A DNA stretch of 64,000 nt from Cliona cf. orientalis. Taxonomy: Eukaryota > Porifera > Demospongiae > Clionaida > Clionaidae. The stretch spans positions 4,967,669 through 5,031,668 of the forward strand of contig OZ005701.1 in assembly GCA_963930775.1 (NCBI GenBank), read 5' to 3'. The position numbers were made by a program, and so were the translations under genes. How positions within the stretch are numbered: the stretch's first letter is position 1; each line of letters opens with the position of its first letter. The notes beneath the pieces were generated by a model. The model was given only the letters and a program-made list of their open reading frames with translations, was not told where the DNA came from and searched no databases. Of the stretch, positions 1-64,000 are shown piece after piece.

Positions 1-1
1 C

Positions 2-439
2 CTCATGAAGAGAAGATCTAAGCAAGTCAATGAAAGCCAGCTTGTAATTGAAGGACCACTGCAACAATCTGTCACAATGTACTCTCCTGGACACCACAAG
101 ACCAACCCATTCTACTTGAACCGCAATTTCTGCGTCTACAATATCTCACTTGATTGTCCTGGACAAAGAGTCAGTCTCAACTCAAAACCTAATACCCTAC
201 AACTCTCTGACGGTGATACTTGCCAAGATTACCTCTGGTTTGACACTAGCTCAAGTGGACAACCTCGAAGAGTCTGTGGAAATGAAATTGTTAACTTTAA
301 TGACACCACAGATGCAACATCGTTTCTTGCTGTGCTTTGGACAAATGGGAACAGAAGCGCTGGGAGGTTTGAAATAGAGGCAAGATGCAACAAGGTACAT
401 GCTGATGGAAGTGGAGACTCACCAATATTGACAAATTAA
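2..439 (+). CDS. CUB-domain secreted protein, last exon (5' cut by window)
   Basis: The open frame runs from the window edge to TAA at 437-439 and is nearly identical to the last exon of the gene at 4759-5587, so this is a tandem paralogue whose signal-peptide exon lies outside the window. The CUB-like core shows CVYNISLDCPG, DTCQDYLWFD, RVCGNE, a FLAVLWTNG strand and a closing RFEIEARC, with paired cysteines typical of the extracellular CUB fold. An NIS and an NDT sequon suggest N-glycosylation. CUB domains bind proteins or carbohydrate outside the cell; the ligand is unknown. The ATG at position 5 is internal and not a true start. Confidence 0.75.
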   Translation, partial: LMKRRSKQVNESQLVIEGPLQQSVTMYSPGHHKTNPFYLNRNFCVYNISLDCPGQRVSLNSKPNTLQLSDGDTCQDYLWFDTSSSGQPRRVCGNEIVNFNDTTDATSFLAVLWTNGNRSAGRFEIEARCNKVHADGSGDSPILTN

Positions 440-2005
440 GCCTTACCATTGAACAATTCTATAAAGTCACAATCATATACGTACCGAAAAGTGATACTAT
501 TATAATAATTTTGTTGTTTTATGTCCATTACTAAAATAATATCAAAGATATATACTCTTAAAATTTTTTAATTAATAACTCAGCGACCACGCACATAGTG
601 TGGTTAGGATACCAGGCAGCCATTTGGTGTTTTGAGTTCCAAGTATGTGTAGCTCTGGAATAAATAATACTACAATGCACAAGAATGCTATTAGAGGTGT
701 GAATGCTGACCTATCACTAAAGAAATCATCACGTATAGGATTGCAGCAATTAGTAGTCCACTGGAATACATCAAATTTACATCTCCAAGGATGCAGAAGC
801 CATTATTTACCTGTTTCATCCCCCATTCAACGGCCTGAACCATCTTGGAGTAAAAAGCAAATTATGCTAGATCATATATACACCAATGCTGTTACTCCCA
901 TGATATTTCTGATGATGAAGCAAGTCACATATCCACTCTCTTCAAATCATTTGACATACAAGTGTCACACTCAACCATACTTCAAGTGACCCGCAGCGGA
1001 CAGGGAGTTACATTTCTCAACCTCTCCTTTTTCAAACGTAATAATACTTACAAGTGCCTCAATAAAATTAAATGCTGATTTCTATCCCTGCTCTTGATAC
1101 ATATTATTTCCAAGATAAATTAATCAACTGCATACACTAAAAACAGATTTTATCCTTGTAGTTGATAATGGGCCTGCTGAGCAGCCAAGCTGTCCTATTG
1201 TATAGATGTGCCTAGTTTGTCTTGTGTGTCTCACAGGTCTTCATAAGATCACACAAGTATTGTTTGCAGAATATCATAGCAAACAAAACTTTGTTGAGAG
1301 AGTGCATGCAGAAAACAGAGTATTGTCAGAACACAGGCCATTTTGCAGCTCACAAGTTCACGATAATGCAAGTGTTGGCTCACAGGAGTGTAGAGAAGAT
1401 ATGGAGGCAATGGCTGAACAAATTCAAGGCTGCATGCATCTGCTCTGGAAGCTTTGGTAGAGAGCATCTTCACTGCTACAGACTCATTGATCTTCAAGAT
1501 ATATATTGCAGTTGAAGTTGAAGATGTGGTGGCCTCCTTGAAGATTGGGAAGAAATTGAGTGCTACCACGAAACTTTTTGCTCAGTGAAAGTGATGAATT
1601 AAATAATGAAAGATGAGGACACGCAAGAGAGTGAAGATGAACAGATTCAAGAAGATAACTGACCCCTTATTTTTAGTGAACTTCCAGCTTTTATTTCCAT
1701 ATGCTTTTTGAATGATTTGCACTTCATTTTTGCTTAATTAAAAGATTTTACTAACTGGCAAGTAGTCTTGATTTTGATACAATTTGCAAAAATTGCTGGC
1801 ACACTTCATGCTTATGCAAAATTGTAATTTGAATTCAATATAATAATACTATAGTGCAAGGATTGAAGAGCTTGTTTTGAATTTATATACCCCAGCAGTG
1901 TACAAGGCCAACTAAAATCAACTCATGACAAACTTCCACTACCTGTAGGATGTACCGTTACACTTTGAAGGATGTTATATACGTAGTTACTGTTGATGGT
2001 CACAG
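440..2005. other. Intergenic, no supported gene
   Basis: Short open frames at 645-989 and 1206-1515 have no recognisable motif and no clear splice context. The stretch is AT-rich. The phrase around 1000-1020 weakly recalls the repeat at 24715 and 35392. I see no RNA gene here. Confidence 0.4.
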
Positions 2006-2687
2006 AGCAGAGGCCACAGTTACCTTGTCTTGAGTACATGGGCATTAGGGACTTAGCAATGTATTTGAAAGACCATGCCAGATATCGGCAGCAGAGTTAC
2101 CTTGTCTTGAGTACATGGGCATTAGGGACTTAGCAATGTATTTGAAAGACCATGCCAGATATCGGCAGCAGAGGCCACAGTTACCTTGTCTTGAGTACAT
2201 GAGCATTAGGGACTTAGCTTGAAAGACCATGCCAGATATCGGCAGCAGAGGCCACAGTTATCTTGTCTTTGAGTACATGGGCATCAGGGACTTAGCAATG
2301 TATTTGAAAGACCATGCCAGATATCGGCAGCAGAGGCCACAGTTACCTTGTCTTTGAGTACATGGGCATTAGGGACTTACGTAGCAATGTATTTGAAAGA
2401 CCATGCCAGATATCGGCAGCAGAGGCCACAGTTACCTTGTCTTTGAGTACATGGGCATTAGGGACTTACGTAGCAATGTATTTGAAAGACCATGCCAGAT
2501 ATTGGCAGCAGAGGCCACAGTTACCTTGTCTTTGAGTACATGGGCATTAGGGACTTAGCAACGTATTTGAAAGACCATGCCAGATATCGGCAGCAGAGGC
2601 CACAGTTACCTTGTCTTTGAGTACATGGGCATTAGGGACTTGGCAATATATTTGAAAGACCATGCCAGATATTGGCAGCAGAGGCCT
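2006..2687 (+). repeat. Minisatellite of 77-89 bp units derived from a protein-kinase hinge fragment
   Basis: Eight near-identical units plus a partial one are recognised by the repeated accatgccagatatcggcag. Starts lie near 2008, 2092, 2169, 2246, 2331, 2420, 2509 and 2594. Each unit translates to HSYLVFEYMGIRDLAMYLKD, which matches the beta5-hinge-alphaD segment of protein kinases (LVFEYM-DL-YL). Unit lengths of 77, 84, 85 and 89 are not multiples of three, so the array cannot be one reading frame. It is a coding fragment amplified as a satellite. Confidence 0.85.
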
Positions 2688-2739
2688 CTATTGCACCAAC
2701 AGCTTGCAGACGCAAGTAAGCAAATTCATACTCACTGCT

Positions 2740-2909
2740 CTTCTAATACTGCAGCCATGAATGTCATCCGGCCTCCATCTTTCAACTTTGGACTTAAAGA
2801 TAAAGTAACTGGGGCTACCATCTACGCTCAGCCCATATAGTGTGATGATGTTTGGGCGACTGAGTTGCAATATGATCCTAGCCTCACTAGCAAAATTGTC
2901 TAACGCCTC
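2740..2909 (-). pseudogene. Protein-kinase alphaC-beta4 fragment
   Basis: On the minus strand the frame reads LDNFASEARIILQLSRPNII followed by TLYGLSVDGSPSYFIF. This fits the alphaC helix (conserved Glu in SEA) and the HPNI-LYG beta4 region of kinases. An AG acceptor-like site precedes it near 2910. No glycine loop, catalytic loop or DFG was found on either side, so it is an isolated exon relic. The neighbouring minisatellite carries the next kinase segment but on the opposite strand, implying a local inversion. Confidence 0.55.
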
Positions 2910-3108
2910 TTAGTATTCATCGCCTTAAGTTTACTGGCCACTTTGATAAATCAATTGTATGACAGCGTCTCGATAATGCTTCAGGCAGTCGGCCATTTTG
3001 GTAGTGGAGACGGGAATGTAAGCGCCATTGATTATCTCTATGGGCACTTGATGACAATAATAATGGCTCCACTTCCATGTGTACAGGTATATATACCAAC
3101 AAGACATA

Positions 3109-3501
3109 CAGTCCAACCTTGATTATCCAAACTCTCGATTATCCGAACTCGAGATGTAAAGAAAATTCAGGGTCAAAGTACATATTGTGACCACGTGACC
3201 GGATTGCACATCAGTAAACCCATGTCGCGTAGTTGCCATGCGAGAACCAGCTGCTGCGCTGTTATCAAATCTAGTTTTAATGCTCAAAGAAATAAATGCA
3301 AGGTAAGCATTCTATCAATCGAGGATGGGATAAAAATCATCAAAATGCTCGATAAATCTTTCATATAATACCTTTTTGCATGCATGAGCGATGTGTTGGG
3401 TGTGGCTTGGGCGTAGTCAATGACATCCAAACTTCTTGCTTATCCGAACGATTCGAAATTTCCCCCTGGCCGAAGGGGTTTAGATAATGGAGGCTGGACT
3501 G
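3109..3501. mobile_element. Pogo/Tigger-like MITE, 393 bp, TA target site
   Basis: The ends are CAGTCCAACCTTGATTATCC and the inverse of AATGGAGGCTGGACTG, flanked by TA on both sides. The same 393-bp layout recurs at 26376-26768, with shared internal text such as gaccacgtgac and ttatccgaac. Terminal CAGT, TA duplication and the TTATCCGAA signature suggest a non-autonomous pogo/Tigger element; the superfamily is inferred from the ends only. Confidence 0.8.
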
Positions 3502-3515
3502 TACAATACAGCAGC

Positions 3516-3965
3516 TAATCAACCCTCAGTGCATGCACCTGAAGGGGTATGGTAGACGGTAGTCGTTCCGTTTGTCTGTCTGTTACCACGCTAGCTGCTA
3601 CATACCTCGTTTGTGAGTCCAATCTGTGGTGTTATAAGGTTCCTTATGACGTTCCAAATGCATGGTTTATGTGGCATTGTCCCCAAGAACTCCTGGAGGC
3701 TGGAAGCTGATTTCATGTAGGCACCGCCATGAGTGTGGAGTTCGATACAATACACCAGGCCTGTTGCTGCTATGAGCTGTTGAACCTTAAACACATTAGC
3801 CTTGCACCCAAGCCTCAAGCAGTTAGTTCTTGACCTTTTTCTACATGCAACATTGAAAGTGGGTAAAGGGAAGCTACTATAACATTGTATTGTCGTCGCC
3901 TGCTTATGTTGCTAATGCCATGAAACGCGCTGAGGGTTTTGTGCTCTAGAGAGCTCTAGTTTTGG
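3516..3965. repeat. Interspersed repeat, 'aaccctc-gcgcatgc' family
   Basis: It starts near aaccctcagtgcatgc and ends at gctgagggttttgtgctcta followed by gagctctagtt. Related pieces occur at 21795-21960, 22763-23030, 23067-23632 and 24010-24220, sharing 'ctaactgctacatacctcgtttg' style blocks (written here in shortened form) and the same ends. It is a dispersed family of unknown class. Confidence 0.55.
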
Positions 3966-4287
3966 AAAATTTGGCGATCAAAATATTTATCACCGTAGGC
4001 GTGCATGCATTAAGTTCATTTGGCGAAGGATGATAGGAATTTCCAACTCCTCAGGTTGATTTTGATCCCCAAGAGCATAGCACTAATTTTAGATAATATC
4101 CAGTTTCCCCCTTCTGAAGAATCAGCAATTGATAATCCAGTATCTATGAGCGTTGTAACTTTCCGCAAGTCTTGTTTTCTTAAATTTTGATAATAGATAC
4201 ATGTAGTCTAATCTTAAAACTGCCTATAGGGAAAGGACAGTATATTGGCCATTTCCTGTTCAGTATAGCGTAATGTTAGATACATAA

Positions 4288-4308
4288 TAATAATAATAAT
4301 AATAATTT
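4288..4308. repeat. (TAA)n microsatellite
   Basis: A run of ATA/TAA trinucleotides is visible. Similar (TAA)n runs lie at 35093-35110 and 60541-60568. Confidence 0.8.
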
Positions 4309-4758
4309 ATGTAGCAGCAGAATAGGCAATTCAGTTGGGCATACACAAGTATTAAATAATGCTACACCCACAACTACTCTTTAATGATATCATAGCCACA
4401 GAAAACAGTCCATGGTTTCAGTTCCAATAAAATTCTTTCTCTGGTTATGTAAACAAATCTACAGAAACTCATACAAAAACAGATGTCATTTCCATCCAAT
4501 AACCATCTGGTGGTAATGGTCACATCAGTACCTACTGCCGCCGTATTTACAAGAACGTGATCAACAGCTACGTAAGGGACGAAGACAATAAGTTTACATT
4601 CACCCCTCTGCTATTCACCATCATGGATGTACTCAATACTAAGACACCCACACAACTCAGTATCTATAAATTGGCAGCTTTGACCTGATGCAAATAAGAA
4701 ACAAACAAGAAAAAGCAATCAAGCAATCAAGACAACCACACTTGGAGCAAGAAAAAAG

Positions 4759-5587
4759 ATGGCAGCACCAACCTATTTCACTTCTACTCAAGCACTCCTC
4801 GCACTGATGACTGCCTATACTCTCATTTTCCAGATAAATGCTCAAACATGCAAATGCTTCCAGCGTAATGTAGACTTCAGCACATGCAACAGAGGACAAG
4901 CTGGTTATCGAAGCCACGACCATCCTGACATTGGCCTTACTGGTAGCTGCCTTCCTCAAGTGCCAGCCAAGTAAGTCAGGTGTTGCATGCCAGTGCACTG
5001 AGATATAGCAAGTTCATGTTTCATTGTTAGTTTTTAGCCACCAGAAAACAATCAATTTAGCTAGATCTTTCTTACACTGTAGCACTATGAAATGCTTCAA
5101 GACGAGAACAGCTGATGGATGCAGTGGAGGAGCACATCACCTTCGATGCCTCATGAAGAGAAGATCTAAGCAAGTGAATGAAAGCGTGCTTGTAATTGAA
5201 GGGCCACTGCGACAATCTGTCATAATGTACTCTCCTGGACACCACAAGACCTACGCATTCTACATGAACCGCAATTTCTGCGTCTACAATATCTCACTTG
5301 ATTGTCCTGGACAAAGAGTCAGTCTCAACTCAAAACCAAATACCCTACAACTCTCTGATGGTGACACTTGCCAAGATTACCTCTGGTTTGACACTAGCTC
5401 AAGTGGACAACCTCGAAGAGTCTGTGGAAATGAAATTGTTAACTTTAATGACACCATAGATGCAACATCATTTCTTGCTGTGCTTTGGACAAATGGAAAA
5501 ATAAGCACCGGGAGGTTTGAAATAGAGGCAAGATGCAACCAGGTACAAGCTGATGGAAGTGGAGACTCACCAATTATTGATGAATAA
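4759..5587 (+). CDS. CUB-domain secreted protein, two exons
   Basis: Exon 1 is 4759-4970 and exon 2 is 5083-5587, joined by a 112-bp intron (GTAAGT...TGTAG) whose phase closes exactly, giving about 238 aa. The start MAAPTYFTSTQALLALM leads a hydrophobic signal peptide cleaved near NAQ/TCKC. A Cys-rich linker (CKCF, CNRG, CFKTRTADGC) precedes one CUB-like domain at about residues 125-232 with CVYNIS, CQDYLWFD and FLAVLWTNG. There is no transmembrane segment or anchor, so secretion is expected. It is a tandem duplicate of the gene at the left edge; exon 2 differs mainly near its 5' part and the CUB end. The ligand and process are unknown. Confidence 0.85.
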
Positions 5588-8100
5588 TTATTATGCTTTA
5601 TCACTGGCAATTCTCTGAACTTGCGCATTATACATCCTCCAAAATTAATGATATATGTACTAATAACTTAGTTATCAATGTCATTTTCATGTCAATACTA
5701 TCATTATTACATTTTGTATCCCACCTATGACTTAGATCAAAGCTACTTCCAGGGCAATATACTAGATATTGCCCTATGGATAGGGCAATATCATGATATT
5801 GCCCTGTGGTACAGCTGACTACTACAGGTACCTGGTCCAATGTCTGACTCAAACACCACACTAAAAGTGCTATTACAACAGTGGGGACACAAACCAGTTA
5901 ACACGCCCCTATTAGTGCTGCATGCATGCATGGAATAATGCATGAGTGCACTATTAATGAATCCAGACTTCTGCGAGCTATTTGATATCCCAACTTCATC
6001 TATCGCTGGTGGATGAAGTACCACAAACAGCAAAGGTTTGATATATGCTAGCATGCAACTTGCATAAATTTTGATATTCTTCACGCTGCCCATGATTCAG
6101 TGGTCATTATTATCACTCCTCTAACAGCCATCATGAAAGATCCGGTCGGTTTTTCTGCCTGTACTGAATGGAACATGAGTTTGACTCCCCTGGCTTTCCT
6201 TACCCAAGATACATGTATTATATTAAATTTATAAATGTAGGTTGCAAGATCGGGCTCTACTTGTATATTTGTAACACTGGAATCTGAGAAGAGAGTCATG
6301 TAGCAAGCGATAGATTAGGAATTACAACTATCTTTAGATGTGGTTACTAAATCGAAAGCATGATTTCATTTCATTACGTGAGTGATGGTACTTATTGTGC
6401 GTCTATAGTTGGAGAAGTGGGTGCAGTTGATAAGAGTGGTCAATAAAACCCAGTGTTTGCAATGCTTGTGGGCCTTACACCAAACGGTTCGAAGTATAAT
6501 ATACGTAGATTTTTGATGACTTATTGTACTTGTGAGTTGCTCAGATGGCTATATCTCGGGATCTGTAGATTTTAATGCTGATGATGATAGACACCAGAGA
6601 TCAAATGGAGTTTAGTGAGTTATTAATTGAAATGCAGGAAGCATATTCTCGCCAGGGCTACAGGAGGCTCCTTGCCTATTTATAGCTCACCAAGAGCCTA
6701 GGCACATAAGAGCAGCAAAAGTATCTAGAAACTGCAGAATTATCATGGTAAGAGGAGCAATTTCATTATACAAGAGTGGAGTAACTTCAACCGGATGGCA
6801 CAACATTCAAGATCGTCACACAGTGCTACCAACACTGCTAGTGATTCGGCTAGCACTAGTAGCAGCAAAGCAGCTGGTCCGTCGGGAGATAGTGCAACAG
6901 ATCAGACCATGATAGCTCCATAAGTTAATTTCACCTCCTCCACCGCCTGCTTTACATGTACATGCATGCTCCACAGCCACACCAAAGTTTCCAGACACGA
7001 GACTCTCCATTGTCCAATAACTCCAACAAAATCACGAGTTATGTTTGAGCACCTATGGGTGTTTATCCAGGACACTATGATACATTTATGCATGTACATG
7101 TATATGTGCATATACATGTACACATACACACAACTACAGTGATGTCGCTATAGTGTGGTAGAGCAGCACTGTGCTACTCTATCCTGCCAAGAAATGGTAC
7201 ATGTATGCAACATTATTCTGTATCTGCACTATTATTACACATTTTTAGCTGAACTATACCCACACACAAGTAGACTTGTCACTAGTATAATATTATAACA
7301 CTGGAAACATTGACGTAAACACTGTTTCATGAAAGTAGCCCTCCCATGTATACAACCCTGAACTATCATAATCCCTTCCAGCGTCTACATGCCAAACATT
7401 ACATCACTTATCCTGTTGACATCCTTACTTATGATGTACACAGTACAGTAATAGGCAGTATTGGAAATAGTAGCGGATGGTATATTGTGCAGAAAATATT
7501 GCGGTATCACGGTATGTGGGATAGAGTGATGTAATCATAATATTACCACGAAATTTGGCAATCAAGAAATAAACGGCTACAAAATCGGTATTTTTCAACT
7601 CTGATTATACAAATTTATACATGTATAATATTGTTATGATACTCAGAGTCTCATTTATTACGGATGGAAAATAATTATGATGGCAACTACGGTATCATGG
7701 TACTTGTAGGATCCAACGGTTGGTAGTCAATACCTTGGTATCACGGTATGGACGGTATATTGCCCATTACTAACACAGTACACATTATACTATCACATTA
7801 TAATATCATGTGCATGCATGTCACCTTAATTTCAATTATTTCACTTTCCTAAGGGGCTTAGAGTTGAAGCAAAAATAAAAGCAGCGGTATGAGTGTGTGT
7901 ATATGCATGTCCAAGCTTTTATGATCTCATCACATTACAGGGGAATCACACACACACACGTACAGGTACTGTAGAATCATGCATGCAATTATGCCCCCTG
8001 CACTTTAAATTAAAATTCCTACATACACGTGTAGTAGTCTCACGTACAAACCCCTGTAAAATATCGATAGAGTCTAGCATATACAAACGTATATACAGTA
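5588..8100. other. Mostly non-coding; twin palindromes and weak exon-like stretch
   Basis: No convincing gene. Two palindromes sit at 5751-5805. A Ser/Thr-rich open stretch at 6795-6922 (MAQHSRSSHSATNTASDSAS, ending IAP-stop) could be a last exon but has no domain. The block 7080-7135 is built of catgtacatgtat-type palindromes. RBR-type exons expected for the minus-strand RNF14-like gene were looked for and not seen. Confidence 0.4.
5751..5805. repeat. Two adjacent perfect or near-perfect palindromes
   Basis: AGGGCAATAT-actag-ATATTGCCCT (5751-5775) is followed six bases later by the perfect 24-bp palindrome AGGGCAATATCATGATATTGCCCT split as two arms (5782-5805). Both have the same arm sequence. 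Confidence 0.85.
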
Positions 8101-8109
8101 GCTACATGT

Positions 8110-8230
8110 ATAGCTAGCACACTAGCTATTTGTGTCATTATGTTTTACTTCATTACTTTTCTCGTGTTGTGCTTACATGTACACAAACAACCAAAGAAAG
8201 TTCAGAGATTGCACACCCACGTGACATTCA
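8110..8230 (+). repeat. Interspersed repeat 'ctagctatttgtgtcat'
   Basis: The block ctagctatttgtgtcat ... tttctcg ... aaccaaagaaag-cagagat recurs, diverged, near 8548-8660, 12188-12310 and 41221-41340. The copies differ in length and flank other repeats. The class is unknown. Confidence 0.55.
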
Positions 8231-8535
8231 TCAGTCGACCAATGGTCCACCCGCCCCGCCACGTTGAGATGGAAGCAAAACAGACATTCCCCATATACAA
8301 CAATGGAAATGGGATGGGCGGAGGCCGATGCAACGGAACGTACAGTCAACTATTCCGCTAGCACAAAAATGATGCCTCAAGAGCCTAAGAAAGCCAAAAG
8401 AAGCATCACTTTATCCAAGTGATTGCATTTGGAGGCGATCAGAGTCGATTGGCAATGCGAGGTCGATTGATTGTCGATAGCTGACTTCAATCCAGTCAAG
8501 CCTCGATCACAGAATTTGCTCAAAATCAAACAGTA
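8230..8535 (+). repeat. Left arm of inverted dispersed repeat
   Basis: It shares cctcaagagcctaagaaagc and agagtcgattggcaatg with the reverse complement of 9595-9880. Both arms can be read as a peptide starting MTPQEPKKAKRSI; the left copy has stops, while the right is open for about 69 codons. The two arms flank RWD exon 3. Confidence 0.6.
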
Positions 8536-8830
8536 ACTAGAGCTAGCACGCTATCCATTTTTGTCAAAATTATGCCCTATTTAGTCGTTTTTCTCTCATC
8601 AAACAATCTGAGACAGTGCAGGGATCGTGTGTCCGCGTGGCATCTGACGGTCAACACAGAAATCCCGCAAACAACCAATGTTGGGTGGAGAATAGTGGGA
8701 TTCTATCATGGACATTATACATCCTTACAGACGGTTTGGTGGTAATGTCTACATATACATGTACATAACAATTACTATCACCAAATCAAAATTTAACATT
8801 GCACACGTACAGTGTAGAGCTGTACGGTAC

Positions 8831-11800
8831 CTTGAACAGCCCTAGGATCCCAGTTAGGGTTGGAGGTGTTAGGATCTTCAATTGTCAGAAGGTAGTTGTT
8901 GTCTTGTCCAACTCCAAGTAGAGGTAGAGTCTCAGAGGCGAGGAACTGCTGCCACGTATAGAGTATGACAGAATCAACGCCATCACACCACAACTGATCT
9001 AAATGAGCACACAGCTTGGACAGCTACATGTAGCATAAGATAGAGGTGCAACCATGCAAGTGTGCAAGTTGAGCTCTCTAGAGTACATGCTCCATGCGCA
9101 CTGCACATTTTTTATACTACCGTAGATCTGGAAAATTTCGTGTAAAGAAACTTTCGTATGATAAATTAAAAAACTTTCGTAGGAACAACCCCTTACTACA
9201 TTATCGTTAATATATAGTGCATGCTAATTTTCGTAAGATTAATCTTCGTAGCCGCCATCGACTACGAAAATATTTTTACAACGAAAATTTCCAGATTTAC
9301 GGTAAATTATTTTACAGCCATGTACATATACAATGCATACGTCCGTACATGTTAAATAAGTTAAAGTATTGTGTCCGTAATATACAAAAAATGGTGACGC
9401 TTCCGTTCCATTCCGCCCCGTTCAGACGTCATTGCACCGTTCATGCCAGCCGTACCGTTTCCGTTCTGTATGCACACGTGCATAATTAGTAATTGCAAAA
9501 AAAAGGAAGGCCAGCTCGTCGACTCACCGACTAGAATCGATAGTTTCATACTGCTATGGTCTTCTAAACTGTTCTGGGGCACTTCATTATGCTGCTCTTC
9601 GATTTTGAGTGAGTTCTGTGATTGAGGCTCGACTGGGTTTGAAGTCTGCTATCGACGATCGATCAATTTCACATTGCCAATCGACTCTGATGGCTTCCAA
9701 ATGCGATCGCTTGGATAGATCGATGCTTCTTTTGGCTTTCTTAGGCTCTTGAGGTGTCATTTTTGTGCTAGCTACGATTGGAATAGTTAACTGCATTTTC
9801 CGTCGTGTTGGCCTCTGCCCGTCCCATTTCTATTCTTGTGCATGGGGAACGGCCATTTTACTTCCGCCTCGACGGGGCAGAGTGGAACAAAAACGTCACC
9901 TTTTTTGTCTCCTACTGTAAAAGGCGTAATTGCTTCCTAATGAGCTCATTTGTTCAAAAATTCAATTAAAACAATTATTGGAAGTAAGGGCACAGTATAG
10001 TCCACAAAAGTACACGAAGATTAAACACATACAGTGCTAAGATGTTAGTAATGGCCTAGTTGAGAAGCCTGCAATCTTCAGTTATTGACTGCTAAAGAGT
10101 AAGAATACTGATAATTAGACTCTAGTTGTCACAAACACTGTGATTTGATTGGTTAAAAACAAGGGTTCTAAGTTACTTAGAACCCCTCTACTTAGAAACC
10201 CTCTACTTAGAAAGCTAGTTCTTTAGGCAATAACATACAAGAGGTTACTAAGTAACAGCATGCTAGAGTCTAAACAAGTTAGACACTTCAGCCAATGGGA
10301 TCTACAGTCTTTAGAATACTTCAGACACTTATAAAACCCTCAGGCTTCGCCTTCGGGATTTTATATCAGTGTCTTCAGTATTCTAAATCCTGTAGATCCC
10401 TTGGCTTCAGCGTCTAACCTATATGTATAGGATCGAGAGCCTACAAGATGCCTAGAAAGTCAAACACCTAGCAGAGCGAGCCTCAGCGGGCAGATTTGAA
10501 TGTATACATGAACTTATTAGCCATCTGCTACGTGCAGTGTTCTTTTAACGTGTGGGCACATGCGGCTTCAATTAGACAATCAACGCTTACAGCATGACAC
10601 AATGCCTTTAAGTACATGTATTATTATAATTTAAATACGGATTCTAGCCATCAGCTACAAAATCATAAACCTTCCTATACCGTAGGTTGGGTTTTGAATA
10701 TTAGATTCTTTTGATTGCCAATTGCGAATTTTTTTCAAGACGCAATTCAAAAGAATCACAGGAAAAATACGACGCAATGAATAACATTACAGTAACCACA
10801 CCCCTTTTGTTCAAGCACACGTTCTCGATCTTACACGTGTTTGATCTACTTGCATACACGTACCTACAGTTGTCGATCGTCGAGATTGATTTTTCTTCAA
10901 TTCTTCAAGCTAATCGTCAATCTGCCAATAAGCAGCCAAGCGCAACTATCACTAGTCTCACCCCCAGACCCCACCCCCAAAAGGAGAAAAGGGTCTGGTA
11001 CATTGTACATATTGAGCATTTTCTTGCATGCACAGGATGCAGGTTGTCATATGACTGTCATGACAACGCATAGTTTTGGCATACATGTAGCACGCATCAA
11101 CCACTCTCACGAGCAGCAATAACAGACTATAGCGCTGTATCACATGATAATCACATGTAAGCCACATGGCGCGATTGATTGGCGCAACAGAATTCAGAAA
11201 TGCTATGTTAGCAAGCCCAAGATAGTGCTAGATGTGTACCAGACCCTTTCCTCCTTTTGGGGGTGGGGTCTGGGGACGAGACTACTATCGCTCAAGTAGT
11301 ATGGTACTCTATTAATATCCACCCCACATGCAGCCTCAAACGCCACACCTCTATAGCTAAGATTGAGGGTGTGACTTTCACGTTTGGCAATTCATATTCA
11401 TTAGAATTGCAATCTGGCTTGTATAGCACCATTCGTAATTGTTTGACTACACATTCAAACCTGACCTACATGTACAGTACATAATTCCACTCTTCTTATA
11501 CTTACAGATGAAAAATTGATCCATTTGCAAGATAATGTGTAAGACGGTGGGTCGTGGGATGGGTAGGTCACTGGTAGCTGACAGTAGAGTGACAACGGTG
11601 GAAGGTGGACTAATTCTGCCGACTTTTCAGATACTCCATGGATCTCATTAGTTGCAGCATTAGGGTGGTCTAAACAAAAGTATCCACTAATGAATATAGA
11701 GTCGGTAAACTCTGTAAGTAGGGATGGCCCAGACACTCCCATGCATGTAATACAAAACAAATAGCCCAAAAAATCAGCCAAAATAAAGGCTTTCTAACCT

Positions 11801-14800
11801 ATATTATTATACAAGTATTATATTTTGTTCCTGTACATTTGAAAAACTGTTGCACATCTTATATAGGCCTGTGTAGCTACATTGTAGGTGAAGACAGATT
11901 CTCTTTCATTGTTACTTTTGCTAGCCGTGACAATCAACTATCATTCCCTGACGATATCTGTATAGTCATCAAAACGCCAGAATAAAAACTACTTTGATAG
12001 TTGATTGTCACGGCTAGCAGATACTGTTGGACATGCATGTACACAATTATATTCCATGTACAAGTCTCCACTGCACTTTTAGCTCACCTTCTTACATGGT
12101 CTCGCAGAAGCCCCTCTTCTCTGACCATAAAATGTACAGATGTTTGAGTCGATAAGTCAATAAAAGCAGTAACCACAGAAAGCATACTAGCTATTTGTTC
12201 ATACATGTATTATGCCTATTTCTCGAGTTTCCCCTATCAACAACCAGAGAAAAGTGCAGAGATCACACACTCATTTTTCGGTTGGTAATGGTTGCTGTGC
12301 AGATCGCGACAATAAGACCGACCAGTGAGCCCCCTCTCTAGTTTTGCCCAGCGCTACATTGCATGCACAAAGGGGGGAGGGGGTGCTTTTGCCCCTCCCC
12401 CTTGGAAATTGGCCTTCCCTATATTTTATATGGGGATTGCCCCACCCCCCATATTAAAATTTGCGTTTGCCCCCTCTTGAGCGAAATTCTGAAATAAATC
12501 CTGGCATGTGTGTTTAGTATGTAATTAAAGTTATAGTTACATGGTTCGAATTTTTAAACTTTTTGTTCTTTGATGTTATTAAAATATATCGACTTCGCTG
12601 TCATGAAATGGTGCTCACTGTGCTTTTGCTTGCTACGTACCTGAAGACTCAAGCAAGCATACACTATTAACACAGCACGTACCTCATCGAGTCAGGATGC
12701 TGTACACAAGCTCCCAGACACAAAGACGTCTTTTCCCTACATACCCTGCACCTGAACATGTTTACTGTTCAAGTCTCTTCCAAGTCCGTGCATGATCTAG
12801 AAGGCACCTGGCTATATCACCATACAAACTAAAGCTTCTGTGACTGAATTGTGCACTTGAGAGCCACTGCCTGTTTACACTGTCACTGCATTGACAACTG
12901 ACCAGCAAGGCACAGGATTGTAATCGGTCATGTAGCTGAGGTAAGAGCCATGTAAACACAGACTGGTAATAGCTGCTCACTACTACATGACCACTATTCT
13001 TTATGTCCAGTATACCTCCAATGCGTACTTCCTCTCACGTGACCCTTACCATTTACCATAGGAGGGTTGCGACGGACGGACAAAAATCGCCCAACGATTG
13101 CAGTAACTCCTCTGCCTATGCTTTGCAGCGAGGGTTAATAAACTCCATAAGTTGTCACTACACACTGTGCATTGCCATATCAGCACATGCCATGTCACCT
13201 GTGATAGCGCATTCCTGCAGTCAACAATTCAAATCAGGGTTTCATTTAGGATTTTTGTCAAGGAGGGCAAACGCGACAATTCCAGAGTTAAGGGGGGGGC
13301 AAAGACTATAGTATATTTTTTCATCCGTGAAGAATGACGTTGTGCTCATTAACTTCATTATATTATTAGGGGAGTCTGGGGGTATGCTCCCCCAGAAAAT
13401 TTTTTTAATGTTTCAACCTCTGAGACTGTTTCTGGTGGCTTCTGAGCACTCGGATGGGGAAAGTCTGTCAGTAATATCCACTGGTTCCCCTCTATTTCAA
13501 GTCAAATGTTGCAAGGATGTGGGATGTGTTTCTTACCGCGCGTAGCGCGAAGCTTCAGCTAATTTATGGCTTAAAAATGAGCAAAACTGCCACTTTGGAC
13601 ACTTTCACCGTTTAAATATTTTACTTGTGCATGTATTACATTGTGCATTGTGCATGTATTAATTATCCCGGCAGACTCCGTGAACGTAGTTTGGGTATAG
13701 GGTTGACTTTCGCCCTTAAAGCTGGAGGGGGGGAGTTCGGGTGCCTAAGGGTGGTCGTAGCTCAGTGGTAGAGCGCTGGTGGCTCAAGCCAGTGGCCCTG
13801 GGTTCGATTCCCGGTGGCTGCCCGGATTTTTTCTCTTCCAGCTAGCTTTAGGATGTAGATGGGGTGATGAGAGTGTGTGTGCCCATCCTTGTTAAGCTAA
13901 GAACTTTCATGTATGGATGGTGGCTACTCTCAAGGGGGGCAGCCAGTTTCCAAGAGGGGGGGGGGGGGCGAGTGACCCCTCCCCCCCCCAATGAAACCCT
14001 GCAAATGTCACATGACAGCTCACACCCCATTGGCTCTATGCAAATTCCTCTAAAGTACATGAAAATCATAGACCTTCCTCCGTGTGCTGGTGATGCAATA
14101 CATCCAGCGCTGTGGAAAAGGGAGAGGTCTGGGTTCGACACTATGATGATGTCATATGCATTACATGTATATATATGGGAACAAGCAGATAGTACGTTAA
14201 TTATTTATCGAACCGTTCTCTCTTCTCAAGTAAGAGGGGCTAGCCCACAAGACTAGCCACTAGGCATACACACTGGCTTACTTGATATATTTGAGTCAGT
14301 GAGTATGGTATCGAATTGCTCCACATACATTATTTTAACATGGTAAAATTGTTATATGATTCATATGCACCTTTAAAAATTGCTTTGGGTTTCATTTTCG
14401 TAACTCTCACATGAATGGGGTCCTTCAATTGAATGCTAATACTCAGGGTTCCAGACAGCCTACCTGCAGCGACATCGTTAAAATGCACCATTTTACCCCC
14501 AGAACATCATTAAAATAGCCTCAACACCCCCCAAGACTTCATCAAATCAAGCTACCCCCTCAGGATACAGTTATCGTTCCTCAACAGGGGTGTATCTTTA
14601 TTAACTGGAATAGCCCAATATAGGAACACACAACCACCAGTTAGGCCATACCAAGTTAATTTTTTTGTTTCTCGGATTTGGCAGGTCTGTTTTTGGCTGA
14701 TTAGAAAAAAAAATAAAAATTTTTTAATTAACATTCCTCACATTATGATAGTGATAGGCCAGGAGTACTCGTTAGAAAGAGCACTCTTGGTCTGCTACTG

Positions 14801-15200
14801 ATAGCACTGTAAGCTAAACGATCATCAAAACTGCTCTAGAATGCAAGTATTCACTACTAAAATGATAGCTGGCTGGCTGTGGACTGGTGATGCTCACGAT
14901 TTGCTAGGCCACACCTCCTGTTAATTAGTTTTTTTTTTATTTTCGTGCCGACCACCCTGGTCTGTTTCCAGCTCCTGTTTGTCCGAGAAACAAAACATCA
15001 AATAATTTAATTTTACCAATTATTGGTATGGCCTTACAAGGGCTTAGGGGCTTGGTTTATTGACGCACGCAAAAGTCACCTGTCTCGGGATCTTGAGTCC
15101 AGTTGAATTCGTCTGCATTGCTCATTGCCTGAAGCAATTCCATCTCATCTAGCTGGTCCTGTGATGGGCTTGAAGTGGCGCCTGTTGCTAACTCCGCCAT
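8831..15200 (-). CDS. RNF14-like RWD-domain protein (RBR part not found)
   Basis: Three minus-strand exons join in phase: 15080-15200 (ATG at 15200), 11506-11669 and 8831-9023, giving about 159 aa before the last donor. Exon 1 reads MAELATG then QDQLDEMELLQAM and NADEFNW, the usual RWD start. Exon 2 holds LPPLSLYCQLPVTYPSHDPP and SYTLSCKW, the core with the YPxxxPP signature. Exon 3 holds LSKLCAHLDQLW and VILYTWQQFLASETL, as in the RNF14 family. All donors and acceptors are GT/AG (AG|GTGACT, TCT|GTAAGT, CAAG|GTACCG). RNF14 proteins are RBR E3 ubiquitin ligases, in which RWD binds partners. No RING, IBR or RING2 exon was seen downstream to 5600. Reading past the last donor meets a stop at 8793. 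So it is a truncated gene, an RWD-only isoform, or has distant 3' exons. Intron 1 and intron 2 hold several MITEs. Confidence 0.75.
9120..9302. mobile_element. MITE, 183 bp, CCGTA ends, TA duplication
   Basis: The ends CCGTAGATCTGGAAAATTTC and the inverse of GAAAATTTCCAGATTTACGG are flanked by TA. It lies in intron 2 of the RWD gene. The end type (CCGTA...TACGG with TA) is shared with the element at 31401-31744. Confidence 0.75.
9595..9880 (-). repeat. Right arm of inverted dispersed repeat
   Basis: It is the reverse-complement partner of 8230-8535. On the minus strand it is open for about 69 codons (MTPQEPKKAKRSIDLSKRS ... ITELTQNRRAA), Lys/Arg-rich and without a known domain. It may be an exon of a lost element. 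Confidence 0.5.
10278..10419. mobile_element. Foldback hairpin element
   Basis: Left text gttagacacttcagccaatg and right text cttggcttcagcgtctaac are inverted copies; pairing continues through gggatctacag and tttagaatact to a short centre near 10345. A further shorter inverted pair (tagactctag at 10118 and ctagagtcta near 10263) lies just outside. It looks like a palindromic non-autonomous transposon. Confidence 0.7.
10953..11284. mobile_element. TIR element, 332 bp, TAGTCTC ends
   Basis: Ends TAGTCTCACCCCCAGACCCC and the inverse of GGGGTCTGGGGACGAGACTA match over about 50 bp including 'ccaaaaggag-aaagggtctggtaca'. Flanks ctatcac and ctatcgc form an imperfect 7-bp duplication. The TAG...CTA ends resemble those of 16976-17508 and 21505-21622. 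It sits in intron 2 of the RWD gene. Confidence 0.75.
11920..12018. mobile_element. Small MITE with perfect 24-bp TIRs
   Basis: GCTAGCCGTGACAATCAACT plus ATCA at 11920-11943 is the exact inverse of 11995-12018; the element is 99 bp long. It lies in intron 1 of the RWD gene. Confidence 0.85.
13235..14001. mobile_element. TIR element, 767 bp, carrying a tRNA-like segment
   Basis: The ends CAGGGTTTCATTT and the inverse AATGAAACCCTG are flanked by the 5-bp duplication CAAAT (13230-13234 and 14002-14006). The interior holds G-rich runs and a tRNA-like block at 13751-13822. No transposase frame is present, so it is non-autonomous. The superfamily is not assigned. Confidence 0.7.
13751..13822 (+). 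tRNA. tRNA-like sequence with intact A and B boxes
   Basis: TAGCTCAGTGG (box A) and GGTTCGATTCC (box B) are exact consensus matches, spaced normally, and TTTTTT follows at 13827 as a Pol III terminator. The D arm (GCTC/GAGC) and T arm (CTGGG/CCCGG) pair well. The acceptor stem has several G-T pairs. The anticodon loop GGCTCAA lacks the universal T33, and would read CTC if canonical. This suggests a tRNA-derived or decayed gene inside the host element rather than a working tRNA. Confidence 0.55.
14641..15036. mobile_element. TIR element, about 396 bp, in RWD intron 1
   Basis: Left TTAGGCCATACCAA and right TTGGTATGGCCTTA are inverted, with inner gtttctcgga / tccgagaaac also paired. It ends 44 bp from exon 1 of the RNF14-like gene. 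Confidence 0.65.
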
Positions 15201-15479
15201 TTTCTGTCCACGTGGTCACCGGAGATTAATTTGAAGTTGAACCACACCCACTTGCTGTAGCATTGTGCGCATGCGCCAAAGGTTCGTCTCGTTCAGCTTG
15301 CTGTGTTCTTTCACCTTCCATGTCTTCTTATTAGTGGGCCCTGGGGGCATCCTCTTTTTTCTCAGCTGTATCTGCCAGCGCAGTCCAGGATCCATGCGGG
15401 TATAAGGTGAGGCCTTAGTCTATTAAATCGATGATAGATTGACCTTTATTCAACACATCCTCACACGAGTCGAGTAACT
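15201..15479. promoter_or_regulatory. Probable bidirectional promoter region
   Basis: The 279 bp lies between the minus-strand ATG of the RWD gene (15200) and a plus-strand ATG at 15480. It is richer in CpG than its surroundings. No TATA box stands out. This is inferred from head-to-head layout only. Confidence 0.4.
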
Positions 15480-15584
15480 ATGGCAGAGCAAGGTCTGAAG
15501 ATATTGCTCAGGACCCAAGTACCGTATATGACGGCAACGGATGTGAACTCGTGCTATTTTGACTATGATTGCAGATGTTTATGG
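15480..15584 (+). CDS. Possible short first exon, unknown product
   Basis: ATG at 15480 opens MAEQGLKILLRTQVPYMTAT... for 35 codons ending CRCLW at a strong donor (TGG|GTAAGT). No matching downstream exon was identified. It could be an upstream leader exon of the gene at 16064, since an AG at about 16030 would join in frame to that ATG, or a separate gene. Confidence 0.3.
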
Positions 15585-16063
15585 GTAAGTGACGTTAAAC
15601 TGGTGTATTCTATTGGGAATTTGAGTGGTGTAGGCTGGAAGAGGGGAGAGTGAGTGCTCGATATTAATTATAACGCAGTGTCTAGAGTACCGGCAAATTT
15701 ATGTACAAATTTATATTGCCATATGCAGGAGGGGGCGGGGACTAGGGCTACGTAAGAGTACAGTATTTTATATGGACTTACCAGCACTATAATGCTTAAA
15801 CGAGGAGGCGGGGTATAAAAGGGCCCGCCATGGACGGAAGCAATGTTTAATTTTACCACATCCGTCACATGAGCCAATATGGCTGTATTACAAAAAATTC
15901 GCGAGTTATCTGCCATGCCATGCCATGGCAATGGCGCCAGCTATTTTACACATGACAGACACACAGTACAGTACAGCGAACCAGCGTTGGCGCCATAGCG
16001 CGAATATAAAGAAAGCGCGAGGCACCTCAGAGACACCTTTTCGAAGGCACCTGTAAGGAAAAA

Positions 16064-19000
16064 ATGGCTACTTTGAATGAGCAGAGAAAGAAGCGCGCGA
16101 GACTCGGATTTCGCTATACGATGGAGCTGAACTTCACCAGTGAGGATAGCAAGAAGTCGTTCTTGTCGAGGGTGGAGAGCGCTAAGCTGAGACTCGCTCC
16201 CAGAGGCTCACCGCCGCTGGACAGTCGCGAGCTACTTAGCTCTCTATTGGATTTGGCTGAAGCCACTCCTCCACCTGCTACCACGTGCACTGGAGATGAA
16301 TTTCGAAGCCAGGCAGTCCCTACAGGATCTATGACAATGCTGGAAAACTCAGGTGTGTATTAGATTCACGTAATAGCTTAGTCATGAACAACAAACTAAC
16401 TATTGTGCTTAGGATTCTTTGTACCCGGTGATGAAGGCAATGATGAAGCCCAATCATTGTTTGTTTGTGAGCGCAAGACGTTTGAGGATCTTTGCGCTGG
16501 GCTCACACAACCATGTCAGTGCCAAGCTAGTGCACGGAAGATGATCAAGACTGTTCAGGTGTGCATAGTCCATTCAAGTGAACTTATCAAATATTTAGTT
16601 GGTGTTTATGCGTGTACCTCAGAGAGGACATGTCCTTCGTGTCGAGTTTCAGTGTCAGCAGTGTAAACAGAAGCAGCGGTGGGCCAGTTCACGAACACTT
16701 GGAGGACGCTACCTTATTAACCAGAAGTAAGTATCCATTACTTTCCATTACAAGAGCTAGGTACTGAAATGTTTTCAGGATCGTGCATTCGTTCACCTGT
16801 GCTGGTATTCTGCCGAGCCAGTACATCCATTTTTCCACTCATGCAAACTTGGGCACACTGGGGCCATGGTATATCAATTCGGGTGAGTTTGCAAAAGAAA
16901 TGGGGTGATGGTCGATTGACTCTTTGCTATTTGCTAGTCTACAAAAGTGGTGGGTACTTGGAAGCAGTGAACACCTAGCCTCATCCCCAGGCCACTCCCA
17001 CGTTTTCAATGTTGCACGCAGAAAAGAGGGAGAGCCTGGGAGGCGAAATCACGTGAGCGCGATTGCGCAATGGCTTTGTACACAAAGCATAGAACCGTAC
17101 CCGAACCGTACCGATAGCACAAACGGCCCTATTTCGCCGTTTGTTAGCCTTTGCTACTGTTTCAGGGGAGTCACTCGAGACGTTTACAGCTACTAAAAGT
17201 GTTCAACTCGATCGCTGTGTCGATTTGTCTGTTGTGGCCGCTCGGATCGATCATCTAGTCTGAAGTCTCTAGTCACGATCGACGTCATCTCGAGTGTTGG
17301 ATGTCAAATGTAGTCGTGCACTGGCCAGGTGAGCGAAGATAACGCCCGCACTTTCCTTCAAAACATCGTTTTTCACGGTTCGGGTACGGTTCTATGCTTT
17401 GTGTACAAAGCGATTGTGCAATCACGCTCACGTGATTTCGCCTCCCAGGCCTTCCCTCTTTTCTGCGTGCAACATTGAAAACGTGGGAGTGGCCTGGGGA
17501 CGAGGCTAGTGAACACCTGTGCCAAGTTATCGATGATGACAGCTATCACAGAAGTGAAAGCATTGCCAAATTACACTGCTAGTGGTGAGGTATGTGCACA
17601 TTTATAACCCTGCTACAAATTAATGATTAATATTATTATTGTATCTCCCAACAGTGGGTTATTACTGATGCTCGACACGACTCGACATCCAATGCCTTCC
17701 ATACCACCGTCCCCTGCTTGTCTGGAAGGTAATTATGTGTTCAATTGTTATTGTGAATAGGAGTATAGAACATGATACGTTACATGTACACATACGTTAT
17801 TGTATTATAATTATTATGATAGCACAAAACGAATTCTTGGCTGTGCAACAGTATCCAGAAGGGAGCATGCCATCGCTCAAACAAGGGAACTTGAGGCCAC
17901 CAAAGCAGTACTGCCTCAAGTCCTTGAACAAGGTGGTATAATATTTCATGTATTTATGTGAACATTGATTATTGAATTAGATCTATACATGTATGCAGAC
18001 CTGAAGGTTGTGGAAGTAGCGCATGATAATGCAGCAACAGTCAAGAATTACATCACCGAGGATTTACATCTCCTGAACTCATACGACACGTGGCATGGTA
18101 CAGTTACTGATTCCCAATACTTGTGGTGGTGTTCAGTGTGCTTTAATTAGGCACCAAAAATGTAGCAAAGGGCATGAGGAAGATCTCATGTGGTACCAAA
18201 AAGACAGAAGGAAAATCTTGGTTTGTAGAGTTATCAGACAAATGTAAGTTACCAACTCGTGAGTCTCCACCATTATGATATTCTACATGCATGTACATGT
18301 AATTAGGCAAAAGTACAAAAGTTCATCTGTACTACTGCATGAAAAACTGTGCCCAGTCTCCAACAAAGCTTAGGGAGAGCATTTTAAACATTATTAGCCA
18401 CTACTAGGTGAGTCAGAAGCATAGAGTACCCTTCTTATGTATGACTTTACACAATTCTTCTTGCTATACAAAGAACAAGCACTCCCAGTGCCACGAAGAA
18501 TCCTTCTGTAGACGCTCTGGGTACAGTCCCACAAAGTTGCAACTCACCGATCCTGCCGCAATACAGGCATATGAGAAGGCACTGAAGGCCACTCTCATTT
18601 ACAAGAATGCGGAATCATACTGTCGGGTAAGTAATTTTGAAAGATTTATTTTACGACGTGTTGAGCAAGTTATTCTATCATTAGTGTCGGGATACTTTCT
18701 GGATCGAGTCGTTCAACCATCAGTTGCTCACTTACCTTCCCAAACGTATTCATTTTGGCTCCACCACCTTCAAGATGAGAATGAACCTTGCTATTATGGA
18801 TTGGGTATAATAATGCTCATAATTTATTGTGTTCACACATGTTGACTCCCCCCCCCCTCCCTCCCGGCACACTAATATCTAGAATGAGAATGTACAAAGA
18901 GCCAGCACAAGTGAGCATTTTGTTTTGGATATGAGGAGACCCGACCGAAGAACTCCCATGAAGGTGCTAGTCAAGAAGACTTTTAATTTTGTTGGTGATA

Positions 19001-19397
19001 TCTGGAGGACATACACTCGTTGGAAGGTTACTGACCTCAGGTGAGTGCATCTGTATGGTAGATAATGGTGTGGCACTTCATGTACAGTATTATTGTGTGT
19101 ATACACATGTTCACATACACTTGCATGTACATGTACATGTATTATGCATGTTTGCATGTATCTCGCCCTTGCTCCCTCCCTTTCTCCCCCTTCTAAGTGA
19201 ATCCTAACCTGAAGTTATATTGAGGTTGGAGAGAGAGTGACATAGTGTATACCACAGTGTTTTTCTTTTCAAAATCTTATAGGGAAGTTGACGAGAACGA
19301 CAGTGATGTGGATGTGGGTGATGAGGAGGATGATGTATTGGCTGATGGGGAAGGTTTACCGGAGGATGAAGTTGATGAGGTGGAACAGCAAGAATAA
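16064..19397 (+). pseudogene. DARHDST-family conserved gene, 14 exons, broken by a transposon and a nonsense codon
   Basis: Exons: 16064-16352, 16413-16558, 16623-16726, 16779-16882, 16938-17589 (with insert 16976-17508), 17655-17728, 17823-17932, 17999-18097, 18151-18243, 18307-18407, about 18474-18626, 18685-18804, 18883-19040 and 19283-19397. All borders are GT/AG and phases close; without the insert and one duplication the length is 1776 nt (591 codons plus stop). Landmarks are a basic start (EQRKKRARLGFRYTMEL), CQQCKQKQRWASS, HSFTCAGILPSQYIHF, WVITDARHDSTSNAFHTT, NSYDTWHG, YYCMKNC, AYEKALKATLIYKNAESYC, FWIESFNHQLLTYLPKRIHF and an acidic tail. I recognise this as a widespread, uncharacterised invertebrate/fish family, possibly transposon-related by its DDE-like layout, but no function is established. 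The TAG at 18405-18407 stands where the family has Gln, directly before the donor. Confidence 0.85.
16976..17508. mobile_element. TIR transposon, 533 bp, inserted in a coding exon (9-bp TSD)
   Basis: The target duplication GTGAACACC is exact (16967-16975 and 17509-17517). Ends TAGCCTCATCCCCAGGCCAC and the inverse of GTGGCCTGGGGACGAGGCTA continue as about 135-bp inverted repeats differing at only a few positions. There is no transposase. A 9-bp duplication with long TIRs suggests a Mutator-like non-autonomous element; that class is inferred. Confidence 0.9.
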
Positions 19398-19471
19398 AAT
19401 AATGAACTACATGTAGCAACATGTAAGTGTGTGAAACCGCCTAATAGTACATGTACATATGAGTGTGATTA

Positions 19472-20226
19472 TTAGAAACGTGATGATGGTTGGAAGTCGG
19501 TGTAAGGGACTCCGGGTGGATTGGGAAATCGACCACGCACCTCCTGAAAAGATGACACTTGTTATTGTAAGTTGCTATGGTTGTAGACTACCTATACTTA
19601 CCCTTACTACACATGCAGGCAGCACATCCCTGGTGTCCAGTACACTCGTCTTTGTGGATTTATAGTGTGCATATTCGGGATGGTTCCACACTCCCAGCTG
19701 ATTCAGGAAGGTCCAAAATCTCCTATACAGAGTGTAGCGTTTGGAATTGTTTGCGAGGCTGGGTGCCGAGGAGCCCCTCACCCAGCTGGGTGGTCGGTCT
19801 ACTACACAGGGGGAGAGGTGGCAGTTACAGACAGGCATTGGGTCCATTGAGCTCGGGAGGATTGTACCTACATGGACCTACGAAGATAAGTTACCACTAT
19901 ATGTAATGTATAGAGTTCTGGAAAATTGGTGATAATGTTTAGTAACTGCAGGATAACCTTTCTTGGACTTCTCTGCTGTGGGAGCAGTGACTTGGCCAGT
20001 AGCAGAAGAGCTGGAAGAACTGGTAGACTGACAGCTGTCAAGGATACACCTCGTGGATGAGAGTTCTATCTCTGGATAGGAGGCTACCAAGACTCTGAAC
20101 CCCTCCAAAAAGTCATTTGGAGGCTGTTCCTTGTAGTATACTTCAAGCTAATGGATATTTAGTTATTATTTATTATGTTTTGTTGATATTCAGCTAGCTC
20201 ACCTTGAGTTTTGCCTGTGAAGCCAT
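19472..20226 (-). CDS. Protein with P2X7-C-like tail, four exons
   Basis: Exons are 20203-20226 (MASQAKLK), 19958-20147, 19602-19867 and 19472-19543; every junction is GT/AG with matching phase, giving 183 aa. Exon 2 carries an acidic/aromatic start (YYKEQPPNDFLEGF) and a Ser-rich linker. Exon 3 carries a Cys/His stretch (VCNCHLSPCVV) and YTLYRRFWTFLNQLG. Exons 3-4 end DVLPACVVREVRGRFPNP then PGVPYTDF. That ending resembles the P2RX7 C-terminal domain (IPSCVV-IR--FP---Y-GF), found in many short invertebrate proteins lacking the channel. The usual CC pair is not obvious. It ends 75 bp from the stop of the plus-strand DARHDST gene (tail to tail). Function is unknown. Confidence 0.75.
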
Positions 20227-21504
20227 TATTTGCTAGGTTTTTTTGTTATGAAACTGTCAGACAGCAGCTGTTCAAATTTCTATTGTTTGGCGCGCTTGTA
20301 TGGTACCGCGCATGCTATGTAAAGTGCATTGTGAGGGCTTCACAGTGGTAAGAGAATGGCTACATAGCCATGGCAAACTCGCCGAATTTGAATCTTGGCG
20401 GCGAGGTCAAAGGTCGTGCCCTGGGCACGCGCCTTAAATACCCGCAGTCCGCAAACGATCGCGCGTTGGAAACTTTCGCGTATTGCAATATTTAACCCCA
20501 ACTTCCTCGTTTAAATTGCGGTGCCGGTACCGGCACTGTAGACACAGCAATAATATAATTAAGATCATCCAATTCTGGCAATGTGTTATACATGTATATC
20601 AGGTAATCAGTGATTCCTCAGACCAAATAATGGGGATGTCAGTATTTCCATCCCTTCATATACATTATCCAGAACAAGGGTATAATATAGCGTATTAGCC
20701 GCCATATATCCGTTTGTACGTAAATCCAGCACCCCCTGCGCCAATCATCGGTATCTAATTTACGACGTATTTTTGGGATTATATGGACATCGCTGAAGTG
20801 TTTATGGACCTAAAACTTTCAGTAGCCATTGCATACCAAGGAAAGTAAATAGGAAGGAAGAATAATATCACTAGCAAGAAGGTTTGGTGAAGAAACTCTA
20901 TGCCAAATTCAATCAGAATCAGATGAAGCACCTGGTGTCTAGAGGGAGAAACAGCTCATGGCGGCTTTACCGTGGCCTAGCAAGAGCTAAAAGATTATTA
21001 TTCCATCATAGTCGCTCCTGAGGTGGAAGCTGATGCCTAGAACACATACAAGTCCTTCATGATTTTATCGTACAGTTGAAACGGCTCTAGTGTCGATTTT
21101 CCACCACATTCACAGCTGCCATTCAAAGATGAAGCAAGCAATCGATATAATATATTATGAGAAGACAGATATAGTGAGAGGACATCCTGAGGCATCTGGG
21201 GATATTTTTCTATAATGTTATGGCAAGTAAGGCAGCAGTAAAAAGCTCGAGAAGGTCCAGGTGCTGATAAATGGTGCATTTCAGTGCCGATAGTACATGC
21301 TGGTTGACGATAAAGGTATTGTGATGTCTGTGCATTAGCCCTCATATAATGTGTCATGTAGCTCATTGATTAATAGGGCCTACCTCTCTGGAGTCTAGCT
21401 AGTGAAAGCCTACTTCATGAGCTTTCTTTCGGTGCAAGAACCAAGTTCATACATCATTCTTGGCAGGAGTTACAAATTGGGAAACTTTGTACGCTGATAA
21501 ATGG
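20227..21504. other. CpG-rich promoter side, then no supported gene
   Basis: 20,280-20,540 is CG-rich and is probably the promoter side of the minus-strand gene. A minus-strand open frame at 21037-21366 (109 aa, with CCLTCHNII and CECGG) has paired cysteines but no start context or known family. I do not call it a gene. Confidence 0.35.
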
Positions 21505-21622
21505 TAGTCTATCAAGCTAGACTCCGTTTTCTCCTGACGACCTTTACCTACTCTCTCTAACACGCTAAAAGAGAGAGTAGGTAAAGGTCGTCGGGCGAAA
21601 AAGGGTCTAGCTTGATAGACTA
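21505..21622. mobile_element. Hairpin MITE, 118 bp, 9-bp TSD GATAAATGG
   Basis: TAGTCTATCAAGCTAGACTC and its inverse end the element, which is almost wholly palindromic (inner 'gacgacctttacctactctct' and its complement) with a 13-bp centre. The duplications at 21496-21504 and 21623-21631 are exact. Confidence 0.9.
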
Positions 21623-22762
21623 GATAAATGGCAGCTTATGCTACAGAATGTGGAAATGTCCAAACATCACACTTTTCTACTGACTTTATTTGATAATGCT
21701 ACGCCAACAACAATTTTGACTAGATGAGTCTGTGTGGTTTTATATTATTATAGAGTGCTTGACCATTCCCAGTAGCTGCATACATGTAGTTGATCCTCAG
21801 TGCATGTGCGAGGGTTACGGTATTTGTTCTGTGTGACTGTCTCAGGTTACCACGCTAACTGCTACATACCTGGTGTGTGAGTCTTCCTTACAGCATTCCA
21901 AACACATAGTGGATTTCGCTAAAAGCGCTTTGTTCTCCAGTTTGGCATCATTTGCTGATGCTGATGTTCTTGACTTTTCCCACTCAACTTTCTATTTATA
22001 GTTGAGCCCCGCATTGCAGACACCCCTGAAAAGCAGACATCACAATAATGCAGACATTTTGCCTGGTCCGGAACGCCATCTTGTTGTATCTCCATACTTA
22101 CATAGCTATAATCAGAACCCCTGAAAAGCGGTCATCTCGCTATTCTGTAATATAACGGACACTTGGCTTGGCCCCAATATTATCACTGCCGTACATTTTA
22201 CCCTCATAGTGGACACTTTGGCGAAAAATTCGTAGATTTGCTTGTAAAACAAGAAGCAAGAAGAGCTAAAGGCTAGGCTAGCTATAGCACTATAAGTGCA
22301 CTAGAACTGTGTTAGTACCCTTGAGTAGCTTCCACTTGTGAGATCACAGGTCACATTACATCATCAATTATAGCAGTAAGCCACACCCACCACACTTTAA
22401 TAACCCCGGCTGAAAAGAGGATACCTCACTAATCCGGTTACTTGTACTGGGTCCCAAGAGAGTGTCCAGATTAGATGTATATACTGTACGTATTTAATGC
22501 TAGCCCTTGGCACATGTGTGTGTTCATCTGCACAAGGCTATTCTGATACCAAGCTACATGTACTACATTGTAACATACCTGCACGTTGAAAACAAAGTGC
22601 TGTTAGACTTATTATGGGATATATATTGAGTGGATTTCATCAAAAACCCTTTGTTCAAAAGCTCTGATTACATTTTGTTGCCAACCACTGCTTCTTGAGC
22701 TCTCGATAAAGAGACGACGTTTTATTTCATGAAGACTAATGTGCTAGTATAGTGATAATTGT

Positions 22763-24230
22763 TAACCCTCGGCGCATGCGCCGTAGGGCTACGGTAATCG
22801 TTCTGTGTGTCTGTCTGTCTGTCTGTCTTTCTGTTTGTCTGTAAACTCGCTAACTGCTACATACCTCGTTTGCGAGCTTCAAGGACAGTGTTATATGATT
22901 CTTTATGGCGTTTCAACGCATGTATTGTGTGGATTTCGCTGAAAACGCTTTGTTCTCCAGTTCTGGCGGCATTTGCCGATTCTAAGCTTCTTGACTTTGC
23001 CCGAGCTAGCGATAGCATGATTTAACGTATAAATAGGTTACACGCTATATACGGTATGTACGTCCATTAACCCTCAGCGCATGCGCGGTTGCATCAAATT
23101 ATCCCGCCGCTCAGTCCACTTGACAATCGTGGGATGACAATGGCTTCTTTTCAACGCTTAGCTGCCTGTATTCTTGTGGTACCTCTGGCTTGTATGCATG
23201 CATGGCATTACTGTAACAGTGCTTGAACCCAAGTGAGTTGCAATAATATTGGACGTGCAATATTGCTCACTGTACTTCAGTCTTGTGCCAATGCGCATGC
23301 TTTGCATCATAGTCCTTCAAGTTAAGATGTAGCTATATTATACCTAAGTCCCCAAGAATTGGAGATTAGGCTACAGTGACGGAAGTTGATTTGATGTCGA
23401 CACCACAGCGTGGAGTTCGATACAACACACTAGGGTTGTTGCTGCTATGAGCCGTTGAACCTTGAATAACACTGCTGTGCAAGTAGCTATAACATTAGCC
23501 TCATCCCTATCTCACCCCGGCCCCAGCCCTTTAGCTACCCCCTTTTCTGCATGCAACTGTTGAAGCATATAGCTAATGACATGCAACGCGCCGAGGGTTT
23601 TGTGCTCGAGAGAGCTCTAGTTATAACTGGACTGACTCATCACTGGATCAGTGGTCAAAGTAGGCTATCAACTATGCTATTTGGCTTTAGCTACATGTAC
23701 TTTCTTTGTGTGCTCTGGTCACTAGTTCATTATGCACATTCTAGTGCTATCCTTTGACTAGCTCGCTATTAAAGCTGGTATGTATGTGCATGCAGTGCTT
23801 AGACCCAAGTGAGGAACTTGCAGCGATAATTAACTTCTCAGTGCAGTAACTCTATCAGTAATTAGAAAGCACAGAATCTGAGTAGTAATAATTATCATTT
23901 CACAAAAAAATAAATACAACAGCCATACTGTAATAGTTGCTAATAATTATCATTAACATACAATTACACAAATATATAATATACAACATAAGGTCATTCT
24001 ATATCACTGCTCACAAGGAGGCTACTGTGAGGGAAGCTGACTTGATGTCGGCACTGCAGTGCTGAGTTCAATACGATAGCCCCAGGGTTGTTGTTGCTGT
24101 GCCATTGAGTCTGGAAGGACGCTGCTGTGTTATAATAAGTATTTTCATTGCCTGCTTTTGCAGCTAATGCCATGCAACATGCTGAGGGCCGGATTTTGTG
24201 CTCTAGAGAAGTCTAGTTCTTGGTACATGT
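22763..24230. repeat. Cluster of diverged 'aaccctc-gcgcatgc' repeats
   Basis: Three overlapping or nested copies start at aaccctcggcgcatgcgc (22763), aaccctcagcgcatgcgc (23067) and near 24010, and end with gccgagggttttgtgctcga (23588) or a variant at 24180. They share internal text with 3516-3965. A CTGT microsatellite lies at 22807-22845. No coding potential was seen. Confidence 0.5.
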
Positions 24231-24714
24231 GGTAAAAGGTCATCAATCAATAATATAATAGCTAGCCTTGCGTTATGTATAGCCCGCTCATGCATGCTGT
24301 GCTACAGTGTGCAGTATCGCCACTGTCTGTGATTGAAGCATTCACTATTGAGGTTGAGAGTCAGTCTGACTCTCAGACTCCACTGCTGTGATTGAGGTAT
24401 TGGCATTGTGGACCGTGTACGCACATCCACGAGATTACGTATGCAAAGAGAATGCATCAAGTTTGACCAGTGGCACTTGTCAGAGAAGGTAACACACTGC
24501 TTGTAAAGTTATTTGCTTGGTTACATGCGTAACTACAAATGTACAGAATTATTATAATATTACTGATTTTCAAGTCCCAGAACGCCGTGAGTTTATTGAG
24601 GCCCTGAATTTTTTCATAATTACCTCATAGATTTCATCATAATTTCACCATAGATTGCACCATAATTACCTCATAACTACAGAAAAGTAAATATTATGCT
24701 ACTGGTGGTTGTAA

Positions 24715-24890
24715 CAGTATGTTTGTGGGGCGATCAGGAGAGAGTTAAATTTTAACCACTTATGATCATCATGTGCGTACACTTATTCCACACTGTATAC
24801 TATCTTAATGACAACACAGCAGGCAGAGAAAGGCATGAAACTGGAATGTAAGAATACTGGACCACACTGGCAAGGCTTGGGTCCGCTGTT
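24715..24890. repeat. Dispersed repeat shared with 35392-35590
   Basis: Both hold 'aatcaggag-gagtta', 'gtcatcatgtg-gtacactta' and 'aggcatgaaactgg-aatgtaag' ending 'ggtccgctgtta'. The second copy directly precedes the conserved upstream block of membrane gene copy 2. Confidence 0.65.
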
Positions 24891-24913
24891 AGGCCACACA
24901 CAAACTTGAATAT

Positions 24914-25106
24914 TAGTTTCTCGTCACCTCCCGCATCTGTTTCAACCTACCGCATCTGCCTTCATTATTGCCTTGAAACACCAGCCACACCTCTTTTTTG
25001 CTAATTATTTGGGCGGTTCCAGGAAACCACACCCTCAAAATGCCATAATATTGAATAATGACCGCCCACTCGCATAGAAATATAAAAACAGGTGGACGAG
25101 AAACTA
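24914..25106. mobile_element. TIR element, 193 bp, TAGTTTCTCG ends
   Basis: TAGTTTCTCGTC and the inverse GACGAGAAACTA bound the element. No clear target duplication was seen, so the boundary is approximate. Confidence 0.55.
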
Positions 25107-26375
25107 ATTATGTAATTTGATTAGCCTTATCATAGAGTCGGTAGACTATAAGTAGGGATGGCACGGATACTCCATATATGTAATACATTACAAATATCCA
25201 AATATCTCAAAACAGGTAGCTTTGTGAAATTTCTAAGTGTCAAAATCGAATCTACAGCAAATTATCTATCTAACAAGACCAAGATCATTCATCAACTCAA
25301 TTGTATATGCCAGAACCAGGTGTTAAGAAAATAGCCATTTCTCATTCTTTCTTTCTGTTTTCCTGGGCTAACTCAAGACTACCATGACCGCTCACCTTAG
25401 TTCGAGTATAAATGCACTCCATTTTGGAGTGCACACGCCTGTGGCACGCTCGTTTTGTGTTATCAGGACAGAGATTTAATTGTGGGTGTGTACAGCACAT
25501 TTGGCGAGTGGGTATGTCTGATTAGCCATTTTGTCACATAATGCGCATACTCATACGGTGTTGCCATGGTGAAGTCATGTGACCGATATCAGTGGCACGC
25601 GTGCACAGTGCGCCGACACATCCAGGCCCGGACCTGCTCTATAGGAACTATCCCGCAGCTGTTTTCAAACCCTTCCATACAAAACCCTATATATACCAAA
25701 CCCAAACCCCGCCCCTTCACGTGACCAAATGACCAATCAGAAGCGACCTTTGAAAGGAGCTGCGGTATTATAGCTCGATCGAGCGCTCAGCTGATCAGCT
25801 CAGTGAACTGTCGATACTACCAACAGTAAACTTCCTGACCTATAAAATACACTTCCGAAACAGGTTTTCTTTCCTACTTGGTTCCTATAGACAGCCTTCT
25901 TATGGGACCTGACTCAAAGGCTAGGATCACACAAACATGCTGAATCAGTGTTGTACCTGCTTCCCTATAATATTGTATTATTGTTGGAGCACAATTGGAT
26001 GTAGCTATGTGAAGTTGTAGCTAGTTCCATTAAATTTTTAATAACAATGAATAGGCAAACCATAATATCAGGTGATATGTATAGTCTCACGCCCAGCCTC
26101 TGTCCCAGTGAGATTAGTCAGCTAGATGGCATTGCATGATAAAAATTAATGACAATCATGAAATGCCCTGAGAGCACTAAAAAAAGAATAGTAACAAGTA
26201 TAAAAAACAATTGAATAAAATTGAAGTATGAAGTAGGGATGGCAGTGCCAAAAAATACACGAACAAGATTTGTAGGGATAACGTATCATATCCACTATAA
26301 TACATCCCTACGCTTGCTTTTTGAGTAGCCGTGCACACACATTATGGGGCACAGGTACAGGACTGGAAGTCAATA

Positions 26376-26768
26376 CAGTCCAACCTCGACTATCCGAACC
26401 TCGATTATCCGAACTCTCGATTATCCGAACTTGAGATGCAAAGAAAATTCAGGGTCAAAGTACACATTGTGACCACGTGACTGGATTGCGCATGCGCAGT
26501 AAACCTACGTCGCGTCATTGCCAGCTGCTGCACTGCTATCAAATCTAGTTTTAACGCTCAAAGAAGTAAAAGAAACGCATGGTAAGCGTTCTATCAATCG
26601 AGGATGGGATTAAAATCGTCAAAAAGCTCGATAAATCTGTCAATGATACGTTTTTGCATGCATGATCAATCCAGTGGGTATGGTCAACGTTATCCGAACT
26701 TTTTGCTTATCCGAACGGTTCCAAATTTCCCCTTGGCCAAAGGGGTTCGGATAATCGAGGTTGGACTG
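26376..26768. mobile_element. Pogo/Tigger-like MITE, 393 bp, second copy
   Basis: CAGTCCAACCTCGACTATCC and the inverse of GGATAATCGAGGTTGGACTG are flanked by TA. The length equals that of the copy at 3109-3501. The left end has an extra tandem ttatccgaac. Confidence 0.85.
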
Positions 26769-26801
26769 TACCGTATATACCCATGGATCAATATATCAAA
26801 C

Positions 26802-27240
26802 TAGAGCTCTATAGAGCACATACCCCGCGCGCACATTGCGCAATCAATAGATTTGCTTTTGTTGCTGCAGCCCCTCAAGCCAAACGTGTGCCATTAGCAT
26901 CATAAACGACCTTTACCAGTCCATAATATTCAATGTTATGCACATGAGCAGAGAGCACAAGGCCTGTATGCATAATGCTTGGAGTGGGCACTGTCAATAG
27001 GTGTGGTTACGAAGGCTAACAAAAAGGCACTATTTGTGACGCTCGTGGACCCTATCCCTCGATTCGAAGCATACTGAAGCCCATTTTTCGCCAAATGCGA
27101 CTGATTCATTGTGCTTACCAGTTGCTCAGGTGCCTAGACCTCGAGATATGGCGATTTTTCTGCTAACGACAACAACGACAACAACGACACGACCAATTAC
27201 TTTACCCCTTGCGCATGCGTGCGGGGTAAATATAGCGACA
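26802..27240. repeat. Dispersed repeat shared with 51365-51590
   Basis: Shared text includes ggctaacaaaaaggcactat and gtgcctag-cctcgagat. The left end actagagctc-atagagcaca-accccgcgcgc also occurs alone at 41674-41703. Confidence 0.6.
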
Positions 27241-27756
27241 CTTTACATACTGAATCAAAAGTGTATTATCGAGAAAAGCAAGCATAGGGATGTATAGTGG
27301 ATGTGATACGTTATCCCTACAAATCTTGTTTTTGGCACTGCCATCCCTACTTCATCCTTCAATTTATTTATACGGTTTTGCATGATTCAGAAGTGCTTCA
27401 GTAGAAGAAATTAAATGCCACTATTACAGGCAGTTATACCATAAATAATAACATTAAATCAAAGGCTACAAAATGCAATAAGTTCCTCATTTAAGGTTGC
27501 AGAATACGTACTTTCTCTTTGTGATCATTCACTGCTATTCAATTGCTTGAACCCTCAATCAAAGGAATCTCTGTTACTGAACAGAAGAACAGTGAAGATG
27601 TACACGCATGTATGTACCTGTAGAGGAAGGAAGACCATTGAATAAACACAATATAACTTGGTCTGTTGTGTGGAAGAGCTGGTGTGAACCAGTCAATTAA
27701 AAAAAGCTATAATAAAAGGTAGCTATAGTGTCAAAGTGATAGACATACAACGTAAA

Positions 27757-29539
27757 ATGTGTCATATTATATTTACACTGCTAGCTATTGTAGCTATGGC
27801 TGTTGGTACTAGCCAACAACAATATTCGGATACAACGCCATTGTCCAATGATGTAAGAATACAAGGCCTTGCAAATGAGCAAAAAGATTGTCCAACCTGG
27901 ATGTATTTTGCAAATGTCTCAGGAGAGTGCATCTGTGGTATCACTGATTTCCATGCAGTCAAGTGTGACCAATCAACTGGAAAAGTGTATGTCTTAGATT
28001 GTTATCAAATGACATACGATGAAGAGTATCAACAAGTTGTTGTGGGTGCATCTCTCTACGGCATCTCCCATCCAAGTGACCATTTTGATATCTACCATGA
28101 AGTGCCTATGAATTTATCACAACTAAATGAAGCCGTATGTGGTTCATACAATCGAAAGGGCAGGCTGTGTGGTGAATGTAAAGAGTCCTACAGTCCCCTC
28201 GTGTATTCATACAAGATAAATTGTGAGAAATGCTCAGGAAAGGAGAGTAAACAAAATATTTTAAAGTTTATGGTGATTGTTCTAATACCATTGACAGCTT
28301 TTTATTTGGTGGTCGTACTATTTAAATTTAATGCTAACTCACCCAAGGTACATGGATTTATACTGTATGCACAACTAATGTCAGCTCCATTTGTCATTAG
28401 GGTGTTGCTTGCCAATGCATACAACATGACCACTGGAGTGAAAGTCTTATCGACGCTGTATGGTATTTGGAATCTTGATTTCTTTCGTACTCTTTATCCT
28501 GATATGTGCGTAAGCCTAACAACTCTCCAAGTCATTTCCTTAGACTATATAATTGCAATCTATCCTCTCCTATTGATGGTACTTACTCTTTTGCTTTTTA
28601 AACTGCATTTTCATGACTGCAAAATCATACGGTGTGTCTGGTATCCATTTCACAAATGCCTATCAATCGTTAAGAAGGACTGGGGTAAACAGGTATCCAT
28701 GATCGATGTCTTTGCTACATTCTTGCTACTTTCTTATGGCAGAGTAATGAGTGCTAGTTTTTAACCTGCTCATCTACACATCCATTGTAAACTCCAGAGG
28801 CGATTTTAGAGGTAAATACCTTTATTATGATCCCAGTTATGAATTCTTTGGTGAAGATCACCTACCATATGGAATTCTAGCTTCATTCATGCTTATCTGC
28901 TTCAATATTTTCCCTTTATTACTACTTTTCTTTTATCCAATGAAATGCTTTCAAGCATGTCTAAACCGCCTTAAACTTAGTTGCCTTGCTTTGCATACAT
29001 TCGTTGACTCATTTGCTGGTTGCTATAAGGATGGAACAGAGCCAGGAACACAAGACTGCCGCTACTTCGCTGCATTATACCTACTCATTCGATTTTTTTG
29101 CTACATCATCTATGAAGTTGTACACACTGATATCTTTTTCGGAATATTTGGCATAGTATCCAGCATTATATTGTTTCTCTATTTCATTATTCAGCCGTAT
29201 AAGCCTAAGTATGCAGTATACAACAAAGTAACTCTAACAATGATCACAGCTGTTGTTCTTACAATATTTAGTGCAGTTAACGTGGTCATTGCCAATAACA
29301 AGATGAACCAAGCAGTTAGTTTGTCTATCACACTCTTAAGTATCTCCTTCCTTGTGCCTCTATTGTACATAACATGTATAGCAATGAGCTGGATAGGAAT
29401 TGGCAAATTGTTGAATCCACTAAAATTCCTAATTATGAACACAAAGAAGTCTCAAATTTCATCCGAGGAGTCGGCACTGATTAATGGAGAAGATCGTGTT
29501 CAGTCACTATACAATACTGTGTCATTGAACCAAGAGTAG
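27757..29539 (+). pseudogene. Multi-pass membrane protein, array copy 1 (one frameshift)
   Basis: It is collinear with the intact copy at 35973-37751 from MCHIIFTLLAIVAMAVG to VSLNQE-stop. One extra T in the run at 28757-28761 shifts the frame after GRVMSASF and gives a stop at 28762-28764; the original frame resumes at about 28763 and is open to 29539. Everything else is intact, so this may be a very young lesion or a homopolymer sequencing error. The conserved LDCYQ cysteine is present. Confidence 0.85.
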
Positions 29540-30690
29540 CCATCGATACTGCTTGTGACTATTGTATCACTAACAGCTGAACCACAGACACTGAAACTAA
29601 TTAGGTTTTGCAGTAAATTATGTCCATACTATAATCAGTGACACTCGATCCTATAGCATTAACTGAATTCTGGCCAGCAATTTTTCTACTATTTAATAAT
29701 GTTATTGTTGGTGGGAAATTAAACTTGGTAGTTTGGCGGTTTGCTATTGCAACTGTTACAATGAAGTCGAATTCTACCAAGAATGTATAAACTTCCATGG
29801 CCAGGTGGAAAGGAATGTGTTTTCATGCAGTTTTTTTGTTGTAAATACGTGAAGTTCATATACTACTATAGGGTGCTGCCCCAAACCATTAATTTCTGGT
29901 GCGATAAAGGAGCACTTTTATTCTGTGCACGTTTGAACCTTTGGTGAGTGCTTACTTCAACATCAAAATGCTGTTGTCGTTAATAATAATATTTTCAACC
30001 ATTAAATTTATCTGCACTATTGTATAATAGAATGGTCAATATTTAGCGTACAACCATGCATAACCCAGCTAATTGACAATGTGTGTTTACATGGTCCTTT
30101 TCATCTAGCTACTGATACTGTTGTACTCTAAAGCTACATGTACGTGTCAAATAGTGAATTTTATTAAGCTATCCTTTCGTTACAGTACTTTTATATTGAG
30201 GGACTACTTGCATTCCCTGATGACCATTACAGACATAGAGAGTGTGAGTAGCTGGGGTAAGATTGATAATTGACTGCTGTAGTGGGATAGGTGTAGGGGT
30301 TGTGGTCTGATCCAGTGCAAGTGTGTCATCCTTGCCAAGTACTATAGTATTATGTAGCAGCTCTATAGAAAGTAGTAAACCAAAAATTAACATGTGATCA
30401 CCTTGGCATGAGGATGATTGGTAAACATGGACAATATTCCTGACTATAGAATCACTTCGTATCTTGGACTAAATCATGAATTTTTGAAGAGATTGTGGAT
30501 CCCTGCTTCTGTATAACTGTTGCATACACAGCCAAAGCCAAATAGAATATAATTATCACTAGTGTCATTGTACAGCTAAGGTAGGAGGTGAAAATCATAG
30601 AGTTTCTTTTGTAGCTGGCAAAATGCTATCTGCTTCAATATTTCTACAGTGAGCAAGCGGCTTTGTAGCATACATTGCACGACGGCCCTA
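29540..30690. other. Conserved 3' flank of array unit 1
   Basis: The flank matches 37752-38870, 53999-55060 and 58519-59640, and parts of 39390-40390 and 60160-60490. It carries the convergent minus-strand ORF at 30169-30393. Confidence 0.75.
30169..30393 (-). CDS. Small conserved ORF convergent with membrane gene, unknown
   Basis: This 74-codon frame (MLIFGLLLSIELLHNTIVLG ... QYKSTVTKG) is kept in unit 1 and in unit 2 (38350-38574) with only a couple of changes; unit 4 (59153-59341) is shifted by a missing G and unit 3 and the partial unit are decayed. The frame extends upstream without a stop to about 30470 (SDSIVRNIVHVYQSSSCQGD). Further upstream, another frame opens with a signal-like MTLVIIIFYLALAVYATV. 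It may be the last exon of a small secreted-protein gene; the splice link is uncertain. No family is recognised. Confidence 0.4.
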   Translation of the reverse strand: MLIFGLLLSIELLHNTIVLGKDDTLALDQTTTPTPIPLQQSIINLTPATHTLYVCNGHQGMQVVPQYKSTVTKG

Positions 30691-31030
30691 TAGGAACGCA
30701 AACGCAAACGCGATCCAACCGGAAGTATGAATACCGGAAAGAGCGCGCCGTGCAATCATTAAAGTAATAGAACATTGCACGCTAATAATAATTATTGCGC
30801 ATGCAGCCATGCTACAGTCTGACGCCTAGGTAGCTGCAGGAGCTTATGAGCCGCCCGTAGGGCGGCGAACGATCCTTGGCACACAGACCTCGGTGGCTCT
30901 ATGCCAACATTCAAGACCATACTAACAGTAGTAGATATTATAATAATAATAATAATATTAGTTATTATTATAGCATGCTTAGTATAATAATTATGTTATT
31001 ATTATGCATGCTATCATGATATCATGCTAT
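30660..31030. other. Spacer before satellite
   Basis: No gene seen. It holds a short GC-rich patch (cgcaaacgcgatccaaccgg) and TA-rich simple sequence at 30935-31010. Confidence 0.4.
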
Positions 31031-32340
31031 CATGCTATCAACATTACTTCAGTTCTTACCCGTATACCTATATATAATAATTATGTCAACCATGTCAATT
31101 ATGTCAATTGCATCAATTTTGACATAATAGACTATATAAATATTTTGACAGTAGTTTACAATAGACTGTCAACTATAGCTCATCATCTACTGCTGTGTCC
31201 CTGTACCTATGTCAACTATGTCAATTATGTCAATTTTTACATAGTTGACCTAATAATAGACTATATATTTGACAATAGTTTACAATAGACTGTCAACTAT
31301 AGCCTGTCAACTATTGCTGTGTCCCTGTACCTATGTCAACTATATCAATTATGTCAATTGCATCAGTTTTTACATAGTTGACCTAATAATAGACTATATA
31401 CCGTATTTATTCGAATAGAAGCCGCACCCCGAATAGTAGCCGCCCTCGAATAGTAGCCGCACCTGGAGGTCCACCAAAGAAATAGTAGCCGCACGCATGC
31501 GTGAACACAATAAAGTGGGTGTGGCTTGGTTCTGCTGCTGTTTTTCGATCATAATAACTCGTCTATTCGAAAAGTAGTCCTGAAAAACTAGTCTATCACA
31601 ACAAGATACCACCGGATCGGCGCAAAGGTATCCCTCCGAAATAAATAAAAGCCGTCCTCGAATAAGAGCCGCCCTCGATTAGTAGCCGCACTCCAGCAAG
31701 GCTGAAATTAATAGTAGCCGCGGCTACTATTCGAATAAATACGGTATTTGACAATAGTTTACAATAGACTGTCAACTATAGCGCTAGCCTGTCAACTATT
31801 GCTGTGTGTCCCTGCACCTATGTCAATTATATCAGTTATGTCAATTACGTCAATTTTGACATAGTTGATCTAATAATAGACTATAAATTTGACAATAGTT
31901 TACAATAGACTGTCAATTATAGCTCATCAACTATTGCTGTGTGTCCCTGTACCTATATCAACTATGTCAATTATGTCATTTTTGACACAGTTGACCCAAA
32001 AATAGACTGCATATTCGACAATAGTTTACAATAGATTGTCAACTATTGCTGTGTGTCCCTGTACCTATGTCAACTATATCAATTATGTCAATTGCATCAA
32101 TTTTGACACAGTTGACCTAATAATAGACTATATATTTGACAATAGTTTACAATAGACTATCAACTATAGCCTGTCAACTATTGCTGTGTCCCTGTACCTA
32201 TGTCAACTATATCAATTATGTCAATTACATCAATTTTGACATAGTTGACCTATTAATAGACTATAAATTAGACAATAGTTTACAATAGACTGTCAACTAT
32301 GGCTCGTCAACTATTACTGTGTGTCCCTGTACCAGGCAGC
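31030..32340. repeat. Satellite, 115-140 bp monomers rich in gtcaa/ttgac
   Basis: The monomer contains gtcaactat-tcaattatgtcaat, acatagttgacctaataata, gactatatatttgacaatag and tgctgtgtccctgtaccta. About eight copies are seen, with tttacaatagactgtcaact near 31155, 31271, 31756, 31895, 32030, 32148 and 32279. Each monomer has self-complementary segments (gtcaactatgtc / gacatagttgac), so it can form hairpins. Interrupted by the MITE at 31401-31744. Confidence 0.85.
31401..31744. mobile_element. MITE, 344 bp, inserted in satellite (TA duplication)
   Basis: CCGTATTTATTCGAATAGAA and the inverse of CTACTATTCGAATAAATACGG-type end bound it. The empty site gactatatatttgac is visible in neighbouring monomers, giving TA as target. 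The inside repeats aatagtagccgc several times. Confidence 0.9.
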
Positions 32341-32349
32341 TGCAGGGGG

Positions 32350-32670
32350 TGAGGCATTATACGTTTGGCAGGGGAGTCGAGGCATTTAAACATTAATTAA
32401 GTTTGGCAGTATGGTCGAGGCATTTATATACGTTTGGCAGGGGGATCAAGGCATTTAAACATTAATTACGTTGGGCAGGGGAGTCGAGGTGTTTAAACAT
32501 GATTACGTTTGGTAGGGGGTTAAGGCATTTAAACATTAAGTGTCGAGGCATTTATACGTTTGGCAGGGAGGTCAAGGCATTTAAACATTATTGACGTTTG
32601 GCAGGGGAATCGAGGTGTTTAAACATGATTACGTTTGGAAGTGGGATCGAGGCATTTAAACATTCATGCT
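32350..32670. repeat. Tandem repeat 'gtttggcagggg-tcgaggcatttaaacatt'
   Basis: About eight variable 30-48 bp units share acgtttggcaggggagtcga and ggcatttaaacattaatta. They follow directly on the satellite. Confidence 0.85.
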
Positions 32671-32689
32671 AGGCACTGAGCCGAATTCA

Positions 32690-33090
32690 AAGATACATAG
32701 TTGACACATAATTTACTTTGAAATCTATACTTGTGTATGGAAGATTGACATAATAGACATAGTTGACATAATTGATAGGCCCCGGCCAAGTTAAAAGGTG
32801 TATATTTGACACATAATTGACATTGATAACAATACATGTATATGAAAAATTGATATAATAGACATAGTTGACATAATTGACATAAAACTAAAGATAGTAG
32901 TGGAAAATTGACATAGTAGACATATCATAATAGATAAATTATTGACTGTGCCAGTATGGAAAATTGATGTAATAGATACAATTGACAACATACTTTTAAA
33001 ACAGATATCAACTATAATTCTATAATTTAAATAATTGACAGTCAATAATAGGTCAACTATAGTCAACTATGTAAACTTATCCAATACTGC
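32690..33090. repeat. Diverged satellite tail, opposite orientation
   Basis: Repeated gacatagttgacataattga, gacacataattgac and aattgatataatagacat are the complement-style counterparts of the satellite words, implying an inverted block. Confidence 0.65.
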
Positions 33091-33133
33091 ACCCTACTGT
33101 CCAGGCCATACAAGCCAATCTTTTTGCTTACCT

Positions 33134-33427
33134 TATGCACCTATCAATGTAATGCCCACTACCCCCCTCCCGGGCACCATAGGGGCTAGGTGGGGATTTG
33201 ACTAATGAACTCGTCAACTTCCCGTAAGGTGGGGCCAGCCTCGTCTGTCAAATCCCCACTCTATCCCCCTTCCAGGGTGGGGAAATGATAGGGGATTTGA
33301 CAAATACCGAATACATGCATGTCAAATGCCCCTGTCTGGGGCTTGGTTTTCTATGTCAATCCCCCTGTGTTGCCCCCTATAGCGCCCGGGAGGGGGGTAG
33401 TGGGGCATTATATTGATAGGTGCATTA
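33134..33427. mobile_element. TIR element, about 293 bp
   Basis: atgcacctatcaatgtaatg then cccactacccccctcccggg on the left is matched inverted on the right (cccgggaggggggtagtggg then gcattatattgataggtgca). TIRs are about 50 bp. The inside has no coding frame. Confidence 0.8.
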
Positions 33428-33707
33428 GAAATAAAAACGAGCAACAAAGGCCAGAATTTCAGTCAAGGAATTGCTGCAGATGATCGATAGTCACTGTAGG
33501 GATCCAAGAGTCAAGAAGCTAGGTAGAATCATCGCTGCTACTAGCGTACAAAAGCGCTGCCAGCTACACAGCTGGCTAGCTATTCAAACGGTATTACGTC
33601 ATACAGTCGCTATGGAGCTGCTGTAGTTGCTATGGTTGTTGTCGGATGACATCAATACGGGATGCGTTGCTATAGTAATGCAGATACGTTGCCATAGTAG
33701 GCTTTAA

Positions 33708-33818
33708 AATAGTTATACCACGCCCCCTCGGGCCGTATGGGATTTATTGCCTTTGCCGCCCTCGGGCTCAGGCAATAAATTCCATACAGCCCTCGTGGGC
33801 ATGGTATAACTATTACAA
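33708..33818. mobile_element. Palindromic MITE, about 110 bp
   Basis: aatagttataccacgccccc and gggcatggtataactatt are inverted; the inner gccgtatgggatttattgcc and ggcaataaattccatacagc also pair. Confidence 0.75.
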
Positions 33819-33829
33819 ATAATCCATAT

Positions 33830-35590
33830 AATATTATTAACTGCAACTAGTCTACGGCAATTAACAATACTATATCCCATTAATACACCTTCAAACTAGA
33901 ACTCAACCCTCAATCTCACTATCAAAATTTTAATTAACAAAATTTAATGATTAATTATCATAATATTTGTGTAATAAGTAATTTAATGGCAGTCATACGC
34001 TGTGAGGTTTATCGTTTCTCCACCATAATGGTGTGTTATAGCATAGATGATAGTCCGTACTATATCATCTATGGTTATAGCAATTAATAATAATTGAATC
34101 ATCATTATAGGACATCCTCATTAATCAGCTCACTCCAATTGTTCGAGGTCCAGTCCAGTTTCTCTATTAACAACTTAGCCAAAGGGAAGAAGGAAAGAAA
34201 GAGTGGTATATTATTTCTTGAAATAGTATCAGTCAATGTATTGAAGGCAACCTGGAAAGTATGCCGCAGGGAGGTTGAAATCATATATATATAGCTGAGA
34301 AGAAAAATAGGCAGCATAAGAGATGGGATCGCAAGAGTAGCCAGAATTGATTACCATCACTATGGCTTCACTATCATCAGATCACAAATTTTGGAGTAAT
34401 GCTTCAGGCTTTTGGGAGGAGACAGGTGCATTCTGGAAGTCTAACTGGTTTCAGGTTACAAGATGAAGAAATAGCGATCAAAGAACTGCATGGCCCCTAT
34501 ACTCATTGCATGTGCTCTACATGTGTGGGGGAACCAATGGCATACACTACAGTCAGAGTCAATTGGTTGAGCTAGTATGTGTTGTCTTATGATGGAAATT
34601 CCATTCCATGGCTCAATGAAGGCATACCACCACCTGATGTCTGATCTAGCATGGATATTCATGTGGATAACAGAGCAGTGCTTCTTCTTTGCTTCAGTGA
34701 GTAATGATATTAATCGGTCTATGAAGGATCAGCCTGGTTTTACCACACTGCATGCATGGTTTAAGTGATCTAATGATAATTCTAGCTGTTCTCTCGAGTA
34801 AACTTTCTTGAATTGCCATTCAGCTCTATGAGCATATCTTTAGTTTGCAGAATTCCTCGTGTGGCAGATGTATACAGTTCAAGGGCAGCTGAGTGTTTAA
34901 GCATGCGATAGGCCCCGCCATCTTGTGAGGGGCTAGGGACCAATTTTGTACGTGCATCCAGAACAAGGGTACAGAAGTGAAGTGACCAAACAGATCACTT
35001 TGATTTGGTGCGGATATAATATCCAGGTTTTCATCCAGTGGGGGAGAAGCTTCCCCCCCCCCCAAGAATTTCATTTTAATTAAGATAAACATAATAATAA
35101 TAATAATAATACAAACCATAAAGGCTTTAATAGACTAGTTTTCATAAAGAAGAATTAACAATCTCTCAGAAAGAAGAATACATCTCAAGGAACTTAGCAT
35201 GTTACATACACCCACTCATTGATTACACAGATGATGAAATCCTGATAATATATGGCATAAAAATTTAATGTTAAAGCAATCACACTTTTCTACTGACCTT
35301 ACTTTTTTATACTACGAGTTTTGACTAATTTGGGACTAGCCTGAGCCCTGAGTACAAGAGAAATAGAATATGTATGACATTGTATATATTTGTGGGTTAA
35401 TCAGGAGGGAGTTACATTCTTAACCACACAAAGATTATGGTCATCATGTGTGTACACTTACACTGCACTGTACACTATCTTTAATGACAATATGCATAAT
35501 ATATAGCAGAGAAACTGTAGACAAAGGCATGAAACTGGGAATGTAAGAGTATTGGACCACACTGGCGAGTCTCTGGTCCGCTGTTAAGGT
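33830..35590. other. Spacer with degenerate coding-like stretch and repeat
   Basis: 34333-34710 reads as broken plus-strand frames (ARIDYHHYGFTIIRSQ, then LTGFRLQDEEIAIKELHGP, then YDGNSIPWLNEGIPPPD) separated by stops and shifts. It looks like a dead exon of unknown family. 35392-35590 is a dispersed repeat. Otherwise nothing is supported. Confidence 0.35.
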
Positions 35591-35972
35591 TAATTTTGCA
35601 TTGAGTGCTTCAGTAGAAGGAATGCCACGTCAACCTAGCTACTATAACAAGCAGTTATACCGAAAATATATACTTAAGTTTAGTAATAAAAGGTTATAAC
35701 ATGCAACAAGTTTCCTCATTTAAGGCTGCAGAATACGTATTTACTCTTTGTGATGATTCACTGATATTCAACAACTTGAACTCTCAATTGAAGGAATCTC
35801 TGTTACTGAACGGAAGATTGTGAAGATGTATGTGCCTGCAGAGGAAGGAAGACCAATGAATAAACACGATATAACCTAGTCTGTTGTATGAAGGAGCTGC
35901 TGTGAACCAGTCAATTAAAAAGCTATAATATAAGGTAGCTGTAGTGTCAAAGTGAAAGACATATAACGCAAA

Positions 35973-37751
35973 ATGTGTCATACATTTACACTGCTAGCTA
36001 TTGTAGCTATGGCTGTTGGTACTAGCCAACAACAATATTCGGATACAACGCCATTGTCCAATGATGTAAGAATACAAGGCCTTACAAATGGGCTGAAAGA
36101 TTGTCCAACCTGGATGTATTTTGCAAATGTCTCAGGAGACTGCATCTGTGGTATCACTGATTTCCATGCAGTCAAGTGTGACCAATCAACTGGAAAGGCG
36201 TATATCTTGGACAGTTATCAAATGACATACGATGAAGAGTATCAACAAGTTGTTGTGGGTGCATCTCTCTACGGCATCTCCCATCCAAGTGACCAGTTTG
36301 ATATCTACCATGAAGTGCCTATGAATTTATCACAACTAAATGAAGCCGTATGTGGTTCATACAATCGAAAGGGCAGACTGTGTGGTGAATGTAAAGAGTC
36401 CTACAGTCCCCTCGTGTATTCATACAAGATAAGTTGTAAGAAATGCTCAGGAAAGGAGAGTAAGCAAAATATTTTAAAGTTTATGGTGATTGTTCTAATA
36501 CCATTGACAGCTTTTTATTTGGTGGTCGTACTATTTAAGTTCAATGCTAACTCACCCAAGGTACATGGATTTATACTGTACGCACAACTAATGTCAGCTC
36601 CATTTGTCATTAGGGTGTTACTTGCCAATGCATACAACATGACCACTGGAGTGAAAGTCATAGCGACGCTGTATGGTATTTGGAATCTTGATTTCTTTCG
36701 TACTCTTTATCCTGATATGTGCGTATGCCTAACAACTCTCCAAGTCATTTCCTTGGATTATATAATTGCAATTTATCCTCTCCTGTTGATGGTACTTACT
36801 CTTTTGCTTTTTAAACTGCATTTTCATGACTGCAAAATCATACGGTGTGTCTGGTATCCATTTCACAAATGCCTATCAATCGTTAAGAAGGATTGGGGTA
36901 AACAGGTATCCATGATCGATGTCTTTGCTACATTCTTGCTACTTTCTTATGGCAGAGTAATGAGTGCTAGTTTTAACCTGCTCATCTACACATCCGTTAT
37001 AAACTCCAGAGGCGATTTTAGAGGTAAATACCTTTATTATGATCCCAGTTATGAATTTTTTGGTAAAGATCACATACCATATGGAATTCTAGCTTCATTC
37101 ATGCTTATCTGCTTCAATATTTTCCCTTTATTACTACTTTTCTTTTATCCAATGAAATGCTTTCAAGCATGTCTGAACCGCCTTAAACTTAGTTGCCTTG
37201 CTTTACATACATTCGTTGACTCATTTACTGGTTGCTATAAGGATGGAACAGAGCCAGGAACACAAGACTGCCGCTACTTCGCTGCATTATACCTACTCAT
37301 TCGAATGTTTTGTTATATCATCTACGAAGTTGCACACACTGATGTCTTTTATGGAATATTTGGCATAGTATCCAGCATTGTATTGTTTCTCTATTTCATT
37401 ATTCAGCCGTATAAGCCTAAGTATGCAGAATACAACAAAGTAACTCTAACAATGATCACAGCTATTGTCCTTACAATATTTAGTGCAGTTAACGTAGTCA
37501 TTGCCAACAACAAGATGTATCAAGCAGTCAGTTTGTCTATTGCACTCTTAAGTATCTCCTTCCTTGTGCCTCTATTGTACATAACATGTATAGCAATGAG
37601 CTGGATAGGAATTGGCAAATTGTTGAATCCACTAAAATTCCTAATTATGAACACAAAGAAGTCTCAAATTTCATCCGAGGAGTCGGCACTGATTAATGGA
37701 GAAGATCGTGTTCAGTCACTATACAATACTGTGTCATTGAACCAAGAGTAG
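35973..37751 (+). CDS. Cys-rich multi-pass membrane protein, array copy 2 (intact)
   Basis: Single open frame of 592 aa without introns. It starts with a signal peptide (MCHTFTLLAIVAMAVGTSQQ), then a roughly 145-residue Cys-rich ectodomain with DCPTWMYFANVSGDCICG, CGSYNRKGRLCGECKESYSP and CKKC. Sequons NVS, NLS and NMT are present. About eight or nine membrane helices follow (near 168-188, 198-218, 252-280, 313-340, 368-392, 436-452, 458-478, 490-512, 517-541), then a short Ser-rich cytosolic tail ending EESALINGEDRVQSLYNTVS. The N-out Cys module plus helices suggests a receptor or channel-like surface protein, but no named family motif was found. The other three copies have LDCYQ where this one has LDSYQ, leaving an odd cysteine in the ectodomain. 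The ATG matches the conserved start of all copies. Confidence 0.9.
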   Translation: MCHTFTLLAIVAMAVGTSQQQYSDTTPLSNDVRIQGLTNGLKDCPTWMYFANVSGDCICGITDFHAVKCDQSTGKAYILDSYQMTYDEEYQQVVVGASLYGISHPSDQFDIYHEVPMNLSQLNEAVCGSYNRKGRLCGECKESYSPLVYSYKISCKKCSGKESKQNILKFMVIVLIPLTAFYLVVVLFKFNANSPKVHGFILYAQLMSAPFVIRVLLANAYNMTTGVKVIATLYGIWNLDFFRTLYPDMCVCLTTLQVISLDYIIAIYPLLLMVLTLLLFKLHFHDCKIIRCVWYPFHKCLSIVKKDWGKQVSMIDVFATFLLLSYGRVMSASFNLLIYTSVINSRGDFRGKYLYYDPSYEFFGKDHIPYGILASFMLICFNIFPLLLLFFYPMKCFQACLNRLKLSCLALHTFVDSFTGCYKDGTEPGTQDCRYFAALYLLIRMFCYIIYEVAHTDVFYGIFGIVSSIVLFLYFIIQPYKPKYAEYNKVTLTMITAIVLTIFSAVNVVIANNKMYQAVSLSIALLSISFLVPLLYITCIAMSWIGIGKLLNPLKFLIMNTKKSQISSEESALINGEDRVQSLYNTVSLNQE

Positions 37752-38349
37752 CCATCGATACTCCTTGTGACTATTGTATCACTAACAGCTGAACCACAGA
37801 CACTGAAACTAATTAGGTTTTGCAGTAAATTATGTCCATACTATAATCACTCGATCCTATAGCATTAACTGAATTCTGGCCAGCAATTTTTCTACTATAT
37901 AATAATGTTATTGTTGGTGGGAAATTAAACTTGGTAGTTTGGCGGTTTGCTATTGCAACAATGAAGTTGAATTCTACCAAGAATGTATAAATTTCCATGG
38001 CCAAGTGGAAAGGAATGTGTATTCATGCAGTTTGTTGTTGTAAATACGTGAAGTTCACATACTACTATAGGGTGCTGCCCCAAACCATTAATTTCTGGTG
38101 CGAAAAAGGAGCACTTTGATTCTGTGCACATTCGAACCTTTGGTGAGTGCTTACTTCAACGTCAAAATGCCGTTGTCGTTAATAATATTTTCAACCATTA
38201 AATTTATCTGCACTATTGTATAATAGAATGTTAGCGTACAACCATGCATAACCAGCTAATTGTGTGTTTACATGGTCCTTTTCATCTAGCTACTGATACT
38301 GTTGTACTCTAAAGCTACATGTGCGTGTCGAATAGTGAATTTTATTAAG

Positions 38350-38574
38350 CTATCCTTTCGTTCCAGTACTTTTATATTGAGGGACTACTTGCATTCCCTT
38401 ATGACCATTACAGACATAGAGAGTGTGTGTAGCTGGGGTAAGATTGATAATTGACTGCTGTAGCGGGATAGGTGTAGGGGTTGTGGTCTGATCCAGTGCA
38501 AGTGTGTCATCCTTGCCAAGTACTATAGTATTATGTAGCAGCTCTATAGAAAGTAGTAAACCAAAAATTAACAT
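38350..38574 (-). CDS. Small conserved ORF, unit 2 copy
   Basis: 74 codons, almost identical to 30169-30393 (Q-to-K in NGHKGM, V-to-G near the end). Its upstream extension in unit 2 has lost the possible acceptor (gatttaat instead of gatttag), so expression as a spliced gene is doubtful here. It is convergent with the intact membrane gene. Confidence 0.35.
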   Translation of the reverse strand: MLIFGLLLSIELLHNTIVLGKDDTLALDQTTTPTPIPLQQSIINLTPATHTLYVCNGHKGMQVVPQYKSTGTKG

Positions 38575-39074
38575 GTAATCACCTTGGCATGAGGATGATT
38601 GGTAAACATGGACAATATTCCTGACTATAGAATTACTTTATATCTTGGATTAAATCATGAATTTTTGAAGAGATTGTGGATCCCTGCTTCAGTATACCTG
38701 TTGCATACACAGCCAAAGCCAAATAGAATATAATTATCACTAGTGTCATTGTACAGCTAAGGTATAGGAGGTGAAAATCATAGAGTTTCTTTTGTAGCTG
38801 GCAAAATGCTTATCTGCTTCAATATTTCTACAGTGAGCAAGCTGCTTTGTAACATACATTGCATGACGGCCCTATTCTCCAATGGATAAAATGTTACCCA
38901 TATGTGTGCATACTTCAACATAATTCTTGGCAATATACGGACGACATGTAGAGACACCACGACATTTTATACCGACAGAAAGCTGAAGCCACATGCACGT
39001 AACACCAACTGATCACACTGCCACATTCAATTAATGTTTCATGGGTTGGGCCAAAAAGGCACTATGTTATACAT

Positions 39075-39380
39075 ACTGCAACTCCATTAAGCATGACACC
39101 AATTCTTGCCCAAGAAAGAAAAACAAACGCCCGCCAACAATTGCAGACGAAGCCGACCCAGCTCCCAAATAAGCCAAGATCAAATCTGATGTCTGCTTCA
39201 ACTTAAATACCACAGGCCCTGTCACCTCTTCACCACCCCCCCCCCCCCCCCCCAACGTTTACAAACACCAATGTTTAAAATGCTCTGAAGACCATGCCTT
39301 CATTGACTGCCCCAAACAGACGGACAAAAATTGCCAAACAACTGCAGTAACCCTCCGCCTACGCTTTGCGGCGAGGGTTA
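39075..39380 (+). pseudogene. Gag-like zinc-knuckle fragment with C-rich tract
   Basis: After a run of C (39235-39253), one frame reads VYKHQCLKCSEDHAFIDCPK, a CX2CX3HX4C knuckle-like motif close to the CCHC type of retrotransposon Gag. It then runs into the dispersed repeat gtaaccctccgcctacgctt-tgcggcgagggttaata. The same block occurs at 59855-60150. Confidence 0.45.
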
Positions 39381-39389
39381 ATAAATAAT

Positions 39390-40390
39390 GTCCATACTGA
39401 TCACTCGATCCAATAGCATTAACTGAACTCTGGCCAGCAATTTTCCTACTGTATAATACATAGGTGGGAATTAGTTTGGCGGTTTGCTATTGCAACAGTT
39501 AAGTTGAAATCCACCAAGAATGCACACCTCCATGGCCAAGTGGAAAGGAATGCATGTTCATGCAGTTTGTTGTTATAAATATGTGAAGTTCACATACCAC
39601 TATAGGGTGCTGCCCCAAACCATTCATTTCTGGTGGGAAAAAAGAGCACTTTGATTCTGTACACGTTCAAACATTTGGCTACTTAACTTCAGTATCCATT
39701 AGTGTTCATTTCAACATTAAAATGCCGTTGTCATTAATTAAATTTATCTGCACTATTAGATATAGAATGGTCAAAATTTCACGTACAACCACAAATAACC
39801 TCATTGTATCCACCAATCTCGCGTTAATTGTGTGTTTACATGGTCCTTTTCATCTAGTTACTGATGCTGTATTCTGAAGCTACATGTACATGTATGTGTC
39901 GAATGTGAGCTTTATTAAGCTATCCTTTCATTCATTCCAATGCTTTTATATTGAGGGACTACCTACATCCCCTGATGACCATTACAGATGTAGAGAGTGT
40001 GAGTAGCTGGGGTAAAAGGTGGAAGTAGGAGATAATTGACTGCTGTAGCGGGATAGGTGTAGGGGTTGTGGTCTGATCCAGTGCAAGTGTGTCATCCTTA
40101 TAATATTATGTAGCAGCTCTATGGAAAGGTATGTAGTCACCTTGGCATGTGGATGATTGGTAAATATAGATAATATTCCTGACTATAGAATCACTTTATA
40201 GCTTGGACTACTTTCAGAAGGAGCATGAATTTTTGAAGAGATTGTGGAGCCCTGCTTCAGTATGCCTGTTGCATACACAGCCAAAGCCAAATAGAATTTA
40301 ATTCTCACTGTTGTCACTGTGTAGCTGAGGTAGAACATAAGAGTTTCATTTGTAGCTGGCAGAATGCTGTAGTGGAGGGTAAACCTATGG
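39390..40390. repeat. Gene-less copy of the array 3' flank
   Basis: It matches the 3' flanks of the membrane genes, closest to unit 3 (for example gggactacctacatcccctg and ggtatgtagtcacc), but no membrane gene precedes it. It is a partial fifth unit. Confidence 0.7.
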
Positions 40391-40929
40391 TACTGTAATC
40401 AGAATTCAATTCAGGAACTTTCTCCTGTATTTGGTGCATGGGGACTTATGGACTCTAAATAACTACATTTTATAGTCGGGGGGGGGGGGGGTGGCTTATA
40501 CTCGAGACAAAACTACCTATGCAGGAACTTTAGCTAAAATTGCAGAGGTGGGGGCGTAATTGTAGGATTCTAAGGTATTTGATTTTATGACCTGGCCTAA
40601 TGATACCAAGAGATAGTGCTGTGGTGCTGAGGTTGCAGTGGGTTGCTCCTCTGTACCGGGGTCGCAGAAGGGGATTAACTCATTAATTTAAAAGTTGATG
40701 TATTTACCGGTTACCATCTTGTCTACCAATCTCTTACGCACAATATCTGCTTAGCTGGTTTGTGAATGATAAGATACTCCTGAGATCTTTTCCCAGATGT
40801 CTCTCAGGCCCACTGTTATATATAGTGAGGCTGAGGATGATGCCGGGTCTTGAAATGTTGGTAAAGTGAGGGAAGTGTCGTTAGAAGGACTGCGGAGGGG
40901 TGACAGAAAGTGAGTAGCGAGTTTGTGGT

Positions 40930-41250
40930 TCGTGTTTATATGAGGCAGGTAACGTGCTTACATACCAAGTATTGTTATGTGGGATTATACCGTATATGGT
41001 TTACCTTACCTGTTAGTGTCTTTGGTTGGAGGTAGACTTTTTTGGCCATGCATTTCATGATTCCATCGATAATATTGGTGTCTTCATTGGAGAGGGTAGT
41101 GCCTTTGGAACTGCTGCTGCTCTCACCTTTGTCCCCTGGGTCCTTTGGAGGGTCCTTCAGAGAGAGGTCCTTGGGATTTGATGCTAGAGCTGGTCGTGTG
41201 TGGTTACGATCAGCTACAGCTAGCAAACTAGCTATTTGTGTCATAATATT
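40930..41250 (-). pseudogene. Unknown exon, inverted copy of 55290-55500
   Basis: Minus-strand frame 40975-41244 (89 aa) holds LSLKDPPKDPGDKGESSSSS, then KGTTLSNEDTNIIDGIMKCM and AK, ending near a GTAAGG donor. The same peptide is on the plus strand at 55304-55495. There is no known domain. The two copies lie at matching places relative to the following block (41575-41680 vs 55540-55620) but in opposite orientation. Confidence 0.45.
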
Positions 41251-41354
41251 ATGCCTTACTTTAATATCGTTTTTCTCGAGTGTTGCCCATCAAACAGCCA
41301 GAGAAAGTACAGAGATCATAGTTCACTCTGTATATCTCAGTTTTTACAATTGTC

Positions 41355-41570
41355 GTGATGCCAGTGTTTCAAGTGATTACAGTGATTGCAGTGTTTCCAG
41401 TGATGATAGTGATGGCAGTGTTTCCAGTGATGACAGTGATGGCAGTGATTACAACAATGGTAGTGATGGCAGTCATTATAGCGATGGCAGTATTTTCAAT
41501 GAATACAATGATGGTGGTGTTTCATGCAGTGATGGCAGTGTTTTCAGTGAAGACAGTAGCTAATGGCGAT
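41355..41570. repeat. Tandem 'gtgatggcagtgtttccagt' repeat
   Basis: Irregular 9-27 bp units based on gtgatggcagtg/tttccagtgatgacagtgat. In one frame it reads Ser/Asp-rich (SVSSDDSDGSVSSDDSDGSD). Its open frame is probably a by-product of the repeat. Confidence 0.8.
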
Positions 41571-41953
41571 GTTTCCAGTGATCATTGGAAACGCTGTACT
41601 ATAATACTAAAATTAATTATGGAATAATTATGCGTAATAATGACATCATCAAAGGAACTGATACATATAAATACTAGAGCTCATAGAGCACATACCCCGC
41701 GCGCTTGTACTGCATAGTTGTCGACCTTTTACCCGGTGCTTTCATTGAGAAATAATATTATGATGAAGTAGGGAACACTTTGCATCTGCTAGCTATTTCT
41801 ATACTTATAATATGTTCTGTATTTAGATAATGTTCAATAAGTGTGACGTGTATAGTTAGCTAGTAGATCCCAGTGTGGACCACGAGGTGGTTCCCAATCC
41901 ACACCACCTAATGTGTGTGTGTATATAGAAAAATTGCATGCTTAAAAATTTAT

Positions 41954-42310
41954 CTTCACTTGATCTTCATTATTGCTTGATCTTTGTTATTGCTTGATCT
42001 TCATTATTTCTTGATCTTCATTATTGCTTGATCTTCGTTAGTGCTTGATCTTCATTATTGCTTGATCTTCATTATTTTTTTTTATCTTCATTATTGCTTG
42101 ATCTTCGTTAGTGCTTGATCTTTGATCTTCATTATTTCTTGATCTTCATTATTGCTTCATCTTCATTATTGCTTGATCTTCATTATTTTTTGATCTTCTT
42201 TATTGCTTGATCTTCATTATTTCTTGATCTTCATTATTGCTTGATTTTCGTTATTGCTTGATCTTTTATTACTTGATCTTGATTATAGCTTGATCTTCAT
42301 TATTGTTGTT
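41954..42310. repeat. 17-bp minisatellite ttgatcttcattattgc
   Basis: About twenty tandem copies with small changes (gttattgc, attatttc, gttagtgc). It lies just downstream, in the transcript sense, of the Helentron 3' end. Confidence 0.9.
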
Positions 42311-42369
42311 GATTTATCTTTTGATCTTGACCGTTTAATTGTATTATGTAGACTTATCTGTTATGGTTT

Positions 42370-42455
42370 CAAACCAACAGCAAGATGTAATTTTCTTTGT
42401 TGTCTGATGATCTCTTTGAGTGTGCTTGTCTTTGTATTATCATTGGCTTGAATAG
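42370..42455 (-). pseudogene. Small diverged Helentron helicase fragment
   Basis: aaccaacagcaagatgta, ttgttgtctgatg and tttgt-ttatc-ttggctt match 43735-43835 in the same orientation, with inner deletions. Confidence 0.55.
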
Positions 42456-42523
42456 TAGACTTGAATTGTTTACTATAATAATAAAATTGTAGCTATTGCG
42501 AGCTATTACGATATTGTTTACCT

Positions 42524-44229
42524 TCATATGCTATAATAATTTATTTGGAACGATAAATAAGTGGCATCATGGTCCGAGTAATACGTATCGATCACATCAA
42601 TAAAGGTTTTTTCCACGGTGCCATTAAAATATATGTGGTCTAAAGTGACCCAGAGTCTGTGGTAGGTACTTGAACTAGCTGAGAAAATCCTCTTGATGTC
42701 ATTAACTGGAGCAATCTGGATGTGTTTGATCTTGAAATATCTTCATTGAAGTCGCCAAGAATAATGATGGGTACTATCTGGGGAAGATTTGCTAAATAGT
42801 CGCCAATGAGAGACAAGAATGTGGCTAGATGTTGCTGTGGACGTTTGTAGACTGCTATAATACATACTCTGCCCCCAGAATGAGTGGAAATTGTTTCAAC
42901 AGTCAGTATTTCTAGCTGAGGTGGATGAGGGACATTCATCCTAACAGGCTGTAATGAAGAGGGGCACACTATCATTATTCCACCCTTGGCTAGATCTTCA
43001 GTGATTGTTTGGACACGATCCTGTCCGAAAACTGTACATTCTTCTGTCACAGGCAAATGGCTACTTTCAAGGTGCTGTCCAGGCTGGAGGAATGTTTCAG
43101 TGAAGCACATGATGTCCACATGCCTCATAGCTTGGTCTCTGATGATATCTTCATACTTTGTCAAGAATGAATGTACATTCAGATGACTGATTTTCATCCA
43201 GCCATCCTTAGGTAGACTGAGTACCTTTGCTACTGGTTCACTGGGGAGACTCTGTGTAGACAATCTTTTCATTTGATTCACAATACTGTCACTGACTTTG
43301 ATGTTCTCGTGTTTAAAGGTTTTAATGAATAGGCCTTGAAGAGTTTTCACTCGACTAAAGGCTACGTACGCTTGCCCTGCATCAAATTTAACTTTCTTCA
43401 TATCAACAACAATTTGATCCATTGTCAGTCCTTGCACTTTATGAATGGTAGTGGCCCAGGCTAGCACGAGTGGAAACTGCCTCCTTCTTGCTTCAGCAGC
43501 TTAGTTTGTTCTTTCCGATAAAGAATACTGCTTCATGTCTGCTGATAGGTACAGCTTCAGGATACTGGCTGCGGTACTGACTCCGTGCAATTGCTGTGAC
43601 ATCTACTCGGGAATGATCAAACTTGACAAGGACCAAGGTGACTTCAGTGCCAGTTTTGATGATATCTTCACGTGCACCATTTACTAATCCATCTGAAACA
43701 TCAACATTAACAGTCAGCATTACCTTGGCACCAACAGCAAGATGTAGTTCACTGACGAGTCCTCCTGTGTCAGCTTTGTTGTCTGATGGTTTTAAGTTTA
43801 GCAATTGTGTATGTTTGTCCTTGGTGTTATCGATGGCTTTGATCACTATACATGTTGTTGTTCTGGAGCAAGTTCTTTTAATTTCAACTTGTTTTGATCA
43901 TCCACATGAGCAATTGCGAGCATATACATGGAGGGCATCATGAGGATAGCCAGGATGATCGTCTGTGATGACTCTTGATTCCAGTACCTTGATGTCTTCA
44001 TCAGTGCAGGTGGCAGTGTGCACTCGACACAAAAGTTGGGCAAACTGGCTATCATCTCTTTGTCTCATGATCTCATCCAGCTCAATCATTTTGAATTCAT
44101 CAATCCAGGGGGAGCCAGATTTATGGAGCCGTGCGTAGGCATCACCAACCTCTGCGAACACATGTGGCTGTGCAACTGGTCGTAGTTGGTAAAGATCACC
44201 AACAGCAAGTATGCTGATATCTCCAAAGA
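42524..44229 (-). pseudogene. Helentron helicase second part fused to endonuclease
   Basis: ISILAVGDLYQLRPVAQPHV (motif III), IELDEIMRQRDDSQFAQLL, LAVGAKVMLTVNVDVSDGLV, then ATTIHKVQGLTMDQIVVDM and GQAYVAFSRVKTLQGLFI (motifs V and VI). Next comes an exonuclease-endonuclease-phosphatase domain: ISHLNVHSF, DIMCFTETFL, ILGDFNEDIS, and in the next frame DHIYFNG and YYSDHDATYL. A missing T near 42640 shifts the frame before DHIYFNG. Frame breaks also lie near 43480 and 43850. The fused nuclease marks the Helentron type. Confidence 0.85.
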
Positions 44230-46344
44230 TTTTTTTTTTTTTTTTTTCTCTATAATACTTTATGCATAATGCAATGGACATACAATAGCAGTGACACAGC
44301 TAATCAAGTACATGCCCTATATATATACTATACTAAAAAAAAAAAAAAATACATAGATATATGATGGTAATTAACCAATATGCGCAAATAATAAGAGTAA
44401 TTAAGACAAGCTATGCATGAAAGACATGTAGGAATTAGCAAATACACAACTAGTGTCCAGGGAGTTCCACTGTTGTATTGTATGAGGAAAAAAAGAATAT
44501 TTGTAGGAATTAGTGTGAGCAAATGGCACAGTGAGCTGTAGGCAATGAGTACTTCTGCTGGAGCAATAGTTCCTGAGAGTCGTGAAAGACTCCGTTTCGG
44601 GGAAATAGCAAAATTCATGGAGGATTTTAAACAAGAGTCCAAGCTTGAGGTTCAGCCTACGTTCCTCTAGAGAGGAGAGCTCGAAGATCTCAAGCAAGTC
44701 CTGGTACCCTGCATCCCATCTACGAGCTGCCATCCTGCAGGCAAGCTTTTGTACTTTCTCCAGCTTGGCCTTATCCTTGGCTAGGTGGGGGTCCCAGACC
44801 TGACAAGCATAGTCGAGATGAGGTCTGACCAATGTGAGGTAGAGCTGCTTCAGCGATTCACTGTCTGTATACCCATAGAATCTTCTATACAACAGGCCAA
44901 GCACTTTCATTGCTTTAGAGTAGACATTGGCAATATGTGACGACCAGCAGAGATTATCAGTAAGGAGGAGGCCGAGGTACTTGTAACTTTCTACTCTCTC
45001 CAAAGGGCCATTGTGTAAGTAAAGTGGAATTGGCGGAAGGGTTGGAGTATGCTTGCGTGAGACAACCATATACTTGCATTTCGGTTGACTGAATGTCAAG
45101 TGATTTGTAGTAGACCACTGATCAAGTAGCGTAATTGCCTCCTGAAGTACAACGTAGTCATGAGTATTTGTGATGAGGTGATACAATAGGATATCATCTG
45201 CAAATAGATTGACTTTGGAAGAGAGTGCTTCAATTATGCTGGAAATATCATCAATGTAAATCAGAAAGAGTAGAGGACCCAGTACAGAGCCCTGCGGAAC
45301 ACCCGAGAGTACAGGAGCTGTGCAGGACATGGATCCATTAATGACAACTGCCTGGGTTCGATTAGCTAAATAATTGTGCAGCCACTTAGTGATGTGCTTA
45401 TCCAGCCCAATAGCATTCAGCTTAGACAGGAGTGGAGCATGAGGAACGGAGTCGAACGCTTTTTTCAAATCGAAGAATACCGCACAGACTTCCTTTCCAT
45501 CCTCCAAGGCCTTGAACCACTCATTTGTGCAGTAAAGTAAGGCAGTTACCGTTGATCGACTTTCCAAGAATCCCCACTGATAAGCAGATAGCGGATGATT
45601 CATCTGAAGGTGCTCCAAGATGATAGAATAAACGTGTCGCTCCAGAATCTTACTAATGATGGGTAATAGAGAAATTGGTCTATAGTTGGAGGGACTAGAA
45701 GTATTAGAATTCTTTGGAATGGGGACTATAAGAGATTTCTTCCACTGAGACGGAATTATTCCCGTCTTAAGTGACTCATTGAACAACTTTGTGATTGATG
45801 GAGCTATGCTTGCTGCAGTATTCTTGAGCATGTTGGCAGAGATTCCATCCTGACCACTTGCTTTGGATTGGTCTAGCTTGGTAAGGAACTTGTATATCTC
45901 ATGCTCACAGCACGAAATGTCGTTACACTGATGCAAGTACTGGTTGGAGGAGAGTGGCGGGTGGGATGGATTGAAGCAGGAACGAAAGTAGGAGTTTAGC
46001 ATATCGGCCTTCTCGGTATTGCTATGAGCTACAGTACCATTGTGCACCAAGGTAGGTATTGACTGCTTGTTTTTATTAAGATATTTTACTGCTTTCCAAA
46101 ACTCCTTTGGGCTTCTCGGATTTAACCTGCGATAGTACTTCTTCTTAGCCAAGCGAATCATAGCTACAGTTCTATTACGAGCGATTCTGTAACGGTGGAA
46201 GTTTCCATTCTTCTTTGCCTGTTTGAAGAGCAAGTTTCTCTTTTTTATAGACCGTGTAATTGATCTATTCAGCCAGGGGAGGTTCCTTCTCGAGGGCAGT
46301 AGCCTGTTAGGTATTGTTTGCTTCATTATGTTCATGAATTGATT
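44230..46344 (-). mobile_element. Nested non-LTR retrotransposon (LINE), 5'-truncated
   Basis: The insert splits the helicase codon between KVDD and IFGDIS. Its sense-strand 3' end is an A-run (T-run at 44229-44247). It starts inside the ORF2-type protein: no endonuclease domain, only linker and reverse transcriptase, as expected of 5' truncation. No clear target duplication was seen. Confidence 0.85.
44401..46335 (-). CDS. LINE reverse transcriptase, 644-aa open frame
   Basis: Motifs in order: WKKSLIVPIPKNSNTSSPSN YRPISLLP-type region (motif 1), AVFFDLKKAFDSVPH (motif A), SGVPQGSVLGPLLFLIYIDD (motif B), NLFADDILLY (motif C with FADD), then the C-terminal VRPHLDYACQVWDPHLAKDK region seen in CR1/L2/Rex-type LINEs. 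No frameshift or stop in 644 codons, so the insertion is recent compared with the decayed host Helentron. The apparent ATG is internal to the original protein. Clade is inferred. Confidence 0.85.
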   Translation of the reverse strand: MNIMKQTIPNRLLPSRRNLPWLNRSITRSIKKRNLLFKQAKKNGNFHRYRIARNRTVAMIRLAKKKYYRRLNPRSPKEFWKAVKYLNKNKQSIPTLVHNGTVAHSNTEKADMLNSYFRSCFNPSHPPLSSNQYLHQCNDISCCEHEIYKFLTKLDQSKASGQDGISANMLKNTAASIAPSITKLFNESLKTGIIPSQWKKSLIVPIPKNSNTSSPSNYRPISLLPIISKILERHVYSIILEHLQMNHPLSAYQWGFLESRSTVTALLYCTNEWFKALEDGKEVCAVFFDLKKAFDSVPHAPLLSKLNAIGLDKHITKWLHNYLANRTQAVVINGSMSCTAPVLSGVPQGSVLGPLLFLIYIDDISSIIEALSSKVNLFADDILLYHLITNTHDYVVLQEAITLLDQWSTTNHLTFSQPKCKYMVVSRKHTPTLPPIPLYLHNGPLERVESYKYLGLLLTDNLCWSSHIANVYSKAMKVLGLLYRRFYGYTDSESLKQLYLTLVRPHLDYACQVWDPHLAKDKAKLEKVQKLACRMAARRWDAGYQDLLEIFELSSLEERRLNLKLGLLFKILHEFCYFPETESFTTLRNYCSSRSTHCLQLTVPFAHTNSYKYSFFPHTIQQWNSLDTSCVFANSYMSFMHSLS

Positions 46345-46890
46345 GTATCATCTACTTTACCCTTCAGCTGCTGGAGTCGCTTGTGGATCTGGAGCAGCAT
46401 ACTGGAACCAACCATAGAGACCTCATCAATAATGAGCAGTTGCAAATTGGACAGCTTTGTTCTGAGAGTGTTCAGCTTGTCCTGTGTGAGAGGCTGGGAG
46501 CTAAACTTTGATGTACCAAGTAGAAGTGCTGAGTGTATAGTCATCCCGTGGATGTTAAATGCAGCAACTCCTGTGGGTGCTGTTAGCAACACTACCACAT
46601 CTTCTTGTCCTGAGAGGAGTAACAACTTTATTGCATCTCTGTGAATGAGTGAGATGACATAGCTTTTACCAACTCCACCCGGACCACTGACAAACACTCT
46701 GTAAGGCGCTTGATGGCTTCTCCTTTCTTCATAGCTGTGACAGCATCTTTACACCACTTTCTATGATAGTTCACAATCTGTCGTTGCTTGGTGTTTAGAA
46801 TTGATGGTACTCATCTGGTGGAATAAGTGTTCTGTTGGTTTCCAAGCTAAACCTCTGGAGCAGGGGAGTTGTTTGCTGCTGCTGAAAAAG
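46345..46890 (-). pseudogene. Helentron Pif1-like helicase, first part
   Basis: RVFVSGPGGVGKSYVISLIH is the Walker A loop, VVVLLTAPTGVAAFNIHGMT is motif Ia, and LQLLIIDEVSMVGSSMLLQI is Walker B. The frame is open from 46697 until the LINE insertion after RLQQLKGKVDD. The upstream stretch 46700-46890 has frame breaks. Confidence 0.85.
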
Positions 46891-47979
46891 TGAGATAAAG
46901 ACACTCCTGAAGATATCAGCATGGATGAACTCTTTCTGAAAGCAGGAGTATCATCTAACATATACCTGTGCGGATTGAAGATATGCTCCACTGGAAACAG
47001 TGCTGTCATGCAAAGAAAACCATCAGAATCATGGATCAACACTTATAATCCAGATGTCCTCAGAATATGGAAAGCCAACATGGATTTGCAGTATATCCTG
47101 GATCCATATGCATGTGTGATGTACATAGCTGCATACATGCTCAAGAGTGAATGATCAATGGGAGAACTTCTGAAGCAGGTGTCCAAAGAATGTGGAGGTG
47201 AACAAATTAGAACCCAGCTGAGACGTCTTGGATCGGTCTTCCTCGACCATCGTGAAGTCAGTGCTCAGGAAGCAGTGTACAGAATCCTGTCATTGCCACT
47301 CAAACAAATGAGCAGGAAAATCATCTTTGTCAATACAGCTGCCAAAGAAGACAGGGTATCCCTACTGAAACCTATTAATCAGATTCAACACATGGATGAA
47401 GACTCAGAAGACATCTATATCAGACCAGCTTGATAGATAGATATGCTGCTAGACCTGATCAACTCAATCACACGACTCGTAGTGGACAAGAGGTTCCAGA
47501 AGATGAGACTAGTGATGTATTGCCCAGAACTGAAGATGGAGAAAGTAGGCGAAGTGAAAGCATTAAACTTAAGAATGACCTTGGACGCATGTATACGTAC
47601 AAACGAAGGAGAGAAGCCATTATTCGATTTCACCGGTTTTACCAAGAGAAAGAGCCAAGTAAGGTGTACAGATCCAAGATAATGCTTTATCTTCCATGGA
47701 GAGATGAAAATTCTGACCTACTAGGTGGATATATGAACTTCCAAAGTCATTATGAAGACAAAAAAGATGATATTTTGGAGAATGAAAGGAAGTACAGTCA
47801 GAATGCTACTGAAATTGATGAAGCCATTGATGATCTAACTGAGCATGGACCACCCCAGCATGCATGGGACCAAGTAGCTCCAGGTGCAGCTGAACAACAA
47901 GCTCAAGCTCAAGAAGAGGGTGTTGAAGAAATGAGAACCATTGAGCAGGAAGACTTGGATGCAAACGCACATCTAGAAT
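46890..47979 (+). pseudogene. Inverted central block of the Helentron
   Basis: This block is coded on the opposite strand from the rest: DKDTPEDISMDELFLKAGVS, YNPDVLRIWKANMDLQYILD, PYACVMYIAAYMLKSE, RTQLRRLGSVFLDHREVSAQ, RSKIMLYLPWRDENSDLLGG, ATEIDEAIDDLTEHGPPQHA and EQEDLDANAHL. Its first residues continue the Rep part ending AVKALAAVRKILD, and its last residues lead into the QQQ-PLLQRF stretch left of 46890, so both ends sit exactly where an inversion predicts. Frame breaks lie near 47155, 47430 and 47600. Confidence 0.85.
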
Positions 47980-48029
47980 TTTCCGCACAGCAGCTAGGGC
48001 TTTCACTGCCTGTTCAGCTTGTTCTTCTG

Positions 48030-49341
48030 GATATGTGGCAGCAGTGGACTGATGAGCAATCACTGTCTTTGGGCTTGGTGGACGAGGATAGTGGAATCAA
48101 CACTTGCCATTTCTCCTGCATGTGGCTGAGTGCCGGTGCTTCTGAACTTTGGAGACCAGCTGAGACAATTCTTCATCATCTGGGATGTTGCATTTGACAT
48201 ACTGGTCAATGAAGCTGCACACCTCTTCGTCAGTGTTGACATTCAACTTGGGTGCGTCCTTGATCCAGAGGATGGTGTGAGCATGAGGAGATCCTCTGGC
48301 TTGGAACTCGATTCTGATGGCATAGTCGACTAGTTCACCAAGAGGATGAGCTGTACTCTTGAGGAACACCTGAAAGAAGGTGTTGAGACGATACTGAAAG
48401 TGTCTGGCTGCAGTGACTGGATTTTGTCTCAACCACTTGCTCTTCTCCTCAAATGACATTATTTTCACATCGTCATCAGTCAGTATAGTGCCATACTGTC
48501 TGGCTATTGTCTGGATGACGTCTGGCCACTGCATGTCTGCTGCTGAGAGAGTGAAGAACCATGTTGGAATTCCTAGCTGCCTGATCATCCCAAGTACATC
48601 ATACATGACTCTTTGGAAATAAGCTGGTGAACCACGTATATTCTTAAGGAAGCGGTAAGCACGGTCTTTCTGGATCATCTCGTTGACAACATGCTGATTT
48701 TTTTATTGATCCTGCAGTGAGCACCTGTCCTCTGTGCAATCTCCCCTGAGTTTGTCTGAGTGCAATACTAGCATCATCAGCAACCTGTTTGCTTTCAACA
48801 GCATACTGTGCTGTCAGCAAGTACTCAATATCCCTTGCAAACCTTCCATCTGCATCAAGCAGTCTCTGGTTGAAGTACTTGTGAACTGTGAGCTTTGTCT
48901 TTCTCTCAGTAATCAAACCAAATTTGCCAGTTGGATATTTGGTTGGGTTGCACATTTCTTCAAAGTATTTGTCTTGTAGGATATACCGATTGGCTTGTGT
49001 CCTTCACCTGGAGCAATAGCGAAGATGTTATCTGTTGTTGCATCAACTGTATCTTCCCTCAGCAGGCAGCTGTCATAGGGCAATCCTCTGAACTGGGCTT
49101 GATGCTTTAAGGCTTCCTGATCTTCAACAAATTCTTGGTCATATTTTTCCTCTGGGGATCCAAGTACCTGACTTTCCGACAAAGTGCTAGCAGTGCAATG
49201 CTCTTCAAGCTTTATAAGAGCCTGGTAGTGGAATTGGCCAATCAAGCCTAGGTGGATGACTCCAATGGAAGTGTGGTGAGAGGTTCTGACTAGTTCCATG
49301 TCAGGATTGATGGTCGAGATGATATGTATGTCAACATGCAT
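48030..49341 (-). pseudogene. Helentron Rep (HUH) domain region
   Basis: Fragments in order: HYQALIKLEEH; FGLITERKTKLTVHKYFNQR with DADGRFARDIEYLLTAQYAV; RGSPAYFQRVMYDVLGMIRQ; TLSAADMQWPDVIQTIA; EFQARGSPHAHTILWI. The last holds the HxH metal-binding core of HUH endonucleases. Frameshifts lie near 48680 and 48950. At 48097-48099 TGA replaces the Arg codon that should follow RRNGKC; the frame is then open (HYPRPPSPKTVIAHQST) to the inversion border. Confidence 0.85.
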
Positions 49342-49743
49342 GGAGCATGTCAGCCAGTCCCTGAACAGCTATATGATCTCCCCAGGCACCTGCATTCAGT
49401 CTTTCTAAATACTGTAACCACCTCAGTTGCTGTCTCAAGTCAACATCCTGAACAGAACTAATGACCTCGTCTTGCCTGGTTGGTGCTTCAGTATTTGCAT
49501 TAAGGGGATCATCAGCTAATATGGGGGCAGATACATAATTCCTCAAATGGGAAGAGCCATGTGTGTATGGAGAACTCTGCAGGTATTCCACAAGCTCTGC
49601 TCTCAGATTTCTCCCACTACTCTGGATGCCAATGTTCTCGAGTTGCACACCCACTGCTGAAAAGAGACAGTCTCCATCTCCCGGTACATCTTGAACTGCA
49701 AATCCTCTCTTCCTGGCCACATGGGAATTCAAAGTAGCTTCAT
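49331..49743 (-). pseudogene. Helentron OTU-type cysteine protease domain
   Basis: The exon starts after CAG at 49744. VQDVPGDGDCLFSAVGVQLE is the OTU catalytic signature (D-G-D-C), and LRAELVEYLQSSP follows as the usual helix. The catalytic His region is near WGDHIAVQGLADML, which fits the expected W-GD---V-A-A pattern, with its own His after the stop (frame continues through MHVDIHIIS). OTU domains are deubiquitinase-like; in Helentrons their role is unknown. Confidence 0.8.
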
Positions 49744-50034
49744 CTGAATACCGAAAAAGAGGAACATAATTTTTATATTTGTTAATATCTTTCTCAACAT
49801 ACTAGTATAATTATTATAAACAAAAGGATATAATTATTAATTGGGGATATCTCATTGTTACTGTGGGAATAGTTTTTATCTCTAGACATAATACTGCATA
49901 CAATGAATTAATAATTGTCTATAGATTCATATCAACGTATTCACACATGCACACAGTACACTCGTGCACACACAATGCATACATACACAATGCACTGTCA
50001 CCATAGAATGTAAGTTAATTAGCACATCACTTAC

Positions 50035-51130
50035 CATTCAGTTGCAGTTGTTCAGTGACCATTTGACTAGTAGCTGATGATGGTGGTGGACACTGCTCTG
50101 CTGATACTGCCTCCCAAAGATCAGCATCGTCTTGTCCAGCATTGCTTGTCCAGTCGTCGTTGATTTCTATATCTTTATACAATGAGTTATTCAATTTTAA
50201 CCACTGTAGTGCAGCAAGCACTTTAGCTGATCGTACATATTGTGTCCCTTGTAGGACAGCTTTCGCTTTAGCTTCATTGGAACCATCGCATTTGAGATGG
50301 AAGCCTTGGTAGAAGGGTACACACAGGAGTCAGATCAGTGGGGACTTTGACAGCTGGTCCATAGCTAAATGGCACGTTGTTTGCCATAGGGAAGTGCCAC
50401 CATCTTCATGAAGGGGATCCTCAGCGAAATAAACCGCACCTCCAATGAATTTAAGTCTGATAACTCTGATGGTATATCCTCAAGGTCCAAATTATTGGCC
50501 TTGGCTTGAGCAGGCAACTTTCCCCTCTTTAGTGCATTGTTACATGTTTTGCACATCCACTGTTTGGTTCCAGAATGAGGTACAGTGAATTCATCAGGTG
50601 CATTGCTGTATTTGGAGACTTTGGACTCGATTAGCTACAGTTTTCCTGTACATCAAGCGATTGCAGCAGACACACATGTAATCTGGCCCTTCTTTAGTAG
50701 CTGCGATGAAGGCTTGAGAAGCTTGCAAGATGCTGCTGGTCATAGATCTCTCTCTGATGCGGCATTGTCTCTTTGCTTGTGCTTCTCTCTCTCTGAAGTC
50801 ATCTGACTGGCACGTACTAGCCATAGCCTGAGCTTCCCTCTCTCTGTATTCTGCGGACTGACGCTTGGTAGCCATAGCCTGAGCTTCTTTCTCTCTGTAT
50901 TCAGCGGACTAGCCTTAGCCACAGCATCTTTCTCTCTGTATTCAGCAGACTGACGTTTAGTAGCCTTAGCCACAGCCTCTTTCTCTCTGTATTCAGCGGA
51001 CTGACGCTTGGTAGCCATACTACGGCATAGCCTGAGCTTCTTTTTCTCTGTATTCAGCAGACTGACGTTTAGTAGCCTTAGCCACAGCCTCTCTCTCTCT
51101 GCAATCAACAGATTGACGCTTAGTGGCCAT
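50035..51130 (-). pseudogene. Helentron N-terminal region: repeats and zinc fingers
   Basis: ATG at 51130 opens MATKRQSVDCREREAVAK, followed by six or so imperfect copies of the 54-bp unit ATKRQSAEYREKEAVAKA with frame changes. Then GPDYMCVCCNRLMYRKTV and WMCKTCNNALKRGKLPAQAK, two Cys pairs typical of Helitron N termini. SLEVRFISLRIPFMKMVALP and LAALQWLKLNNSLYKDI follow. The exon ends at a GTAAGT donor (50034). Frameshifts occur near 50300 and 50590. Confidence 0.8.
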
Positions 51131-51364
51131 GGACGACGCCGTCTGCCGTCTCCTACTGCATATAGTTACCGTAGACTCGAATGCAAGAACCGTGAAGTAC
51201 GCATCAGCACTCACCTATCCTTCTTAGGTTTTTTTTAGTTCACTTTCAACCTCGATCATTTCTCGAGCTTTCAATGAACGTTTTCGCTCTCTGCGTAATT
51301 CCATCTTTGATGAACTGAGCAAACCTGTCATTGTCGAGGCACACGGTCATTGTATCGAAATTTT

Positions 51365-51950
51365 ATTGGATGATGTCTTGCGCTTGCGCATGCGCATGAT
51401 CTGCATGCATGAGGCATGATAGTAGGCACTGTCGATAGGCGTGGCTACGATGGCTAACAAAAAGGCACTATTTCTGACGCTCGTAGATAGTATCTATCGA
51501 TTTGAAATATACTGAAGCCAGTTTTTGGGCAAATTCGACTGATTCCTTATGCTTATGAATCGCACAGGTGCCTAGGTCTCGAGATGTGAATAGCAGTGAG
51601 CTAATACAAGCAAGTGATAATAGAATGCTTAGTATTACTAGGGAGTCATTGCTAATTGATAGGTTGTTCCAAAGGGAGAGGGAATGAGGATAAAAATATA
51701 TATGGCATTGGTGGCCCTATTCTCCAATGGACACAAATTTTAATGTTACCCACATATGTGCATACTTCCAACATAAATCCAATTGGGAATAAATATATGG
51801 ACGACATGTGGAGACACTATGACATTACCAGGTATGTACCAACAGAAACTTGGCTAAAGCCACGCGTAACACGAAGTGATCAATAATAGGCACCGCCACA
51901 TTCAACCAATGCTTCATGAGTCGGGCCAAAAAGGCACTATTATAAGCAGT
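51365..51950. repeat. Dispersed repeats upstream of array copy 3
   Basis: 51365-51590 matches 26802-27240. 51690-51950 matches 55835-56080, 38870-39065 and 59635-59830 and can be read as NKYMDDMWRHYDITRYVPTE followed by TWLKPRVT. The reading is kept best at 51656-51886 and 55905-56016. Confidence 0.6.
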
Positions 51951-52179
51951 TCCTCATTTAAGGCTGCAGAATATATATTTACTTTTTGTGATCATTCACT
52001 GCTATTCAATGATTTTAACTCTCAATTGAAGGAATCTCTGTCACTGAACAGAAGGTATATGTACCTGCAGAGGAAGGAAGACCATTGAATAAACACAGTA
52101 TAACAGAGTCTGTTGAATGAAGGAGCTGCTGTGAACCAGTCAATTATAAAACCTAAAAGGTAGCTATAGTGTCAAAGTG

Positions 52180-53998
52180 ATGGACATACAACGTAAAATG
52201 TGTCATATATTTACACTGCTAGCTATTGTAGCTATGGCTGTTGGTACTAGCCAACAACAGTATTCGGATACAATGCCATTGTCCAATGATATAAGAATAC
52301 AAGGCCTTACAAATGAGCCGACAGATTGTCCAACCTGGATGTATTTTGCAAATGTCTCAGGAGAGTGCATCTGTGGTATCACTGATTTCCATGCAGTCAA
52401 GTGTGACCAATCAACTGGAAAGGTATATGTCTTAGATTGTTATCAAATGACGTATGATGAAGAGTATCAACAAGTTGTTGTGGGTGCATCCATCTACGGC
52501 ATCTCCCATCCAAGTGACCAGTTTGATATCTACCATGAAGTGCCTATGAATTTATCATAACTAAATGAAGCCGTATGTGGTTCATACAATCGAAAGGGCA
52601 GGCTGTGTGGTGAATGTAAAGAGTCCTACAGTCCCCTCGTGTATTCATACAAGATAAGTTGTGAGAAATGCTCAGGAAAGGAGAGTAAACAAAATATTTT
52701 AAAGTTTATGGTGATTATTCTAATACCATGCATTGACAGCTTTTTATTTGGTGGTCGTACTATTTAAGTTCAATGCTAACTCACCCAAGGTACATGGATT
52801 TATACTGTACGCACAACTGGTGTCAGCTCCATTTGTCATTAGGGTGTTGCTTGCCAATGCATACATGACCACTGGAGTGAAAATCTTGTCGACGCTGTAT
52901 GGTATTTGGAATCTTGATTTCTTTCGTACTCTTTATCCTGATATGTGCGTAAGCCTAACAACTCTCCAAGTCATTTCCTTAGATTATATAATTGCAATCT
53001 ATCCTCTCCTATTGATGGCACTTACTCTTTTGCTTTTTAAACTGCATTTTCATGACTGCAAAATCATACGGTGTGTCTGGTATCCATTTCACAAATGCCT
53101 ATCAATCATTAAGAAGGACTGGTGCAAACAGGTGTCCATGATCGATGTCTTTGCTACATTCTTGCTACTTTCTTATGGCAGAGTAATGAGTGCTAGTTTT
53201 AACCTGCTCATCTACACATCCGTTGTAAACTCAAGAGGCGATTTTAGAAGTAAATACCTTTATTATGATCCCAGTTATGAATTCTTTGGTAAAGATCACC
53301 TACCATATGGAATTCTAGCTTCATTCATGCTTATCTGCTTCAATATTTTCCCTTTATTACTACTTTTCTTTTATCCAATGAAATGCTTTCAAGCATGTCT
53401 AAACCGCCTTAAACTTAGTTGCCTTGCTTTGCATACATTCGTTGACTCATTTGCTGGTTGCTATAAGGATGGAACAGAGCCAGGAACACAAGACTGCCGC
53501 TACTTCGCTGCATTATACCTACTCATTCGAATTTTTTTACTATATCATCTACGACGTTGTACACACTGATATCTTTTTCGGAATATTTGGCATAGTATCC
53601 AGCATTATATTGTTTCTCTATTTCATTATTCAGCCGTATAAGCCTAAGTATTCAGTATACAACAAAGTAACTCTAACAATGATCACAGCTATTGTCCTTA
53701 CAATGTTTAGTGCAGTTAACGTGGTCATTGCCCATAACAAGATGTATCAAGCAGTCAGTTTGTCTATTGCACTCTTAAGTATCTCCTTCCTTGTGCCTCT
53801 ATTGTACATAACATGTATAGCAATGAGGTGGATAAATTGTTGAGTCCACTAAAACTCCTAATTATGAACACAAACAAGTCTCAAATTTCATCCGAGGAGT
53901 CTGCACTGATTAATAGAGAAGATCGTGTTCAGTCACTATACAATACTATGTCATTGAATCAAGATACTGCTTGTGATTATTGTATCACTAACAGCTGA
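52180..53998 (+). pseudogene. Multi-pass membrane protein, array copy 3 (multiple lesions)
   Basis: Relative to copy 2: CAA to TAA at 52558-52560; a 4-bp insertion near 52729 (ccatgcattgac vs ccattgac); an in-frame 3-bp loss at 52863; an extra T in the run near 53531; a 10-bp loss near 53833; and a deletion removing the normal stop region near 53965. It has the Cys form LDCYQ. It is a clear pseudogene. Confidence 0.9.
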
Positions 53999-55130
53999 AC
54001 CACAGACACTGAAACTATTGCTTTAATAATTATTAGCAGCCATTAATAAATAAAATTAATTATGTCCATACTGATCACTCGATCCAATAGCATTAACTGA
54101 ATTCTGGCCAGCAATTTTCCTACTGTATAATACATTGGTGGGAATTAGTTTGGTGGTTTGCTATTGCAACAAGTAAGTTGAAATCCACCAAGAATGCATA
54201 CACCTCCATGGCCAAGTGGAAAGGAATGCAATGCCATGTTCATGCAGTTTGTTGTTGTAAATATGTGAAGTTCACATACTACTATACGGTGCTGCCCCAA
54301 ATCATTCATTTCTGGCGCAAAAAAGAGCACTTTGATTCTGTGCACGTTCAAACATTTGGCTGCTTAACTTTAGTATTTACGTCAACATTAAAATGCCGTT
54401 GTCATTATCTGCACTATTGGATATATCTATAATGATCAAAATTTCACGTACAACCACGCATAACCTCATTGTACCCACCAATCTTGCTTGCTCTAATTGT
54501 GTGTTTACATGGTCTTTTTCACCTATGCTGTTGTATTCTGAAGCTACATATTATATATGTATCGAATAGTGAACTTTATTAAGCTATCCTTTCATTCCAA
54601 TGCTTTTATTTTGAGGGACTACCTACATCCCCTGATGACCATTACAGATGTAGAGAGTGTGAGTAGCTGGGGTAAGGTTGAATTAGGAGATAATTGACTG
54701 CTGTAGCGGGATAGGTGTAGGGGTTGTGGTCTGATCCAGTGCAAGTGTGTCATCCTTGCCAAGTACTATAATATTATGTAGCAGCTCTATGGAAAGGTAT
54801 GTAGTCACCTTGGCATGTGGATGATTGGTAAACATAGATAATATTCCTGACTATAGAATCACTTTATAGCTTGGACTACTTTCAGAATGAGCATGAATTT
54901 TTGAAGAGATTGTGGAGCCCTGCTTCAGCATGCCTGTTGCATACACAGCCAAAGCCAAATAGGATTTAATTATCACTGGTGTCACTGTACAGCTGAGGTA
55001 CAACATAAGAGTTTCTTTTGTAACTGGCAGAATGCTATAGTGGAGGGTAAACCTGTAATCAGGAACTTTCTCCTGTATTTGGTACATAGGGATTAAACCT
55101 AGTTAACACAAGCAAGCTACTCACTAATCA
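53999..55130. other. 3' flank of array unit 3
   Basis: Matches the other unit flanks, including the decayed small ORF on the minus strand (about 54600-54990; TAA falls in its extension). No intact gene. Confidence 0.65.
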
Positions 55131-55289
55131 CACAGGGGAGGAGGCTAGGATGATGCATGGCTAAGGGTGGGGTCAACCAGTGTGCAGGTGTTAAACGCAT
55201 GCGTGTTGGTCATCCACTGCTATGCACTCATAGGGAAGATATCTGAAGGACTTGCAGTTTTGTATCTCTCCCGATCGCAACCACACACA

Positions 55290-55500
55290 ACCAGCTAAAT
55301 CCCATGCAAGGACCTCCTCTGAAGGACCCAGGGGACAAAGGTGAGAGCAGCAGCAGTTTCAAAGGCACTACCCTCTCCAATGAAGACACCAATATTATTG
55401 ATGGAATCATGAAATGCATGGCCAAAATAGGTCTACCTCCAACCAAGGACACTAATAGGAAAGGTAAAACGTATGCGTATAGCTACACAGTATAATCCCA
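55290..55500 (+). pseudogene. Unknown exon, copy of 40930-41250
   Basis: The frame MQGPPLKDPGDKGESSSSFK continues GTTLSNEDTNIIDGIMKCM. It lacks the good donor of the other copy (aggaaaggtaaaac). No known family. Confidence 0.4.
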
Positions 55501-56371
55501 CATAACAATGCTTGGCCATGGTATGTAAGCACGTTACACTGGAAACGCTGTACTATAATACTAAAATTAAGATTATGTAATAATGACATCATCAAAGGAA
55601 CTGATACGTATATACATAATAGGAGCAAGGGATGATACATCATCTACTAAGATCTTGCGCCCACGTGGCATTCGACAGTAGGTAATGGTCGTCAAGCGGA
55701 AATGTAACGATCCCGCGAAAATGCCCTCCCCACTTTCTTTTGCCCAATGCTATATAGCATGCACAAAGGGGGCGTAATCGCGGGATTTCATTTCTACAGT
55801 AGGCAAGCTGCTTTGAAACATGCATGGCATGGCGGCCCTATTCTCAGATGGACAAAATGCTACCCACATGTGTGCATACTTCCAACGTATTAAATAATTA
55901 TTCTCAAATCCAATTGGGAATGATTATATGGACAACATGTGGAGATACTATGACATTACCGGGTATGTACCAACAGAAACTTGGCTGAAGCCACATGTAA
56001 CACCAACTGATCAGTAATAGGCATGCACTACCACATTCAACCAATGCTTCATGAGTCGGGCCAAAAAGGCACTATTACAAGCAGTTATACCAAAATAAGC
56101 TCTATACTTTAATAACAAAATGCAACAGGTTTCCTCATTTAAGGCTGCAGAATATGTATTTACTCTTTGTGATTATTCACTGCTATTCAATGATTTGAAC
56201 TCTCAATTGAAGGAATCTCTGTCACTGAACAGGAGATTGTGTACCTGTAGAGGAAGGAAGACCATTGAATAAACACGGTATAACCGAGTCTGTTATATGA
56301 AGGAGCTGCTGTGAACCAGTCAATTAATAAAAGGTAGCTGTAGTGTCAAAGTGAAAGACATATAACGCAAA

Positions 56372-58518
56372 ATGTGTCATACATTTACACTGCTAGTTAT
56401 TGTAGCTATGGCTGTTGGTACTAGCCAACAACAATATTCGGATACAATGCCATTGTCCAATGATATAAGAATACAAGGCCTTACAAATGAGCCGACAGAT
56501 TGTCCAACCTGGATGTATTTTGCAAATGTCTCAGGAGACTGCATCTGTGGTATCACTGATTTCCATGCAGTCAAGTGTGACCAATCAACTGGAAAGGTAT
56601 ATGTCTTAGATTGTTATCAAATGACGTATGATGAAGAGTATCAACAAGTTGTTGTGGGTGCATCCATCTACGGCATCTCCCATCCAAGTGACCATTTTGA
56701 TATCTACCATGAAGTGCCTATGAATTTATCACAACTAAATGAAGCCGTATGTGGTTCATACAATCGAAAGGGCAGGCTGTGTGGTGAATATAAAGAGTCC
56801 TACAGTCCCCTCGTGTATTCATACAAGATAAGTTGTGAGAAATGCTCAGGAAAGGAGAGTAAACAAAATATTTTAAAGTTTATGGTGATTGTTCTAATAC
56901 CATTGACAGCTTTTTATTTGGTGGTCGTACTATTTAAGTTCAATGCTAACTCACCCAAGGTACCAGGGGCGGATCCAGGATCTCTGGAAGGGGGGTGCTC
57001 AGATAAGAGAATGCGCGCAAAGCGCGCGAAATTTTTTGGACCACGCCCCTTTTTAATGAGCCACGCCCACAATTGGCCGTGACGGTGCTCTTTAAATAGA
57101 AATTTTAGCCACAGTTCATGGATACTTGTAGAGAAGACTGTCGATCATCGTTTGTGTTCGTCTATTTATGATATGATATCAACAGAAAATGGTTTGTATA
57201 ATTAATAGTGAGTAATATTCACTAGGCAGCAGCATCATGCCAGTGCAATAGGCTAATTGCTGACTCAGTGTCTAGCCCAAGGGGGGTGCAATAGCACCCC
57301 ATGCACCCCCCCTGGATCCGCCACTGCGGTACATGGATTTATACTGTACGCACAACTGGTGTCAGCTCCATTTGTCATTAGGGTGTTGCTTGCCAATGCA
57401 TACATGACCACTGGAGTGAAAGTCTTGGCAACGCTGTATGGTATTTGGAATCTTGATTTCTTTCGTACTCTTTATCCTGATATGTGCGTAAGCCTAACAA
57501 CTCTCCAAGTCATTTCCTTGGATTATATAATTGCAATCTATCCTCTCCTATTGATGGTACTTACTGTTTTGCTTTTTAAATTGCATTTTCATGACTGCAA
57601 AATCATACGGTGTGTGTGGTATCCATTTCACAAATGTCTATCAATCATTAAGAAGGACTGGGGTAAACAGACATCCATGATCGATGTCTTTGCTACATTC
57701 TTGCTACTTTCTTATGGCAGAGTAATGAGTGCTAGTTTTAACCTGCTCATCTACACATCCGTTGTAAACTCAAGAGGTGATTTTAGAGGTAAATACCTTT
57801 ATTATGATCCCAGTTATGAATTCTTTGGTGAAGATCACCTACCATATGGAATTCTAGCTTCATTCATGCTTATCTGCTTCAATATTTTCCCTTTATTACT
57901 ACTTTTCTTTTATCCAATGAAATGCTTTCAAGCATGTCTAAACCGCCTTAAACTTAGTTGCCTTGCTTTGCATACATTCGTTGACTCATTTGCTGGTTGC
58001 TATAAGGATGGAACAGAGCCAGGAACACAAGACTGCCACTACTTCGCTGCGTTATACCTACTCATTCGAATTTTTTGCTACATCATCTATGAAGTTGCAC
58101 ACACTGATGTCTTTTATGGAATATTTGGCATAGTATCCAGCATTGTATTGTTTCTCTATTTCATTATTCAGCCGTATAAGCCTAAGTATGCAGAATACAA
58201 CAAAGTAACTCTAACAATGATCACAGCTATTGTCCTTACAATATTTAGTGCAGTTAACGTAGTCATTGCCAACAACAAGATGTATCAAGCAGTCAGTTTG
58301 TCTATTGCACTCTTAAGTATCTCCTTCCGCTTGTGCCTCTATTGTACATAACATGTATAGCAATGAGCTGGATAGGAATTGGCAAATTGTTGAATCCACT
58401 AAAATTCCTAATTATGAACACAAAGAAGTCTCAAATTTCATCCGAGGAGTCGGCACTGATTAATGGAGAAGATCGTGTTCAGTCACTATACAATACTGTG
58501 TCATTGAACCAAGAGTAG
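56372..58518 (+). pseudogene. Multi-pass membrane protein, array copy 4 (transposon and frameshift)
   Basis: The gene starts like copy 2 but follows copy 3 from about 56440 to 57500 (ATGCC, GAGCCGACAG, ATCCATC, the shared 3-bp loss), and is copy 2-like again from about 58100. A transposon splits it at 56964-57327, and a 2-bp insertion (TTCCGCTTG) near 58328 shifts the last 60 residues. CGEC is changed to CGEY. It is a mosaic pseudogene. Confidence 0.9.
56964..57327. mobile_element. TIR transposon inside copy 4, CAGGGGCGGATCC ends
   Basis: Left CAGGGGCGGATCCAGGATCT and right CCCCCCTGGATCCGCCACTG are inverted. The flanks share ggtac, and the empty site acccaaggtacatgg is seen in the other three copies. 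The duplication is 4-5 bp. No transposase. Superfamily not assigned. Confidence 0.85.
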
Positions 58519-60495
58519 CCATCGATACTCCTTGTGACTATTGTATCACTAACAGCTGAACCACAGACACTGAAACTAATTAGGTTTTGCAGTAAATTAT
58601 GTCCATACTATAATCACTCGATCCTATAGCATTAACTGAATTCTGGCCAGCAATTTTTCTACTATATAATAATGTTATTGTTGGTGGGAAATTAAACTTG
58701 GTAGTTTGGCGGTTTGCTATTGCAACAATGAAGTTGAATTCTACCAAGAATGTATAAACTTCCATGGCCAAGTGGAAAGGAATGTGTATTCATGCAGTTT
58801 GTTGTTGTAAATACGTGAAGTTCACATACTACTATAGGGTGCTGCCCCAAACCATTAATTTCTGGTGCGAAAAAGGAGCACTTTGATTCTGTGCACATTT
58901 GAACCTTTGGTGAGTGCTTACTTCAACGTCAAAATGCCGTTGTCGTTAATAATATTTTCAACCATTAAATTTATCTGCACTATTGTATAATAGAATGTTA
59001 GCGTACAACCATGCATAACCCAGCTAATTGTGTGTTTACATGGTCCTTTTCATCTAGCTACTGATACTGTTGTACTCTAAAGCTACATGTGCGTGTCGAA
59101 TAGTGAATTTTATTAAGCTATCCTTTCGTTCCAGTACTTTTATATTGAGAGACTACTTGCATTCCCTGATGACCATTACAGACATAGAGAGTGCGTGTAG
59201 CTGGGGTAAGATTGATAATTGACTGCTGTAGCGGGATAGGTGTAGGGTTGTGGTCTGATCCAGTGCAAGTGTGTCATCCTTGCCAAGTACTATAGTATTA
59301 TGTAGCAGCTCTATAGAAAGTAGTAAACCAAAAATTAACATGTAATCACCTTGGCATGAGGATGATTGGTAAACATGGACAATATTCCTGACTATAGAAT
59401 CACTTTATATCTTGGATTAAATCATGAATTTTTGAAGAGATTGTGGATCCCTGCTTCAGTATACCTGTTGCATACACAGCCAAAGCCAAATAGAATGTAA
59501 TTATCACTAGTGTCATTGTATAGCTAAGGTATAGGAGGTGAAAATCATAGAGTTTCTTTTGTAGCTGGCAAAATGCTTATCTGCTTCAATATTTCTACAG
59601 TGAGCAAGCTGCTTTGTAACATATATTGCATGACGGCCCTATTCTCCAATGGATAAAATGTTACCCATATGTGTGCATACTTCAACATAATTCTTGGCAA
59701 TATACGGACGACATGTAGAGACACCACGACATTTTATACCGACAGAAAGCTGAAGCCACATGCACGTAACACCAACTGATCACACTGCCACATTCAATTA
59801 ATGTTTCATGGGTTGGGCCAAAAAGGCACTATGTTATACATACTGCAACTCCATTAAGCATGACACCAATTCTTGCCCAAGAAAGAAAAACAAACGCCCG
59901 CCAACAATTGCAGACGAAGCCGACCCAGCTCCCAAATAAGCCAAGATCAAATCTGATGTCTGCTTCAACTATAAATACCACAGGCCCTGTCACCTCTTCA
60001 CCACCCCCCCCCCCCCCCCCAACGTTTACAAACACCAATGTTTAAAATGCTCTGAAGACCATGCCTTCATTGACTGCCCCAAACAGACGGACAAAAATTG
60101 CCAAACAACTGCAGTAACCCTCCGCCTACGCTTTGCGGCGAGGGTTAATAAATAATGTCCATACTGATCACTCGATCCAATAGCATTAACTGAACTCTGG
60201 CCAGCAATTTTCCTACTGTATAATACATTGGTGGGAATTAGTTTGGCGGTTTGCTATTGCAACAGTTAAGTTGAAATCCACCAAGAATGCACACCTCCAT
60301 GGCCAAGTGGAAAGGAATGCATGTTCATGCAGTTTGTTGTTATAAATATGTGAAGTTCACATACCACTATAGGGTGCTGCCCCAAACCATTCATTTCTGG
60401 TGGGAAAAAAGAGCACTTTGATTCTGTACACGTTCAAACATTTGGCTACTTAACTTCAGTATCCATTAGTGTTCATTTCAACATTAAAATGCCGT
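58519..60495. repeat. 2-kb segment nearly identical to 37752-39760
   Basis: The match runs through the 3' flank, the small ORF (broken in this copy), the Gag-like fragment with C-run and the gene-less flank, and ends at 60495 (gccgttaattatt vs gccgttgtcatt). The very low divergence marks a recent segmental duplication. Confidence 0.85.
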
Positions 60496-61363
60496 TAATT
60501 ATTGTTGTTTGTTCTACTACACCTCTATTGGTGTGTCACATAATAATAATAATAATAATAATAATAATATCCAGAAGGAGTGACCAAAAATGAAAAGAGA
60601 AGTATCAGACGGAAGGCTGAACGACTAAAGGAAGAGAATGGCGAGCTGTACTACAAGAAGCGCGGTGGAGAAGAAGTGAGTAAATTAATTTGATGCAATA
60701 AGTATATGTATGCCATGATTGTTTATTTATTACAGGTTCGTTTCATCATTGATCCCCAAGAGCGGAAGAAGATATTGGAATCTTGTCACAAGCACCCAAC
60801 ATCTGGGCACATATGGAATGGAAGAGAACACTATCAAGGATTACAGAGCGATTTATCTGGCCTGGTATAACAAAAGATGTGAAGAAATTGGTATGTTGAT
60901 ATGGCATGGCATATTAGAATAACATTAACTATTTTTTTATAGGTTGCCACTTGTGATATAATTTTGTCAAAGGAGTAGCCGAAAGCTGGAGACAGTAGCT
61001 CCAGAACTCCATCCCATTCCTGTGGTTTCTCCCTGGTATCATATTGGGATAGATTTTGTTGGCCCAGTCTCTCCACCATCGACCAATGGCAGCAGATACA
61101 TCCTCACAATTAGTGATTATTTCAGCAAGTTTGTTGAGGCTTTTGCTTTAAGATCAAAGCATGCTGAAGGTGTTGCGGCTACTCTGTTTAAGGTATTACT
61201 ATAGTAATAGTTAATAATAATTATATTTAATTTAGTAATGGAGAGGCATATAATGAGTTTATTACGTTCTTTTTGTAGCTCTTCATGAGGATGGGGATTC
61301 CTCGAGTCCTGACCAGTGATCAAGGAAAGGAATTCAATAATAAGCTGAATTCCGAGTTCATCT

Positions 61364-62015
61364 CAGTGCGTTTAAGGACTGTCTCAAGTCTTATCGCGTG
61401 CGCCGTACTATCGGCCACTTAGCGTGCAAATTTGTGGCCAATTAGCGGTTAGACGTGACGTCACCCGATAGTGGCATAGTACAAGCCACGGCTGTGTAGC
61501 CGCATAGCTGCACACATTCAAGCGATTTTTTTGTTCTGCGAGTTCCAACATTGTTCCAGGGGTTGTTTCGCAGTTTGAATGGTGGAAAGCTAAACTTCGA
61601 GATATTTATCGAGGATCTGCCGAGGGATAAGTTGACTGCTCGCTCCGCTTTGTGGGCGTGTGCGAAAGATCGTACCGTCAGGGTAGCTGTAATGGCCTTT
61701 CTTGCAGTTTTTTTCTTACCACGATGTTGTTTCCGAATGTCCCTCGGTGAAAATCAAGAAAAGCAGCTTAGATTTAACCTTGTCTACTTAAATCTGACAG
61801 GTACAATGTTGGAAAACTACAAATAGTGTTTCAGAGGGCGTGGTTAATCGCAGTTATATTTGTGGTTACTGTTTCATATTATGAAAGTACTAGAGGTGGG
61901 CTTCAATTTCAATATCATGATCAGTACTCAATTGTCACACAAGCACTAGTATTAGCTCCTGAAAATGTGCATATTTCATTGACATAGACAGGTGAGACAG
62001 TCCTTAACTGCACTG
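61364..62015. mobile_element. TIR element, 652 bp, inside the integrase core
   Basis: CAGTGCGTTTAAGGACTGTC and the inverse of GACAGTCCTTAACTGCACTG bound it. An unrelated frame at 61551-61826 (91 aa) has no known domain. No clear target duplication. Confidence 0.75.
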
Positions 62016-62844
62016 AGATGAAGCTACTTCAGATCGATCATCGTTTGACCACTCCATAGCTATCACCCACAAGTAAGCTTGTAGCTAACACACATATACG
62101 ATAGCTATAATATTATTATACTACAAGCAGTGGGGCTCACTCCGCTCGCCCCCTGCTTTACTCGATAGTTCTATTATGGGTCACATAGCTATTAATAGAG
62201 GATAATTGAGTAGCTAAGACTACCCTTTATACCTGCGTTCTGGAACAATCTATTGAGCATGCGCAGTTATGATACCAACTGTCGGCTAGACCTGCATTTC
62301 TAAGGGTGCCTGGCCAGAGCCCAGAGTTCTAGGTTAATTGCAACTGCAGGTGGCTGAAATCACCCTTTACCCGGTACCCATTCTGGAACATTCTATTGAG
62401 CATGCGCATTCATGGCATCCTGCTTGAGCACATGGCTAAATCAATCAACTGTCCAAAAAAGTCGTTAACTTGCTCGTAGCTCCCCTCGCAACACTCGAGA
62501 GCGGAAGAAGCCAAAGTCAGAATCTACTACCTCCGTGATGACCACTAGGACGACGACTTCTCACGAATCAAGCTGCTTTCCTAACTGCAGGCAACTGAAT
62601 GTAAGTCCCTGTTTGTTGCTTGGTTCTGTACAGTCCGTCCAAGAAGCTAGTGTTCGTGCCTGTAGCTATAGTGCCTAGGCTGGCGCTCACAAAGATCGCC
62701 TTATTCTAGCTTCTAATGCTCCAGGGTCAGGGATATAGCCACTTGTGTCGCGAGGTCAAATCACTTCCGCCGACCTGCCGTAACGGACGGACAGACGGAC
62801 GGAAAACTATAATCTTATATAGTGATGCTTATTGTCTTATATAC
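62016..62844. other. Further inserted sequence in the integrase gene
   Basis: Contains a direct repeat 'ttctggaaca-tctattgagc' with 'atgcgca' (62238 and 62390), and ends with acggacggacagacggacgg. The Glu part of the integrase resumes after it. The class of this insert is unknown. Confidence 0.45.
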
Positions 62845-64000
62845 TGTCAAGGCAAATGGATTGGTTGAACGGTTTAATCAAACCATCCAAGGTATGCTGC
62901 CATGGAGAAATTTGTTGCTGAGAAGAAGGAGACATGGGAGGATTACCTTGACACATGCATTTATGCATACAACACCTCCCGTCACGAATCATCCCTTTTT
63001 ACCCCTTTCGAGTTGAAGTTTGGGCGAAAAGCAGTCGTTCCTATTGATCTCTGCAGTGGCAGCAAAGGTACCGATGAAATCGTTGAGAATGATGTCAATG
63101 AGGAAGAAATTGCAATGATGCAGGATGCTAGAAGAAAACGACTAGAGGAAGCAAATTAAGGCAAACATTATTTCAGCGCAGCAGAAGCAGAAGGAGGTAT
63201 ACGATTGCAAACATCATCAACCCGAGGTGTTTGCTATTGGAGCAGTTGTTTTGAAAAAGGATTTCACAAGAAAAATGCGAAAAGGTGGAAAGTTGGAAGC
63301 AAAATGGACTGGTCCCTATAAGGTTGCCAAGAGCCTTGGTAGAGGACTGTATCGTTTAGAAGATGTCTCAGACCCAACTAAGATCATCAGCAGGGTGAAT
63401 GGAGTCCATTTGAAACCATATCACCGACCTCATGAGGTATTTATTTTAATATTAATATTATTTTGCATGCAATTAATTTCCTTTTCAAATAGAAGGCTAA
63501 TAGTAAAGGTGCATCGGAAAATACATCAGCTCCATCATCTTCAGGATGGTTTCCAACAGCACCCAACATATTAAATGAAAGTATTTTGGCGGAAAGTGCA
63601 GAGGTATTATCATCACAATAATTTTAACATTCTCAAATTTATTATACTACATCATTGAAGCTACGAGTCCCACTGAAGTATTCGTGTATGATAGTATGTA
63701 TACAACTATCATCGCGAATGTCAAACTACAAATTGCTGCAATAATGGCTCGACCATAAGAGAAGATTACTGTAAACATGATGGACGTGCAAAAACAAGCA
63801 GGAGGGAGTGATTGTGGCCTTTTTGCAATAGCATTTGCCACTGCATTGGTCAATGGAAAGCAACCAGGTAGATATAGCTAATTAATCATGAAATATATAC
63901 ATGCTATTTATGTTTGTTGCATGCATATTAATTTTATGCAGGTGATTACCTCTTCAAACAAGGTGAAATGCATGGCCACCTGATTGAGTGTCTTGAGAAC

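Follow-up and report, generated by a model that had tools for sequence, protein, structure and literature searches.

A probable nested insertion of a young MITE in the multicopy transposase gene of a Kolobok-like transposon in the sponge Cliona cf. orientalis

Exon 5 of a gene of Cliona cf. orientalis, here called the DARHDST gene, was found to be interrupted by a stretch of 533 bp. The locus raises the question of what this stretch is, what kind of gene it interrupts, and whether a working gene was broken by its arrival, as an earlier note on this DNA had proposed. The window, that is, the whole stretch of 64,000 nucleotides of contig OZ005701.1 that was analysed, was compared with the genome from which it comes (216.8 Mb in 149 contigs). 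The insert and its borders were resolved into the following features.

16976..17508, plus strand: non-coding element of MITE type, 533 bp, with the ends TAGCCTC(A)TCCCC ... GGGGACGAGGCTA
16976..17109, plus strand: left terminal inverted repeat, 134 bp, with 3 mismatches between the arms in the consensus
17375..17508, minus strand: right terminal inverted repeat, 134 bp, with 3 mismatches between the arms in the consensus
17110..17374, plus strand: middle of the element, 265 bp, matching only at copies of the element
16967..16975, plus strand: left copy of the target-site duplication, GTGAACACC, set by the letters of the window and by other copies
17509..17517, plus strand: right copy of the target-site duplication, GTGAACACC, set in the same way

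In the window copy, the inverted arms of the 533-bp element were 96% complementary. The 9-mer GTGAACACC occurred twice in the whole window, at 16967-16975 and 17509-17517, and at least two matches to it were also obtained in 10 of 100 shuffles; such a pair is thus not rare by chance, and its evidential weight lies in its position and in the other copies of the element. The direct repeat at the window copy was 11 nt long (AGTGAACACCT) because the terminal T and A of the element match the neighbouring bases, so that this copy by itself allows a duplication of 9, 10 or 11 bp. From the other copies, the ends were placed at TAGCCTC...GAGGCTA and the duplication was set at 9 bp, and the exact 9-bp duplication described in the earlier note was thereby confirmed. 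The longest stop-to-stop frames over the insert extended into its flanks, and no frame of transposase length was seen. The insert is short, non-coding and multicopy, with terminal inverted repeats and a target-site duplication of fixed length, and is a MITE by these features.

At least 31 near-full copies of the element were found in the genome, with 83–100% identity (40 of 757 candidates scored). Thirty of them were retrieved, and 28, including the window copy, were aligned; L021 was omitted for its missing left end and L028, a 635-bp copy with an exact 9-bp duplication, for its extra sequence. Exact 9-bp duplications flanked 21 of the 28 aligned copies, and two more (L020 and L030) had 9-bp flanks with one mismatch, while identical 9-bp flanks between different loci were found in 0 of 756 cross-locus comparisons. 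The other copies among the seven with no exact duplication were L008, L014 and L024, with 8 bp in common once shifted, L029, with two mismatches in its 9-bp flanks, and L023, whose end was eroded. The window copy differed from the 28-copy consensus by 4 substitutions in 533 positions (0.75%). One of these differences was common to seven other copies; the other three, of which one was private, were C-to-T or G-to-A substitutions at CG steps. Judged from its sequence, the 533-bp insert is young.

Elements of other lengths shared the same ends. When 60 of 98 loci and the window were scanned, exact 9-bp duplications were found at same-ended elements of 46, 635 and 641 bp, and 9-bp duplications with one mismatch at those of 334 and 478 bp. 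Shared ends and 9-bp repeats in elements of such different length suggest one mobilising enzyme. The 18-bp end TAGCCTCGTCCCCAGGCC had 581 and 594 exact matches in the genome (1175 in total) versus 0 for the reversed control. The 265-bp middle had 36 matches in the genome (all 36 candidates scored), each of them where the arms of the element also matched; as every match was a copy of the element, no captured parent gene of the Pack-MULE kind was evident. No named family with these ends was found in the literature, and the 13-base end string occurred in none of the papers searched.

Very short elements, hardly more than two TAGCCTCGTCCCC ends, were also observed. Twelve inward end pairs spanning 54–97 bp were present among the first 100 listed of the 1175 exact end matches, for example C1:8714883-8714936, C1:10071090-10071145 and C1:8101954-8102011, and the 46-bp element, which has an exact 9-bp duplication, lies at L007:2572-2617. 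At C1:319528-323446, considered as a candidate for the autonomous partner of the MITE, a lone end is followed 3.8 kb on by a complete 89-bp element with both ends. The window itself contains, at 11267-11284 on the minus strand, a diverged end of the 533-bp element's family (TAGTCTCGTCCCCAGACC, 2 mismatches).

The interrupted gene was modelled with 14 exons, as follows.

16064..19397, plus strand: transposase gene (the DARHDST gene), 14 exons with one internal TAG; coding sequence of 1776 nt without the insert
16938..17589, plus strand: exon 5, interrupted, made up of 16938-16975 and 17518-17589 plus the second 9-bp copy
18405..18407, plus strand: nonsense codon TAG, private to this copy, at codon 410, with which exon 10 ends

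With AG/GT borders and with the element and one 9-bp copy removed, the model gave 1776 nt, which is divisible by three and reproduces the length reported earlier. The AG/GT borders were kept for most exons in most paralogues, which supports the exon model; the exceptions were lesioned copies such as g4, g9 and g11, and the edges of the stretches examined. The 1776-nt frame is not open, as it contains the in-frame TAG at codon 410, where all 13 paralogues covering the codon have CAG. With the insert in place, the frame stops as soon as it enters the element, whose first three bases (16976-16978) are TAG. The window copy of the transposase gene is thus broken twice, and both lesions, the insert and the exon-10 TAG, were private to it among the paralogues examined. 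Given the private TAG, divisibility by three is no proof that the gene worked before the insertion.

Fourteen paralogues were examined, and the insert was absent from all 12 that covered the insertion site; g8 showed no exons 2-8 in the stretch examined, and in g9 the region was deleted. L060, a more diverged and partly deleted relative of the surrounding transposon described below, the distant relatives L031 and L033, and further partial matches of the protein search were not counted among the 14. Over the joined empty site, the nearest paralogue, C1:22278k, and the window copy agreed in all 159 nt compared. A relative with the same insert and an intact frame, a case raised in the earlier note, was not found among the paralogues, all 12 sites being empty. 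That note had called the insert a 533-bp transposon in a coding exon, a description borne out by the inverted repeats, the many copies, the exact 9-bp flanks and the empty paralogous sites. Its statement that the insertion post-dates a working gene stood in one part, since the insert is younger than the gene copy that carries it (empty in 12/12 paralogues). Some other copies of the gene had no lesion in the exons examined: g2, g3, g6, g7, g10 and g12 (6 of 14) showed no stop or frameshift in the parts of exons 2-14 covered, exon 2 being covered only in part for g10, and g12 having a 3-nt difference. Seven of the 14 paralogues were lesioned, and g8 was only partly present.

The 533 to 542 bp might also be a spliced intron or an intron-like insert, with the protein still being made, and 14 of the 787 GT..AG choices around the insert do leave exon 5 open and in phase. 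However, with each of the 14, exon 5 loses codons or has them changed, and the TAG at 18405-18407 stays in every one. The element, flanked by the 9-bp duplication, begins with TAG and ends with CTA, where an intron would have GT...AG; it is unlike the 13 introns of the model, 12 of which are 52–94 nt long and one 242 nt; and it is absent from the 12 paralogues covering the site. An ordinary intron was rejected on its bounds, its length and the empty paralogues, and the intron reading as a whole is highly improbable.

The nature of the gene was indicated by its surroundings, in which two further features were recognised.

15796..20514, plus strand: surrounding DNA transposon, with TTAA at both ends and 24-nt terminal inverted repeats that are 79% complementary
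19472..20226, minus strand: second putative gene of the surrounding transposon, about 181 aa, 4 exons by predicted splicing

A search of the sponge's own genome with the protein of exons 6 to the start of 14 revealed many copies, and at least 14 close copies of the surrounding transposon were dispersed in the genome. Nucleotide similarity between copies began at 15796 (two copies) and ended at 20514 or at most 4 bases later (eleven copies). These limits stand at TTAAACGAGGA and TCCTCGTTTAA, and the flanks outside them differed between the copies compared. TTAA was present at 15796-15799 and 20511-20514, and also at all 11 other right ends and both other left ends compared. The length of the transposon was 4.7 kb with the insert and 4.2 kb without it.

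The protein of exons 6 to the start of 14 matched PF20700 (Mutator-like transposase) with an E value of 1.6e-5 and 24.5 bits, below the cut-off of 26.5, and that of exons 1-4 matched the same family with an E value of 0.002 and 17.5 bits, also below the curated cut-off. The search of the host transposase against NCBIfam returned 0 families, and that against PDB nothing meaningful (best E 0.21). The motifs DARHDS, HDNA, DTWH and ESFNHQ are located at residues 256, 321, 342 and 469. Of two more distant relatives, both retain DTWH and ESFNHQ, and one also retains DARHDS but has HDMQ in place of HDNA. The order of the motifs agrees with that of a DDE transposase with the DxxH signature, the putative catalytic residues being assigned by motif. 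Because of the many copies, the transposon ends and the transposase motifs, the interrupted DARHDST gene is identified, at the level of sequence, as the transposase gene of the TTAA-flanked DNA transposon.

These results bear on the possibility that an ordinary host gene, otherwise in working order, was lost to a recent insertion that may still segregate in the population. Such a knockout would accord with an insertion that is real and young and with an empty-site length that is a multiple of three. However, at least 14 close paralogues of the gene exist, it lies between transposon ends and encodes transposase motifs, and the window copy has a second, private stop. As to segregation, one haplotype only of the flank was assembled: a second haplotype was not found, the right flank having one full-length match in the assembly among the best 40 of 312 candidates scored. 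The loss of a working host gene is therefore very unlikely, and the working gene of the earlier note, if meant as a host gene, was not upheld, since the gene encodes the transposase of a TTAA-flanked transposon, is present in many copies and carries a private TAG besides.

Beyond the host transposon, the window contains a repeat of about 820 bp at approximately 20685-21504, which was found nearly full-length at 79–83% in at least 37 other places and in part in 2 (40 of 312 candidates scored). A tRNA-Glu (CTC) gene lies at 13751-13823 on the plus strand. Two of the related loci, L039 (2291-2623) and L037 (528-883), have extra stretches of their own of about 330–350 bp near the position of window 19654-19676, and that of L039 has a 6-nt overlap resembling a duplication.

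The surrounding transposon was compared with Kolobok elements, which have been reported from sponges among other animals (PMC9587614). Like the Kolobok elements described there, it has TTAA at both ends, a second gene on the opposite strand, and a transposase that bears the DxxH signature (C/DxxH between the second D and E), with cysteines lying between this signature and the E. However, Kolobok termini are given in the same source as 5'-RR ... YY-3' inside TTAA, whereas those of the surrounding transposon are AC...GT. The second genes may also differ: the KolX accessory protein is assigned there to the Kol0 lineage, KolX resembling a P2X7 region (PMC9587614), whereas the second protein of the surrounding transposon had no family match above cut-off and no P2X7-type match in Pfam or PDB. 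A KolX identity for the minus-strand gene found no support in these searches. On its TTAA ends and motifs, not on phylogeny, the surrounding transposon is classed as Kolobok-like and is not filed as a member, because the AC...GT termini do not fit RR...YY.

As both the insert and its host are DNA transposons, and as the Pfam match of the host transposase, though weak, is to a Mutator-like family, the insert might be a deletion derivative of the surrounding transposon, moved by the very transposase that it interrupts. Against this, the ends are unrelated (TAGCCTCGTCCCC versus ACGAGGA) and the duplications differ (9 bp versus TTAA). A self-derived MITE was rejected on these two differences and is hardly credible at all.

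A mobiliser of another kind was sought in the insert's own family. MULEs are described as having target-site duplications of 8–11 bp and long terminal inverted repeats (PMC6446971). The insert resembles the MULEs of that description in its target-site duplication of 9 bp and its inverted repeats of 134 bp. From the 9-bp duplication and the long inverted repeats, and from those two alone, we infer by analogy that its mobiliser would be Mutator-like. The stretch of the inner repeat was found at 152 places in the genome with at most 2 mismatches. Among 100 listed of these places, there were 8 inward-facing neighbours 5.8–12.6 kb apart; within 25 kb, by comparison, the same 100 places gave a single outward pair and no neighbours on the same strand. 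The eight long inward pairs may include autonomous relatives. The genome was searched for transposase domains (in one of the searches, 150 of 153 candidates scored), and the listed matches were compared with the pairs by eye. Unlike what would be expected of autonomous MULEs, the eight pairs had no listed match to PF10551 or PF20700 inside them, and none to PF18758, PF12762 or PF21787 either, though introns may hide domains. One match to PF21787, at C1:32268981, lay about 260 bp outside the end pair C1:32262882-32268720.

Two candidates for an autonomous partner, C1:14310397-14315380 and C1:6148885-6155009, had matching inverted ends, but their 9-bp flanks did not match when compared by eye. 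At C1:27588022-27608681, inverted ends of the 533-bp element's family stand 20.7 kb apart, with KDZ stretches inside at 27603006-27603656. The KDZ sequence was taken as a passenger and not as the mobiliser, because three other places carry the same stretches and score equally or nearly so. It is conceivable, though unlikely, that the members of about 6–13 kb in this abundant end-family carry a little-known, 9-bp-duplicating transposase outside the five tested families, moving elements down to 46 bp.

With high confidence, the locus is explained as a nested insertion, in which a young MITE would have entered one copy of the multicopy transposase gene of a Kolobok-like transposon. The TTAA-flanked transposon, with its 14-exon DDE transposase gene, first inserted at this locus, as is shown by the TTAA at its ends and by its dispersed relatives, of which there are at least 14. 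Later, the 533-bp non-autonomous element, which belongs to a different family, would have entered exon 5, its transposase presumably being supplied in trans. The staggered 9-bp cut would then have been filled in to leave GTGAACACC on both sides, a step shown by the empty paralogous sites and by the other copies, and the first bases of the element, TAG, end the reading frame at once. Separately, before or after the MITE, CAG changed to TAG in exon 10, giving the second stop.

Nesting of this kind was described in transposase-bearing MULEs of maize and rice, where nested transposons, one MITE included, were present in more than one third of 530 and 476 candidates (PMC3903597). As in those elements, a transposon is here nested inside a transposase-bearing element, but it interrupts a Kolobok-like element instead of a plant MULE.

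The finding is therefore read as an ordinary nested insertion, not as the loss of a useful gene, and it matters little, transposase copies being commonly broken by nested insertions. It is a clean textbook case: one genome has both filled and empty sites, the insert is young, other copies fix its duplication at 9 bp, and the transposase gene carries a further stop, independent of the insert. It also carries a warning, in that a length divisible by three is not the same as an open frame. As by-products, it provides a defined MITE family and, in the long end pairs, places in which the transposase of the MITE may be sought.
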